DNA of 53,371 nt from positions 1 through 53,371 of IMG/VR virus record IMGVR_UViG_3300048554_000080; one strand, written 5' to 3'. Both the position numbers and the translations under genes were made by a program. Of the stretch, positions 1 through 53,371 are shown in pieces. Every line of letters starts with the position of its first letter. The stretch's first letter is position 1. Source of the stretch: a virus. The notes beneath the pieces were generated by a model that saw only the letters and a list, made by a program, of their open reading frames with translations, made no database searches and was not told the origin of the DNA.

Positions 1-149
1 TGCCGAATACTTGAACATTGTTGTTGTTAACACTGCGGTCGTGTTCGGCTAGGATTGCGGATGTAGCATCATCAAATTCAGTTGCTTGTCCTGTACCACC
101 ACCTACTACCAACCAGATATTTGTAGTGGTCGCAGTCGCTACAAAAGTT
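1..149. repeat. Terminal direct repeat, left copy
   Basis: Identical to 53223-53371 except position 23 (G here, A at 53245). The reading frame of the minus-strand tail fibre continues exactly through the join, so the repeat is either an assembly overlap of a circular or permuted genome or a genuine short terminal redundancy. The single difference changes AAC to AAT (Asn in both), which suggests population variation rather than damage. Confidence 0.95.
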
Positions 150-3100
150 ATACTATGTGTACCCGTCCCCATATTCATTTTTGCGGCGAGGTTAGTAGAC
201 GTTATAGCGTTAATATCAGTACTATTAGCCGCGATTAACCTAGAATATGAACCAGCATCCGCCAAAACTTTAACTTGAGCGACATACGACTTACCCACCA
301 CCGTAGTTATGGATTGATAAATACCACCATTGACACCACTATTCGGTGTTAGTGTTAACTTATTAGATCCACCTGATACGGTAGACTGAGAAGCCACCCA
401 GCTAGAGGTTCCGTTTGTGAAGCCCCCATTAGTAATCAACTCAGACCCAGTAACATTTGTATCATCAGTATCCGAAAGGGTAGCTAACTTGATGTCGCCG
501 TTCATCCAACCTGTGTTGAAAGAGTCTGTTATATGGCAAGCTGACTCACCTACATCCGATAAGCCGGTTAATAAAGATATACCTTTCTCACCTGTATTAG
601 ATCCAAAGGCGGGGTATCCTTGCGCCATACTATGCGCTCTTGTAGGGAGAGGAGGGCGAGTGTTGGGCATTGAACCACCGTAATACCAAGCGTTATTGTT
701 CCATAAACCATTCAAATGACTGCCACTACTTCCCGCAGGTAAATCTTCTCCTATTTTTAGTTGTGTTGTGAGAACGCCTTGGCAAAAAGCCATCCAATAA
801 CCATTCATAACTGTAATTTTGTTTACCGCAGTACTAATTGTAGAATCAACAGTCCCATCATCCTTAATAACACTCACTCCACCATCAGTAGCAACCGCTA
901 TGGTTGACACAGGTAGTCCAGTGTCAGCATCTATAGGTGCATTGGGGAGGACTGTTATTGCTAGGTCGTTGATAACTCCATTAACAATTTTTTTGGTGGT
1001 AGATACAGTTGTAAGATCAGACGCCGTGTTTCGATTAACAATTTGTGTGTGGGAAGTTACTGTACTTCCAACACCAACTCCGGTTCCTAGCTCGGTTATA
1101 AAATTGATTGTAGTAGCCCAGTTTCCTACCAAGCCACCTGTATGTATAGAGCCGTTTAGTGCCAATACCGAGGATAGGCTTCTACCCCCGCCGATACCAT
1201 AACCTAAGTAACCTCCTGCGCTTTGCCCATTAAACACCATCCACATAGGGAGATCAGGATCGTCTCCGTCATAGATAATCATCTTATATGGTTCGGCAAC
1301 AATCACAGCAACGCTTGGGAACTTCTTAGTTGCTCCACGAGTGCTAGTGTTTAACGACTCGTTGTACCAGCTAGTGTGCTGTGTGCGATGTCTCCATGCA
1401 CCACCGTCAGAGTCTTTACTAGTGTCATAGACGAATATGTCTACGGCAGTGTTAGACTTCGACTCAGCGATAGCTTTAAGGTCTATTTCATTTACCGACA
1501 GAGTGCTTGCCATATCGACAGCACCATCGATATCTACAGCATCAAGATTAGTTGTGCCATCAATATCAACATCACCTGATATATCGAGACTTGAGGCTAC
1601 GACTTCTCCGGTTACTGTGACACCAGTTGCAGTAGTTTCAAATTTTAGACTTGGGGATGTGCCGTGGTATAACTCGACATTACTGTTGTCGTTAACAGCA
1701 AACAAGAAATTTCCAAACTCGTCGCCAACTTTAAAATTACCACCACCATTTACTTTTAATTCAATACTAGACGTTGTGGATTTAATGACGTTTGTTGCGC
1801 CATTGTAAAAAATTTCTAAATCTGTATTCGCCCCAAATACTAATTTATCATTGTCACCAAGGTTGATATTACCAGTTGTAGTTAGCCCGGTGACTGTAGG
1901 ACTAGAGGTTGGTACGAAGTTAGTACCGTTGTAGGCTAAGACATCATTCGTACTTACCCCACCCGTATTAACGTCAGTCATGTCACTGAGTGACTGATTA
2001 GACAGAACAAAGGTGCCGTAAGTTACAATCTCTAAAATATCACCTACAGCCGCGTTAGAAGCTAACTGAATGCTAGTTCCTGAAGTAGCTGTGAAGTCTG
2101 TACCATTGACGAGACGGATACCTGACAAAAATACGTCAAGGAACCCAGCGTCGTATCCGAGTGCGTTGCCGTTGTCATCGTTACCACTAAAGGTATTTTG
2201 GTTAGCTGTAGCTGTGTACTTGTAACGCTCAGATGTACCGTTGACCGCTGAACCGGCAGATTGCCACCCAGAAGACCCGTATACCTTCATGATCTGTGCA
2301 GTTGTATCAAAGTACAATGCACCGATTACGAGAGCATCACCGTCGTTGTCTACTGTAGGTGCGCTAGACTTGGCCCCTAGATAACGATCATCAAAACTAT
2401 CGTATGAAGCGGCGGCGGCATTTTGACTCGCCAAGGCCGCATTCTGGCTTGCTAAAGCGGCTGTCGCGCTGTTAGCGGCGGCGGTCTTTGAATTAGAAGC
2501 ATTAGTAGCTGATGTCGCGGCCGCTACTGCGGAACCGTGGATAGCGTCTACATAGCCTTTTCTAGCGAGATCATCTGCATTAGTAGGATCCGCCGTTGTC
2601 GTGATTTTGTTTGTGCCTAGTGTGATGTTGCCGGTCATAGTACCGCCAGCTAAAGCTAGGCGGGTATCACGTTGAGTATCCGTGTAGGCTTTGGTAGAAG
2701 CATCTTGAGTATCCGTAGGATCAGTAACACCAGTTACTTTATTGTCTCCCATAGCAATAGCCCCGGTCATAGTGCCACCGGCTAATGGAAGTTTTTCTGC
2801 TATGCTGTTTGTTACTGTGGTTGAGAAATCTGCATCGTCACCTAAAGCGGCGGCAAGCTCATTCAGAGTGTTTAATGTATCCGGCGAGGAATCTACTAGC
2901 GCGGATAGTTCAGTGTCTACATAGTTCTTTGTAGCCGCATCTTGTGCATTAGTAGGATCTGCTACGTCGGAAAGTACCGCTTGGGTAAAGTCAATTGTTC
3001 CGTTAACAGTAACATTTTCAAATGTTGAGGTACCGGATGACGCAGAAATATTACCTGTGACGTTTCCTGTTACAGCCCCGGTAAAAGTTGCATCTGTTCC

Positions 3101-4567
3101 GTCGCTACCATTATCAAGAATTTTTACTAACCCGTCTTCGGAGTAAATATCCCCTGTGACGTTTCCGGCGACGTTACCTGTAAGAGCGCCAGTAATTCCA
3201 CTAGATGCTGTAACTGTAGTAAAGGCACCAGTAGAAGCAGTCGTGGATCCAATTGGCGTATCATCAACACTACCGCCAGAGATAACTGCGGTTGCTAGTG
3301 TTGCCTGTCCTGAAGTTGTAACTGTTGTGAATGACCCGGCGGCGGCTGTAGTTCCACCAATAGTTGTGTTATCAATTGCACCGGCATCAATATCTACCTT
3401 AGATATGTTGACTTCGCCTGTACCGTTAGGCGTGATATCAATATCACCATTATCATTAGTACTGGTAATCGCATTGCCGTCTATCTGTATATTATCTACT
3501 TTGAGATCTGTTACGACACTGTTGGTACCAATGGTAACACCATCGATAGAACCGCCGTCGATATCTGCCGTAGTAACTGTACCTAGATCATCTGTTGTAA
3601 CTCCAGTAAACGAGGCTGTAGATGAAACAGTTAAACCTGTAAAATTAGCAGTCGAGGCGGTACCCGCCCCAATATCTACACCATCTAATGTGCCGCCATC
3701 GATGTCTGCGGTGTCCGCCACAAGACTATCAATGTTTGCAACCCCATCAATAAATAAATCTTTCCATTCGTTATCCACGGCCCCAAGGCTGTGGGTGTCA
3801 TCCGTTGAAGGTATTAAATCAGAAGATACGTCTGCCTTAAATTCAACTGTGTCGGTAGCCGCATTACCTAAGATGGTTGAGCCATGAATGGTTACATCAC
3901 CAGACATAGTGACATTGCCGGTAATTCCAGCCGTGCCGCCTACAGTAAAGTTGTTAGTTACACCTAAAGACTCTAGGGTAGTGGCCCCACCGATGGAAGC
4001 CGAAGTAGTAAATGTGACAGCACCAGATACCGTCAGGTTACCACCAACATCAACATTCCCTGTACTAGACATAGTCTCGGCGTTGATATCATCAATGTAT
4101 CCTATTCCATCGACATATAAATCTTTAAACTGAAGTGTGCCGGTGCCCAGATCCACGGTATTCGTGGCCTTGGGAGCAATAATGTTAGTATTGCTTATAG
4201 CCGCAATAGTTACCCAGTTAGCGGCGTTTGTTGTGTTGTATAAACAAAGATGAGAGTAGCCGGTTGTGGCATTGATCCAGATCGAGCCGGGGGCGTAGCC
4301 CTCAGTGTTATCATTGGTGGTTGTGGGGTCGGACGTGGCAGTCGTGTTGTTACGTCCGCCAACACCACCGTGAACCACAGGAAGATAACCAGATACGGAG
4401 GTAGTAAGCGGTATCTTGGGTGCATTCCCTGTTGAGCCATCGTGTGAGTGTCCGGTTGATGAGTTAAAAGCGGCTAGAATCTGATTAAATTCTGCATTAA
4501 GTGGTGGCGCGGTAATGTTCGCACCGTTGATAATGTCCGCTACTGACTGTCTAGTATATCCCGCCAT
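1..4567 (-). CDS. Giant tail fibre protein, N-terminal 1522 residues (continues at 53222)
   Basis: Receptor-binding tail fibre. The ATG at 4567 overlaps the stop of the upstream tail gene (TAATG). No in-frame stop occurs down to base 1; position 1 is the first base of a codon and the same frame resumes at 53223, giving 1777 residues in all. The N-terminus (residues about 1-60: NGANITAPPLNAEFNQ, then STGHSHDG) is the virion-anchoring motif seen in many marine podovirus fibres. Residues about 130-800 are low-complexity Thr/Gly/Asn/Asp-rich beta-structured repeats (VTGNITG, GGTMTG, TIGGTTA types) with an Ala/Ser/Asn-rich segment that may be coiled. A globular domain follows. The C-terminus lies at 52456-53371. 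Its lack of a stop inside this end of the contig explains why an ordinary gene caller could miss it. Confidence 0.9.
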   Translation of the reverse strand, partial: MAGYTRQSVADIINGANITAPPLNAEFNQILAAFNSSTGHSHDGSTGNAPKIPLTTSVSGYLPVVHGGVGGRNNTTATSDPTTTNDNTEGYAPGSIWINATTGYSHLCLYNTTNAANWVTIAAISNTNIIAPKATNTVDLGTGTLQFKDLYVDGIGYIDDINAETMSSTGNVDVGGNLTVSGAVTFTTSASIGGATTLESLGVTNNFTVGGTAGITGNVTMSGDVTIHGSTILGNAATDTVEFKADVSSDLIPSTDDTHSLGAVDNEWKDLFIDGVANIDSLVADTADIDGGTLDGVDIGAGTASTANFTGLTVSSTASFTGVTTDDLGTVTTADIDGGSIDGVTIGTNSVVTDLKVDNIQIDGNAITSTNDNGDIDITPNGTGEVNISKVDIDAGAIDNTTIGGTTAAAGSFTTVTTSGQATLATAVISGGSVDDTPIGSTTASTGAFTTVTASSGITGALTGNVAGNVTGDIYSEDGLVKILDNGSDGTDATFTGAVTGNVTGNISASSGTSTFENVTVNGTIDFTQAVLSDVADPTNAQDAATKNYVDTELSALVDSSPDTLNTLNELAAALGDDADFSTTVTNSIAEKLPLAGGTMTGAIAMGDNKVTGVTDPTDTQDASTKAYTDTQRDTRLALAGGTMTGNITLGTNKITTTADPTNADDLARKGYVDAIHGSAVAAATSATNASNSKTAAANSATAALASQNAALASQNAAAASYDSFDDRYLGAKSSAPTVDNDGDALVIGALYFDTTAQIMKVYGSSGWQSAGSAVNGTSERYKYTATANQNTFSGNDDNGNALGYDAGFLDVFLSGIRLVNGTDFTATSGTSIQLASNAAVGDILEIVTYGTFVLSNQSLSDMTDVNTGGVSTNDVLAYNGTNFVPTSSPTVTGLTTTGNINLGDNDKLVFGANTDLEIFYNGATNVIKSTTSSIELKVNGGGNFKVGDEFGNFLFAVNDNSNVELYHGTSPSLKFETTATGVTVTGEVVASSLDISGDVDIDGTTNLDAVDIDGAVDMASTLSVNEIDLKAIAESKSNTAVDIFVYDTSKDSDGGAWRHRTQHTSWYNESLNTSTRGATKKFPSVAVIVAEPYKMIIYDGDDPDLPMWMVFNGQSAGGYLGYGIGGGRSLSSVLALNGSIHTGGLVGNWATTINFITELGTGVGVGSTVTSHTQIVNRNTASDLTTVSTTKKIVNGVINDLAITVLPNAPIDADTGLPVSTIAVATDGGVSVIKDDGTVDSTISTAVNKITVMNGYWMAFCQGVLTTQLKIGEDLPAGSSGSHLNGLWNNNAWYYGGSMPNTRPPLPTRAHSMAQGYPAFGSNTGEKGISLLTGLSDVGESACHITDSFNTGWMNGDIKLATLSDTDDTNVTGSELITNGGFTNGTSSWVASQSTVSGGSNKLTLTPNSGVNGGIYQSITTVVGKSYVAQVKVLADAGSYSRLIAANSTDINAITSTNLAAKMNMGTGTHSITFVATATTTNIWLVVGGGTGQATEFDDATSAILAEHDRSVNNNNVQVFG

Positions 4568-6423
4568 TAACGTCTCCCTGCGATGCTAAATTCAAAAACA
4601 ATACCTTGTATGCTATAAGGGGCAAAATCCCCCAAAGTAACGAAGGTAAGCTGACATGCGTATCCAGAGCCTTGTAGGCTCGTTGTAACGATGGGCTTCT
4701 CGGTGCCCCCGTAGTTGGTATTTGTACTGGCATAATTAATATTTTTCCCTTTATATCGTACCGGTGCGCCCGACGATTCCTGCGAATAAGAACTAGGCTT
4801 TGCTGTGTTGGGATCTTCCCAATCGTAGGTCACAGCCATGTTCAAAGTGAGTGGGCCTTCAGCACGAATAAATGTGTTGGCTTTACGCATGGTCTTTTTG
4901 ACCTCGGTGTCGCCGTAATCAAAAAATGGGGTTGCGTATACGGCGAGAATATCTGCACCGTCGAATTGGTTGGTCTTCTCTTGCTGGTAGACTTTACCGT
5001 TGTAATCCCCGTGTATAACTAGTTCGCTGGAACCCACATAAGCGGAGTCACAACAACTCGCCCGGATGCCAACTAATTCACCAAACTCCCATCCCAATCT
5101 CTGGTCTGCGGATCTAAGACCGCCGATAATACCGAAGCTGTCTTGGGTGAATATGCTGTCATCGCCTATAAAGTATCTCAATTGAGACTTACTTCTGATG
5201 ACTACTCCGTTGAGTGTTTCTAGATCATAATCTTGTGGTAGGGCTGTCAGTAGTTGTTGTATTGGTTTAGAGATTGTTTCTAATTCAACATCACCAATTC
5301 TACTTGTACCCGCTACCGGCCGTAATCCATCAGGTGCTAGAAAGACAAGATCACCCCCTAACTCCAACACCGAATCTCTCGCAATACAACCTACGTTGGT
5401 TGTGATCTGGTCTAGAACAAACCCGGCTGTTACGTCGGGGGAAACTTTCTTGATACCATTAGTACCAAAAACAAATAAGTCATCTCGGAAAGGTTTGAAC
5501 TGTACTACGTCAAAACCGATTGCTACCTGTCCAGCGCCAGCGGCGGCAGTAAAGGTAAGAGGATCGAGGGGTGCGGAATAAGCAATTGTTGCTTGGGCTA
5601 CTCTGTCTCCGCCTAAGAACAAATGGTTCTCAAATGCGTCTACTAACTCTGGTCTTTCCAAAGCACTAGACCCGCCGGGACTTGATGCTCCACCTGAGTT
5701 AGAAGGGCTGATAGACTTCCAGTTAGTTCCGTCAAATATGACAGCGTTATTAACACCATCTACGAAACAAATCTTGTTACCATCCCCGAAGTTAAAACTT
5801 ACAAAACGTAACTTTTTAACTGATCTAACACCGTCTTTAAACTTGTGTACTATGCCTGTGTTATAAACAGCCCAAGCGGCAAAAGGTACATATCGGTAAA
5901 ACTTATATTCGTTGGTATCTACTTCGATTATGTCGCCAGCCGAAGCTCCTGAAGCCAGTGTCACACTGGTAGCATCATGGCTGTAGTCACTGCTTCCAGA
6001 AAGTGTGGTAGTTGTACTGCCACTGGTCTTTTTAACTATTGTGTTGGACGTGTTGTTGTTTGCTAGTGTTCGAGCGTTAGAATCCGCCCCACTAAAAACT
6101 GTTTGTCCTGCCGTAGCTGTGTAAGTAAACTTTTTGACTTTTCTAGATGCTATAACAATTGTTGAATCTAGGTTGTCATCTTTGTGGATAGAGACTGATA
6201 GGATCTTACCTTCAGCGTTAGTCGGATCTACTTCTTGATGATTTGCGTTTGCATTGTAAGAAGTAAAACCCTCTACCCTTCGGTATCCACCAAACAAGCT
6301 AACTTCATAGTTAACTAATCTTGTTGCGGCTCCCGGGCTGTTTTCACTTAAATCAAGATGATTTTCGTTACTGTTGAGGCCCCCACCGCATATAACTTTG
6401 TAGGACTGTACGCGATCTGCCAT
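4567..6423 (-). CDS. Tail nozzle / stabilisation protein (tail tubular protein B-like)
   Basis: 618-residue protein of the podovirus tail tube, acting after the portal-proximal adaptor to close the connector and form the nozzle. The N-terminal sequence (CGGGLNSNENHLDLSENSP, then NYEVSLFGGYRRVEG) is typical of the P22 gp10 / tail tubular protein B group in marine podoviruses: a loaded-sample-like start followed by beta-propeller-like repeats. Its position directly after the 240-aa tail tube protein (one base between stop and start) and directly before the fibre (TAATG overlap) agrees. No membrane segments or enzymatic motif seen. The family assignment rests on recalled sequence style and synteny. 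Confidence 0.75.
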   Translation of the reverse strand: MADRVQSYKVICGGGLNSNENHLDLSENSPGAATRLVNYEVSLFGGYRRVEGFTSYNANANHQEVDPTNAEGKILSVSIHKDDNLDSTIVIASRKVKKFTYTATAGQTVFSGADSNARTLANNNTSNTIVKKTSGSTTTTLSGSSDYSHDATSVTLASGASAGDIIEVDTNEYKFYRYVPFAAWAVYNTGIVHKFKDGVRSVKKLRFVSFNFGDGNKICFVDGVNNAVIFDGTNWKSISPSNSGGASSPGGSSALERPELVDAFENHLFLGGDRVAQATIAYSAPLDPLTFTAAAGAGQVAIGFDVVQFKPFRDDLFVFGTNGIKKVSPDVTAGFVLDQITTNVGCIARDSVLELGGDLVFLAPDGLRPVAGTSRIGDVELETISKPIQQLLTALPQDYDLETLNGVVIRSKSQLRYFIGDDSIFTQDSFGIIGGLRSADQRLGWEFGELVGIRASCCDSAYVGSSELVIHGDYNGKVYQQEKTNQFDGADILAVYATPFFDYGDTEVKKTMRKANTFIRAEGPLTLNMAVTYDWEDPNTAKPSSYSQESSGAPVRYKGKNINYASTNTNYGGTEKPIVTTSLQGSGYACQLTFVTLGDFAPYSIQGIVFEFSIAGRR

Positions 6424-6424
6424 G

Positions 6425-7147
6425 TTAGAGACCTATGTATTCGGGGCTCAATTTAGAATTTTTAGAGATCCGTGTGTCGTAAACGCGCTCGTATTTGTTA
6501 ATGAAAATACCCTGCATGTTTTTAATGCCTTGTTGGAAAACCTGTATAGATACTCCAGCGGCTTCGGGGTTATCCCGGAACATGTACATGTAGTACAAAG
6601 CCCCATCGATAATCACATTGTCGTATGTGTTAGGAATTCTTGTTTGATCAGAGTGTCCGTTCAAGCCTACGTTATTCATGTAGTACTTAAACTGAATATT
6701 ATAATTCTTATCTGGTGAAGGGCTTACAATGTACCCATTACCATGTGAAGGAGCTACAAACTCCGGGCATCGTATGCCAACAGCACCCGCGTCATCATCT
6801 GCGCTTTTGTACTGCTTGTAGTAAACATCACGATCCATAAACTCTAGCATCTTGTGTTCGACGCCTAGAGATTCGTTCTTCTGAATCTGGAATGTATTCC
6901 AATCCACGACCTTGAAGAACTCAGGCCAAGAATACTCCTCCTGACCAATTGCTAAAACTTGTGTGTGTTGAGCGGCGTTAAAAGGCCACTCGTATTCTGC
7001 TTGGTTAATCTGACCAATAGCATCGGCAATAGCATCTTTAGCAAGGGTCTGAACACCTCGCGTATTTGCAAAATCAGCTTCCGCTATTTCTACTTCGTTA
7101 ATCTTACGAAGCAGTTTATTAGTGAGGCTAAGATAAGTAGATGACAT
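6425..7147 (-). CDS. Tail tubular protein A-like head-tail adaptor
   Basis: 240 residues, the usual size for T7 gp11-like adaptor proteins that sit under the portal as a dodecameric ring. The N-terminal helical part (YLSLTNKLLRKINEVEI, then FANTRGVQTLAKDAIADAI) and the later YEWPFNAAQHTQVL and YSWPEFFKVVDW segments are characteristic of this family. It is the first gene after the capsid terminator and the pair with the nozzle gene is conserved in podoviruses. ATG at 7147. Confidence 0.8.
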   Translation of the reverse strand: MSSTYLSLTNKLLRKINEVEIAEADFANTRGVQTLAKDAIADAIGQINQAEYEWPFNAAQHTQVLAIGQEEYSWPEFFKVVDWNTFQIQKNESLGVEHKMLEFMDRDVYYKQYKSADDDAGAVGIRCPEFVAPSHGNGYIVSPSPDKNYNIQFKYYMNNVGLNGHSDQTRIPNTYDNVIIDGALYYMYMFRDNPEAAGVSIQVFQQGIKNMQGIFINKYERVYDTRISKNSKLSPEYIGL

Positions 7148-7172
7148 TGGTTAGATTACTCTAAATTAAGAT

Positions 7173-7207
7173 AAAAAAGGGGTAACCCTCCGAAGAAGGC
7201 TACCCCT
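7173..7207 (-). terminator. Rho-independent terminator after the capsid gene
   Basis: Read on the minus strand, a stem of AGGGGTA pairing with TACCCCT closes a loop and is followed by six T. It lies 8 bases after the capsid stop and before the tail-tube gene, so it should reduce read-through from the strongly expressed capsid message into the tail genes. Confidence 0.85.
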
Positions 7208-7214
7208 AACTCAG

Positions 7215-8291
7215 TTACGCTAAGTTGTAATGAGCAGTCATCAGACCTTCAGGACGAAGGATCTTACGACCATACAACTGCATACCACGAACGATATCAG
7301 CAAAAGAGCCAGTATCGCGGTAGCTTTCAGTCTTAGCCAACTGCTGTGCAGTAGCTACACAAGACTGGTGTCCAGCTACAACTACACCAAAGTTCTCTTC
7401 TGAACCGGCTGAAGCAGAAGTTCCTGCACCAGTTCCGAAGTATGGCAAGTTGTTAGACTTGTACACTTTAAAGCCACGGATAAGACCACTGCCTACTCGA
7501 CCATTGCGGATCTCATCGCCACCACCGAAATCGGCGTCAACGAACTTAGAGTTTTCATCCATCAATAGCTCATAGAACACTGGGTCTGCAACGAACCAAC
7601 GATCTGCTGAGTCCACGTTAGCTTCGTCCATCTTACGCGCCATTCTGTTAAGAACTGCGAGAGGGCTAGTGATTGCACCAGCACCGCCGCCAGCGGCGAG
7701 AGGGATAGAAGTTAATGCGTGAGTATCAGCATCTGCTGAACCACCAAGATCAGAACCACCGAAATCAGTGATGTCCAACTTGTTAGCAAGCAACAGTTCG
7801 TCAGCACCAGCGGCTGAGTCAGCCTTAGTACCGTTAGCGGCCGAACGTGCGATCCATGCAGTACCACCAGCGTTACGCTCAAAACCAGACAAGTAACCTA
7901 ATACTTCTTGGTCGTAAGTGTCACGCAGTTTAAATGCGGCACGGTCAGTCGCCAAGTCCATGAAATTAACATGGCTGTGTGCGGCTTCGATATCGTCGAT
8001 CTTGAACATGTAGTAGTTCGCCTGATCGATGATCAGTGAGAAATCAGCATCGCTCAGATCCTGCGCCGCAACTGCTGTGCCACGGGCATAATCAGAAACT
8101 GTGATTTCTGGTTCCTTGATTATCTTGACGCTATCGCCATAAGAAGCGATCTCACCCATATAATCAGTGTTTGTGATGTCCTCCACCACTGATGTATTCC
8201 TAAAAGCCTTTTGGACTTTTTGGGAATAAATTACAGGACTAAAGTTACCATTAGGTAGGTTGGTATAGCCCGACGCTTTTTGAAAAGCCAT
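7215..8291 (-). CDS. Major capsid protein
   Basis: 358 residues. It forms the icosahedral shell. The position (directly after the scaffold gene, with its own promoter and terminator), the size, the absence of enzymatic motifs, and a sequence with an N-terminal arm (SPVIYSQKVQKAFRNTSVVEDITN), a DYARGTAV segment and a long helix-rich core (DDIEAAHSHVNFMDLATDRAA) are as in the HK97-fold capsids of marine podoviruses. The ATG at 8291 is preceded by a good ribosome-binding site (ATAGGAG). An isolated promoter, a 270-base leader and a downstream terminator imply a monocistronic, highly expressed transcript. Confidence 0.88.
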   Translation of the reverse strand: MAFQKASGYTNLPNGNFSPVIYSQKVQKAFRNTSVVEDITNTDYMGEIASYGDSVKIIKEPEITVSDYARGTAVAAQDLSDADFSLIIDQANYYMFKIDDIEAAHSHVNFMDLATDRAAFKLRDTYDQEVLGYLSGFERNAGGTAWIARSAANGTKADSAAGADELLLANKLDITDFGGSDLGGSADADTHALTSIPLAAGGGAGAITSPLAVLNRMARKMDEANVDSADRWFVADPVFYELLMDENSKFVDADFGGGDEIRNGRVGSGLIRGFKVYKSNNLPYFGTGAGTSASAGSEENFGVVVAGHQSCVATAQQLAKTESYRDTGSFADIVRGMQLYGRKILRPEGLMTAHYNLA

Positions 8292-8562
8292 AATGCATCT
8301 CCTATAGATGTTAAGTTAAATCAGCACTAAAATTTTGTGGATTGCTCAACTATTGTTGAACTACGCCACTAGTGCTGGAACGAAACAGAAGGGAATACTT
8401 CATTAAGGGCTAAGTTCTTTCGGGTATCTTCGAGTGAAGGGCCAAAGATACTTAGGTAACTTTAGAGTGTTCTTCTGAAATTTTAAGGGAAGGGTGAGGT
8501 AGGAAAATATGATAAAACTAAAGTTAGACTTTAGAATTACATAGATTTCGGCTCTATTTGTT
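8292..8562 (-). promoter_or_regulatory. Structured 5' leader of the capsid mRNA
   Basis: About 270 bases between the predicted transcription start and the capsid ATG contain no open frame but several nested hairpins. The strongest (8322-8377) reads on the minus strand as CAGCACTA + GTGG pairing with CCAC + TAGTGCTG (7-base bulge). It encloses an inner stem of GTTCAAC with GTTGAGC around an AATA loop. A second stem pairs GTATCTT with AAGATAC around 8430-8455, and a third CTAAAG/CTTTAG near 8520-8535. Possible roles are message stabilisation, RNase processing or translational control. The structures are seen in sequence; the roles are inferred. Confidence 0.6.
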
Positions 8563-8568
8563 AAGGTT

Positions 8569-8598
8569 GTTATACCACATTAACTAAGGTCTTAGCAA
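8569..8598 (-). promoter_or_regulatory. Promoter for the capsid transcript
   Basis: Minus strand: -35 TTGCTA (8598-8593), 18-base spacer, -10 TATAAC (8574-8569). Predicted start near 8562. It lies between the scaffold stop and the capsid gene. The same -35 hexamer TTGCTA recurs at the island promoter 20641-20614, and TTGCAA/TATAAC at 16385-16357. Confidence 0.6.
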
Positions 8599-8603
8599 GT
8601 GGT

Positions 8604-9383
8604 TTAACGCGCTCCACCAGTTACATCATACTCAAACAGCCCTTTACTGATTGATTCCATGATTTTAGCTTCGTTCTTTTCGTACTCGGCTGAAGTCATG
8701 TTCTGTACCTGACTTTCGGTGAAAGTGGCTTTACCGCTTGTTGGAGCGGCTACTCCACTTCGTCCAATGGCCTGAGCGGCGGCACTGGAATTCTTGGATC
8801 TTACTCTACGGATGCCTTTATCAGACTTGTAGAGGTCAATAGCTCTAGCCGCTGATCGAGGATCGGTATTGTTTTTATAGAGAGAGTCTTGGACATTCTT
8901 TGGTTGTTCCGAGACCCAATCATGAAACTCTTTCGTTGCTCGAATCTTATCAAAGTCCGGGTGGAGCTTTTTAAGTTCTAGCATCGCTTTTTCCATCTTG
9001 ATGCCTTGTTGTTGCTTTTTGATTTCCTCAAATTCAACCTTAGCATCTGTGACAGCTTCCTGAACTCGCTTCTGAGCGATTGTATCTACAATCTTAGCAA
9101 CATCAGGGTACTTCTTTGACCACGCTTCGACTTCTTGTTCAGTCTTAGGAAACTTAATCTGAGCGCGTGTTGCGTCATTAAGTTGTGCCTTCATCTGAGC
9201 GATTTCTTGGTCACGTTGCAACATTTGTTGTTGCATGTGGCGACGAAGGTCACCGTAGCGTTTCTTGAAGGTTTCTTCATCAGCATTAGCTGGTGGTGGG
9301 GTTGCGCTTTTTTGGGGTGCCGCTTGCACCTCTTCTTCCACCTGTTCGGGTTCATCCCGATAGGCGTTTCTATACTTAGCCAT
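8604..9383 (-). CDS. Capsid scaffold protein
   Basis: 259 residues, charged and highly helical. Residues about 15-150 are rich in Glu, Lys and Gln with long predicted coiled-coil stretches (RHMQQQMLQRDQEIAQMKAQ). A basic helical C-terminus would contact the coat protein. Position between portal and capsid and composition are those of podovirus scaffolds, which direct procapsid assembly and then leave or are degraded. The first Met at 9383 is preceded by ACGGAG. No protease is fused or adjacent. Identified by composition and synteny rather than a motif. Confidence 0.8.
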   Translation of the reverse strand: MAKYRNAYRDEPEQVEEEVQAAPQKSATPPPANADEETFKKRYGDLRRHMQQQMLQRDQEIAQMKAQLNDATRAQIKFPKTEQEVEAWSKKYPDVAKIVDTIAQKRVQEAVTDAKVEFEEIKKQQQGIKMEKAMLELKKLHPDFDKIRATKEFHDWVSEQPKNVQDSLYKNNTDPRSAARAIDLYKSDKGIRRVRSKNSSAAAQAIGRSGVAAPTSGKATFTESQVQNMTSAEYEKNEAKIMESISKGLFEYDVTGGAR

Positions 9384-9412
9384 ACATTCTCCGTTGGGGG
9401 CCGTTAAAGTAG

Positions 9413-9428
9413 ACTAGCCGAAGCTAGT
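9413..9428 (-). promoter_or_regulatory. UUCG-tetraloop hairpin between the acidic protein gene and the scaffold gene
   Basis: Minus strand reads ACTAGC-TTCG-GCTAGT: a perfect 6-bp stem capped by the very stable C(UUCG)G tetraloop. No T-run follows, so it is unlikely to terminate. It sits 30 bases before the scaffold start in a 73-base gap, where a stability or processing element would adjust scaffold yield. Confidence 0.65.
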
Positions 9429-9456
9429 GGTTTATGCGGGTAGCCCGGGCCGCAAA

Positions 9457-10098
9457 TTACCTTTTCATCACAGCGATTTTCACACTGGGACGATAAGTAT
9501 TTTTGCCGTCTGAAGAGTCTTCTTCCTCTTCGACTTCCATTGTTTCTTCTTCGATCTCGGACACTGCCTCTTCGATTACGTTACCTTCCTCGGTTTCGTA
9601 CTCTTCTTGACCGTCGTAATTCAGGTCAGTCATCTCACTCATCTTATCCTTGTAACTAGGCATATCTTCTTCTTCGTAAGGGCAGTCGCAGTCTTCTTCG
9701 CCACAACATTCGTAGCTATCTTCTGCGTAGTGGTATCCTAGCCCATCACAGTGTTCACAGCCTTCGCCGTCACACTCTGGACAAGGTATCATCTCTTGTT
9801 CTTCGTCTTCGATTTCTTGGATCTGTCCTTCCATGTACATAGACATGAGACCAAACTTTGCTTCATCGCGTAGGGCCATAAAAGTTTTCAGGCCGTGATA
9901 ACGTACAACATCCGCTGGAACGACGTACTCACCATCACTCAAAGCCGCTGGTATATCATCGCGGACATTCATTTCGTTTGATCCGGGGGGAATTGGGTTG
10001 CCGGAGATTTCATCGATCCCAACCATCATGCCACCGCACTCGGGGCACATAGGATCTCCGCATCCTCCTAACATCATATCTTCAGGGTAATTATGCAT
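9457..10098 (-). CDS. Acidic zinc-finger virion-operon protein
   Basis: 213 residues between portal and scaffold. N-terminal part has CGDPMCPEC (residues about 13-22) and the segment DDIPAALSDGEYVVPADVVRYHG, which recurs in proteins at this place in marine podoviruses. A central CPECDGEGCEHCDGLG motif (about residues 102-117) resembles half a DnaJ zinc-binding module and is followed by a second Cys cluster (CCGEEDCDC). The C-terminal third is almost all Glu/Asp. Function unknown; a virion or assembly factor is likely from position. Starts with TAATG overlap to the 71-aa gene. Confidence 0.75.
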   Translation of the reverse strand: MHNYPEDMMLGGCGDPMCPECGGMMVGIDEISGNPIPPGSNEMNVRDDIPAALSDGEYVVPADVVRYHGLKTFMALRDEAKFGLMSMYMEGQIQEIEDEEQEMIPCPECDGEGCEHCDGLGYHYAEDSYECCGEEDCDCPYEEEDMPSYKDKMSEMTDLNYDGQEEYETEEGNVIEEAVSEIEEETMEVEEEEDSSDGKNTYRPSVKIAVMKR

Positions 10099-10313
10099 TA
10101 TTTGGCTCCCTCCAGAGCTTGGTCACGCAACGTCTGGAATCTTCGCAATTCTGCAATTGCCCCTTGTACTTCCAATATCTTGTCGTGATCTTTGGTATTC
10201 TCTAAAAATGACCGCATCGTCTCAATACGATTATCAATGTATTCTTGCAGTATCACATACTTCTCTACGTCATTGACTAAAGGTAGTATTGTCTTCGCTA
10301 AAACTTTTTCCAT
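10098..10313 (-). CDS. Small helical protein between portal and zinc-finger protein
   Basis: 71 residues, helical throughout, no Cys, no membrane segment (starts MEKVLAKTILPLVNDVEKY). It overlaps both neighbours by one base (TAATG at each end), so it is translationally coupled to the portal gene. I do not recognise the family; a connector or packaging accessory is possible from position. Confidence 0.7.
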   Translation of the reverse strand: MEKVLAKTILPLVNDVEKYVILQEYIDNRIETMRSFLENTKDHDKILEVQGAIAELRRFQTLRDQALEGAK

Positions 10314-12430
10314 TATTGAGGCTGGCCTTCAGGTGGTGGTGGGGGTGGTGCCCCTCCGTTATCTCCTCCACCTTCTCCCGTGAATCCGGGAGCGCCGGGC
10401 TCTGGTGCATTGCCGGGAGCTATATTCCCGCCACCATTACCTGTTGGGTCTTCTGGATTAGGTGCCCCTTGTTGCTGTTGTTGTGGAGGTTGTTGTGGCA
10501 TCAACGCCGCTACAGCCGCCATCATCTCTGCCTGTATTGCCGCTTCTCGTGGATCGTTAAGAACCTTGTCCTCATCCAGATCCATACTGGCCGCAAGCTC
10601 ACGCAAGATGTAGTCATACTTAACAAATGGAGCCATGCTGGGGTTTCCTGTCATCTGCATAAACTGCAACAGACGTTGGGAACGTACCTCGTTTCGCATC
10701 AGGCTTTCTGTACCTTTGGCAACGACATCGAGATCCCCTCTAATAGATTTATCAAAATTAAATTGCATGTTGAAACTGAATAGTGATCGGCCAAGAGGAG
10801 CCAACAAATAGTCATCAACATTTCGTACAACGGCTTTAATATTCTGTGCCGCCGCGCCCATGAGCATAGACATACCGGATGCGGTTCTACCGACACCCAT
10901 CACGCCTGTACTACCGTGAGCAAAGGAAGGCATACCAGTAGCTTCATCTGCCAACTGTCGAGCCTTATCAAAAACTTGTATACACTCGCCGGTTACGTTC
11001 GGGAACTTCGTGCCAAAGATGGCTTGTCCCGGCGCACCCGCCTGACGCCTAAATACCTTACCCGGGTAAACTGACATGTCCTGTCCCGGTACTAGGTTTG
11101 TCTCATCAATCTCGATTAACAGATTAGATGATAGTGCGGCGTTATCTACAGCAAGACGCATGAAACCATTCATGATCTCCTGTGTATCTTCCATATTCTC
11201 AGCCAGACCAATACCAAAGAACGAGTATGGATTTAACTCATATGGTACTGAGTGGTATGGAATACGAGTAGGCGTGAACGGGTTAATTACTAAACGGATG
11301 ACCTGACCATTACAGACCCATGCATTGATCTGTACTTCGTCTTGGTCAACTACTTCATCTGGTAATTCCAGTTCAGCTTCTTCAGCGATGTCAGAATCTA
11401 CGACGCCCCAGTACTCAAGTACTTCGTAGCGTTCTATAGAAGATGACATATCACTGTCTTCTAATGTGTCCTCCCAGTAGTGTGGAGTATAACTCGGGCC
11501 GAAATCAATCGCCTCATCAATTGCCTCTGGTCTAAAGAAAGGACGTTTTTTTAGGGCTCTCAGTTGAGAGCGGTTGAGCCTGTGACGTTCTATGACGTAC
11601 TCGGCTTCTGCCATATTCCGGGCATCTGGGTCTGGATAGAAGTTCCAAATACTTACAGATTCCACTTTTGGAATAGTCCTGAACACGGGATCATACGTTC
11701 CTTCGTCATTCCAATTTGGGTACTCTTTCTGTAACGCAAATGGGCCTTTGAGAATGCCTGTACCAAACAGTGACATTTCAAAAGCAACGGAACGTAGATG
11801 TTTGTTTGCTTCACTTTCCTCTAGCTGGTCATGGATAGTCTTTTCCATTTTCCTAGAGGCTTCTTTTGCTGGCTCAAAAGTTAGAGCCGTTGGTGTTTTG
11901 CCCGGGCCTTCGCGTAGCTTATCTTCTACTCTACCAAGTTGATCTTGGAATGGGCCGGATCTTTTTAGTAATTCTGGTCGTGCAATAGTCGGGTTCTTTG
12001 GCCCACTACCGCCGGTTAATTCATTTAGCTTATCCTCAGTAACTTCCTTTGGATCAAAGTGCATAGGGCCACTAACACCCAGAGGCTTGTAACTAGGCTC
12101 AATGCCAATAGGAAACTTACTCCCTGCAAAAAGCACATCGACAATTTGAGCATAGGCCGCAAGAACTTTGGTCTTAGTGATCTTGATAAATGCCTGACTC
12201 TTTTCCTGTTCGGTAAACTGGACATCAGGGCCGTATAAACCACGATAATTCCTATATGAAGTAAGCCATCGTGTTTCATCGGAATGCCTCGCATCGTTTG
12301 ATCGATTATATCTGCCTTCGATCCACCCAATCAATCCGCCCAGAGACGCATTATCCTCGGGAGTACCGTCCTCTAATCCGATTGAGGTTTCCTCTAAATT
12401 TATATCTTCTGGTCGGTCTACAATTGCCAT
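10313..12430 (-). CDS. Portal (head-tail connector) protein
   Basis: 705 residues. It forms the dodecameric ring through which DNA is packaged and ejected. It lies directly after the large terminase gene (4 bases apart). Sequence features match podovirus portals: an N-terminal helical region (GWIEGRYNRSNDARHSDETRW, RNYRGLYGPD), a long stem/wing region with IPKVESVSIWNFYPDPDARNM, and the MRLAVDNAALSSN helix. The last 70 residues are Pro/Gln/Gly-rich with poly-Gln and poly-Pro runs, a disordered tail. Size is within the large portal range. Confidence 0.85.
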   Translation of the reverse strand: MAIVDRPEDINLEETSIGLEDGTPEDNASLGGLIGWIEGRYNRSNDARHSDETRWLTSYRNYRGLYGPDVQFTEQEKSQAFIKITKTKVLAAYAQIVDVLFAGSKFPIGIEPSYKPLGVSGPMHFDPKEVTEDKLNELTGGSGPKNPTIARPELLKRSGPFQDQLGRVEDKLREGPGKTPTALTFEPAKEASRKMEKTIHDQLEESEANKHLRSVAFEMSLFGTGILKGPFALQKEYPNWNDEGTYDPVFRTIPKVESVSIWNFYPDPDARNMAEAEYVIERHRLNRSQLRALKKRPFFRPEAIDEAIDFGPSYTPHYWEDTLEDSDMSSSIERYEVLEYWGVVDSDIAEEAELELPDEVVDQDEVQINAWVCNGQVIRLVINPFTPTRIPYHSVPYELNPYSFFGIGLAENMEDTQEIMNGFMRLAVDNAALSSNLLIEIDETNLVPGQDMSVYPGKVFRRQAGAPGQAIFGTKFPNVTGECIQVFDKARQLADEATGMPSFAHGSTGVMGVGRTASGMSMLMGAAAQNIKAVVRNVDDYLLAPLGRSLFSFNMQFNFDKSIRGDLDVVAKGTESLMRNEVRSQRLLQFMQMTGNPSMAPFVKYDYILRELAASMDLDEDKVLNDPREAAIQAEMMAAVAALMPQQPPQQQQQGAPNPEDPTGNGGGNIAPGNAPEPGAPGFTGEGGGDNGGAPPPPPPEGQPQ

Positions 12431-12434
12431 TTAT

Positions 12435-14321
12435 TTAGTATCCAAATTTACGACTCGCGGGTCTCCAAGTCTGAGTATTTTTCTGTCCCCAATCATCAAA
12501 CGGGGATGCGGCGCGTGGCCTAGACATGACGCCGTAACGTATGGAGTCATAGGTGTGGTCACTGCGGTATCTCACGTCAATATCGTCCCCACCCTTGGGG
12601 TCGCCGGGAATGACGGGAAGATCTGCAATAATCTGGCGGCAGTTATTAAAAAATACGATGCCGGGGGTTTCTGCTTCTTCGTCATATTTGAGTAGTTCAT
12701 GAAGCCGGTTTTTACCCGCTACCCGGGCTCCTGCGCTTCTATCCGATGGACGCCATCTGCATCCCATCGAAATCATTTCTTCTGCTATGGATGGGCCAAT
12801 CTGGCCTCGATTGTGCCAGCATGAAGAGTCAAGCACACCATAACTTATTTGTTCGCCAATTTCAAGCTCCATGACCGCTTTAGCTAAGTCCTTGCCTGTG
12901 TGTTTGCTGACGTATAACTCTCTGTAAACAATCAGAGTTTCATACGCTGGGTCTATCGCAAACCAGTGTACTGCCGAGTAGGATGAGTACCCGTAGTCAC
13001 ATGACCTAAACCGTCTCCATTCTAGTGGTATCTCAAACGGATCCACGACATGGACGTTGGAACGGAACTCTCCGAACGCCGCTCCGTCGGCAATGGCCCA
13101 ATCACCTTCCAGTAATTGTCGGCGTTGCATCTCAGGGAGCGAAAGAAGGTTAGCCTCGTAGGAACCCTCTTCGTACAGATAGGGATTGTCTTTAAGAGTT
13201 GCTGGTATGAAGCGTCTATCAAAAAGAGGTTTCCCTGCTTTCTCGTGCCCTTCTGGGTATTCTAAGGTCTCGCCTGTCTCCAGATCTTTAGCATGAAACG
13301 AATGGTTCGCCGGAGAAGGATCAATAAACATTTGCTTAACCCACGAATGGCCGGGGCCACCCGGGTTCGTAGTAGCTCGCATAAAGATCGGTAAATCGGG
13401 GTCAGTGGTTCTAAGACGTGATCGCATATAATTCCACGCAAACGGCGTAGAATGTTGCGTAAGTTCGTCAAAGCCGATGTAGCTAAATGCTTGACCTTGG
13501 TAACGTAATACATCCTCTTCTCTTTCTAGGTAGGTCATCCATAGTCTTGCTCCGCTAGGGAAAACCCATTGTGATTTTTTCTCTTGCCACTTAGCGCCGG
13601 GAAATGCCGCGACGTACATCTCTTGTGACTTCCAAATTAGTTCTCGAAGTTCGTCGTTGGTTCTTCTGAGAATAAGTCCGTTGAAGTTTGGGTTGGAGAA
13701 ATATCGCATCGGGTCTGCAAGGAGTCCGATACTCTTACCTCCACCGGCCGCTCCGCCGTATAGTACTTCTCTCTCCGATGCCGCGAGAAATTCTGTTTGC
13801 GGCCCCGGGTTGGGTGCGAAGATAACTGTTTGTTCTTTTGGCCTTGCATTAAAGTCGAGTGTATCACTGAACTGTAATGTCGTTGGCTCGATTGGTGGGG
13901 GTTCTTCCGTCCCACTTATTGCATCAATCTTTTTCTTAGTAACGGTAAGACTTCGCTTAGTCGCCGCTTCTCGTTTTTTAAGATCGCGTAGTTCACGCTC
14001 TTCCTTAGTCTTCGGCGCATTTTTTCGCTTGCGGGTCGCAAGCTGTTTAATACGAGGGTTCTTATCACCCCTATGCCGTTTCCATATATTAGCTAAACCT
14101 TGGTGAGATATTTCATGTCCTGAATTCTCACTTAGCCATCTAGCGGCCTCTCTATAGGAGTTCCCATCATCTAGGAAATCCATAGCTTTTTCAATAAAGC
14201 CTATTAACTCCCAATGTGGGACTGCTACTAAAACATCATCTTCGCTTACTTTGTATCCGTAGGGTACCTTAGATGTTTTATTAGGTCGCTTCTTATCAGG
14301 CCAATTATTCGTCTTCGTCAT
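12435..14321 (-). CDS. terL: Terminase large subunit with N-terminal helix-turn-helix extension
   Basis: 628 residues. Packaging motor ATPase and nuclease. Walker A GGAAGGGKS (about residue 190) and Walker B YIGFDELTQ with adjacent coupling motif are clear; the C-terminal RNase H-like nuclease half includes the SCDYGYSSYSAVHWFAID segment. Unusually, the first 150 residues carry a helix-turn-helix-like region (SYREAARWLSENSGHEISHQ) and a Lys/Arg-rich helix before the ATPase core. A separate small terminase gene overlaps its start by 17 bases, so the extension is additional to, not a replacement for, TerS. Confidence 0.92.
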   Translation of the reverse strand: MTKTNNWPDKKRPNKTSKVPYGYKVSEDDVLVAVPHWELIGFIEKAMDFLDDGNSYREAARWLSENSGHEISHQGLANIWKRHRGDKNPRIKQLATRKRKNAPKTKEERELRDLKKREAATKRSLTVTKKKIDAISGTEEPPPIEPTTLQFSDTLDFNARPKEQTVIFAPNPGPQTEFLAASEREVLYGGAAGGGKSIGLLADPMRYFSNPNFNGLILRRTNDELRELIWKSQEMYVAAFPGAKWQEKKSQWVFPSGARLWMTYLEREEDVLRYQGQAFSYIGFDELTQHSTPFAWNYMRSRLRTTDPDLPIFMRATTNPGGPGHSWVKQMFIDPSPANHSFHAKDLETGETLEYPEGHEKAGKPLFDRRFIPATLKDNPYLYEEGSYEANLLSLPEMQRRQLLEGDWAIADGAAFGEFRSNVHVVDPFEIPLEWRRFRSCDYGYSSYSAVHWFAIDPAYETLIVYRELYVSKHTGKDLAKAVMELEIGEQISYGVLDSSCWHNRGQIGPSIAEEMISMGCRWRPSDRSAGARVAGKNRLHELLKYDEEAETPGIVFFNNCRQIIADLPVIPGDPKGGDDIDVRYRSDHTYDSIRYGVMSRPRAASPFDDWGQKNTQTWRPASRKFGY

Positions 14322-14697
14322 CGGTTGGGGACACCTGTTTCGGTGGTAAAATAAATACGCCCCCTTCTGGCCCTTTAATTTCTATCTGTTCTTTTTTAAC
14401 CAGCCCGGTTCTATCCAAGATCTGCGTAGCCGCCGCTACTGCATTCCTCGCCCCCATAGCACCCGGGTCATTCAATACATCAACCATGCTGTAAGTTGCC
14501 TTGGGAGCATTCATCGCCAAGACCATACTAGCACGATCTACAATCTCATCACGCAACGGGCCTACAACCTCATTGATACGAGTATTCGTCGAGTACCCAG
14601 CCATATTCATAGCCTCACGGATATTGCCTCGCGCCTCGCCACAAAGAGCCTCTAAGAAGGCCTCTTGCATGTCTGTGTACTTTTTCTCTTCACTCAT
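14305..14697 (-). CDS. terS: Terminase small subunit
   Basis: 130 residues. N-terminal helix-turn-helix-like region (YTDMQEAFLEALCGEARGN, REAMNMAGYS) typical of small terminases that bind packaging sites, then an oligomerisation helix and an acidic tail with the GGVFILPPKQ motif seen in marine podovirus TerS proteins. It overlaps TerL by 17 bases at its end and the upstream gene by ATGA at its start. Confidence 0.8.
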   Translation of the reverse strand: MSEEKKYTDMQEAFLEALCGEARGNIREAMNMAGYSTNTRINEVVGPLRDEIVDRASMVLAMNAPKATYSMVDVLNDPGAMGARNAVAAATQILDRTGLVKKEQIEIKGPEGGVFILPPKQVSPTDDEDE

Positions 14698-14996
14698 TGA
14701 TTTGTAATCTTTTTTGAAAGGAAACTTATATCCTTTTTGAAACCTTCTAACTCTCTGGCTAGACGTTCTTTATTGTCTGGAGAGTTCATGCCGACTATCA
14801 CTGCTAATTTATCTTCGGTCAGCTTTGTAGTCATGTCGTTACGATCCATTCGTAACTCTAAATCGTGGTAACTCTTCTTAACGTCGTGGAGTTCTTCTTC
14901 TAGGGTTTTTATCTGTTGACGCGCAATAGCGGCCGCTGAAACGACACTAACTAACATACCCCCTAATGTAATTAGTAGTTTTAGATCTACTTCCAT
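14694..14996 (-). CDS. Membrane-anchored coiled-coil protein (100 aa)
   Basis: N-terminal hydrophobic helix (LLITLGGMLVSVVSAAAIA, residues 6-24) followed by a long charged coiled coil to the C-terminus. It resembles the many small phage inner-membrane proteins near packaging or lysis genes; a holin or holin-modulator role is possible, function unproven. Stop overlaps the TerS start (ATGA). Confidence 0.65.
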   Translation of the reverse strand: MEVDLKLLITLGGMLVSVVSAAAIARQQIKTLEEELHDVKKSYHDLELRMDRNDMTTKLTEDKLAVIVGMNSPDNKERLARELEGFKKDISFLSKKITNQ

Positions 14997-15010
14997 TCCC
15001 CCATACCCGA

Positions 15011-15379
15011 TTATTCATTATTACTTATATCCTTGGTGGCCGCGTCCCTCACAGCCTCAAGGGTTCCTAATCTTATGGTCAACTCCTGCACTTGCTCTTG
15101 TATCTGTCTAAGATCTTGTATATCTCGCTCGACGCCTTCAATAAGCATGTCCTGCCGAGCATCAGCCGGAAGGCTACCGAGGGCTCCCCTAGGCCATTTA
15201 ATTCTAAACTCGTTGTTAAGTTCTATCTCCATCTGGCTCTTATCTAGACTATGTTCTAAAGTGTTGAGCCTTTCCTGCATGGAAAAATACGCCATCGTCG
15301 CTACGGACGAGGCGATGATCATTGCTATTAAGTTACGGATAGGGATCGTAATGGCCGTTGAGTCATTAACCTCTACCAT
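15011..15379 (-). CDS. Membrane-anchored coiled-coil protein (122 aa)
   Basis: One membrane helix near the N-terminus (LIAMIIASSVATMAYFSM), a middle segment FRIKWPRGALGSLPADARQD that I recall from small proteins of other marine phages, and a C-terminal coiled coil. Same overall architecture as the following 100-aa gene. Function unknown. Overlaps the upstream 82-aa gene by 7 bases. Confidence 0.65.
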   Translation of the reverse strand: MVEVNDSTAITIPIRNLIAMIIASSVATMAYFSMQERLNTLEHSLDKSQMEIELNNEFRIKWPRGALGSLPADARQDMLIEGVERDIQDLRQIQEQVQELTIRLGTLEAVRDAATKDISNNE

Positions 15380-15621
15380 TTCTTACAAGACCAGTATCTA
15401 GCAGTCATCTTATCTTTAGCCGTATCGCACTTGTGACGCGCACGGAAAGATTTACGACGCTTAGGGTTAGACTTCTTGATCTTCATGTTGGGATCACCAA
15501 AACGAATGATCTTTTCTTTGCCGTCCTGACAGGCCTTAACAACGAACTTCTTACTGCCGCCCGATGTTCTTTTGGGTTTATTGCAAGCCATCTTTGACTT
15601 GTCTACTCGCTTAGTAGCCAT
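15373..15621 (-). CDS. Small basic Cys-containing protein (82 aa), conserved in marine phages
   Basis: Strongly basic with VKACQDGKEKIIRFGDPN and a C-terminal SFRARHKCDTAKDKMTARYWSCKKW-like region, a signature I recognise from small conserved proteins in many T4- and T7-like marine phages. Four Cys could bind metal. No function is established to my knowledge; nucleic-acid binding or virion packaging is a guess from charge and operon position. Confidence 0.75.
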   Translation of the reverse strand: MATKRVDKSKMACNKPKRTSGGSKKFVVKACQDGKEKIIRFGDPNMKIKKSNPKRRKSFRARHKCDTAKDKMTARYWSCKKW

Positions 15622-15623
15622 AA

Positions 15624-16043
15624 CTACTTCTTCTTTTTGCGAACAGACTTACCGTAAGATGCCTCAACTAACTCCCCACGCTTAGGCTTCTTTGAGCCTT
15701 TCTTTTCAGCTTCTTCTTCTTGTTTATCTTTGCGCTTATCTTCCGCCATGCCGCCAGAGCTAAACATTCTCTTACGACGAGTCTCTACATTCTTACCGGA
15801 GTTAGAAGGTCTTCCTGTCGGAGCGCCTCTCTTAGGGGCTTTGGGAGATTTCACATTACGAGATGGCTCGTTACGTTTAGCTGTCTTCTTAACAGCCTTA
15901 CCCTTATTAGCTTTGACCTTATCGTCGGTCTTGTTCACGTCGAGCTTCTGAAGACCGTCTCCAATCTTCATGAAACCACCTGTGTTCATTTTTTTAACTT
16001 TGCCACTAGATTTAACAGAGGCACCACAATTTGCGTATTTCAC
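15624..16043 (-). CDS. Highly basic low-complexity protein (139 aa)
   Basis: Lys/Arg/Ser/Gly-rich with a KKMNTGGFMKIGDG start region and several short KRGAP/KPKRGE motifs, ending SVRKKKK. It lies two bases from the 82-aa basic gene and probably shares its transcript. Likely disordered and nucleic-acid binding; possibly a packaged DNA-condensing protein. Not recognised. Confidence 0.65.
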   Translation of the reverse strand: MKYANCGASVKSSGKVKKMNTGGFMKIGDGLQKLDVNKTDDKVKANKGKAVKKTAKRNEPSRNVKSPKAPKRGAPTGRPSNSGKNVETRRKRMFSSGGMAEDKRKDKQEEEAEKKGSKKPKRGELVEASYGKSVRKKKK

Positions 16044-16061
16044 TATACTCTCCCTAAGTAT

Positions 16062-16340
16062 TTATTCTTCCCCGAACTTCACTTTTCGCCGGTTGGCTTC
16101 ATCATCAAAATTTAATTCTTGGGTCGAAAGACTATCGTCCCGGTAATCGGTGTAGTCCTGATCATAGAATTCGCTGTAACCACGGAAGATGGTAGCTTCT
16201 TTGCGAGCTTGTTCCGGGGTGATAAGACCTTCCTCAAGAAGGTAGCGCCTGACATCTTTTAATTTTAAATGGACGCCAGTAGCCGCTTCAATTGCGGCTC
16301 TTATGTAAATTAGGTTGATTGAGTTTTTGGGGAAAGACAT
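16062..16340 (-). CDS. Unknown 92-aa protein, first gene behind the 16.36-kb promoter
   Basis: Start chosen at ATG 16340 (MSFPKNSINLIYIRAAIEAATG) because the promoter at 16385-16357 predicts a transcript starting near 16350; a longer in-frame extension would start upstream of it. The leader is then only about 10 bases and has no clear ribosome-binding site. N-terminal half has a helix-turn-helix-like pattern (LKDVRRYLLEEGLITPEQARK); C-terminal half is Asp/Tyr-rich. A DNA-binding role is possible but not shown. Confidence 0.65.
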   Translation of the reverse strand: MSFPKNSINLIYIRAAIEAATGVHLKLKDVRRYLLEEGLITPEQARKEATIFRGYSEFYDQDYTDYRDDSLSTQELNFDDEANRRKVKFGEE

Positions 16341-16356
16341 TTTTAGTCTGGTATTT

Positions 16357-16385
16357 GTTATAACACTACTACGATGTAATTGCAA
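16357..16385 (-). promoter_or_regulatory. Promoter for the packaging/structural operon
   Basis: Minus strand: -35 TTGCAA (16385-16380), 17-base spacer, -10 TATAAC (16362-16357), with TG one base before the -10. Drives the 92-aa gene and probably everything through terminase and portal. Confidence 0.65.
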
Positions 16386-16428
16386 CACCTGAAATAACGT
16401 AGTTAAGGTAATTAATAGGGGCGGAGTA

Positions 16429-16457
16429 TTGACGGATTAGCAAATTCATGCTAAAAT
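16429..16457 (+). promoter_or_regulatory. Rightward promoter with palindromic operator, antisense to the nuclease gene
   Basis: Plus strand: -35 TTGACG (16429-16434), 17-base spacer, -10 TAAAAT (16452-16457) with an extended TG. The spacer and -10 hold an inverted repeat TTAGCA-N6-TGCTAA (16437-16454), a typical repressor-site geometry. No plus-strand gene follows; transcription would run antisense into 16487-17228. Confidence 0.5.
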
Positions 16458-16486
16458 GTTCAGGCGTTCGCCGGGCGGTCTATATA

Positions 16487-16918
16487 CTATACAGCTATAG
16501 ATTGTTGCCATGCAGAATAGGGGCATGTGTCCTTATGGAGTAGGCGGTTGAGGTAGATAGAGTTCTTTCCATCGTAGTCCTCACACTTCTCGAATGTTAC
16601 GGACATATCCTCAAGGCAGACTAACGCAAACACATCACAAGTACCCGCTTCGTATTCTCGAAACGTGGTAGTCTTACCTTTCCTTATGCTATAGAGCCGC
16701 GCACCTGTCGCGGCTTTTTTCGTTTTAACGTCTACACGAATTACGCCAGCATCTTCCGGGAGCATTACGAGCAAGTCGTATCCACTTCCGGCCGTGTGGT
16801 GTACTTCGTATCCGTAACCGGACACTATAGCGGCCACCAAATGCTCTCCGATACGGCCAACTTGGGTCGCATCCAGAGGATTCATCAAACTAGGGTCAAA
16901 TAAAGGCTTAAAACTCAT
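16487..16918 (-). CDS. PD-(D/E)XK nuclease-like protein
   Basis: 143 residues. The restriction-endonuclease fold signature is visible: E25 in GRIGEHLVAA, D48 in SGYDLLV, and D63-x-K65 in IRVDVKTKK, with sensible spacing. Such proteins in phages act as resolvases, repair nucleases or host-DNA degraders; specificity cannot be read from sequence. It overlaps the upstream 106-aa gene by 11 bases. A second nuclease with the same core pattern is at 25222-25734. Confidence 0.75.
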   Translation of the reverse strand: MSFKPLFDPSLMNPLDATQVGRIGEHLVAAIVSGYGYEVHHTAGSGYDLLVMLPEDAGVIRVDVKTKKAATGARLYSIRKGKTTTFREYEAGTCDVFALVCLEDMSVTFEKCEDYDGKNSIYLNRLLHKDTCPYSAWQQSIAV

Positions 16919-17228
16919 CGAACAAATCTTCGTTTAGTAACTTGCCTTCCATTAGGCCAGCGACATCACGAAGATTGTGAGAATGGCGATCAAGTTCATG
17001 TGCAATAAGGTAAAGCTGGTTATATCCGGCCGTTCCTTGGTCTTCTCGGTAGAAATCGATCAAATTATCGATTATTTGCTCAAATTCTATCCGTATTTCG
17101 ATAGATTCATCGCTTTCATTGGGAAAGATGTAACTAACTACGAAAAACCGCCCGTCATTATCCACCTCAAGGTCATTCTCAACCAATATCGGCAATTCGA
17201 GCGTCGCAGTATCGCTAGGTAAGCTCAT
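16908..17228 (-). CDS. Unknown acidic 106-aa protein, first gene of the leftward operon
   Basis: Starts MSLPSDTATLELPILVEN at 17228, ahead of which is a near-consensus leftward promoter (17308-17280). Strongly acidic, no Cys, no membrane helix; an alpha/beta start followed by helices ending in an acidic tail (EGKLLNEDLFDEF). Not recognised. Coupled to the PD-(D/E)XK nuclease by an 11-base overlap, so a functional pairing is plausible. Confidence 0.7.
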   Translation of the reverse strand: MSLPSDTATLELPILVENDLEVDNDGRFFVVSYIFPNESDESIEIRIEFEQIIDNLIDFYREDQGTAGYNQLYLIAHELDRHSHNLRDVAGLMEGKLLNEDLFDEF

Positions 17229-17279
17229 AAATTAATCCATTTAAGGAAAATACTCCAACATTTGCTAAAGTCATTCCCA

Positions 17280-17308
17280 ATAGTATTAAAATTTACTAGT
17301 TAAGTCAA
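17280..17308 (-). promoter_or_regulatory. Strong leftward promoter
   Basis: Minus strand: -35 TTGACT (17308-17303), 17-base spacer, -10 TACTAT (17285-17280); predicted start near 17273, 45 bases before the 106-aa gene. Upstream lie two TGGCGCA elements (17314 and 17347), which share the core GCGCCA (other strand) with sequences at 20.62, 20.77 and 21.27 kb. Confidence 0.7.
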
Positions 17309-17847
17309 CTATCTGGCGCAATAAAGTGCATTATTATTACATTAATTGGCGCATATTATTGCTTGTTGACAGAACGTGTACACAAAACCCCCAAATATCG
17401 ACACGAAAACCTACTAAGTTTACAAATTAAGTCCGTAGGGCCCCCGGTCTCGTTGACAATACCTATTTTTCCAAATTCGGTCAGGGTTGTATACGGTAAC
17501 GGGTACCCCCCCCGGTGGCAGTGGCGGCCCCGGCAAGCCCCGCCGTTGCTAGGTTTCCGGCGGATCGACCACAACCGCGATCACTCGGCCCGGGTAAAGC
17601 CCCGGCATTGCTGGCGATAACGCGCTCCGGGCTCATAACGTAAAGATATGCCCGGCGGATATCCGGCCCGGTTGCCGGTTGCGCGTGTTGACGATTTCAA
17701 AACGACCGAGGGCCGGGCGGCCGGGTGTACGCTATACGCTACACAATAACGCCTAAGCCCCGAACGGTTGCCGGGGGGTGTTACCCTATGGGCCCGGGTT
17801 AAATCCCGGCTATGGGCTCGACATTGCGCCGAGTAAACACCGGGCAC
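17309..17847. other. Non-coding segment at the left edge of the GC-rich island
   Basis: The first 130 bases are A/T-rich with the two TGGCGCA motifs; from about 17440 the composition switches abruptly to GC-rich with many CCCGG/CCGGG words. It contains a degenerate third copy of the island promoter region (GGGGCTTTACCCGGGCCG on the minus strand around 17586-17605) but no matching -10 and no convincing gene. Short open frames here lack ribosome-binding sites and have erratic composition. It may be a decayed cassette. Confidence 0.5.
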
Positions 17848-17872
17848 AAAAAAGCCCGGACAATGCCGGGCT
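17848..17872 (-). terminator. Island terminator, copy A
   Basis: Minus strand AGCCCGG-CATTGT-CCGGGCT followed by six T. It lies 22 bases after the stop of the 73-aa gene. The block 17848-17896 including the stop codon is a near copy of 18217-18267 (copy B). Confidence 0.88.
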
Positions 17873-17893
17873 GGTTTCGGTTATTGGGCCGGG

Positions 17894-18115
17894 TTAGCTG
17901 TAACGCTCGGCCCGGATGTTAGCGCCGACGGTATCAATAAAGAGATAGCCGAGCCGGTGGCCGATTGTGTCACCATGCCGCCACCGTTTCGAGAATCTAT
18001 AACCGGTTAACACTAGGGCCGGGGTAATGATAAACCCGAGGGCCCGGCGGATTGTGTAAGAACCCGGGAACCCTTCGAGACGTTCAAGCGCGATATGAAT
18101 TTGTCGATATTTCAT
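17894..18115 (-). CDS. Island cassette protein, 73 aa
   Basis: Starts MKYRQIHIALERLEGFPGS; basic, with a hydrophobic stretch (LGFIITPALVLTG) that could be one membrane helix. No recognised domain. It has its own promoter (18200-18171), the shared AAAGGAAATATAATT leader and its own terminator, so it is an independent single-gene cassette. GC-rich codon use differs from the rest of the genome. Confidence 0.65.
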   Translation of the reverse strand: MKYRQIHIALERLEGFPGSYTIRRALGFIITPALVLTGYRFSKRWRHGDTIGHRLGYLFIDTVGANIRAERYS

Positions 18116-18134
18116 AATTATATTTCCTTTGGTA
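18113..18134 (-). repeat. Conserved leader/RBS repeat, copy 1
   Basis: Minus strand CAAAGGAAATATAATTATG preceded by CTAC: an SD (AAAGGAA) and spacer essentially identical to 19564-19584 and 20554-20574. It ends in the start codon of the 73-aa gene. Copy 1 has one extra C before the SD. Confidence 0.9.
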
Positions 18135-18170
18135 GTGGAACCGGGGCGACCACCGCCCGGGCTTGGTTCG

Positions 18171-18200
18171 ATTCTACTACATTAATACGGCCCGGGTAAA
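18171..18200 (-). promoter_or_regulatory. Island promoter, 73-aa cassette
   Basis: Minus strand: TTTACC (18200-18195), 18-base spacer, TAGAAT (18176-18171). Spacer shares CGGG-C-G-ATTAAT with the promoter of the DUF932 cassette at 19649-19620, showing common origin. Confidence 0.6.
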
Positions 18201-18216
18201 GCCCCGAACACTGGGC

Positions 18217-18243
18217 AAAAAAAAGCCCGGACAATGCCGGGCT
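18217..18243 (-). terminator. Island terminator, copy B
   Basis: Minus strand AGCCCGG-CATTGT-CCGGGCT followed by eight T, 22 bases after the stop of the 52-aa gene. Stem, loop and the following GGTTCGGTTATTGGGCCGGG up to the stop codon match copy A. Confidence 0.9.
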
Positions 18244-18264
18244 CGGTTCGGTTATTGGGCCGGG

Positions 18265-18423
18265 TTAATCATCGACCAGCGGGGCCGCGTTGATTGCGTC
18301 GCACTGCGCAACAATAACCGGGTGCCATAGTTCCCGGTCTATCGGTTCGCCGGGCTCATAATTAGCTAGGGCCCATTGTTGAAATTCCCGGGTTTCGGTT
18401 GCGTTCAATTCTCGAAATATCAT
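18265..18423 (-). CDS. Small island protein, 52 aa
   Basis: Translates as MIFRELNATETREFQQW, then ALANYEPGEPIDRELWHP, ending NAAPLVDD. ATG 18423 follows the stop of the 68-aa gene by one base (TAAAATG), implying translational coupling, and its stop is followed at the same distance by the same terminator as the 73-aa gene. Acidic, soluble, one Cys. The NYEPGEPIDRELWHP segment echoes NYEPGTDCAK in the 68-aa gene upstream. Not recognised. Confidence 0.75.
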   Translation of the reverse strand: MIFRELNATETREFQQWALANYEPGEPIDRELWHPVIVAQCDAINAAPLVDD

Positions 18424-18424
18424 T

Positions 18425-18631
18425 TTAGCGGCCCTCGGTTAAATGTTCGGCGGCGCTGGCGCGTACCTTGGCGCAATCCGTGCCGGGCTCATAGTTCGGC
18501 CAGTGTCCGGCCTCGACCATATCGCAATAATAAACCGCCTCGCGGATCTCATCGTTAAAGTCAGCGCGGCCCACCATGCCAAGGGCGATGATAAACACCG
18601 CCCCGGCTAGGATATAGGCTAGGCGGCCCAT
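18425..18631 (-). CDS. Small secreted or membrane protein, 68 aa
   Basis: N-terminal hydrophobic helix (LAYILAGAVFIIALGMVG, residues 4-21) like a signal anchor, then a short acidic domain with two Cys (YYCDMVEAGHWPNYEPGTDC) that could form a disulfide outside the cytoplasm. The YCDMV...GHWP...C pattern is one I have seen in small phage proteins of unknown role. Starts with TAATG overlap to the DUF932 gene. Confidence 0.75.
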   Translation of the reverse strand: MGRLAYILAGAVFIIALGMVGRADFNDEIREAVYYCDMVEAGHWPNYEPGTDCAKVRASAAEHLTEGR

Positions 18632-19566
18632 TACGCGGCCACCGTCAAAAATGCGTCGGACTCGATAAGCTTGGCGACTTCGCGCTCTCGGGCGTCGAGT
18701 GTTATCGCCGTGTTATCGACTTTGCCGGAATTGCGAACCCCGAACCGCTCGGAATTGTGCGAGGCGTAATTAGTCAGCGCCGAGTAAAGGGCCCAAACCG
18801 AACGGCCCCGGGCGTCGGCCTCGCGCTCGAATTGTTCCATCATTTTTTTAACTTTGCGCCCGGCCATATTGTTAGCATTTAGAACCGCCTCGGCCTCGGC
18901 TGGCGTAATTTGTTTGCTGGCCCATTGTTGCCATGTTCTAACCCGGGTTACATATTCGGCGCATTGTTCCTCGATAAACCCGGCGAATATTTCCGGGGTG
19001 AATCCCGAAGTATGGCGGGCGGCTTTGCGGGTATATTCCCCGGCCGTGCATCCATTGGTGCACCATAGATCCTGAGCACCGGCAAACAAGCGAACCGCGC
19101 CCGAACCGTTAAAACTATTAGTTAACCCGATTTTAAATAATAGCTGAGTACTCGACCCGTTTAGCTGGCGGATATCCGCGCCGAGCCCATCGAACAATAA
19201 TTCGATCCGGGTAAACTGGCCGCCATAACTGGCCGACTCTTTAAGGGTAACCCCGGCCAATGCGTGGCGGGGCAATGCCGACTCGGCCCCCTCGGTCATC
19301 ATCTCATATATGGGGCCGTTCGGGGCGATACCATACCGGGCCCCGACAACCCCGAGGGCGTCGCCATTATCCGAGCGGGTAACGGCCCGGCCAATGCTGG
19401 CGGGCAATTGGTCATATACCCCGCCCCAACTATTGGACGTTTCCCGGTTGGTATAAATCGGCTCGAGTATCGCTTCGAAATTTGTTTCGGCGGATAATTC
19501 CGGCCAGTTAAACCCGGGGCGATTGTTTGCAATGTTAAACACGTTGCTGTTGTTTTGAATGTTCAT
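18631..19566 (-). CDS. DUF932-like protein
   Basis: 311 residues. Start at ATG 19566 (MNIQNNSNVFNIANN) because the conserved island leader with SD AAAGGAA ends there; a longer frame would translate the leader. The core (ARYGIAPNGPIYEMM, then a strand-rich part, NSFNGSGAVRLFAGAQDLWCTNGC) has the order and motifs of DUF932 proteins carried by phages and plasmids. Biochemical role is not established to my knowledge. The C-terminal third is helical (RKVKKMMEQFEREAD). It heads a three-gene cassette with the 68-aa and 52-aa genes. High GC relative to flanks. Confidence 0.75.
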   Translation of the reverse strand: MNIQNNSNVFNIANNRPGFNWPELSAETNFEAILEPIYTNRETSNSWGGVYDQLPASIGRAVTRSDNGDALGVVGARYGIAPNGPIYEMMTEGAESALPRHALAGVTLKESASYGGQFTRIELLFDGLGADIRQLNGSSTQLLFKIGLTNSFNGSGAVRLFAGAQDLWCTNGCTAGEYTRKAARHTSGFTPEIFAGFIEEQCAEYVTRVRTWQQWASKQITPAEAEAVLNANNMAGRKVKKMMEQFEREADARGRSVWALYSALTNYASHNSERFGVRNSGKVDNTAITLDAREREVAKLIESDAFLTVAA

Positions 19567-19584
19567 AATTATATTTCCTTTGTA
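19564..19584 (-). repeat. Conserved leader/RBS repeat, copy 2
   Basis: Minus strand CTACAAAGGAAATATAATTATG, ends in the DUF932 gene start codon. Identical to copy 3 over this stretch. Confidence 0.9.
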
Positions 19585-19619
19585 GTTAAACGGCCGAGAC
19601 CACCCCGGCCGATTGTTTG

Positions 19620-19649
19620 AGTATAACCGATTAATCCGCCCCGAGTAAA
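19620..19649 (-). promoter_or_regulatory. Island promoter, DUF932 cassette
   Basis: Minus strand: TTTACT (19649-19644), 18-base spacer, TATACT (19625-19620). Homologous to the 73-aa cassette promoter. Confidence 0.6.
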
Positions 19650-19669
19650 GGGCGTTATTAATGTAATAG

Positions 19670-19777
19670 CTAAAGCGTCCCGGCGGCCCACGAAAGCACC
19701 CACCACCAAAAGACACAAAAGCCAATGACGGTATAAAGCGGCCGGATTGATCCGAGCGGGTCTTTTTCTTTTTTCAT
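19670..19777 (-). CDS. Small membrane peptide, 35 aa
   Basis: MKKEKDPLGSIRPLYTVIG followed by FCVFWWWVLSWAAGTL: a charged N-terminus then one Trp-rich membrane helix. Its ATG overlaps the stop of the 260-aa gene (ATGA), the usual coupling geometry here. Trp-rich single-pass peptides are found next to phage accessory genes; role unknown. Below most gene-calling cut-offs, so easily missed. Confidence 0.6.
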   Translation of the reverse strand: MKKEKDPLGSIRPLYTVIGFCVFWWWVLSWAAGTL

Positions 19778-20556
19778 ATGGCAACCGCCAAAATGCGCTC
19801 GGCATGTTTCGCCCCGTTACCGTGAACCACCGCCGCGATATTGGCGGCCTTAGTTCCCGAGCCTTGGCAAAGTTTGCATTTTTCGCACGTTGTGCGCTGG
19901 CCGCCCTCTTTAGTCGCCGGGCATATAATCTCACCCTTTGCTACTTTATCGGCCCCGGTTATTACCCGGAACGTGCGCCGACCGGCGGCCCAATGTTTGC
20001 GAGCGTCGGCCAAACTGTCGGCGGATATCATACAAGCGGCCGCGATAACATCCCGGGCCTTTTTATTAATAAGGGCGAATTGGTGACTATACCCCGTCCA
20101 GCCCTTGGCGTTAGTTAATAGGGCCGACCATATAGCATGGGGCACCGCCGCCGGGTCACCATAGGCACCGAGGCGGATTGTTTGCCCGGCCCCATAATCG
20201 GCCAGCGCCCCGGGCTCAATTGTAGGATACCGGCCGCGTTGTAATGTTTTCCATATATTAAGCGGGGCATGGTAAAGGGTGACATAACAAGGGCGATTGT
20301 TTGCGGTGCCCTTCTCTTTATCCGGGGCCGGTTCACCCTTTAAAGGGCAAGCGCCGCATATGCCATAATCTAACCCGAGCCGATTAATTTCCAGCGGGTC
20401 ACGTTCGGGGTCATCGGCTAAAATCCAAGTTTGCAACATGCCGCCGGTTTTGGCGTTGTTACTTTTAACCGTTGCAATGCAAACAATGGGCGAACCATCG
20501 AGAACCGACGGCCCACGGTAAAGAATACCCGCGCCGGGGTGCTTTGTTTTTTTCAT
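19774..20556 (-). CDS. Cys-rich island protein (260 aa), DUF7227/Gp88-like
   Basis: Start at ATG 20556 (MKKTKHPGAGILYRG) at the end of the third leader repeat. Two metal-binding-type clusters: CGACPLKG near residue 77 and CPATKEGGQRTTCEKCKLCQG near 218-238, separated by an alpha/beta core containing RLGAYGDPAAVP and GYSHQ. This layout resembles phage/plasmid proteins I recall as Gp88 or DUF7227 types; I am not certain of the family. Iron-sulfur or zinc binding is inferred from the Cys spacing. No enzymatic role known. Confidence 0.7.
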   Translation of the reverse strand: MKKTKHPGAGILYRGPSVLDGSPIVCIATVKSNNAKTGGMLQTWILADDPERDPLEINRLGLDYGICGACPLKGEPAPDKEKGTANNRPCYVTLYHAPLNIWKTLQRGRYPTIEPGALADYGAGQTIRLGAYGDPAAVPHAIWSALLTNAKGWTGYSHQFALINKKARDVIAAACMISADSLADARKHWAAGRRTFRVITGADKVAKGEIICPATKEGGQRTTCEKCKLCQGSGTKAANIAAVVHGNGAKHAERILAVAI

Positions 20557-20574
20557 AATTATATTTCCTTTGTA
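20554..20574 (-). repeat. Conserved leader/RBS repeat, copy 3
   Basis: Minus strand CTACAAAGGAAATATAATTATG, ends in the start codon of the 260-aa gene. Confidence 0.9.
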
Positions 20575-20613
20575 GTGTTTAAGGGCCGCCACCACAGCGA
20601 ACCCATAACCCCG

Positions 20614-20641
20614 ATTATATACAAGCGCCACCAGTTAGCAA
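20614..20641 (-). promoter_or_regulatory. Island promoter, 260-aa cassette
   Basis: Minus strand: TTGCTA (20641-20636), 16-base spacer containing TGGTGGCGC, -10 TATAAT (20619-20614). It differs from the other two island promoters but carries the GCGCCA motif shared by the flanking regulatory regions. Confidence 0.6.
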
Positions 20642-20760
20642 GTAACAAAGGGCACAGCTAAACCGGCTAAATTATTTTTTTATTTTTTTATTACACTCCT
20701 ACATGTATATATGTATGGGTATGATTAATGTGGGAATAATGGCGTAACTGTATTTTAGTC

Positions 20761-20789
20761 TTGACGCGCCAGTCTTTTTTTTAGTACCT
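20761..20789 (+). promoter_or_regulatory. Rightward promoter-like repeat, copy 1
   Basis: TTGACGCGCCAGT followed by C, eight T and AGTA. Nearly identical to 21268-21293 ahead of the integrase. The TTGACG is a good -35; the matching -10 (GTACCT) is poor, so activation or a different sigma contact may be needed. It lies 55 bases before the 89-aa gene. Confidence 0.5.
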
Positions 20790-20818
20790 CTTTAAAACCA
20801 GAGAGGAGAGGAGAGCAG

Positions 20819-21088
20819 ATGAAAAATGATAGGAAAGTATTAGATAAAAGCATACCTCCGCTAGGTTACGAAATGACAATTGAAGAAGCATGGCAGGGTA
20901 TCGCCAACTTTTACGATGCCATAGAAATAGCTGAAGCCGGGCATCGTGCCGATTTTATTCAACTAAACCATTCTAAAGTAGTCATCAAGGCAGATCGGGC
21001 GGGAGAAAATCCTGATGCGATGATAACAGTCTGCCCTGACAAGTGTCCCGAATATGGGGCACCACATTTAAAATTAGTCGAAGACTAA
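20819..21088 (+). CDS. Unknown 89-aa protein, first early gene
   Basis: ATG at 20819 behind a purine-rich leader with repeated GAGAGGAG (strong ribosome-binding site). Soluble alpha/beta pattern (YEMTIEEAWQGIANFYDAIE), late CPDKCPEYG with two Cys. No helix-turn-helix is evident, so I do not call it a repressor or excisionase, although its place ahead of the integrase would suit a regulator. Confidence 0.7.
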   Translation: MKNDRKVLDKSIPPLGYEMTIEEAWQGIANFYDAIEIAEAGHRADFIQLNHSKVVIKADRAGENPDAMITVCPDKCPEYGAPHLKLVED

Positions 21089-21106
21089 ATCTACCTTCAT
21101 CACAAT

Positions 21107-21151
21107 AAAAAAAGGCCCCGAAACGTCCAAAAAGGATATTCCGGGGCCTTT
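21107..21151 (-). terminator. Leftward terminator between the 89-aa gene and the integrase
   Basis: AAAGGCCCCG pairs with CGGGGCCTTT. The run of seven T follows the stem only when read on the minus strand (A-run 21107-21113), so its best orientation stops leftward transcription coming from the integrase/attP side. A weak rightward terminator with only three T is also possible. Confidence 0.75.
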
Positions 21152-21267
21152 GGTGGTGCCATTTTAAGGGGGAAGTGGCACCTCGCAGTGTTAAGAGCGG
21201 GAGGAGTACTCCTAACAGTATTAAGACTACTATAATGCCCTTAGTAGGTCAACACTTATACCCATAG

Positions 21268-21296
21268 TTGACGCGCCAGTTTTTTTTAGTTATCGT
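21268..21296 (+). promoter_or_regulatory. Integrase promoter (repeat copy 2)
   Basis: -35 TTGACG (21268-21273), 17-base spacer with GCGCCAG and eight T, -10 TATCGT (21291-21296). Shared with 20761 over 25 bases apart from one inserted C. Predicted start about 28 bases before the integrase ATG. Confidence 0.55.
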
Positions 21297-21330
21297 ATTT
21301 ACCGAACTCATAACTTTAAGGGGTATACGA

Positions 21331-22416
21331 ATGACAAAATATTTAGAAGAAAGGACAACGGCGGATGGAAAGGTGTTTTATGCCTTCAACCCATCCCGGG
21401 GAGTAAGAGACGCATTGAATCTGCGTTACCAGAAGTTCCCCAACAAGCGTGATGCTGTGAAGTATTGCCAGCAAGTGGCGCTAGAATTTAGTTTGCACCG
21501 CCGCAAGCATGAAGGCACGATCAAAGTCGATGACGATAGTGTAGAAGGCTTGATTAATTTCTATAAAACCACGCAAGAGTGGATAAAATTAGCTGATAAC
21601 AGCAAAACTTTCTACAATTTACAGCTAAGAACAGCCACAGAGATGCAATTAGACGCATCTAAACTCGCATTTGGTCAAGTAAAGGCAAAAAACATCACTG
21701 CTACACAAGCAGACAAGCTGTTTACGCTTATCCAGCGGGAATATAGCGACCATAGAGCCAGCCACGTCGTTAAAGTACTGAGGAAAGTATACAACGTAGG
21801 CTACCGACACGACAAAGTGCCCGCAAACCCGTTCAGTAATATGAAAATACCCGGCTTGGCTACTCGCAAGGTACTCTGGGAGCCCAAACAGGTGTTTAAA
21901 TTGATCGATACAGCCGACAAGATGGGGTATCCATCTATCGGTACGGTGACTTTGCTTACCTACGACCTCTGTGCAAGGCCCGGGGACATGAGACAACTAA
22001 CGTGGGCGAATTACCACGACAGTCAGTTTGCTTATGTTCAGGAAAAGACTAAAACCATAATGGGGGTAGCCGCTTCTCCTAGGCTCGTAGAGAGGTTGAA
22101 GAAGTATCATCAATACGATTCATCAGATATAGAACGTGAAGGTTGTATTGTGGTCTGTGAGACTACGGCAATGCCGTACAGCAAAGACCTACTGGTCAAA
22201 TACTTTGCCCGGATTAGGAAACAAGCGGGGCTACCCTCGCACCTACAACTACGGGATCTCCGCAGGACAGGTGCAACCGAGATGGCCGAGGCTGGTTGTA
22301 CAGAAGATGAACTGAGAGCCGTTACGGGGCACCAATCCCGTGAGATCTTGGCGACCTACGTCCGACCAACAATGAAGTTAGCAACGTCCGCAATCAACAA
22401 GAGGTTCGCATCGTGA
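21331..22416 (+). CDS. int: Tyrosine recombinase integrase
   Basis: 361 residues from ATG 21331, chosen because AAGGGG lies 8 bases upstream; the longer frame would begin inside the promoter. N-terminal arm- and core-binding region (residues 1-170), then catalytic domain: R216 in CARPGDMRQLTW, a Lys at 239 or 241, R311 in RDLRRTGATEM, H334 in TGHQ and nucleophile Y343 in ATYVRP. The usual His of the HxxR box is Arg308. It catalyses site-specific integration and, with an excisionase, excision. A putative attP matching an initiator tRNA lies 250 bases downstream. Stop overlaps the next gene (GTGA). Confidence 0.92.
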   Translation: MTKYLEERTTADGKVFYAFNPSRGVRDALNLRYQKFPNKRDAVKYCQQVALEFSLHRRKHEGTIKVDDDSVEGLINFYKTTQEWIKLADNSKTFYNLQLRTATEMQLDASKLAFGQVKAKNITATQADKLFTLIQREYSDHRASHVVKVLRKVYNVGYRHDKVPANPFSNMKIPGLATRKVLWEPKQVFKLIDTADKMGYPSIGTVTLLTYDLCARPGDMRQLTWANYHDSQFAYVQEKTKTIMGVAASPRLVERLKKYHQYDSSDIEREGCIVVCETTAMPYSKDLLVKYFARIRKQAGLPSHLQLRDLRRTGATEMAEAGCTEDELRAVTGHQSREILATYVRPTMKLATSAINKRFAS

Positions 22417-22664
22417 GGATGCAAGGGGTGCCTCATTACCCCGACCTCATAATATGTGATTTCTGCGGGAGATCTACTCGCGGAGTCATCTACCCAAACG
22501 AGCCTGATTCGGTTAAATGCACATCATGTCATATGGAATTAACTGATGTAGCAACTAGTGTAGTGGTTAACGGAGAGTGGAAAAACGACCAAAAACGATC
22601 ACTCCACTCCACTGATATAGTTACTGACGCTCTAAATCACTTAGCAAACAATGACTTAGACTAG
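22413..22664 (+). CDS. Small zinc-ribbon protein
   Basis: 83 residues from GTG 22413 (overlapping the integrase stop) or ATG 22419. Two CxxC pairs, CDFC (near residue 17) and CTSC (near 38), form a zinc ribbon; the C-terminal half is acidic and helical. Coupling to the integrase and position beside attP suggest a DNA-binding helper such as a recombination directionality factor, but this is inference; the family is not recognised. Confidence 0.7.
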   Translation: MRMQGVPHYPDLIICDFCGRSTRGVIYPNEPDSVKCTSCHMELTDVATSVVVNGEWKNDQKRSLHSTDIVTDALNHLANNDLD

Positions 22665-22667
22665 ACT

Positions 22668-22708
22668 TGGTTGCGGGAGTAGGATTTGAACCTACGACCT
22701 TCAGGTTA
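22668..22708 (-). other. attP: Putative attP core: 3' half of an initiator tRNA (tRNA-fMet) gene
   Basis: Minus strand reads TAACCTGAAGGTCG (end of anticodon loop, 3' anticodon stem, variable loop), then a T-arm GTAGG-TTCAAAT-CCTAC and acceptor 3' strand TCCCGCA-ACCA. This is the 3' half of bacterial tRNA-fMet; the ACCTGAAGGTCGTAGG form is the alphaproteobacterial variant, with T instead of C after CCTAC. No 5' half is present, so it is not a functional tRNA. Identity starts just after the anticodon, a usual crossover location. It lies 3 bases after the gene following the integrase. Confidence 0.85.
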
Positions 22709-22796
22709 GGTAGAAGTTCAATAATAACAATGAGTTAACTAGGGGTTTAATGGTTAAGCGCATAACTAATGTAATAGTTGAACTATAGTAAAACTG

Positions 22797-22825
22797 TTGA
22801 CGGATGCTAAAAACCATGTTAAAAA
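22797..22825 (+). promoter_or_regulatory. Promoter for the replication genes
   Basis: -35 TTGACG (22797-22802), 17-base spacer, extended TG, -10 TAAAAA (22820-22825); start near 22832, then a 48-base leader with AGGGAG before the primase ATG. Its TTGACGGAT start resembles the promoter at 16429. Confidence 0.6.
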
Positions 22826-22879
22826 AGCGAGGCCGCTCCGGGGCCGAGCTACCCCTAATACTCGTTTTAAGGGAGACTT

Positions 22880-23695
22880 ATGTATAACCGGCAGGAACAA
22901 ATCGAGATAATAAAATCGATTAAAGTAAGCGAAGGGGAATCGAAAACAATCGACTGTCCCTTTTGTTACGGTAAAAAGAAATTCAGCATAACGAATAAAG
23001 ACGGTACCGTTCTTTGGAATTGCTACAAAGCATCATGCTCGATCAAGGGTGCGTATCGCAAAGGAATGACACTGTCCCTGATCAAGAACCGGGTTGGTGT
23101 TAAGAAAGAAACTCTCGGTGAATTTCTGGCAAGAGAGATAAACGAACGTGGACTCACACTTCGACGGATACCCGAGATCCTATCTCAACCAAAGAACCAC
23201 ACCTACGTCATGAATTATCTTGAAGAGAACGGGTGTATACCCGCCTTCGACCAAGGCTTGGTTAAAATACTGTATGCCCCGGCTGACAATCGTTGTTTGT
23301 TTATGATGAACGATGGTAAGGGTGCCGTCGGTAGAGCCCTCGGGGATAACACTCCTAAGTGGATGTCCTACGGAGATACCTCGGGTGCGTTAACTGTTGG
23401 AACCTCGGATGTGGCTGTAATTGTTGAAGATGCACCGTCTGCTTGTGCCGTTGGAGTCATTGATGGGTACGCTGGTGTCGCTATTTTAGGCACTAATTTG
23501 AGTACAAAACAGAAACAAAGTCTCAAAAACTACCGAAAGATTATTATTTGTCTTGACAATGATGCTAAAGGTAAAGCTATAAAGCTGTTAAGGCAATTGC
23601 AAGGGTTAGTAGACTGTACTGTTAAGTTCATTGCTAAAGACCTGAAGTATTGCCCAAGTGAGGAAATAACAAAGGTGTTAGAGAATGAAATGTAG
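22880..23695 (+). CDS. DNA primase, T7 gp4 primase-type, stand-alone
   Basis: 271 residues. N-terminal zinc-binding domain with C26-x2-C29 and C48-x4-C53, an RNA-polymerase-like linker, and a Toprim domain with E183 in VIVEDAPSA and D226-x-D228 in ICLDNDAKGKA. It makes RNA primers for lagging-strand synthesis. In T7 this domain is fused to the helicase; here the helicase is a separate gene 300 bases on, with a 67-aa gene and a terminator between. Confidence 0.9.
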   Translation: MYNRQEQIEIIKSIKVSEGESKTIDCPFCYGKKKFSITNKDGTVLWNCYKASCSIKGAYRKGMTLSLIKNRVGVKKETLGEFLAREINERGLTLRRIPEILSQPKNHTYVMNYLEENGCIPAFDQGLVKILYAPADNRCLFMMNDGKGAVGRALGDNTPKWMSYGDTSGALTVGTSDVAVIVEDAPSACAVGVIDGYAGVAILGTNLSTKQKQSLKNYRKIIICLDNDAKGKAIKLLRQLQGLVDCTVKFIAKDLKYCPSEEITKVLENEM

Positions 23696-23888
23696 AGGTA
23701 TTGTTGTTATCGACTATGATTTACCCGGAGGGTATAAGCAAGCGGCTGTCGAACAAGAAGCACTCGAAAATACTATCCGTGAGTTAGTTAAGGGTAATCC
23801 GCGAGTGGTTCATTCAGAAGTCGATATTAAAGAACGTAGAGGGGATAAGACCCCAGACATTAAAAAGATGAAGTTACGATCTAGTTAA
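23685..23888 (+). CDS. Conserved 67-aa protein between primase and helicase
   Basis: Starts 11 bases inside the primase gene (MKCRGIVVIDYDLPGGYKQ). The pattern IDYDLPGG...EQ..LE..I..LV.GNPRV.H..VD..ERRGD..PDI.KMK.RSS is one I have met in small proteins at the same place in marine podoviruses. No function known. Basic C-terminus. Followed by a terminator. Confidence 0.8.
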   Translation: MKCRGIVVIDYDLPGGYKQAAVEQEALENTIRELVKGNPRVVHSEVDIKERRGDKTPDIKKMKLRSS

Positions 23889-23908
23889 TAAATTTTATCA
23901 AACGATTT

Positions 23909-23941
23909 AAAAGGCCCTGTCGAAAGATGGGGCTTTTTTTT
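23909..23941 (+). terminator. Rho-independent terminator after primase/67-aa genes
   Basis: AAAAGGCCC pairs with GGGC plus T (one G-T pair), loop TGTCGAAAGATGG, followed by eight T. Confidence 0.85.
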
Positions 23942-23995
23942 GTTTTGCGTTCGTGTTACCGTGTAGCTCAACTATAACTTAACTATACGATAACT

Positions 23996-25219
23996 ATGGA
24001 CATAAGAATACTTAAATCACTATTATCATTCGACTTTTATAACGATAACAAGGCCAACTTATCCAAGAGCCTGTTCGAGGATGAGATTCAAGACGCTTAC
24101 GTCACGATCTCCCGAGCCCACGAAAAGCACCAACACGACCTTACCCCGGCTGACATCTTAGCTTTATGGAAGAACCAGAACCCGGTAGCTACCCGGGCTG
24201 ACCAAGAGGCATTCGCGGGGATCATTGACCTAATAAATACCATCGAACCACTTTCCCCGCCTGTAGTAACTGAAGTTATACAAGGGCTATGGCAACGCCA
24301 GATAGGCACCAAGATTGCCAACATGGGTATAGAGGTGGCCGACGGTAACCCAACAGGTATGGAGCGATTGCACCAGTTACTTGAGGGATCCAAAGAAGGC
24401 TTCATGCCTACAGACTTTGGTGAGAAGACAACGAAGGATATTCATGAGCTTCTAGCCGGTGTTACCGACGATAACCGCTGGGAGTTTAATATATCCACGT
24501 TATCCCGGCATGTATATGGGATAGGTGCCCGGGAGTTTGGGTGTGTGTTTGCATTACCTGAGACCGGCAAGACAGCATTCTTAGTCAGTATATGTACTGG
24601 CCCGGGCGGATTCTGCGAACAAGGCGCTAAGGTAATCTACCTCGGTAATGAGGAAGACACTGGGCGTACTATGCTCCGAGCAATACAAGCACACGCTGGT
24701 GTTACCCGGGAGCAAGTAATTGCTGACCCTATGAAAGCCCGGCGTAAGTTTAACGACATTGAAGACCTGTTCGATATGAATGAGATACAGGATTGGGACT
24801 TGGCTAAGATAGAAGCCTACGTCGAGAAAGAACAGCCTGATATACTAATTATTGATCAGGCAGATAAAGTAAACATTGGCGGTAACTTTAACGCAGGGCA
24901 TGAACGTCTGCGTGAGCTTTACCGTCGATTGCGTGAGACCGCGAAGAAATTTGACTGTGCCCTACTCGCGGTTAGCCAAGCCAGTAATGATGCCAAAGGA
25001 CGAACTCGTTTATCGGGCTTCGATATGGAAGGCAGTAAGATCGGCAAGATGGCCGAGCTAGATTTATGTATTGGTATCGGGAAGCATGAAGCCGGGGACG
25101 TTGATGACTCCGAGCCCGACACATCACGTTATCTAACCGTCAGTAAGAACAAGCTGAGTGGTTGGCATGGCACAGTAATTTGCAACATACAGCCGGAGAT
25201 CTCCCGGTATGTGGAGTAA
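23996..25219 (+). CDS. Replicative DNA helicase (RecA-fold, T7 gp4 / DnaB-like)
   Basis: 407 residues. Residues 1-150 are a helical N-terminal domain. The core has a Walker A-like ALPETGKTAF (the first Gly of GxxxxGKT is Ala), H1a LGNEED, Walker B PDILIIDQADKV, H3 LAVSQASNDAKG and H4 YLTVSKNKLSG. It unwinds DNA ahead of the polymerase. No SD precedes ATG 23996; a possible -10 TATACG ends 6 bases upstream, so a leaderless message is conceivable. Confidence 0.88.
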   Translation: MDIRILKSLLSFDFYNDNKANLSKSLFEDEIQDAYVTISRAHEKHQHDLTPADILALWKNQNPVATRADQEAFAGIIDLINTIEPLSPPVVTEVIQGLWQRQIGTKIANMGIEVADGNPTGMERLHQLLEGSKEGFMPTDFGEKTTKDIHELLAGVTDDNRWEFNISTLSRHVYGIGAREFGCVFALPETGKTAFLVSICTGPGGFCEQGAKVIYLGNEEDTGRTMLRAIQAHAGVTREQVIADPMKARRKFNDIEDLFDMNEIQDWDLAKIEAYVEKEQPDILIIDQADKVNIGGNFNAGHERLRELYRRLRETAKKFDCALLAVSQASNDAKGRTRLSGFDMEGSKIGKMAELDLCIGIGKHEAGDVDDSEPDTSRYLTVSKNKLSGWHGTVICNIQPEISRYVE

Positions 25220-25221
25220 AT

Positions 25222-25734
25222 ATGCTGGTGACACTATCCAAGCAGGACGCCCATAGCAGTAGGATAATGGGTGCAGATACGGTGAAGCTCTGTGAAATGC
25301 AGGGCTTTAAGCCGAGATTAGAGAACGACAATCAAAGTCGTACTGAAGCGAACATTTACGGGTTCAAGGCAGAGTTTGCTGTGGCCCGGTTATTCGATCT
25401 CGAACCCCCAACGATTAACGTGCTGTCGGACGGCGGCGTAGATCTCTGGTGTGGGGATGTATCGATTGATGTGAAGTTTACTAACACAGAGTTCGGCCCG
25501 TTGGTATTCGATCAGATACCAAAATTCAGGGCGCAGATCGCTGTGTTGGTTGGGAGAACCGATGATCCAAAGGTAATGCGGATTAACGGATGGGTAGATC
25601 GTAGGACGTTCAAGCAGGAATGTAGCCCCGCAAATTTCGGATATGGCGACAGACTTAAGATGGAACACGACCAGTTGTTCCCGATTGAAAGCCTATGGAA
25701 ACAATTAATGGAAACTAAATTTAAAGGGGAATAA
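25222..25734 (+). CDS. PD-(D/E)XK nuclease-like protein (170 aa)
   Basis: Start at ATG 25222 (MLVTLSKQDAHSSRIMG), two bases after the helicase stop with GGAG upstream. Core signature: E51 in GFKAEFAVARLF, D74 in DGGVDLWCG, D83-x-K85 in IDVKFT. A single-domain restriction-endonuclease-fold nuclease embedded between helicase and polymerase, so a replication or recombination role is likely. It parallels the nuclease at 16487-16918 but shows little similarity outside the core. Confidence 0.75.
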   Translation: MLVTLSKQDAHSSRIMGADTVKLCEMQGFKPRLENDNQSRTEANIYGFKAEFAVARLFDLEPPTINVLSDGGVDLWCGDVSIDVKFTNTEFGPLVFDQIPKFRAQIAVLVGRTDDPKVMRINGWVDRRTFKQECSPANFGYGDRLKMEHDQLFPIESLWKQLMETKFKGE

Positions 25735-25735
25735 T

Positions 25736-27862
25736 GTGAGTGTAACAATAGTATTGGACTTAGAGACAACGGTTCAATTTGGTGAGGACAAAAGTAAGGA
25801 CAACAGCCCGTATCATCCAAAGAATAAAATAGTCTCATCCCATTGGCGGATGATTGAAGATGGAGAGGTAGGCCCAGCACGAAGGGCGATCTTTAACCAC
25901 AACGAACAGAATGGCCTAGACGCCGATAGCAGTGCGCCCATGAAGGAAGACCTTAGTCGGGCCGGGTTAATTGTATGCCATAATGCTAAATTCGACGTGT
26001 CCTACTTATTAGAGTCAGGTTTCAGTATACCAAAAAAGGTGTACGACACGATGATAGGCGAGTACATCTTCGCACGAGGACAACGTCAAGAGCTATCTCT
26101 CAAAGCTACAGCCGAGCGCAGGGATGTAACTCGAAAGAAATCAGATTTAGTTGATGGCCTGTTTAAATCCGGGGTGGGCTTTGAAGCAATGCCTCTGGAT
26201 ACAGTAATCGAATATGCTGATGCGGACGTGCTATCTACAACTGAGATCTATCTAGCCCAGCAAAAAGATCTGCTAAAAGAGTCGAACGTCGGCTTACTCC
26301 CAACCTTCACTCTAATGAATGAGATGTTGCTCTTCTTGGTAGAACTAGAACGTAACGGTATCGCCATAAATACGGATACTCTGGCCGAAGTAAAGGAACA
26401 GTACGAGGCTGAAAAGGTACAGATAGAAAAGGATCTAGATGCTATCGTTGTCGATGTGATGGGGGATACACCTATCAACCTGAACAGTGGTGTCGATATG
26501 ACCGCCGTGGTTTATTCGCGTACAGTCAAAGATAGAAACTACCACAAGAATGCTTTTAACATTGGGGTAAACGCCCGGGGCAAACCACTGCCACCCCCAC
26601 GGATGAATGCTAGTAAATTTGCTAACACCGTCCGCAAGTCTACACGCCGGGTCATGAAGACCATAGCCAACCACTGTGACGTTTGCGAGGGCAAGGGCAA
26701 ACTACAGAAGATGAAGGTCAACGGTGAGCCCTATAAGAACCTATCTAAGTGTACGCATTGTGATGGGCGTGGGTACACATTGACAGAGACAGGCCAAGTG
26801 GCCGGGTTAAAACTTATTCCTACACAGCCTACTGACGCCAGTATAAATGGTTTTAAAACAGACAAGCTAACGATCAAGAAATTGATTGCCCAAGCGGAAG
26901 CCAAGGACAACTTAAAAGCCATAGAGTTCCTGACAAAGACATCTAGGCTGAATGCTATATCCACATACCTAGACTCGTTTATTAAGAACATCCAAGCGTC
27001 TACCCGGGCCGACGGAATACTACATGCTCAGTTTAACCAATGTATAACTCGCACAGGCAGACTTAGCAGTTCTAACCCTAACTTCCAGAACATACCCAAT
27101 GGCTCAAAGTTTCCCGTACGGAAAAGCGTACACTCAAGGTTCGAGGGTGGCACGATTATGGAAGCCGACTTCTCTGGGTTAGAATTTAGAGTAGCCGGGG
27201 AACTTTCCCAGTGCCCTACTGTCATCGGCCAGATACTAGATGGTTTTGACGTACACAAACAGACCGCCGCTATTATCAACCAGTGTCCACTAGAGGACGT
27301 TGATAAGACTATGAGGCAAGCGGCCAAAGCGTACACGTTCGCGCCGTTGTATGGTGGTATGGGTGCTAATGAGCCACCTCATATCCAAGCCTACTTTAAA
27401 GAGTACTTTAACATCTACAAAGGCCTCGCCCAGTGGCACCGTAAGCTAATGGACGGTGTACTCAAGGATGGCATTGTAAGGATACCTAGCGGCCGCGAGT
27501 TTTACTTTCCTAACGCTCGGAGGCTCGGAAACGGCAGGATAACTAATGCTACTGCTGTAGTTAATTACCCCTGCCAATCGTTTGCTACTGCCGACCTAGT
27601 GGTCATGTCATGCGTCCGGGCGCACCAGCGTTTCATAGCAGAGGGCTTCAAATCAAGACTGATCTTGACGGTTCATGATTCAATCGTTGTGGACGTACAC
27701 CCGGATGAGGATGCGCCGGTCATAGAAGCCCTGAAGTGGGCTATGGGTGGGTTAGCTGAAGAGGTCAAGGAGCGGTACGACTACGACCTAACACTTCCCC
27801 TAGACATCGAAATTACACAGGGCCCAAATTGGATGGAACAAATTGAATTGGATATTGACTAG
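25736..27862 (+). CDS. Family A DNA polymerase with DnaJ-like zinc-finger insertion
   Basis: 708 residues, GTG start at 25736 just after the nuclease stop, with AAGGGG upstream. 3'-5' exonuclease: D8-x-E10 (VLDLETT), HNAKFD, and YADAD. A zinc-binding insertion at about residues 314-350 has CDVCEGKGK and CTHCDGRGY, two CxxCxGxG repeats like the DnaJ central domain. Polymerase motif A EADFSGLEFR (D478), motif B RQAAKAYTFAPLYGG (R527-K531), motif C VHDS (H647-D648, Ser in place of the usual Glu). The insertion is the hallmark reported for HMO-2011-type phages. It replicates the phage genome. Confidence 0.93.
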   Translation: MSVTIVLDLETTVQFGEDKSKDNSPYHPKNKIVSSHWRMIEDGEVGPARRAIFNHNEQNGLDADSSAPMKEDLSRAGLIVCHNAKFDVSYLLESGFSIPKKVYDTMIGEYIFARGQRQELSLKATAERRDVTRKKSDLVDGLFKSGVGFEAMPLDTVIEYADADVLSTTEIYLAQQKDLLKESNVGLLPTFTLMNEMLLFLVELERNGIAINTDTLAEVKEQYEAEKVQIEKDLDAIVVDVMGDTPINLNSGVDMTAVVYSRTVKDRNYHKNAFNIGVNARGKPLPPPRMNASKFANTVRKSTRRVMKTIANHCDVCEGKGKLQKMKVNGEPYKNLSKCTHCDGRGYTLTETGQVAGLKLIPTQPTDASINGFKTDKLTIKKLIAQAEAKDNLKAIEFLTKTSRLNAISTYLDSFIKNIQASTRADGILHAQFNQCITRTGRLSSSNPNFQNIPNGSKFPVRKSVHSRFEGGTIMEADFSGLEFRVAGELSQCPTVIGQILDGFDVHKQTAAIINQCPLEDVDKTMRQAAKAYTFAPLYGGMGANEPPHIQAYFKEYFNIYKGLAQWHRKLMDGVLKDGIVRIPSGREFYFPNARRLGNGRITNATAVVNYPCQSFATADLVVMSCVRAHQRFIAEGFKSRLILTVHDSIVVDVHPDEDAPVIEALKWAMGGLAEEVKERYDYDLTLPLDIEITQGPNWMEQIELDID

Positions 27863-27931
27863 TTACACTAACTGAGGTACATTATAATACCTTAACTAAA
27901 AACCTTATAAAGGTACTTATTGGAGACATAT

Positions 27932-28786
27932 ATGAATGAACTTACTACAATCAGCAAAAGTGAACAGTTGGAAATTGCCGCCGCTATGGGTATGGGTGGT
28001 AATGATACTCCTACTTCTGGTGACAGGCTCCCTGAACTGAAAATTAACTACCAAGAAGAGAACGACCAAGGTCAGACTCTGCCCCGTGGTCAGTTTTATG
28101 TGAAGGGTACCGAAGATGACCCTGTTTTTGCTAAGTCAGTAAACTTTCGTCCGTTATCTCAGCTATTCCAGTGGATTCAGTACGACGCCGAGGAGAACAA
28201 GGTCAAAAACAAAACCTTGATGATACCGATGCTAAGGCTCGAAGCCCGGGATGAAAAAGGCACAACACGTTGTGGTAAACCCGCAAGCAAAGTATTGCGT
28301 GAAATGTCTAAAGAGGATCAGAAGCGGTACAGCGATATCAAGTGCTTCCGCCAAGTCCGTGGACTGGTGTCCTACGAAGGCAAGAACGCGGACGGCGAGA
28401 CCGTATCAATTGAAAATCAACCCGTCATCATGATGTTGAAGGGTAGTAACTTTAATCCGTTTGAGGAAGAGTTTTTAGACAAACTACCTCGCGGCCGTAA
28501 GATGCACGAGTACACCGTCAAGATCGGCGCTACCAAAACAAAAGGTAGTGGCGGCAATATCTGGTGGGTACTTAACTTTGACCCTGATTTGACGAACACC
28601 CTAGCGATGGACGAACAGGTTTTTGAAACCGTAAAGGTTATGCATGACATGGTGAAGCGTGAAAACGACAAGATCCAAGCCTCGCATGAGAGAAGCCTGA
28701 GAGACAGTCAGCTATCGGATGATGCTATCGATGCCATTGAAGGCATATCTAGTGACTTGGAAGATGATTTAGCAGACGAAGCGTAA
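27932..28786 (+). CDS. Putative single-stranded DNA-binding protein
   Basis: 284 residues from ATG 27932 (TTGGAG 8 bases upstream). Central beta-rich part and a strongly acidic C-terminal tail (DLEDDLADEA), the arrangement of phage SSBs such as T7 gp2.5, whose acidic tail contacts polymerase and helicase. Two Cys in CGKP and CFRQ. Position after polymerase and before the Cas4-like nuclease supports replication/recombination. No sequence motif clinches it. A perfect TATAAT at 27883 with a poor -35 may give it a promoter. Confidence 0.55.
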   Translation: MNELTTISKSEQLEIAAAMGMGGNDTPTSGDRLPELKINYQEENDQGQTLPRGQFYVKGTEDDPVFAKSVNFRPLSQLFQWIQYDAEENKVKNKTLMIPMLRLEARDEKGTTRCGKPASKVLREMSKEDQKRYSDIKCFRQVRGLVSYEGKNADGETVSIENQPVIMMLKGSNFNPFEEEFLDKLPRGRKMHEYTVKIGATKTKGSGGNIWWVLNFDPDLTNTLAMDEQVFETVKVMHDMVKRENDKIQASHERSLRDSQLSDDAIDAIEGISSDLEDDLADEA

Positions 28787-28815
28787 TCGTACCTTAACCC
28801 TAAAAGAGGTACGTT

Positions 28816-29676
28816 ATGTCTCTAAACATACTCGAACACCAACTACATATGGTACTGGACAAGCTCTCCAACGGGGAGCCTGTTGAGTATGAAGAGAGTT
28901 GGATTGAAGAAGCAGGAGAGATGTTTAAAGACACTCTTCGCAAGCAACTAGAGCCTCGGGAAGATGGGTTCCGCATCCGCATGTCGAATGTGGGACGCCC
29001 CTCTTGCCAACTACAGCACGAAAAAGCTGGCACCCCCAAATCTAAGAACCCCTACAATAACATTGTCCGATTTATGTTGGGCGATGCTACCGAAGTATTG
29101 GTTGAGTTATATCTTAAACTAGCCCGGGTAAATATTACCGGGGGTAAGGATAAGGTACAGCTAGATGTAGGTGAGACTACCATCCTTGGCGAGAATGATG
29201 TCGAGATCGATGATAAGATCTATGACACAAAGTCCTCAAGCCCGTGGGCCTATGACAACAAATGGGCGATGGGCTGGGAAGGTGTGGCTAAGGATGATGC
29301 GTTTGGCTATGTTCCCCAGTTACTAGGCTACAGTGATGCTTCCAACAAAGAACCCGGCGGATGGCTTGTAGTCAATAAGTCCACTGGCGAAATCAAGGTG
29401 GTGGACGCTGAGTTTACTGATGCAGATAAACGTGCAATCAGGAATAAGATCGCGTCTAATGTGGAATTGATCACAACAGATGCGCCTTTCGAGAAATGCT
29501 TTGAACCACAAGATGAGTATTTCCGTAAGCAACTAACCCCCAATAAAAGACTACCGATTAACTGCACCTTCTGTAACTACCTTCATGCCTGTTGGCCGGA
29601 CGCTAAGTACCGACCACAGACCGGTAGCAAGGCTCAGAGTCCCCGTCATTATTGGTACGCGGAGTACGAAGAATAG
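28816..29676 (+). CDS. Cas4/RecB-type exonuclease with probable Fe-S cluster
   Basis: 286 residues. PD-(D/E)XK core: D128 in GENDVEID, D137-x-K139 in YDTKSS, and the RecB-family Q-motif Q168 to Y172 (PQLLGY). One Cys before the core (C64 in RPSC) and three after (C250, C253, C259 in CTFCNYLHAC) reproduce the four-Cys iron-sulfur arrangement of Cas4 and AddB. Expected to be a ssDNA exonuclease for recombination or host-DNA degradation. No other CRISPR genes or arrays are present. ATG 28816 is preceded by AGAGGTAC inside a small inverted repeat. Confidence 0.82.
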   Translation: MSLNILEHQLHMVLDKLSNGEPVEYEESWIEEAGEMFKDTLRKQLEPREDGFRIRMSNVGRPSCQLQHEKAGTPKSKNPYNNIVRFMLGDATEVLVELYLKLARVNITGGKDKVQLDVGETTILGENDVEIDDKIYDTKSSSPWAYDNKWAMGWEGVAKDDAFGYVPQLLGYSDASNKEPGGWLVVNKSTGEIKVVDAEFTDADKRAIRNKIASNVELITTDAPFEKCFEPQDEYFRKQLTPNKRLPINCTFCNYLHACWPDAKYRPQTGSKAQSPRHYWYAEYEE

Positions 29677-30128
29677 TGCCATTCAGAAATATAAGAGGCC
29701 GAGCAATCGCTAACGGCTACCGTTCCGGGCTGGAAGAAGACATTGGCCTACAACTTAAAGAAGCTGGCATAAAAGCAGAGTACGAACCTTTTCGCATTCC
29801 GTACATAATGCCTATCCAGAACCGAAAATATACACCCGATTATGTATTGCCGAACGGCATCGTAATCGAAAGTAAAGGTAGGTTCACTCCTGAAGATCGA
29901 AAGAAGCACCTGTGGATCCGTGATGATTACGGAGACGCACTTGATCTACGGTTTGTGTTCAGTAACCCACGCGGAAAACTACGCAAAGGTAGCAAGACTA
30001 GCTACGCCGATTGGTGTGAGAAACATGGGTTCTTGTTTGCGTCGAAGGAAATCCCGGACGAATGGCTGAAAGAGAAGCCTAAAAAGCGTTCATTAAATTT
30101 ACTAAACAAACTTCGAGAAACAAAATGA
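29676..30128 (+). CDS. T7-type endonuclease I (Holliday-junction resolvase)
   Basis: 150 residues if started at GTG 29676 (TAGTG, overlapping the upstream stop). That start makes the catalytic residues fall at E20, D55, E65 and K67, exactly the numbers of T7 endonuclease I (149 aa): YRSGLE, KYTPDYVLPNG, IESKG, then EDRKKHLWIRDD and SYADWCEKHG. It resolves branched DNA before packaging. A longer frame with a TTG start at 29652 is less likely. Confidence 0.9.
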   Translation: MPFRNIRGRAIANGYRSGLEEDIGLQLKEAGIKAEYEPFRIPYIMPIQNRKYTPDYVLPNGIVIESKGRFTPEDRKKHLWIRDDYGDALDLRFVFSNPRGKLRKGSKTSYADWCEKHGFLFASKEIPDEWLKEKPKKRSLNLLNKLRETK

Positions 30129-30469
30129 CGGATAAGTTTATTGGAGCATTTATAGAACTCGTCCCGAACGAAACGAATGAAGGAATAGACTTTCGCTTTG
30201 GGTGGGAATTCCCTGACAAAATGGAACCAGAAGTACAGGAACTGTTTAAGAACCTAGTAGCTGGTATCTTTGGATTGATGAGTAGTCAGGACGAAGAGAT
30301 TATTGCTATCGGTGAGATAGTCCGTAATGTATCCGGCTTCGATGACAGCATAGTACCGGTAGCCGATAATGAAATCATATTTACGGCCGACGATGAACTA
30401 CTCGAAAAGCTAGAGTCCTCATCAAAAGTAATCGACATAACGAAATATAAACCGCAAGGCGACCAATGA
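30125..30469 (+). CDS. Unknown acidic 114-aa protein
   Basis: Overlaps endonuclease I by ATGA and the kinase gene by 4 bases. Acidic alpha/beta protein (FIGAFIELVPNETNEGIDFRF) without Cys or membrane helices. Not recognised; position suggests DNA or nucleotide metabolism. Confidence 0.7.
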   Translation: MTDKFIGAFIELVPNETNEGIDFRFGWEFPDKMEPEVQELFKNLVAGIFGLMSSQDEEIIAIGEIVRNVSGFDDSIVPVADNEIIFTADDELLEKLESSSKVIDITKYKPQGDQ

Positions 30470-31026
30470 TGAGCGATCTATTTATTGGCCTATGTGGAAA
30501 GAAAGGCTCCGGGAAGAGCTATGTAGCAAAGAACATGAGGGATACTCGTGGGGCGAAGATTATTCGCTTTGCCGATACCCTCAAAGACATGATGCGTGTG
30601 ATGGGCTTTAACGAAGGCCAAATCAACGGCGATCTTAAAGAAGTAGCCTGTGACATGCTGAATGGTAAGACCCCAAGATACGCCATGCAAACACTCGGAA
30701 CTGAGTGGGGGCGTAACTTACTGCACGAGAATATCTGGGTAGATATGCTTGTTGCCAAGGCGAACAAAGAGACCGGAATTGTGGTCGTTGACGATGTTCG
30801 TTTTCCAAATGAAATACAAGCAATCCGTGAGAATGGCGGAGTGGTAGCGTGGGTGGAACGAATTTCCGTCTACGAAGGTGAAGATGAACACGCCTCCGAA
30901 ACCTCGGTTAGTTCAGCGGACTGTGATGTCTGGATTGATAATACCCTACCTATCTCTGAAGTGATCACCAACGTGGAAGGTTGGGCCCGGTTGCAGAAAG
31001 ATATTAGGAATAAAAATGACAAATAA
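30466..31026 (+). CDS. Deoxynucleoside monophosphate kinase-like P-loop protein
   Basis: 186 residues. N-terminal P-loop GLCGKKGSGKSYVAK, then FADTLKDMMRVMGF, QTLGTEWGRNLLHENIWVD and VVVDDVRFPNEIQAI, as in T4 gp1-like dNMP kinases of phages. It phosphorylates dNMPs from degraded host DNA to dNDPs. Start at 30466 or 30469 (two adjacent ATGs). Overlaps the ribonucleotide reductase gene by 11 bases. Confidence 0.85.
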   Translation: MMSDLFIGLCGKKGSGKSYVAKNMRDTRGAKIIRFADTLKDMMRVMGFNEGQINGDLKEVACDMLNGKTPRYAMQTLGTEWGRNLLHENIWVDMLVAKANKETGIVVVDDVRFPNEIQAIRENGGVVAWVERISVYEGEDEHASETSVSSADCDVWIDNTLPISEVITNVEGWARLQKDIRNKNDK

Positions 31027-32794
31027 AGTTAATATTGACTTAGAAAGAGATGGTAAATTTGATGACCTCGGCCTCACACGACTCCGCGAAAGCTACATGC
31101 GGGAAGACGAAAGTAGCCCCCAAGAAAGGTTCGCCTACGTCTGCGAACAATTTGGATCTGACCAAGAACACTCCCAGCGCCTCTATGAATACACCAGTAA
31201 GCACTGGCTGTCGCTGTCCACGCCAATCCTCAGCTACGGCAGGAGCAAAAGGGGTATGCCCATCAGTTGCTTCTTGTCGTACCTCGACGATAGCGCCGAA
31301 GGATTAGTAGATACTCTATCCGAAGTAAACTGGCTATCGATGCTCGGGGGCGGTGTGGGTATCCATGTAGGTATCCGTGGCTCCGACGATAAATCAGTTG
31401 GGGTAATGCCTCACTTGAAAGTTTACGATGCCTCCTCCCTCGCCTACCGTCAGGGACGTACCCGGCGCGGTAGTTACGCGGCTTTCTTAGATATTAGTCA
31501 CCCAGACATTACAGCATTTGTAGAGATGCGTAAGCCTACCGGTGATCAGAACTTCCGTACTCTTAATTTACATCACGGCGTTAACATAACTAACGACTTT
31601 ATGAACCTTATTGAGCAGTCGATGCGCGATGAGGACTTCGATGACTCATGGGATTTAATCAGCCCGAATAATGGTGAAGTGGTTGAGACCGTTTCAGCTA
31701 AAGCTCTTTGGATTAAGCTATTAGAAATGCGTATCCAGACCGGGGAGCCCTACCTTGTATTTATTGACAATGCTAATGACGATTTGCCTGTCTGGTTAAA
31801 AGACCAAGGCATGAAGATTAATGGCAGTAACCTGTGTACAGAGATCTTTCTACCTACGACAATGGATCGTACTGCGGTCTGCTGTTTATCCAGCCTAAAT
31901 ATCGAATATTACGAAGAATGGAAGTCAGATCGTAAGTTTATCCCGGATGTTATGGAGATGTTGGACAATGTGCTGGATCATTTCATAGCACAGGCTCCAA
32001 AAACCGTCTCTAGGGCCATTAAATCGGCGCGTAACGAACGATCTATAGGTATTGGTACCCTTGGTCTACATGCGTACTTTCAGAAGCGTGACATGCCTCT
32101 AGAGGGCGTCATGACGAAGGTGATTAACCGTGAGATCTACAAACACATCGAGAAAGAATGTAAGCGCGGCGATAAACAGTTATTTGATAGGCGTGGGCCC
32201 TGCCCGGATGCTAAAAAAGCTGGGATAGAACGTAGATTTAGCCACTGGACTGCTATCGCCCCCAACGCCTCTAGCTCTATTATCATGGGCAACACCAGCC
32301 CGAGTATTGAACCTTACCGAGCTAACGTATTTCGCCAAGACACAATGTCCGGCGCGTATATACAAAGGAACAAGTACCTTGAAACTAAGCTCGAAGAATT
32401 CGGTCTAAACACACAGAAGACGTGGGCCAGTATCACAGCGCAGGATGGTTCAGTCCAGCACCTAGATATCCCCCAAGACGTAAAAGACGTATTTAAAACA
32501 GCCAATGAGATTGACCAGCTTTGGCTGATAGATCTTGCCTCTGACCGCCAAGAATATACGGATCAGGGACAGAGTCTAAACTTATTTTTCCGCCCGGATG
32601 TAAATGTGAAGTATCTTCACGCCACTCATTTCTTAGCATGGAAGAACGGTCTAAAAAGCCTGTACTACTGCCGTTCTGACAAGCTCCGTAAAGCTGATCG
32701 CGTCGGTATGCAGATTCAACGTAACAGAATTGAAGATGAGATTGACCTGACAGCGGTTGCTGATGGGGATGTCTGTCTCGCATGTGAGGGATGA
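31016..32794 (+). CDS. nrdA: Ribonucleotide reductase large subunit (class I), ATP-cone-less
   Basis: 592 residues. Reduces ribonucleotides to deoxyribonucleotides. Active-site pattern N272-x-C274-x-E276 in SNLCTEIF, redox Cys candidates C85 (PISCFLSYL) and C289/C290 (AVCCLSSLN), GIGTLGLHAYF, and a C-terminal CLAC pair for re-reduction. The protein begins directly with the catalytic barrel and lacks the ATP-cone allosteric domain, which removes overall dATP inhibition; common in phage enzymes. Directly followed by nrdB. Confidence 0.92.
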   Translation: MTNKVNIDLERDGKFDDLGLTRLRESYMREDESSPQERFAYVCEQFGSDQEHSQRLYEYTSKHWLSLSTPILSYGRSKRGMPISCFLSYLDDSAEGLVDTLSEVNWLSMLGGGVGIHVGIRGSDDKSVGVMPHLKVYDASSLAYRQGRTRRGSYAAFLDISHPDITAFVEMRKPTGDQNFRTLNLHHGVNITNDFMNLIEQSMRDEDFDDSWDLISPNNGEVVETVSAKALWIKLLEMRIQTGEPYLVFIDNANDDLPVWLKDQGMKINGSNLCTEIFLPTTMDRTAVCCLSSLNIEYYEEWKSDRKFIPDVMEMLDNVLDHFIAQAPKTVSRAIKSARNERSIGIGTLGLHAYFQKRDMPLEGVMTKVINREIYKHIEKECKRGDKQLFDRRGPCPDAKKAGIERRFSHWTAIAPNASSSIIMGNTSPSIEPYRANVFRQDTMSGAYIQRNKYLETKLEEFGLNTQKTWASITAQDGSVQHLDIPQDVKDVFKTANEIDQLWLIDLASDRQEYTDQGQSLNLFFRPDVNVKYLHATHFLAWKNGLKSLYYCRSDKLRKADRVGMQIQRNRIEDEIDLTAVADGDVCLACEG

Positions 32795-32796
32795 TT

Positions 32797-33771
32797 ATGC
32801 CAAAAAGAAAGCCGAAGTTAACGGACACACGAGATTACTATAAGCCTTTTAACTACCCTTGGGCTTATGATGCGTTTCAGGCCAGCGAACAAATGCACTG
32901 GTTGTGGACTGAAGTACCTATGCTGGAAGACACCAAGGATTGGCGTCACCGGCTGAACGATGGAGAGAAGGACTTCCTAACGAAGATCTTCCGATTCTTT
33001 ACTCAGGGCGACATAGATGTGTCCGGCGCGTATGTGAACAACTACCTACCGCACTTCCCACAGCCTGAAGTAAGAATGATGTTATCGTCGTTTGCCGCCC
33101 GGGAAGCTATTCATGTGGCCGCATATAGCCACCTGATCGAAACCTTGGGTATGCCTGAGTCAACGTACAACGAGTTCCTTGAATACGAAGAGATGGTAGA
33201 GAAGCACGACTTCTTCCAAGAGCTACAGAAGGACGAGAACCTACCGGCTCAGATTGCCGGGTTCAGTGCATTCACCGAAGGTATGCAATTGTTTAGCTCG
33301 TTCGTCATGTTACTTAATTTTGCCCGGAATGGTAAGATGAAGGGTATGGGTCAGATCATCGCGTGGTCTATTGCAGACGAAACCCTACACACTGAAAGCA
33401 TGATCAAGCTGTTCCGAACATATGTTCAAGAGAACCGTAACCTATGGAACGATGATACCAAGAAGCTGATATACACCACCGCCGAGAAGATGGTGGAATT
33501 AGAAGATAAGTTTATCGGACTAGCGTTCGGCGTTAACCAGATGGAAGGCATCACCCCAATAGAGGTGAAACAATATATTCGATACATTTGTGACAGACGT
33601 TTAATCGCGCTGGGTATGAAAGGGATCTTCAAAGTGAAGACTAACCCACTGCCTTGGGTTGATGGGATGCTTGGCGTCACACACACGAACTTCTTTGAAA
33701 ACAAGGTTGTTGACTACGCAAAAGGGGCACTTTCCGGCGATTGGGCCGAGGTATGGGGAGCGGTATCATAG
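32797..33771 (+). CDS. nrdB: Ribonucleotide reductase small subunit (class I)
   Basis: 324 residues from ATG 32797, chosen over 32791 because GAGG lies 7 bases upstream. Diiron ligands: D72 or D74 region (TQGDID), E103 and H106 (REAIHVAAY), E161 (FTEGM), E195 and H198 (DETLH). Y110 sits four residues after H106, the position of the radical tyrosine (E. coli Y122), so a normal tyrosyl radical is expected. It generates the radical passed to NrdA. Confidence 0.92.
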   Translation: MPKRKPKLTDTRDYYKPFNYPWAYDAFQASEQMHWLWTEVPMLEDTKDWRHRLNDGEKDFLTKIFRFFTQGDIDVSGAYVNNYLPHFPQPEVRMMLSSFAAREAIHVAAYSHLIETLGMPESTYNEFLEYEEMVEKHDFFQELQKDENLPAQIAGFSAFTEGMQLFSSFVMLLNFARNGKMKGMGQIIAWSIADETLHTESMIKLFRTYVQENRNLWNDDTKKLIYTTAEKMVELEDKFIGLAFGVNQMEGITPIEVKQYIRYICDRRLIALGMKGIFKVKTNPLPWVDGMLGVTHTNFFENKVVDYAKGALSGDWAEVWGAVS

Positions 33772-33783
33772 GAGTTTTGACCT

Positions 33784-33969
33784 ATGTCGCAACAGAAACG
33801 ACAGGCCAAAAAAAAGCCACTACAAGTGGCATTCGATATGGGCCAGAAGGCCTTCTACCGGGGTATCTTTGATAGCCCGTATAAAGAGAGTTCATTCCTA
33901 CACAAGGAGTGGAAACGCGGATTTGACACTGGGTTCTTCCAAAATCAAACTCGCTTAATGAAACAGTAG
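33784..33969 (+). CDS. Ribosome-modulation-factor-like small protein
   Basis: 61 residues, basic: VAFDMGQKAFYRGIFDSPY then FLHKEWKRGFDTGF. The G-x-A-x3-G, SPY, W-x2-GF-x2-G layout is that of RMF-type proteins, which in bacteria dimerise 70S ribosomes. If functional it could alter host translation; alternatively it only shares a structural fold. Follows nrdB by 12 bases with weak SD (GGAG). Confidence 0.6.
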   Translation: MSQQKRQAKKKPLQVAFDMGQKAFYRGIFDSPYKESSFLHKEWKRGFDTGFFQNQTRLMKQ

Positions 33970-33981
33970 TGCCCCTAACTG

Positions 33982-34010
33982 TTTACTTAACTACAGTATT
34001 GTAGTATGAT
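33982..34010 (+). promoter_or_regulatory. Promoter for the MazG-like gene
   Basis: -35 TTTACT (33982-33987), 17-base spacer, -10 TATGAT (34005-34010); predicted start about 17 bases before ATG 34034, with TTGGAG as ribosome-binding site. Confidence 0.65.
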
Positions 34011-34033
34011 CAACGGATAGAATTGGAGTCTGT

Positions 34034-34336
34034 ATGAGTTTAGATACTCTGAATAATCAAGTCCTCGAATGGGGATTGGAGAAAGGTATATTACCTAACC
34101 CCGAACCACTTTCTCAGGTAGAAAAAACTGAGGAAGAAGTAGCTGAGTTACGACAAGCTATTTATGAACACAACATTGACGAAGTCAAAGATGCCATCGG
34201 CGATATTTATGTGACGATCACTATGCAAGCCGAAGCATGGAACCTCACAATGGAAGAGTGTGTTAAAGCCGCATACGACGTAATTAAACTCCGCACCGGT
34301 AAAATGGTGAACGGGCAATTTGTAAAAGATAATTAG
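34034..34336 (+). CDS. MazG-like nucleotide pyrophosphohydrolase
   Basis: 100 residues. EEEVAELRQAI (E34/E35, E38) followed by D53 and D57 in VKDAIGDIYVTI form the Mg-binding ExxE-D pattern of MazG-type all-alpha NTP pyrophosphatases. Proposed to hydrolyse non-canonical dNTPs or to lower ppGpp and keep the host in a growth state. Own promoter. Confidence 0.82.
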   Translation: MSLDTLNNQVLEWGLEKGILPNPEPLSQVEKTEEEVAELRQAIYEHNIDEVKDAIGDIYVTITMQAEAWNLTMEECVKAAYDVIKLRTGKMVNGQFVKDN

Positions 34337-34344
34337 GAGCATTT

Positions 34345-34641
34345 ATGACGAAGAAATTTGAAGAGACGCCGGAAGAATCCGCGTCAGTTAACCAAGAGGC
34401 CATGTCCACCGATGAATTATTGGATTCTCTCAAAGGGAAGTTTGATAGTTGTATCGTCACAGGTTTCAACAAGGACGGTCATCTTTTCATGTCTAGTTCC
34501 ATTAGTAATATCCCGTTCATGCACTGGACACTTAACCGTTCAATCTTTGAATTAGGATTGTTCGAGAAGCAAGCGTCACAGCCCCAAACGGAAGAAGCCC
34601 CAGCAACAACCGAAGTTGACACTGAGGCTTCTGAATCGTAA
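34345..34641 (+). CDS. Unknown 98-aa protein, last rightward gene
   Basis: Acidic ends flanking a compact core (CIVTGFNKDGHLFMSSSISNI, FMHWTLNRSIFELG) that resembles small phage proteins with a GxxxDG-hydrophobic strand, but I cannot name it. AGGAG before ATG 34345, 8 bases after the MazG-like gene. Followed by the terminator at 34675. Confidence 0.7.
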   Translation: MTKKFEETPEESASVNQEAMSTDELLDSLKGKFDSCIVTGFNKDGHLFMSSSISNIPFMHWTLNRSIFELGLFEKQASQPQTEEAPATTEVDTEASES

Positions 34642-34674
34642 TACCCTCTCATAGTCCTTTTGTAGTGGACTTTT

Positions 34675-34720
34675 GCCCTCATCTCCGTCTAACCAACGGG
34701 CCAAAGGTGGGGGCTTTTTT
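34675..34720 (+). terminator. Terminator at the end of the rightward transcript
   Basis: GCCCTCATC pairs with GGTGGGGGC (with G-T pairs), inner stem CCGT/ACGG, followed by six T. It ends only 4 bases before the tRNA. Confidence 0.8.
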
Positions 34721-34724
34721 ATGT

Positions 34725-34801
34725 GCGCTTGTAGCTCAGTTGGATAGAGCGTCCGGCTACGAACCGGAAGGTCGGGAGTTCGAGTCTTCCCAAGTGCGCC
34801 A
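34725..34801 (+). tRNA. tRNA-Arg (anticodon ACG)
   Basis: 77 bases folding as a full cloverleaf: acceptor GCGCTTG/CAAGTGC (one G-T), D-arm GCTC/GAGC, anticodon stem TCCGG/CCGGA with loop CTACGAA, variable AGGTC, T-arm GGGAG-TTCGAGT-CTTCC, discriminator G and encoded CCA. ACG would be edited to ICG and read CGT/CGC/CGA. It lies at the convergence of the two arms, one base from the stop of the leftward 1185-aa gene and 4 bases after a terminator. Confidence 0.97.
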
Positions 34802-34802
34802 G

Positions 34803-37800
34803 CTATTTAGTAGTAGCGCCTTCAATTAGAGCTTCTTTTGTTTGTTGGACGGTATCCCTGCCCTCTCTCAACATACGTTCTGTATCTATGAGAAGTTCTA
34901 GCATTTCTGCGTCACTAGGCTCGTTGTCTTCGTTGTAGATTCCTACACGGAGAGCATACGTCTTTAATATCTCAGCCGCCGCCGTAGACACCTTACCGTC
35001 TTGTTCCGTTACTCTACGGGCTACTTCTAAGAAAGCATCCGGGTCAGCAAACATAACGTCAGTTACCCGGGCGACACCGTTTTTGTTAACCGCGTTGGTG
35101 ATCAATCCTGTACCAGCGGCCCTTACTCGTGCGCCTAGTCTGCTAAGAACACCAAGTGTTAATGTCACAGATTTATCAAGTGCCTGTTTAGCACCGGCTT
35201 GTAACATATTAGCGTAAGTATCAGATCCCGCGCCGATAGACTTAGCACCTTTAGCCCGAGTAATTATCCCGGTCTCATTAAGCAATGTCTTTAGGCCATT
35301 CATAAGTGCGGGTTTGTCACCAAATACTGCTTCGCCGTAAAGCAAAACATTATCTAGCTCATCACGAACAGCGGTATCTACCCCTGTCTTGAGCATTCTG
35401 TTTCCGCCTAACTCTTGTGTAGCGGCTAGGAATTTCTTTCTAAAGTGACGTGCGTATGCGGCTTGCATACCTTCTAGTAGTACCGGGTTACCGGACTCAC
35501 GGGCTGTCTTAATTAAATCCGCCAGTGGGCCTTCAAACTCTTCTGTACCGGGTACCTTTCGCATTGACTGAGGATCATTCAAGATCTTCTCAAATGCCTT
35601 AAACCCATTAATCTTAGCTTTACCATTAGGCTGGAAGAACGCGGCCAACTCGTCGTTGTAAATTCTTTCTTTAGCGGCAGTAGCGGCGTCTGTTGCCGAC
35701 TTGATCTGAGCTTCTAACTGTTCTTTGGTAAGGCTAGAATTTCGTAAGTTATCTAATAGATCATCAATACGTTTTGCTTGGTCAGGGAAGTTCTCTCGAA
35801 CCAAGGTTCCGTAGTTTGATAGAGACTCAATAATGTCTGCTGTATCAATATCTGGGATCTTAGTAGTGCCGCCAATACGGGTGGATAGTTTGCCCATGAT
35901 GTCGCCGATAATATAGTCGGTTACCACCCCGGCGTTACCATCCGTATCTAATAGCTTGATAATCTGTGAGCCTGACTCTCGGTTAGTATCACTCAGTGCG
36001 CTTACGACCTGTTGTCGTGCTTCTTGAGCAAACTTAGGCCCTTGTATTTCTACGCCTTCTTTAGCCATGTCTTTACTAGTTCTGCCGACAGTCTGAGCGT
36101 GGATGTTACCTACTTCCTCAAGTGCTAGTCCATCTCTCCAGTAAGGGGCATAGTTATTTGTGTAGTATTCCTTAGCGGCTACTGCGGCGTCAGCTACTTC
36201 TTCATCACCGAACTCGATAAGATCATCTACGGCCTTCGTATCGATATACGATACAAACTCTCGTAGTACTCGCCCGGCCGCGTTGTTTCCTTGTGCAAAC
36301 ATATCAGAAGCATTTTGTGCTACGGCTGGTCGGATCTCTCTGTATAGTGTCTGGAAGTCTAAGCCTTCGTTATCTATGAATCTCAACATTCTGCTACGCA
36401 TTTCGTCCGGCGTTTCTTTAACAGGGTTTCCATCAACCATCTTAGTAGTCAAAGCAACTTCGTCTAATAGACGCCCGAATATACTGTTAGGTTTTAGTTG
36501 TTCTTTAGCCGCACTAATCTGGCCGGGCTGTAGATCTACTAATACATCGATCAGTCCGTCCGGGTTAATCTCTCCACCTTTAATAGCTGTGTAGAGGCTG
36601 TTCTTTTGATCGGTCATCGTTTCATACGCACGACGTAGATTTGTCACGATACTGTCAGCGGCTTGGTTACGCCCTGCATAAATATCAAACTGTACGATAT
36701 TCTCTATCTGCTTAATCTTTTCTCCGAACGTAGGATCTTCTCGTAGTAGGGTACCGACTTGGTTATTAACCTCGTCTAGTTGTGTCTGTAGATTAGTTAC
36801 TACGCCTTCAGCATCATCAATAACCTTTTGTCCCGCACTAGCAAACCCGTCGCTAGACATATTGATGGCGTCTGTACCGCCTAATACCTCTTCAGTCTGG
36901 TTAGTGACGTTTTCTAATTCTCGGCCCGGAGTACTTACCTTTTCTATTAGTTCAGGTGAGCCACGTCCTTGTTGTACTTGTTTCTTCATCAGGCCTTGCG
37001 CTGTTGTATACAGCTTTCGCGCCGCTTCAGTATCGTCGTTTTCGAGGGCTCTCATGATTGCTGACATAGTGTCAGTGGTGTACTGGATATCTCCACCCAT
37101 CTCTTCTGGGATGTTGATAAATACTTCTTTGTTCTCTTCGACCAGCTTGAGAATGCGTTCCCTAGCTTCTTTGTCCTTAACCGGGTCGCCTGTAACTCCC
37201 GCAAATTCATCAAGAATGTCTCTTACAACCATATCCTGCGCGGTGTTAGGATTAACAGCTTTAAATATCTGCCCAAGGGTCATAGACCATGAGAATGCGG
37301 CGGCCGCTGTTATGCCTCTTACGGCACTTTCCGCTGGCCCCATTATAGCTATGGCGTCTGCTAGGATGTTAAATCGTTTGTCTAGTACTTGTTGATACTC
37401 AGGATCCTCGGGGTTTATTTCCATACCCGCCATGAAAGGCATAGCTTCTGTCCAAGCACCCCCAGTGACATCATCAATTAATGAATTATCGCCGACTGCT
37501 AATGTCTGGACATCCGAACTCATGGTACTTGCGGCACCAATTTCAAAACCGAGCATTCGGGCTAATCCACCAACATACTTAGTCTGGGCTAGTTTAGGTA
37601 GCCATGAGATAGCTTTTACGCCAAGACCACCACCGGTTAAGATACCAGCGCCTTCAGTGATAAGCGTGTCACCCAAACTATCGTCTGTGTTTATATCGGA
37701 TACGTTATCTTGGACGTATTCTACTGCGCCAATATCACGCCCACCAAAAACACCCGCTTCCGGGTTTTCAGTGTAGTATTGATCTAGTTCTGTTGGGCTC

Positions 37801-38360
37801 AAGAAGTCTAGGTCAAAGTTCCCCTCGGTATCGAATACCTGAACTGCACCTATGTTCTCTTGTACGACATCTCGTAGCTTTTCTATCCCAGCGCCGCCTA
37901 GCTCTAATACATTTTTACCCGCACGTTTTAGGCCGTACCCCACTTTGGATGTAACGGGTACACCACCATCTCCGGTGAAAAACCCTACATTAGGAGTTGG
38001 GACGATTTGGTTTTTATAAAGTAAGTTACCGGCTAAGTCATAAGACGCATCAGGGTGTTCAGCATACATTTGGTAGCGATCATTGATCTTCTTCTCAACT
38101 GAAGCTCTATCACTTAAACTAAATGCACTGCCCTCTACATCGCTGTACATACTGCTGGTAGGATCCGGCAGATCCATAGCTTGACCAAACATATCCTCAG
38201 ACACCATCTTATCGAGTATCTGGAAAGGATTATCTTCTAGAGGTAGATCAGTGTTGCTTGTTTGAACAGGCCCAGTTTCTACTGGATCACCAAAGGGGCT
38301 TAGTTCTATTTCTTCTGCTGGGTCACCAAAAGGGCTTATTTCAATTGAAGTTTGGGCCAT
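34803..38360 (-). CDS. Large internal virion protein, 1185 aa (last late gene)
   Basis: Helical, soluble, with long Glu/Lys-rich regions. The N-terminus repeats SPFGDP twice (ISPFGDPAEEIELSPFGDP). Residues about 150-360 contain Gly/Ala-rich hydrophobic stretches (GAGILTGGGLGVKAISWLPKL, AIMGPAESAVRGITAAAAF) that could insert in a membrane during ejection. Position at the end of the late operon and size match T7 gp16-type ejection proteins, but no lytic transglycosylase motif is visible. Assignment by position and composition. Confidence 0.7.
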   Translation of the reverse strand: MAQTSIEISPFGDPAEEIELSPFGDPVETGPVQTSNTDLPLEDNPFQILDKMVSEDMFGQAMDLPDPTSSMYSDVEGSAFSLSDRASVEKKINDRYQMYAEHPDASYDLAGNLLYKNQIVPTPNVGFFTGDGGVPVTSKVGYGLKRAGKNVLELGGAGIEKLRDVVQENIGAVQVFDTEGNFDLDFLSPTELDQYYTENPEAGVFGGRDIGAVEYVQDNVSDINTDDSLGDTLITEGAGILTGGGLGVKAISWLPKLAQTKYVGGLARMLGFEIGAASTMSSDVQTLAVGDNSLIDDVTGGAWTEAMPFMAGMEINPEDPEYQQVLDKRFNILADAIAIMGPAESAVRGITAAAAFSWSMTLGQIFKAVNPNTAQDMVVRDILDEFAGVTGDPVKDKEARERILKLVEENKEVFINIPEEMGGDIQYTTDTMSAIMRALENDDTEAARKLYTTAQGLMKKQVQQGRGSPELIEKVSTPGRELENVTNQTEEVLGGTDAINMSSDGFASAGQKVIDDAEGVVTNLQTQLDEVNNQVGTLLREDPTFGEKIKQIENIVQFDIYAGRNQAADSIVTNLRRAYETMTDQKNSLYTAIKGGEINPDGLIDVLVDLQPGQISAAKEQLKPNSIFGRLLDEVALTTKMVDGNPVKETPDEMRSRMLRFIDNEGLDFQTLYREIRPAVAQNASDMFAQGNNAAGRVLREFVSYIDTKAVDDLIEFGDEEVADAAVAAKEYYTNNYAPYWRDGLALEEVGNIHAQTVGRTSKDMAKEGVEIQGPKFAQEARQQVVSALSDTNRESGSQIIKLLDTDGNAGVVTDYIIGDIMGKLSTRIGGTTKIPDIDTADIIESLSNYGTLVRENFPDQAKRIDDLLDNLRNSSLTKEQLEAQIKSATDAATAAKERIYNDELAAFFQPNGKAKINGFKAFEKILNDPQSMRKVPGTEEFEGPLADLIKTARESGNPVLLEGMQAAYARHFRKKFLAATQELGGNRMLKTGVDTAVRDELDNVLLYGEAVFGDKPALMNGLKTLLNETGIITRAKGAKSIGAGSDTYANMLQAGAKQALDKSVTLTLGVLSRLGARVRAAGTGLITNAVNKNGVARVTDVMFADPDAFLEVARRVTEQDGKVSTAAAEILKTYALRVGIYNEDNEPSDAEMLELLIDTERMLREGRDTVQQTKEALIEGATTK

Positions 38361-38367
38361 TATTATC

Positions 38368-40803
38368 TCACGGTTTTGTAGTAAATTTTATCTGGCCATC
38401 AGCGCCAATAAATTGATATCTAGTCCCCGAAGGTAAGTTATCGTAGTCCTTTTGTGTTTTTGGGAAAGCTACTGATACTTCTGTTTTATCTTCACCAAAC
38501 GTGTAGTTACCCGCCAGTATTTCAAAGCCTCTCTGTAGACGCGGATCCATCTCCGCATTCTCTTCAGTTAGACTACTCCATTCTGTAACAGGGCTGTTGC
38601 CTGAATAAGGATCGTACCCATATCTGTTCTTGAAGTTGACGCGACCACGGTCATTTTGAAGTAGGCTTGCATCATCTTGCAGGGTATCAATACGCCCCTG
38701 TACATACTTGCCTAGCTCAGTAACAAAGGTCTGACCATCCTTAGAGGCGTTAACAACTTCTTTCAAACGATCAAAGTCTTTGTTTGACATAGCCATGCCT
38801 GTTTGACCTTCTAGGCCACCGGCGCGGAATGCCATTAAGATTAGCTTGGCGTTAAACGCCGCTTTCTTCTTCGCTAGATCTTCAACATTATCTCCTAAAG
38901 TAAGGGTATCTATGCTTGCCGCTTGCTCAAGTGATTGTCCTTGAGCCAATATTCCTTGTTGTTGAAGGCGTCTTTCGACCATTTCTGGGGTAATTTCTTC
39001 TGGCATTTCCCCATTTTGGTTGGCTTCAAACACACTTCCGATAAGGCCCAGACCATTTTTAACTTCTTTAAGGACGTTAGATGCAGTTTTTGCCGCTCCA
39101 CTTGTAGCAAATAGTACACGATCATCCTGTATGACCATGTCTGCTAGTTCACCATACAAACGCATAGCGCCGGTAGCAGTTACAAAATTAGCATCATAGG
39201 CTTTAACTCGGGTGCTAATAGCATTTATTACTTTTTCCCTAGCTTCATCTTCGTCTGCCAGCACTACCCGGAAGCCTGAACCGACACTTGATCCATACCC
39301 GTCTATGTAGGTAGTGTTACCGTCTGCGTCAAATTGTGGTGTAGCTGACGTTACAAATTCTGAAGTACCATCATCATTGATTTTCACCAACGACACCCGC
39401 TCGCCAGCATTTGCTTCGACTTGCTCTTTCAGTGCCATAGCGGAAATTGCGCCGTTTGCCGCACGAAGAGCATTGTCCTTAGCTTCTTGGCTTGCAGTAG
39501 GATCATTTTTCAGTTGGTAATAAGTATTCCACGCGGACTCAAAGTCCAGAGGCTGTTCGCTTGGGTTAACACGCTTATAGATCTCCATAAACGTAGGCAA
39601 AGTGTTGTTCTTAAAGTTTTGAAACGCCAATTTGTCATCTTCTGTAGCGTTCTCACCATTAGCGGCTAGACTCAGTCTTACATATTCAGACTGTATATAT
39701 TTCTTGTCTATTTGATCTGGGTAGGCATCATCAATTTCTTCTAGGCGTGTGAGAAGTGCATCGACTGCTTCAGTATCCCCCGCCTGTCTTGCGGCGAATA
39801 TCATAGCCCGAGTTTTTTCTGGGGACACCGCTTGTTCAAACTTCCTGTAATTAGGTACATCTTCCGGGTCTATATTCTTAGGATCTGCCATCCAGTTTTC
39901 AATAGTCGTAGCTACCTCAGTGTATCCTGAAACTTGTGCGGCGAGTAATCTCCCCGGTGCATTCTTAGATGTCAGGGTACTGTGGTCTTGGAAATCGGCA
40001 GTTTCATTTTTCATTAGCTGGCCTAAGTTTAGGATAGCTTCTGATTGAGTCTCGTCTTTATTCTTTTTAGCCTCGGCGGCCATAGCAATATAATTAGTTA
40101 CAGTTATATTGGCGAAACTTTTCCACTTAGGTTGCTTGGAAGGATCTTTATTAGCAGAGTAAACATACGATATGTCTGGTGTCTGTGACTGATACCCACT
40201 TAGTATCCTGTCGTATTCAGATTGCTCGACTTCTAGCTTACTCAGTGTTTCTGCTAATACTCTTTCTTCACGTTTTTTGTTTTGTTTGTCTTTATCAAAA
40301 GCGTCAGAAAGGAACCCGCCCATTCTTTGGAATACATTCTGAGCCGGGGTATCTACTTTGCCCGGGGTAGTATTCGTTGTCAGTGGAGGATCTTCTTGTA
40401 GAAGAGCATCCGTCTGGTTGGCTGTTGAAGAGTCTACTTGAGTTTCAGTAGTTACTACAGATGGTTGGTTATTCTTAATTGGCGTGTATATGCCGTTCGC
40501 TATTTTAGCGTCTATCTGATTAGGCGTCATACCCGCTTTAAAATCCGTGTACAGGTTTCCCCAGACATCCGGGGGTAGTCCGTTTGCCTCTGCATATTTC
40601 TTAGCTAAGTCAACAGTAGCATTATCAGCCGTAGCCGCTTTGTTGTAATCATCTTGTTTATTAACAAACCGTTGCAAATTAAATTTAACAAGATCTGCGT
40701 CTTCACGCTGTTGTTGTTGTTTGCCAGCTACAAATGTACCAGCAAAACCTTGTGCGAATCCTGCCGCAAAACTTGCTCCCGGAGAAGGGCCCCAATCACT
40801 CAT
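38368..40803 (-). CDS. Internal virion / ejection protein, 811 aa
   Basis: Starts MSDWGPSPGASFAAGFAQGF, a Gly/Ala/Phe-rich N-terminus seen in podovirus internal core proteins, then helical charged sequence without recognised domains. It lies between the 180-aa and 1185-aa genes, in the order of T7 gp14-gp15-gp16. Probably ejected with DNA to form the trans-envelope channel; inferred from synteny. Confidence 0.7.
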   Translation of the reverse strand: MSDWGPSPGASFAAGFAQGFAGTFVAGKQQQQREDADLVKFNLQRFVNKQDDYNKAATADNATVDLAKKYAEANGLPPDVWGNLYTDFKAGMTPNQIDAKIANGIYTPIKNNQPSVVTTETQVDSSTANQTDALLQEDPPLTTNTTPGKVDTPAQNVFQRMGGFLSDAFDKDKQNKKREERVLAETLSKLEVEQSEYDRILSGYQSQTPDISYVYSANKDPSKQPKWKSFANITVTNYIAMAAEAKKNKDETQSEAILNLGQLMKNETADFQDHSTLTSKNAPGRLLAAQVSGYTEVATTIENWMADPKNIDPEDVPNYRKFEQAVSPEKTRAMIFAARQAGDTEAVDALLTRLEEIDDAYPDQIDKKYIQSEYVRLSLAANGENATEDDKLAFQNFKNNTLPTFMEIYKRVNPSEQPLDFESAWNTYYQLKNDPTASQEAKDNALRAANGAISAMALKEQVEANAGERVSLVKINDDGTSEFVTSATPQFDADGNTTYIDGYGSSVGSGFRVVLADEDEAREKVINAISTRVKAYDANFVTATGAMRLYGELADMVIQDDRVLFATSGAAKTASNVLKEVKNGLGLIGSVFEANQNGEMPEEITPEMVERRLQQQGILAQGQSLEQAASIDTLTLGDNVEDLAKKKAAFNAKLILMAFRAGGLEGQTGMAMSNKDFDRLKEVVNASKDGQTFVTELGKYVQGRIDTLQDDASLLQNDRGRVNFKNRYGYDPYSGNSPVTEWSSLTEENAEMDPRLQRGFEILAGNYTFGEDKTEVSVAFPKTQKDYDNLPSGTRYQFIGADGQIKFTTKP

Positions 40804-41338
40804 CTTCTAATTCCTCCTGTTGTTCTTCATCTTCGTACCCCAACATGGAGTTTTGTTCCTCTTCGGGTGCTATAGACATAAAACCTTCTGGTGTTTCTTC
40901 TTCTTCCACTTCTTCTTCTGTAACAGGTGTCATTTCTACGGTTGGGTCACCGCTTAATTCTCTAAGTGTTTGGGCACTCGTAACTGAAACTTCTTCATCA
41001 ATTCCAATTTCATATGACACACCGTAGGCCTTAGCCATAATCATAAGAAGACGAGCAATAGGCCCGGCTGATAGTATGCCTAAATCAGGCGACCACTTAC
41101 CGCGTCCAATGCCTTTGGTTACAATAAAATCGGTAACAAGAGTTACTGGAACTCCCGCACCGAGCATAGAAATATACCTAAACCCATCTGGGCTATCATT
41201 GAGATCTCGCATGACATACTCAAGCGCCTGATCCATTTCAGTAATATCAGGTGGTCGATGCCACGGATAATTTCGGGTGTCGCTAGTGTAGTTAGCCCCG
41301 GGTATTGCCGCTGTTGGCGTTTGAGGATTACTCTTCAT
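40796..41338 (-). CDS. Small virion-operon protein, 180 aa, acidic tail
   Basis: Contains AIPGANYTSDTRNYPWHRPPD, a motif I recall in proteins at this place in marine podoviruses, a hydrophobic middle region (GAGVPVTLVTDFIVTKG, AGPIARLLMIMAKAYG) and a very acidic C-terminus. Likely an internal virion component. Overlaps the 58-aa gene upstream by 11 bases and the 811-aa gene downstream by 8. Confidence 0.7.
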   Translation of the reverse strand: MKSNPQTPTAAIPGANYTSDTRNYPWHRPPDITEMDQALEYVMRDLNDSPDGFRYISMLGAGVPVTLVTDFIVTKGIGRGKWSPDLGILSAGPIARLLMIMAKAYGVSYEIGIDEEVSVTSAQTLRELSGDPTVEMTPVTEEEVEEEETPEGFMSIAPEEEQNSMLGYEDEEQQEELEDE

Positions 41339-41504
41339 CTAACACCTCTTCTATTTTTTCTGGGTTTTCCGTTATCTCTTTTTCTAATTCGTCGAAGTAC
41401 TCAGGGGTGTATTTCGTCTCTTTCGAGGCTTCCATAAGCTCCTTGGGCATGTCGCCTTCAAGGTAGGCTTTAACGGATTTAACTATTGCTTCCTCAAATG
41501 TCAT
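41328..41504 (-). CDS. Small acidic protein, 58 aa
   Basis: MTFEEAIVKSVKAYLEGDM, then PKELMEASKETKYTPEYFD, ending IEEVLDEE. ATG 41504 overlaps the stop of the 640-aa gene (ATGA) and its own stop lies inside the start of the 180-aa gene, so all three are coupled. Helical and acidic, no membrane segment. Not recognised. Confidence 0.8.
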   Translation of the reverse strand: MTFEEAIVKSVKAYLEGDMPKELMEASKETKYTPEYFDELEKEITENPEKIEEVLDEE

Positions 41505-43423
41505 TGCTCGATACCTCTGTAATCAACTTTCAAATACCCCTCTTTGTCTGCGTAGACGCTCTCTGGTTTAACTTGCATAACCTGTTGCGCTATGACGCCG
41601 GTTGTAGGCCCTTTGTCCCATCCCCGTGCCTTAGCCGCGTCTGCCCACTCCCAGCTATATAGTTTAACCCCGTTGGCTAACTCTGCTTTCTCGACTACGT
41701 TTTTCTTCATACGGGAGTCAGAAGTCATGATCATTGCACCGGCAATAGATCCGATTGCGCTACCCAGACCACCAAATAGGCCTGACTTCTTCTGGGCTTT
41801 AGCTTGTGCTTTAGCCGCCTCTAACTGCATCTTAGCCATTTCTATATTGGCTTCACGGTCTAAGGCGTTCTCACCTTCTCTCCATGCATAATCTAAGAGT
41901 GAATCTGTACGATCCCATAACTGGTTCATTACTTCGGAGCTAAGGTTTAAGATGTTCTTTACGTCAGTAGCGGCCGCATTAAAGGCCATTTCAGTTTCAG
42001 TAAGAGTTACAGTCTGACGCCATTGTGCGTTAGCCGCGTCTACTTGGTACTGCATATCAAGGTAGAATTGTTCTCTGCTATTTTCTAGCTGGGCGTTAAA
42101 TTGACTCATGTCGTTACGCTCACCAGCATTAAACATGCTCATCTGGTTAACTTGCCCGGTGTTGTACATGTCTATCTGTGCGCCGAGATTGTCGTAAAAC
42201 TTATCCATCTCGTTCTGTTGTTCGGAGTTAAACCGACGTGCTACGTTTGTTTGGTTCGCATCTTCTAAAATTGATTGAACCATTGACTGTGAGTTAATGA
42301 TCGCAGTCTGTTGTTCGTTAGCTAGGTTAGCCATGTCGTACTGCATAAACGTCTTAGCGTTGTTAACTGCCAAGGAGGTACGAACATCTAAGTTAGCTAG
42401 TTCCATCTTCGACAAGACATTAGCCTTGTTGATGATCATCTGTTGTTTGTTATCTAAATTCTTTACTGTCAGTGTTTGGTAGAACTGACTGTCCGCTTGA
42501 GCGATAGGCAGAGTCGCCTCAATCATAGCCTGTGCTAATGCACCGGTTGCGGCCGTACCTGTAATGCCTTTAAACGCAATAGAACGCGATACGTTACGCG
42601 CTATGCCAGCGGCCCATGTAGGTATTTTGGGCTCACCTGTTACCGGGTCTACAAACTCCCCGGTTAGAATTTCTAATTGGCCTTTTACTGTAGCCTTAGA
42701 ATCTAGGTAGTTTCCTTCTCCAAGAGACTGGGCAAGTAATTTACCCGCGACTGTACTGGTATCAATTACGTTACTGATGTTTTGGTGGGCAAATGAATTA
42801 AGTGCTAGGCCTGTCTCGTTAACAGATCCGTCTTCGTTAACTCCTGTCGCTAATCCTTGCTGGTCTAAGACGATGCCTTCTGGGTCTACGATAGCATCTT
42901 CGTTTGTTTCCATCGTAGCGGCATCAGCCAGATTGTTTGCTACCTGATCTGATGTAGTAGCCGCATCATATGTGCTTGCTGAACTTGGGGGTACTACTCG
43001 GGACGCCGTGTCTACGGCTCCTGTTGCTACAGCCTGATTAAGGCCGTCAGCATCCATGTTATAGTCACTACCATCTAGATTAGTTCCTTCTTCATTAGGG
43101 TCGATATCAGGTACTTGATCCGATAAATTAGCGCCCTGTCCATCAATAAATGCGCTTGTATCGTTAGCAATGCTAGTGGTCATATCAGTAACATTGGTGT
43201 TACCAACGTAATCTGAATTACTGGCTACAGAAGAGTTGTTAACCGCGAAGTTACCGGCCGGGGTATTTGCCTCCGTCCCGGTGTTACCATTAGTAACCGC
43301 GCCCTGACCCCCACTAGGGCCCCCGGGCATAACGGTAGTAGTATCCTGCGCTATACTCATATCTTCCGGTACAGCATTAGGATTACCAATTATCGCAGGT
43401 TTTACTTGGGTAGTTTCACTCAT
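41501..43423 (-). CDS. Virion protein with C-terminal S74 intramolecular-chaperone domain, 640 aa
   Basis: N-terminal 200 residues are Asn/Thr/Asp/Val-rich and probably disordered; residues about 290-560 are helical with Gln/Asn-rich coiled coil (MYNTGQVNQMSMFNAGERNDM). The last 75 residues (SDSRMKKNV, GVKLYSWEW, TGVIAQQV, LKVDYRGIE) form a peptidase-S74 type domain, which folds trimeric fibres and then cuts itself off next to the Ser of SDSR. Finding it on a gene in the internal-protein cluster rather than on a fibre is unusual. Confidence 0.75.
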   Translation of the reverse strand: MSETTQVKPAIIGNPNAVPEDMSIAQDTTTVMPGGPSGGQGAVTNGNTGTEANTPAGNFAVNNSSVASNSDYVGNTNVTDMTTSIANDTSAFIDGQGANLSDQVPDIDPNEEGTNLDGSDYNMDADGLNQAVATGAVDTASRVVPPSSASTYDAATTSDQVANNLADAATMETNEDAIVDPEGIVLDQQGLATGVNEDGSVNETGLALNSFAHQNISNVIDTSTVAGKLLAQSLGEGNYLDSKATVKGQLEILTGEFVDPVTGEPKIPTWAAGIARNVSRSIAFKGITGTAATGALAQAMIEATLPIAQADSQFYQTLTVKNLDNKQQMIINKANVLSKMELANLDVRTSLAVNNAKTFMQYDMANLANEQQTAIINSQSMVQSILEDANQTNVARRFNSEQQNEMDKFYDNLGAQIDMYNTGQVNQMSMFNAGERNDMSQFNAQLENSREQFYLDMQYQVDAANAQWRQTVTLTETEMAFNAAATDVKNILNLSSEVMNQLWDRTDSLLDYAWREGENALDREANIEMAKMQLEAAKAQAKAQKKSGLFGGLGSAIGSIAGAMIMTSDSRMKKNVVEKAELANGVKLYSWEWADAAKARGWDKGPTTGVIAQQVMQVKPESVYADKEGYLKVDYRGIEQ

Positions 43424-43688
43424 TGTTTTGTTTTCTCTTCAATTCTTCGGCTTGCTCGTCACATGCTCGAATCTTGTCTCTGAGAACGATGTAATTGGAA
43501 ATGGCCTCTGAGATAGCTTGGCTATCAGCGGGTAGATCTTCAATTTCGTCTGCTAGACGATTATTAAAAGCCTCTGAATAAGTTTTAATTGAGGGGCAGT
43601 AGACTTCTACTTCAGTTTTATAGACCGTTGTCGCGCAAGCGGTCAGTAAGGTCATCCCTAGTACGAGGCTTATTGCTTTCAATTTCAT
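43416..43688 (-). CDS. Outer-membrane spanin lipoprotein (Rz1-like)
   Basis: 90 residues from ATG 43688 (MKLKAISLVLGMTLLTAC). A lipoprotein signal with lipobox LTAC (lipidated C18) is followed by a short periplasmic part with Cys at 33 and near 74. It begins inside the i-spanin gene in another frame (71-base overlap), the classical Rz/Rz1 nesting. The pair fuses inner and outer membranes at lysis, which shows the host is Gram-negative. Overlaps the 640-aa gene by 8 bases. Confidence 0.85.
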   Translation of the reverse strand: MKLKAISLVLGMTLLTACATTVYKTEVEVYCPSIKTYSEAFNNRLADEIEDLPADSQAISEAISNYIVLRDKIRACDEQAEELKRKQNNE

Positions 43689-43872
43689 TATTAGTTGTCT
43701 CCATCTCCTTGTAAAATTCGGCCCGGTTTTCCGCCGCTTTTGCAGAGGCTTTGACTTGCTTAACCTCTTCAACTTTAGCTCCGTCTCTACGGCCGATGAT
43801 GTAAAGGATGGGTAATAAAGCGGCCACAATACCGGCCACTATGATTTTAATTTTGCTAAAAATTCCGAACAT
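43618..43872 (-). CDS. Inner-membrane spanin (Rz-like)
   Basis: 84 residues: one N-terminal membrane helix (IKIIVAGIVAALLPILYIIG, about 8-27), then a charged periplasmic coiled coil (AKVEEVKQVKASAKAAENRAEF). Paired with the nested lipoprotein at 43416-43688. ATG overlaps the 48-aa gene stop (TAATG). Confidence 0.85.
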   Translation of the reverse strand: MFGIFSKIKIIVAGIVAALLPILYIIGRRDGAKVEEVKQVKASAKAAENRAEFYKEMETTNNEIESNKPRTRDDLTDRLRDNGL

Positions 43873-44018
43873 TATTTCTTCTTCTTTTTAGAGTATCCGC
43901 CTTTGGACATTTTACCGGCCTGAAGATCTTTGTACTTCTTAGGGCTGATAGTGCTTTTGCTCTTAGAGCGACTTGTCCCTGCCTTCTTACGGGCATTAAT
44001 ATTTTTCAATAAACTCAT
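43872..44018 (-). CDS. Small Lys-rich protein, 48 aa, in the lysis cluster
   Basis: MSLLKNINARKKAGTSRSK, then STISPKKYKDLQAGK, ending GGYSKKKKK. Both ends use the TAATG overlap: with the lysozyme stop upstream and the i-spanin start downstream, which makes it a clear coupled gene. Very basic and likely disordered, related in style to the basic proteins at 15373-16043. A role in lysis is not evident; a packaged DNA-binding peptide is possible. Confidence 0.8.
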   Translation of the reverse strand: MSLLKNINARKKAGTSRSKSKSTISPKKYKDLQAGKMSKGGYSKKKKK

Positions 44019-44749
44019 TAACGAACACCTTCTTTGTTGTCCTTCATTCTAGCGTAGGTGACTAGAGCTACACCGGCCAAGGACGCGGCCAAGAAAATGT
44101 ATTTAATCGACTCTGAGTAACCTACTAAGGGCTGTAATTGCCCCGCAATCTCAGTAGCGATACCAGCACCGCCAGCTAACCCGGCCCCTGCTAGTGTTTT
44201 AGATTTCTTCAAAGGTTTTGGTGCAGTCTGTTCAGGCTTCTGGGCCATTAGATCACCACCTTCGTCCGCAAGAGGAGTGTTCATAGAGAACAGTGCCGCC
44301 TCTGCGGTACGGCGTCTTGTGAGCCCTCTGAGTGGCTTTAAGTTACCGTCTACCCTTGCCTTATTCCAGCGCATGATTTGCTCTGGTACTTCGTCATACA
44401 GGCCTTGGTTTAGCTTCTTGAGAAGCGTGGAGTTCTGGAAGTTAGCACCACCTCCGATATTAAACACGAAGGATACTAAGGCATCGAATTGTTGCTGAGA
44501 TAGAGGAACATTCACATAACGCTTAACAATAGCGCCAGCATCATTCAGATCCTCTGTTAGCAGTTTGACGCACTCTTCTTTAGAGACACGCATACCGGAC
44601 TTAACGCCCTTGCAATGTCCATAACCGATAGTCCATCGTCCCGCCGGACAGCGATAGGCTCGTACATCACCTTCTTCGGTGACTTTATGCAAGCCTTCAA
44701 ATTTTTTAACTAGGTTGATACCGTTTTGAGATACAGTGGTTGGGGTCAT
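44018..44749 (-). CDS. Lysozyme (GH24 endolysin) with C-terminal membrane segment
   Basis: 243 residues from ATG 44749 (overlaps the upstream stop as ATGA). GH24 core residues 1-155: E18 in KKFEGL, C34 and T40 in AYRCPAGRWTIGYGH (E-C-T variant of the E-D-T triad), PLSQQQFDALVSFVFNIG, GLTRRRTAEAALF. It cleaves peptidoglycan. About 85 extra C-terminal residues have a Gly/Ala-rich hydrophobic part (AGAGLAGGAGIATEIAG) and a membrane helix (SIKYIFLAASLAGVALVTYA), so it may be tethered or carry a holin-like tail. Confidence 0.88.
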   Translation of the reverse strand: MTPTTVSQNGINLVKKFEGLHKVTEEGDVRAYRCPAGRWTIGYGHCKGVKSGMRVSKEECVKLLTEDLNDAGAIVKRYVNVPLSQQQFDALVSFVFNIGGGANFQNSTLLKKLNQGLYDEVPEQIMRWNKARVDGNLKPLRGLTRRRTAEAALFSMNTPLADEGGDLMAQKPEQTAPKPLKKSKTLAGAGLAGGAGIATEIAGQLQPLVGYSESIKYIFLAASLAGVALVTYARMKDNKEGVR

Positions 44750-45015
44750 CTTACAATCCAAAATAAATATGAAACACCGGCTGATGCGGCGATCCAAAAT
44801 AAACGCTCCGCAAAGCGTAATGTTTGTCCATCAGTCGATACGCGGTTAGCAATATCGACCACCTTTTCCTCCAACTCGTCCTGCTTTTCTTCGTATTTGT
44901 TCATGCGATTGAACAACGTAACCATCCTCTCTTCCATTCTAGCTAGGGCTACAACTGCATCAGATAGTTTATCTAGTTTAGCCTCAATGCGACTGAGACG
45001 CTGGTTTTCGTCCAT
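44746..45015 (-). CDS. Coiled-coil/single-TM protein, holin-like
   Basis: 89 residues: coiled coil (RLSRIEAKLDKLSDAVVALARMEERMV), then one C-terminal membrane helix (LFWIAASAGVSYLFWIV). It immediately precedes the lysozyme with ATGA overlap, the usual place of a holin or its regulator. Two further TM plus coiled-coil proteins occur at 14694-15379, so the actual holin is uncertain. Confidence 0.65.
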   Translation of the reverse strand: MDENQRLSRIEAKLDKLSDAVVALARMEERMVTLFNRMNKYEEKQDELEEKVVDIANRVSTDGQTLRFAERLFWIAASAGVSYLFWIVR

Positions 45016-45024
45016 AGTGCCCCC

Positions 45025-48018
45025 CTAGGAATAGGTTTGGGCATAAGGCGAGGCAAAACCGCTATATACCGATGCGGGTGCCGGGGCTCCTGCTGTGGGA
45101 CTCTGACCTCCCATGTTTGCGTTAGAACCTTGACTAATTCGTCGGTCTGCTATCTGTTTCATCAGACGGTTAATGTCTAATGCCTGTTGGTCAAGAAGGG
45201 CTCCGTTCATACGGCTGTATGTACTTAGAACCAAATTGCCACTGTCATCGATAGTACGTTTGATCATATTGCCATTCGCATCGATGGCGTTCTGGATTAG
45301 TCTTCCTTCACCATCAAATGATTTACTTAGGGCTGTCATACGTCCTCGTAGGCCATCATCGAGGTCAGCTACATCTTCTTCGAGTAATGCTCGAACTTGT
45401 AACAGGCGGGTGTTGAATTCTTTCCTGCCTTCACGTTCTTGATCACTAAGCTCGTCAAATCGAGTAGCAAAGCCTTCCTCAAGGCCCGAAGCCATTCCGA
45501 GTAAGCCTTGATCAATATCACCACCAACTTGTTTGATGGAGCTATCAATCGCTTGTAGGAATTCTTCTGTAGAGTTGAAGCGTGAATCAAAGTCTGTAGT
45601 TAACAAATCAGCGTTAAACTTATTAGACTCGATCAATTGGCCTGTCGCATCATCGATAGTGCTGATAACCAGTTCGCCGTTAGCGTTAAGCTCACGGAAG
45701 ATAAAGTCACCGTTTGCATCCACTGCTGTACGGATTAGGTCTCCGTTACTATCAAATGAATCTGACAATGCTTGGAACTTCTCTTGTAGATCTGCGCCGA
45801 GCGTATCACCTTGAGTAGTCATGATGTTACGCAACCCGGCCAAGTTACCTACTAGGTTAGCTCGTAGTTCGTCAGAAGAGTTTTGAATACCGTCGAATGC
45901 GCTAGTGATTGTATCACCAAGCCCAGCTTGCATTGTGTTCAACTGTGATGAGATGTCCGCAATGTTCAAGGATGTCTGGCTTAATACTTCGCCAGAAGCA
46001 CTGATTTCAGTAGTGATCAAATTACCTTGTGAGTCTAGATCTCTCTGTATTTCAGTACCGGCTTCAGTGATCTCGCTTCGGATCAAGTTACCTTGAGCAT
46101 CGAAGGAAGATTGTAGATCTGCCATATCGCTGGTGAACTGGTCACCAAGGCCGGATCCAACTGTATCAATCTGTCCACTTACGTCGCCTAAGATAGCTAC
46201 GAGGTTAGCATTAGCATCTGCGTTTCCGCTTGCTAGGTCAGAGAACGCTGTATTTAGCTGATCACCTAGACCGAACTGCATCTCGTTAAGCTGACTAGAG
46301 ATATCTCCGATATTGAGCGTAGTCTCGTCGATAAGCTCATTCGTGGAGTCAAAGCTCTTAGTAATGAGGTTACCATTTTCATCCAAGCTACGAGTAATCG
46401 TGTTACCGTTATCGTCAATTGAATCTGCCAAGAAGTTACCTTGCTCATCAAATGCGGCACTGAGTAGATCAAAGTTATTAGTAAGCTCTGAAGTAACCCC
46501 TGTGCCGATATCGCCGATAAGGCTGTCCGTAACAGTAAATGCATCAAGGATGGACTGTCGGCTTTCCGCCGCAAGCTCTGCATCACCGAAGATGCTAGTG
46601 AACTGAGTATCCATGTTAGATTCAAACGTAGAGACGTTGTTCAATAATGAGTTTAGATCAAGCGTCTGTTGATCCATACGAACACCGTTGGCGTCAAACT
46701 GAGCAATAAATAATTCACCTTGGTCGGATAGGGCTCGGGTGATTAAACCACCTTCATTCGTAACAGTCTCAGTAATTAAATTACCTTGATCATCAAATGA
46801 ATCTACAACACTTTGGTAATTAGATTTTACTTGTTCACTCAGACTTCCGGTATCCGCCTGTAAAATATCTTGTACACTAGCGAGTGTATCCACAAAGCTC
46901 TTCTTACGGGCCGCGCCTTCGGTAGTTTGGTCAGTGAACCCAGAAGCAATATCTGTAGCTATAGACCCAAAGTTAGTATCAGCATCATCTGCCGCAGAAC
47001 CTACTGCTGTACCTACATCTTGTACGTCTGTGCCTACTCCAGATATAGAAGCGGCGATATCACCGAAGTTAGTCTCCGCCGTATCTGCCGCACTAGCTAC
47101 ATCAGAGGTTACGTCAGCAACTGCATCTCCTACGCTGGAGAATCCTTCTGAGGTTGCTGTAGCTTGGTCACCCATAACTTGGCCCATAGTCTCAAAACCG
47201 CCCACGATACTATTACCGAGGTCAGTACGAGTCTGATTGGCTAGGGTAGTGTAATCACCAAAGTCAGTTAGATAGCCATCAAAAGCCGTCTGCATTGTTC
47301 CTTGGTTTTCTTGAATTGTTGCTTGGCCCTTTGCCAAATCTTGATAGTAAGTAGCCGCGTCGCCGCCGTACTTGTCAATTAACGCTGAAATAGCCTCTTG
47401 CCCGGTTAGGACGTTGCTTGAGGTCTCGGTTAATTGATCGCCGATAGCAGTACCTACTGCATCAATATTTTCGTTGGTAGTGTCAAAACCTGTGTTTGTA
47501 GCATCCAACAAAACGGCGTCATTTGTGTTTACTGTGTCAGTGAGAGTGCTGAACCCAGTGTTAAGGTTTTCATTAGTGGTGGTGAAACCAGTAGCCATGT
47601 CATCGACAATTTCGTCACCTCGTTGGTCTACTACGTTGACTATGTAATCTTCGGCATCGGTAATGTCGTTTCCTACGTTTTCAAAGCCGGTAGCAATATT
47701 CTCATCTGTTTGGGTTAGACGAGTATCTACGCTTGTAGCTAGATCATCTTGGCCGGTAAGAACATCAGCAAACCCGGTACTCATATCGGTACCAAGCCCT
47801 GTTAGGCTAGAGTCAACATTAGCAAAGCCTGTAGCATTTGCGTCCGCCATACTCCCTAAAGTATCAACAGTAGTGTTGTACCTTTCTTCAGCGGCCGTTC
47901 CTAAGCCACTAATGTCCGAACGAATAGTTTCCTGACCAGCTTGTAGGTTATCGAATTGATCGTCCCCTAAGCCTGTTTCCGTGACATTGGTTGTTCTGCT
48001 TCCGCCGCCTCCGCACAT
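45025..48018 (-). CDS. Large repeat-containing virion protein, 997 aa
   Basis: Start at ATG 48018 (MCGGGGSRTTNV) with AGAGAGGTG 2-9 bases upstream; a 13-residue longer frame lies in the GNAT gene. Residues 1-390 are dominated by short Gly/Phe/Thr motifs (TGFANV, TGFTTTNEN) suited to a long coiled coil. From about 407 a roughly 60-residue module (F-D-x-x-G-N-L-I ... D-x-x-G-N-x-I-x-R ... LNIxxISSQL) recurs at about 407, 521, 637, 754 and 899, each followed by about 55 residues of coiled coil. No enzymatic domain. A fibre, spike or ejection protein is possible; it is not a recognised family. Confidence 0.75.
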   Translation of the reverse strand: MCGGGGSRTTNVTETGLGDDQFDNLQAGQETIRSDISGLGTAAEERYNTTVDTLGSMADANATGFANVDSSLTGLGTDMSTGFADVLTGQDDLATSVDTRLTQTDENIATGFENVGNDITDAEDYIVNVVDQRGDEIVDDMATGFTTTNENLNTGFSTLTDTVNTNDAVLLDATNTGFDTTNENIDAVGTAIGDQLTETSSNVLTGQEAISALIDKYGGDAATYYQDLAKGQATIQENQGTMQTAFDGYLTDFGDYTTLANQTRTDLGNSIVGGFETMGQVMGDQATATSEGFSSVGDAVADVTSDVASAADTAETNFGDIAASISGVGTDVQDVGTAVGSAADDADTNFGSIATDIASGFTDQTTEGAARKKSFVDTLASVQDILQADTGSLSEQVKSNYQSVVDSFDDQGNLITETVTNEGGLITRALSDQGELFIAQFDANGVRMDQQTLDLNSLLNNVSTFESNMDTQFTSIFGDAELAAESRQSILDAFTVTDSLIGDIGTGVTSELTNNFDLLSAAFDEQGNFLADSIDDNGNTITRSLDENGNLITKSFDSTNELIDETTLNIGDISSQLNEMQFGLGDQLNTAFSDLASGNADANANLVAILGDVSGQIDTVGSGLGDQFTSDMADLQSSFDAQGNLIRSEITEAGTEIQRDLDSQGNLITTEISASGEVLSQTSLNIADISSQLNTMQAGLGDTITSAFDGIQNSSDELRANLVGNLAGLRNIMTTQGDTLGADLQEKFQALSDSFDSNGDLIRTAVDANGDFIFRELNANGELVISTIDDATGQLIESNKFNADLLTTDFDSRFNSTEEFLQAIDSSIKQVGGDIDQGLLGMASGLEEGFATRFDELSDQEREGRKEFNTRLLQVRALLEEDVADLDDGLRGRMTALSKSFDGEGRLIQNAIDANGNMIKRTIDDSGNLVLSTYSRMNGALLDQQALDINRLMKQIADRRISQGSNANMGGQSPTAGAPAPASVYSGFASPYAQTYS

Positions 48019-48019
48019 A

Positions 48020-48484
48020 TTACACCTCTCTTTTCGTAATAAAACCGACTTTCTCAAAGCCGTGTTTTTGTATTAATTTTTCGTACCCGGGCCCTGCAAT
48101 TCCGCTGGTAATCCCTATACAAATCTCGTGGGCATTCTTTTTCTCTGCCCAGTTAAAAAATTGTCTAAGCATATTTACTATAGACTTCGTTATTCCATCC
48201 CGGTGTTCTGGTTTGAACACCATCACTAGATCTTGAGCTATCAACTTATCGCTGAAAAAATACTCAGATATGTTAGCTAGAAAGAAACCAATGATTTCCT
48301 TGTCTTGCTCAACAACACGCATAAAGGTTGTTGTGTCAGGCTTACTGCCTGTAGCTACCCAGTAGTAGGATTTCTTATCTGACCAGCCACACTTTTCGTA
48401 TAGGCTGTTTTCTTGGAACCAACGGCCTAAATCATTGATCTGGGCGTAGTCCTCTAAAGTAGGGGGGCGAACGATATATTTCAT
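48020..48484 (-). CDS. GNAT-like acyltransferase
   Basis: 154 residues from ATG 48484 (MKYIVRPPTLEDYAQINDL). The pattern V-RPPTLEDY-x-I, then FLANISEYF, LVMVFKPEHRDGITKSIVNML (acetyl-CoA loop-like R-x-x-G-I/T), and the C-terminal YEKLIQKHGFEKVGF are those of GNAT acetyltransferases; such genes also occur among virion genes of T7-like phages. Substrate unknown. No SD precedes either this ATG or the alternative TTG 48508. First gene behind the operator-bearing promoter. Confidence 0.7.
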   Translation of the reverse strand: MKYIVRPPTLEDYAQINDLGRWFQENSLYEKCGWSDKKSYYWVATGSKPDTTTFMRVVEQDKEIIGFFLANISEYFFSDKLIAQDLVMVFKPEHRDGITKSIVNMLRQFFNWAEKKNAHEICIGITSGIAGPGYEKLIQKHGFEKVGFITKREV

Positions 48485-48509
48485 GAAGTAAAGGGAGGGG
48501 GTTGGCAAT

Positions 48510-48535
48510 AAAGAGGATAAACTTAGAACCTCTTT
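48510..48535 (-). promoter_or_regulatory. Leader hairpin ahead of the GNAT gene
   Basis: Minus strand AAAGAGG-N12-CCTCTTT, a 7-bp stem starting about at the predicted transcription start. The 5' arm contains the only SD-like AGAGG of the leader, so pairing would hide it. No T-run follows. Confidence 0.55.
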
Positions 48536-48544
48536 CTATCCAGT

Positions 48545-48574
48545 ATTATACACCAGAAAGGGTGTATTATACAA
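48545..48574 (-). promoter_or_regulatory. Promoter with palindromic operator (lysis/virion genes)
   Basis: Minus strand: -35 TTGTAT (48574-48569), 18-base spacer, perfect -10 TATAAT (48550-48545). The spacer holds an inverted repeat ATACACC-N6-GGTGTAT (48548-48567) and a second TATAAT (48571-48566). Predicted start near 48538. It reads into GNAT, the 997-aa protein and the lysis genes. Confidence 0.7.
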
Positions 48575-48585
48575 GGTAAATACAC

Positions 48586-49056
48586 TTATATCAGGTCTGC
48601 TTTTATCGCTATATACAATGCTAGAGCTAATAAACTACCTAACATGATAAATAGCGCAGTACCTAGATATATCTCCTCCCAAAGCTGATTGCGTTTATGT
48701 TTTTTTCTTTTCGCTATTAGCTCGGCCCGAACCATCTTTCTCTTAGATTCGGCTTGTAGTTGCTTCATTCGTTTAAAAAGATCAGCGTTACCGGTTAGTA
48801 CGCATATATCTTTTAGTTCCCGCTCAAAATCTGCGACTCTTTTCTCTGCGAGTGCTAACTGACTAGCGTCTGCTAGTGACAGTATTCCCCCGTTCTTCTT
48901 GTCTTGTTTAACTTGCTCAATGGCTGTGCTTGCTACACTAAGTCTATGTAGTGCTTGGCCTAGTCCTTGAGCGTTATTAGATGTTTGCTTGAGTGTGCTG
49001 ACCGCAGAATTTACTGCATTCAGTGTACCCATAATGGCACTGATTTCTGCTATCAA
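48586..49056 (-). CDS. Coiled-coil protein with C-terminal membrane helix, 156 aa
   Basis: Helical throughout (STLKQTSNNAQGLGQALHR, then LALAEKRVADFERELKDI), basic stretch KRKKHKRNQ, then a membrane helix (LGTALFIMLGSLLALALYIAI). The annotated start is TTG 49056; ATG 49032 would give 148 residues and neither has a good SD. Function unknown; the design fits an inner-membrane protein of the late operon. Confidence 0.65.
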   Translation of the reverse strand: MIAEISAIMGTLNAVNSAVSTLKQTSNNAQGLGQALHRLSVASTAIEQVKQDKKNGGILSLADASQLALAEKRVADFERELKDICVLTGNADLFKRMKQLQAESKRKMVRAELIAKRKKHKRNQLWEEIYLGTALFIMLGSLLALALYIAIKADLI

Positions 49057-49061
49057 AATTT

Positions 49062-49319
49062 TTACTCAGAATAAACAGGAAATCCCGCGAGGGATAGGTT
49101 GCGGTTTGCATCTAATGTTGGGGTGTAAGAATCCGTGAAGTCACGCAATTCTTGACGGTAAGTCCTCTGAGATTCTGTCATTGTTCTATCTTGTAGTGCC
49201 CAAAAATCCGTGGCTTGTAACTCAGCGTCTCTTATTTCTCTGGCCCATTCCCACAGAACCTCAACTTCGATATCGGCCCGAAATTGCTTACCTTGCATTT
49301 GTAAAATATTAGAAATCAT
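49062..49319 (-). CDS. Tail fibre assembly chaperone-like protein, 85 aa
   Basis: WEWAREIRDAELQATDFWALQDR then MTESQRTYRQELRDFTDSY: the R-x-x-x-L-x-x-x-D-(W/F)-x...-Y-R-Q-x-L-R-D pattern is that of phage tail assembly chaperone proteins (APC family) that help fold or attach fibres. Strong SD AGGAGG ahead of ATG 49319. Located directly after fibre genes. Confidence 0.8.
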   Translation of the reverse strand: MISNILQMQGKQFRADIEVEVLWEWAREIRDAELQATDFWALQDRTMTESQRTYRQELRDFTDSYTPTLDANRNLSLAGFPVYSE

Positions 49320-49328
49320 ATTAGCCTC

Positions 49329-50699
49329 CTAACTAGCTGTAACTCGGCCAGAGTAGTTGGATGAATTACTCCACATACCATTGATCGTAATTGTTATTTG
49401 GGGGTTAGTTGCATCAATAGATGCGGATCCTGTTAAGCCTATGTTACCAAGGGTTTGATAAGATAGGCTATTACCAGCGTTTAAATCAGTAGTGACAACC
49501 ATGTGAATATATTTATTCAAATAAGTGTTTACGTTTACAAAAAACATTGCGGAGTTTTTAGTGGATCCTTCTACGTCATTTTGTTTATTTGATAAATTCA
49601 TGAACTCAAACGTGTAGGTTAAAACACCATTTGTTACGTTGTATGGAATCTCTAATTGACGAACCAATTGTGCGTGACCATTACCGGTATAGTACTCGCC
49701 ATTTTGGTTTATTTTTAACAGTGGATTATCTACATTAGTTGAACCAATTATAAAATTATTGGAAGTATCATCATGACCAATAGTGTATTCGGATACCCCA
49801 TTGTTGAAGAATTTGATTTCCGTGTCACTGCCTGTAGGGGCATCTAGGCGTATTCTTGCATCTCCGGAAGTGGATTTAATGTCTAACATCTCCGCCGGGT
49901 CTATACCTATACCTACATTAGCGTAAAATCGAGTTTCCCCGGTACTTCCATCAATATACTGCCTAATACCACCGCCCGTTTTGAAATAGATTCCCCGAGA
50001 ACCATCCGTATCTAGAGTTAATTTTCCACCGTCGTTTTTCATAAAACCGATTGCAGTTGTACCAGTATCCCCACCACCAACTACAAACCCAGTGCCTCCA
50101 CTACTAAGTTGAAAGCTATCTGACCCTACCACCGAACCCGTAGATGTAATAGATAAAGCTGTAGTGTCTAAATTATTAGTTTGTGAAACCCTAAAATTAA
50201 TACCTTGTCCCACGGTGTTATGATCAATAAATGCCGAGCCCGTAGGCTTGAAACGAATATAGTTGTTGGCGTATTCTGAATTGTTAACACCAACTTTTAC
50301 CAACCCTGCTACGTCTACGTCATCAGTAAAAGTAGCGGATGTCGCAGTGATGCTACCAGTAAAAGTAGCGTTACCATTTTGGTTCATCTGGAATACTTTA
50401 TTGCCACTTAACGAAGGAAAACCATTAGAAGCAAAAGCAAAGGTTAAAGATTCAGATTGATCGTAGTCTAAGCCAATTGCCCATGTGTTTCCTGATGCGG
50501 TTCCAGTACTATTATTAGCAAATGCGATACTTGAGTCATCATTTTGGCGTTGAACAACTATTCTAGCCCCATCTACTGTAGCTAAATTAAAAGTACCCGC
50601 CGCCGGAGTCGTAGCACCAATGGTTGCACCATCGATATTACCGCCGTCAATGTCGGGGCTATTAAAATCTAAATCTGCAATGTCTCTTGCTTTACTCAT
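49329..50699 (-). CDS. Tail fibre protein, 456 aa
   Basis: N-terminus (SKARDIADLDFNSPDIDGG, TIGATTPAAGTFNLATVDG) is the virion-binding or shaft motif common in marine phage fibres; the middle is beta-rich with GNATFTGSITATSATFTDDV-type repeats; the C-terminal 130 residues are a distinct beta domain, probably receptor-binding. No S74 chaperone domain. Overlaps the 231-aa gene by 8 bases. Confidence 0.8.
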   Translation of the reverse strand: MSKARDIADLDFNSPDIDGGNIDGATIGATTPAAGTFNLATVDGARIVVQRQNDDSSIAFANNSTGTASGNTWAIGLDYDQSESLTFAFASNGFPSLSGNKVFQMNQNGNATFTGSITATSATFTDDVDVAGLVKVGVNNSEYANNYIRFKPTGSAFIDHNTVGQGINFRVSQTNNLDTTALSITSTGSVVGSDSFQLSSGGTGFVVGGGDTGTTAIGFMKNDGGKLTLDTDGSRGIYFKTGGGIRQYIDGSTGETRFYANVGIGIDPAEMLDIKSTSGDARIRLDAPTGSDTEIKFFNNGVSEYTIGHDDTSNNFIIGSTNVDNPLLKINQNGEYYTGNGHAQLVRQLEIPYNVTNGVLTYTFEFMNLSNKQNDVEGSTKNSAMFFVNVNTYLNKYIHMVVTTDLNAGNSLSYQTLGNIGLTGSASIDATNPQITITINGMWSNSSNYSGRVTAS

Positions 50700-51387
50700 T
50701 ATCTACATGCTCCTTGACTGGTTCCGGCGTATTATCGATTACAGTCTGGGCTTCTGCGCGTTCTGCATCATCTGCAACGATGAGAGGATTAGGTACTGTT
50801 TCGGTAGTTGGTTCTGCCATCGGATCTTCTTCGTCATAGACGGTGATCTCGACAGTAGGATCTAAGGGCTCGATGGCTGTTTGGACGATGACTTCGTGTA
50901 GTACATCTTCCATTTCCATTGTTTCTTCGTTGAATACTTGCTCCCCGGTAGGTTGCATCTCGGTTACTTCCGGGCGTCCTACGGATAGCTGGTATTGCTC
51001 TAAACGGGCTGTAGCAGTTCTGTAATCGTCGGCCTGTGAATTAAATAACTTCTCTGCGGCGGCGTCTAAGATGTCTTGAGGTACATCGCCGATAGTAGTT
51101 CCGCCTGTAATAGTTTTTGGGAAACGCTCTTTAACGTCCGCTACATGGTCTTCCCACACACCGTCATACTGCATACCTAGCTGATCACCGGTAGAGGCAT
51201 AACCCTCTGGGCCTGTGCGTAGAGCTACATAATCTGGCTCAATAACGTCCGGGCCTTCTGGTGTGTTACCTTCGTTAATCCAATCGAGGATTGCTTGGTA
51301 ATCTCTGTTAGCTGGGTTATTTGGTACGGACATAGTGCCGTTAACGAGGTAGCTATTTTCTTGTGTTTTTACTGTTTCAATAATCAT
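50692..51387 (-). CDS. Tail fibre-associated protein, 231 aa
   Basis: N-terminus SYLVNGTMSVPNNPANRDYQA then ILDWINEGNTPE is the usual start of fibre-assembly/adhesin accessory proteins; YASTGDQLGMQYDGVWEDHV is the DQLD-like motif of the same group. The C-terminal 80 residues are acidic with repeated Glu-Pro-Thr elements. Lies between two fibre genes. Confidence 0.75.
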   Translation of the reverse strand: MIIETVKTQENSYLVNGTMSVPNNPANRDYQAILDWINEGNTPEGPDVIEPDYVALRTGPEGYASTGDQLGMQYDGVWEDHVADVKERFPKTITGGTTIGDVPQDILDAAAEKLFNSQADDYRTATARLEQYQLSVGRPEVTEMQPTGEQVFNEETMEMEDVLHEVIVQTAIEPLDPTVEITVYDEEDPMAEPTTETVPNPLIVADDAERAEAQTVIDNTPEPVKEHVDNE

Positions 51388-51389
51388 GA

Positions 51390-52454
51390 TTATAGCTCCG
51401 CATTAAAAATAATCTGGCCGGATGCAACATCTATGTGACTTACATACCCTTGTGTTCCACTTATTGTATTGGTTAGCTGAGAGGTAAGAGTTGAAGTATT
51501 GTTAACACTAACGCTTGCCCCAGATGCTATCGTTGAACCGGCTGAATATGTGTTCACTGTCATTGTCGAAGTACCAGTAGGGGCAGTTCGCATAACTACA
51601 GGAAACTGAGCCTTATAATAAACAGCAGTTGTAGTGTAGTTTGTTCCAACAAAATTATGTTGATCTGTTGTCGCATTGAGGACATATGTATACCGCTGAC
51701 ACAACGCCAGTTCTTCGCCGTATGAACGATGCTCGAAAGGGGTGGCTATGTTACCCACTTCTAGTTGGACACCTGTAACAGAAATGTTTCCAGCGGGAGT
51801 AGAACCACTATTATTACTATTGCGGCTTCTAATATTTATACCCAGACAAAGATTAGAGCTATGTGGAACAACAGTAATGGTGTAGGTGTTTGAAAACTTT
51901 TTCCACTCAGTAGATAGAGTATTTTGATCACTATTATTCTCAAAATACTGTTGATTAGAAGAAGATGTAGATCCAGTTCTAAAAGCCATGAAGTGTCTTA
52001 ACTTATCTCCGGCGACAGTAGATTTTGCGTAATAGCTTATTGTGATTTGTTGGCCCTTGTAAAAAACACCCGCTTTTCCCGCCGCTGGTAGTTCTATTCC
52101 CTGAGATAAAAGAAACTCGCCCGTTGGTGTGCCAGAGCATGTCATGGAGTATGCTAAACCCGAACCTTCTGGGACATCCGTACTTCTTGAGTATGTCAAA
52201 CCACTTGAACTCGCGTAAGTAACCCATCTATCTGCGCTACCGTAATTGTTTGCACCAGTATATGAAGTTCCCCTCTGCCAAATATCAAAACCACCGTTAA
52301 TTATAAGATTCTTACGCCCAGCGCCAATCAGGTTAAACTGTTCCTGTGGTGTCTCCGCACGGAGCATTGCCTCGCCAGCTACACCCGTAGGTTTCTTGAG
52401 ATCGTTTAGTTCCTCGCGGACATTGATCTGGGGTTTTGTAATTTTTACTGTCAT
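51390..52454 (-). CDS. Receptor-binding tail protein, 354 aa
   Basis: Helical start (VREELNDLKKPTGVAGEAML) that probably attaches to the fibre, then KNLIINGGFDIWQRGTS and ADRW, the beginning of a carbohydrate-binding-like jelly-roll widespread in marine phage adhesins, ending at QLEVGNIATPFEHRSYGEEL. A short Ser/Thr-rich beta tip follows. One base after the giant fibre stop. Confidence 0.8.
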   Translation of the reverse strand: MTVKITKPQINVREELNDLKKPTGVAGEAMLRAETPQEQFNLIGAGRKNLIINGGFDIWQRGTSYTGANNYGSADRWVTYASSSGLTYSRSTDVPEGSGLAYSMTCSGTPTGEFLLSQGIELPAAGKAGVFYKGQQITISYYAKSTVAGDKLRHFMAFRTGSTSSSNQQYFENNSDQNTLSTEWKKFSNTYTITVVPHSSNLCLGINIRSRNSNNSGSTPAGNISVTGVQLEVGNIATPFEHRSYGEELALCQRYTYVLNATTDQHNFVGTNYTTTAVYYKAQFPVVMRTAPTGTSTMTVNTYSAGSTIASGASVSVNNTSTLTSQLTNTISGTQGYVSHIDVASGQIIFNAEL

Positions 52455-52455
52455 T

Positions 52456-53371
52456 TTAGTCCTCCGCCACTAGGCCGTTACTGGCACTGATTGCCGAGCC
52501 TACAGCGTCCGTTGTATTGTCTACCCGCCTCAAGCCTTGGAATACGCTACGTCCTGCGCTTGTACCCGCGTGGAGTAGTTTAGTAGTGTCATCGTATGCG
52601 AGGGCTTCTACAGCGTCTGAGGAGCCGTATAGCGTGGCTTTAGCATTCTCACTGAAGAGGTGCTTTTCATCGTTGTAGATCTTAGCGATTTGTTCTGAGG
52701 AGGGTATGGTTGCGCTAAATCTCCATAGTGCCATAGACCCACTTGTGAGAGGTGAGGATGACCCGTCAGACCTTTTCCCTATACGAAGAACACTTGTATC
52801 CTCGTTATAAGATCTACCTGCGAGTAACGACTTTGTAGCTTTTAGCACACCGTCTTGGTATACAAATAAAATATCCCCGCTTTTTATATAATGGTACAAA
52901 TGCCAAACATCATCTGAAATGGAAAAACCATCAGTGTTTTGCCAATCTTGTGAACCAGTGTTGCCCCGTATATAAAAACGAAGATTGCCCGAAACAATTA
53001 AAGCTAGGACAGAGCCAGAGCCAAAGTTGTCATTGTTTAATTGAGATATTTCCCAGAATGATTGAGTAGAGGTGCCAGCAGTTTTTCCCCAGTGACTAAC
53101 ACACCAATTACCGGAAACATCGTCCATATAGTCTTGGTGAGGTTGTTGTAAGTAATTACTACTAGAAAACCCACTGTACCCCACAAGGTCAGCACCCGTT
53201 GCTACAGCCGTTTTAGTGATTGTGCCGAATACTTGAACATTGTTATTGTTAACACTGCGGTCGTGTTCGGCTAGGATTGCGGATGTAGCATCATCAAATT
53301 CAGTTGCTTGTCCTGTACCACCACCTACTACCAACCAGATATTTGTAGTGGTCGCAGTCGCTACAAAAGTT
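52456..53371 (-). CDS. Giant tail fibre protein, C-terminal part (continues from base 1)
   Basis: Continuation of the fibre starting at 4567: frame matches through the 149-base overlap (position 1 equals 53223, a codon first base). The first residues here (FVATATTTNIWLVVGGG) overlap the left copy. A LamG/concanavalin-like domain follows (WCVSHWGKT, SFWEISQL, FYIRGNTG, DDVWHLYHYIKSGD, FVYQDGVLKATKSL, WRFSATIPSSEQIAKIYNDE), then a short tip. LamG folds bind glycans, suggesting the host receptor is a surface polysaccharide. A Met-started frame at 53334 would wrongly suggest a free 292-aa protein. Confidence 0.9.
   Translation of the reverse strand, partial: TFVATATTTNIWLVVGGGTGQATEFDDATSAILAEHDRSVNNNNVQVFGTITKTAVATGADLVGYSGFSSSNYLQQPHQDYMDDVSGNWCVSHWGKTAGTSTQSFWEISQLNNDNFGSGSVLALIVSGNLRFYIRGNTGSQDWQNTDGFSISDDVWHLYHYIKSGDILFVYQDGVLKATKSLLAGRSYNEDTSVLRIGKRSDGSSSPLTSGSMALWRFSATIPSSEQIAKIYNDEKHLFSENAKATLYGSSDAVEALAYDDTTKLLHAGTSAGRSVFQGLRRVDNTTDAVGSAISASNGLVAED
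53223..53371. repeat. Terminal direct repeat, right copy
   Basis: Matches 1-149 with one difference (A at 53245 for G at 23), synonymous in the fibre gene. Confidence 0.95.

Follow-up and report, generated by a model that had tools for sequence, protein, structure and literature searches.

A conserved sigma70-type promoter ahead of the acyltransferase, tail and lysis genes of an HMO-2011-type phage, and a recurrent operator in its relatives

The DNA analyzed here ('the window', the entire 53,371-base virus record IMGVR_UViG_3300048554_000080 of IMG/VR) contains a sigma70-type promoter, P_GNAT, that is real and conserved among related phages (Table 1). We consider it likely that P_GNAT is an internal late promoter of the host-sigma70 kind, that some temperate relatives have tied it to a regulator of their own, and that this link has been lost or changed in the window phage.

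Table 1. Positions of the features discussed in the text (window coordinates)
Feature	Position	Strand	Details
Coat-gene promoter P_coat, TTGCTA-N18-TATAAC	8555..8598	-	spacer AGACCTTAGTTAATGTGG; top match in the window to the matrix of the relatives' P_GNAT promoters
Rz-like spanin pair, overlapping	43416..43872	-	PHROG 1026 and 456
Endolysin (phage lysozyme)	44018..44749	-	PF00959, 2.4e-42
998-aa tail-type protein, N-terminal GGGG, immediately 3' of GNAT	45025..48021	-	PHROG 1272 tail tape measure, 2.3e-12; homologs in CRP phages
GNAT-type acetyltransferase	48023..48484	-	PHROG 1249, E=9e-18; ATG start, no SD
7-bp stem AAAGAGG-N12-CCTCTTT	48510..48535	-	at expected mRNA 5' end; not SD-hiding
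Sigma70-type promoter P_GNAT	48545..48574	-	TTGTAT (48574-48569), 18-nt spacer, TATAAT (48550-48545); counterpart in L003; same position in >100 relatives
Palindrome ATACACC-N6-GGTGTAT	48548..48567		overlaps spacer and -10; outer CACC/GGTG as in relatives' operator, inner bases differ
Second TATAAT	48566..48571	-	overlaps -35; would require CTGATA as -35 at 48594; GATAAG in L003

The phage, its late genes and the promoter

HMO-2011-type phages are among the dominant virus groups of the ocean. Sequence comparison assigns the window phage to this type, with the roseophages CRP-3, CRP-212, CRP-235 and CRP-738 as its nearest relatives; its TerL is ~70% identical to those of these four cultured phages. 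Subgroup III of the type is represented by CRP-3 and other roseophages, and integration has been reported for CRP-3 (PMC9038755); all four isolates presumably belong to this subgroup. The window phage resembles them in TerL, in gene order and in encoding a tyrosine integrase, and differs in that a GNAT occupies its acyltransferase site, that it encodes a tail-type protein of 998 aa and that the palindrome in its promoter spacer is non-consensus. A megablast search of phage records with the promoter region found no match, and a search of genomes for prophages gave one close match, a Rhodobacteraceae MAG contig. Two further elements of the window were observed in passing: a tRNA-Arg (ACG) at 34725-34801, where the two gene arms of this integrase-bearing phage meet and which is possibly the relic of an attachment site, and a duplicated element (AGCCCGG-acaatg-CCGGGCT beside an A/T run, at 17848-17893 and 18219-18258) that, read on the minus strand, resembles an intrinsic terminator in two copies.

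The late genes lie on the minus strand, and P_GNAT occupies a gap of 105 nt between a 156-aa gene (ending at 48586) and the GNAT start codon; the GNAT is followed by the 998-aa tail-type protein, a small XhlA-like protein, the endolysin and the spanins. Read along that strand, the gap runs TTTACC TTGTAT-N18-TATAAT ACTGGATAG AAAGAGG-N12-CCTCTTT ATTG...ATG, with a transcription start expected near 48538. An earlier, sequence-only reading had described a near-consensus promoter heading the lysis half of the late operon. The promoter is where that reading placed it and is kept among relatives, with hexamers that agree with the sigma70 consensus at 9 of 12 positions (only 3 of 6 in the -35) and a spacing of 18 nt, within the 16-18 nt expected of sigma70. 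The block that it heads does include the lysis genes but is not purely lytic, since it starts with the GNAT and the tail-type protein. The second TATAAT that the same reading had pointed out is present but not conserved.

The score of the promoter was equaled by just one of 155 control windows from the same late region. As a bare consensus match, however, P_GNAT is ordinary, since such matches in that region number 27 against 33 expected; it stands out only through its conservation. Against a matrix built from the relatives' acyltransferase promoters (with the window left out) it reaches a modest 10.0 bits and ranks fifth in the window.

That conservation is seen in the nearest divergent relative, locus L003, whose GNAT is 89% identical and whose counterpart promoter reads TTGATA-N18-TATAAT: a 32-nt promoter block is 75% identical between the two, the 300 nt upstream are unrelated, and the leader has diverged. 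A scan anchored on the lysozyme gene yielded 80 loci with the gene order variable tail genes, gap, acyltransferase, GGGG-type tail protein and lysozyme, and the gap mostly contains CTTGC(A/C)A-N17/18-TATA(A/C)T some 20-60 nt ahead of the start codon. In 35 of these loci a promoter is found at the P_GNAT position, and 22 of the 35 gaps reach the 99th percentile of all other windows taken from the matching strand of those loci (P=5e-19). Of 130 distinct further gaps, drawn from three acyltransferase scans and compared with gene interiors, 91 reach the 99th percentile (P=2e-44). Since sites are shared through common descent among many relatives, neither these promoter counts nor the operator counts given below are independent. 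Some related loci (CRP-3, L073 and L076) have no good promoter at this position. A search of viral contigs for the exact pattern from the spacer to TATAATAC returned just two loci, both already known.

Behind the promoter stand three types of acyltransferase: GNAT, the HlyC family (PF02794, 1.6e-15), and a type with no Pfam match but with a predicted GNAT-like fold (pLDDT of the model 77; top PDB match E=4.6e-5). The promoter is therefore tied to the position and not to one gene. That the three types replace one another at a constant position ahead of the GGGG-type tail protein (window 48023-48484; loci L025-L099 and L106-L340) is an observation in its own right, and suggests acylation of a virion protein.

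Prophage accessory genes often carry a promoter of their own, and P_GNAT could accordingly be a moron-type promoter that serves the exchangeable acyltransferase gene alone. The exchange of three enzyme types behind it would suit this explanation, as would a weak terminator-like stem (48062-48046) in the 3' end of the GNAT gene. That stem is, however, AU-rich with a poor T run, in a region where terminator-like sites are common, and the next gene begins at or beside the acyltransferase stop codon, so the pair is probably coupled; we regard this alternative as quite unlikely. Phages that use the sigma70 RNA polymerase of their host have comparable promoters (TTGNNN-N17/18-TATAAT) inside the late operon before a functional block, from which P_GNAT differs in its placement, where a hypervariable tail-fibre block meets the acyltransferase-lysis genes. 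The kind of system is known and its members described here are new; the literature on the HMO-2011-type group yielded no promoter data, and PMC9038755 does not mention the word 'promoter'. A search with PF00940 for a T7-like single-subunit RNA polymerase gave no match in the contig, and none in the control genomes either.

The window palindrome and the relatives' operator

The sequence-only reading had also taken the perfect palindrome within P_GNAT for an operator. The palindrome is exact, and some relatives do have an operator at this place, but in the window phage the dyad, although it overlaps a promoter, is indistinguishable from one arising by chance. Perfect inverted repeats with arms of at least 7 and loops of 3-8 number 16 in the window and 17.9 in dinucleotide shuffles, and one arises in 3.6% of shuffles of the 105-nt gap; given counts equal to those of shuffled DNA, the palindrome is not beyond chance. 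A search of the phage and its relatives, as that reading had proposed, found a single copy in the contig, with no repetition at other promoters, and broken arms in L003 (GTACACC-CTTTAT-GAGATAT). The arms have no further occurrence in the contig's noncoding DNA and are shared with none of its recurrent words. A direct repeat elsewhere in the window, TTGACGCGCCAGT(C)TTTTTTTTAGT at 20761-20785 and 21268-21291, precedes a small ORF and the integrase and could be a regulatory repeat of the window's own.

In relatives, the spacers at the P_GNAT position hold CACTTAGTTAAGTG, CACTTAGCTAAGTG, CACCTAACTAGGTG and similar sequences. A column-wise dyad test across 118 promoters detected only weak symmetry (center -8.5, with 39% paired versus 35% by arm swapping), because the centers shift between lineages, and was replaced by a pattern test against permuted symmetric patterns. 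Among 16 near-complete genomes, all six exact CACYTANNTARGTG sites are noncoding, compared with a mean of 0.05 for the permuted patterns; with up to one mismatch there are 22 noncoding sites, against a mean of 1.1 and a maximum of 14 for 179 permuted patterns, that maximum coming from a near-identical permutation. The pattern has 23 sites in 11 genomes and its reversal 4. CACYTANNTARGTG is thus a recurrent symmetric operator in the noncoding promoter DNA of these relatives, above chance. The promoters concerned serve int, the acyltransferase block and further genes, and most sites adjoin a TTGAC -35 or occupy the spacer, one integrase promoter included. CRP-212 carries three exact sites, including the spacer of its acyltransferase promoter and the region upstream of its integrase, both of which contain ACACTTAGTTAGGTGTC. 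Copies of CACYTANNTARGTG were noted at CRP-212 positions 349, 25973 and 48590, at CRP-3 46711, and in G001, G002, G006, G008 and G009.

In CRP-212, gp55 is a protein of 221 aa in which an HTH scores below threshold, and the genomes with exact sites (CRP-212, CRP-3, G001 and G002) are exactly those that encode a homolog of it. This makes gp55 a candidate regulator, a lead and no more, as the four genomes are close kin. The window has no gp55 and retains only the outer CACC/GGTG: its palindrome differs from CACYTANNTARGTG at 4 of 12 positions, and it contains no site within two mismatches of CACTTAGTTAAGTG. An operator in the acyltransferase promoter accordingly holds for some relatives and not demonstrably for the window phage. 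The OR and OL of lambda-type phages are operators inside promoters, and the palindrome of the CRP-212-like relatives is similar in filling the -35/-10 spacer, recurring in noncoding DNA and lying near int; it is unlike them in belonging to a late, lysis-linked promoter and in having just a candidate (CRP-212 gp55) for its regulator. The window's own palindrome does not share these lambda-type features.

The palindrome could still be a working, lineage-specific operator at which a diverged phage regulator blocks or activates P_GNAT. Its position and 14-nt span match those of the relatives' operator, the outer CACC/GGTG are kept, and compensated changes occur in relatives, for example CACTTA/TAAGTG and CACCTA/TAGGTG; its single copy, its chance-level frequency, its disruption in L003 and the lack of a gp55 homolog nevertheless lead us to consider this unlikely. 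Alternatively, it could form a hairpin in mRNA reading through from upstream, as a processing or stabilizing stem past the upstream stop codon. The predicted RNA fold is good (-13.2 kcal/mol, z=-3.2), but the palindrome is broken in L003, lacks a U run and is hence no terminator, and the relatives' dyads, with their 2-nt center, suit DNA sites better than RNA stems, so that this possibility appears highly improbable. A terminator reading of the stems was ruled out by the missing U run.

The GNAT leader

A second level of control had been proposed in the form of a hairpin at the mRNA 5' end, acting with the operator by hiding the only SD-like word ahead of the GNAT gene. The stem is real, begins at the expected 5' end and contains AGAGG, and a small stem (TAGAGA-AAATC-TCTCTA) occupies the equivalent point in L003. 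A sequestering stem would pair an SD lying 5-12 nt before the start codon, however, and the distance from the end of AGAGG is 44 nt to the GNAT ATG (48484) and 20 nt to an in-frame TTG (48508), so that it can serve neither start codon as an SD. Nor does the GNAT have an SD that a stem could hide: at usable distance from its ATG there is no SD-like word of at least 3 bases, a condition almost unique among the late genes checked. The SD of L003 (AAGG) lies outside its 5' stem. The stem is also modest (-7.2 kcal/mol, reached by 14 of 200 dinucleotide shuffles of the 34-nt segment and by 7 of 200 base shuffles of the whole leader) and unconserved, the leaders of 83 relatives being unstructured on average (mean z=+0.05). 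Two-level control of this type is the least probable explanation that we considered, and the SD-hiding role of the hairpin is rejected; a stem that stabilizes the 5' end in the sub-lineage of the window and L003 is possible from the sequence. The GNAT start itself is preceded by a pyrimidine-rich stretch, CCCCCTCCCTTTACTTC, where the L003 counterpart has AAGG.

The coat-gene promoter and the proposed role of P_GNAT

The best match in the window to the relatives' matrix is a promoter of the coat gene, P_coat (19.8 bits, at 8598 on the minus strand); this brings the conserved sigma70-type promoters of the late operon to at least two. The CTTAGTTAATG of the P_coat spacer resembles the core of the relatives' operator. 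As a separate observation, the coat gene has a conserved leader of 200-300 nt behind its conserved promoter (window 8292-8603, minus strand; coat loci L341-L420). A three-helix element in the leader of relatives, ACCAGTG..GGCCCG..CGCACCC..CACTGCCAC, has changed on both sides in 8 of its 18 pairs, a number reached by none of 500 shuffles. Rfam searches of the window and the coat loci of 15 relatives detected only the tRNA in the window and nothing in the others. The element would appear to be a structured mRNA leader of HMO-2011-type phages, so far undescribed.

We propose that P_GNAT would be read by the sigma70 RNA polymerase of the host, its transcript, like all those considered here, being a predicted one. 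Placed at the border between fast-changing tail-fibre genes and the conserved acyltransferase/tail/lysis block, it would keep that block transcribed regardless of the cassette upstream, with the coat gene served by its own promoter further upstream. The -35/-10 spacer of several temperate relatives would double as a CACYTANNTARGTG site for a phage-wide regulator that also acts at the integrase promoter; we infer that this regulator would most simply be a repressor that silences the lysis-linked block in the prophage. The site in the window is degenerate or replaced, with CACC/GGTG remaining, and control by the regulator has probably been lost or altered there.

A more specific proposal is that a regulator particular to subgroup III, acting through CACYTANNTARGTG at both the integrase promoter and the acyltransferase-tail-lysis promoter, forms a direct prophage lock that the window lineage has re-coded or lost; this is tentative and, in our estimation, somewhat doubtful. 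The timing of late genes and the control of lysogeny would become directly testable in isolates through the conserved late promoter at the seam with the tail-fibre genes and through the repeated operator that links it to the integrase in CRP-212 and CRP-3.
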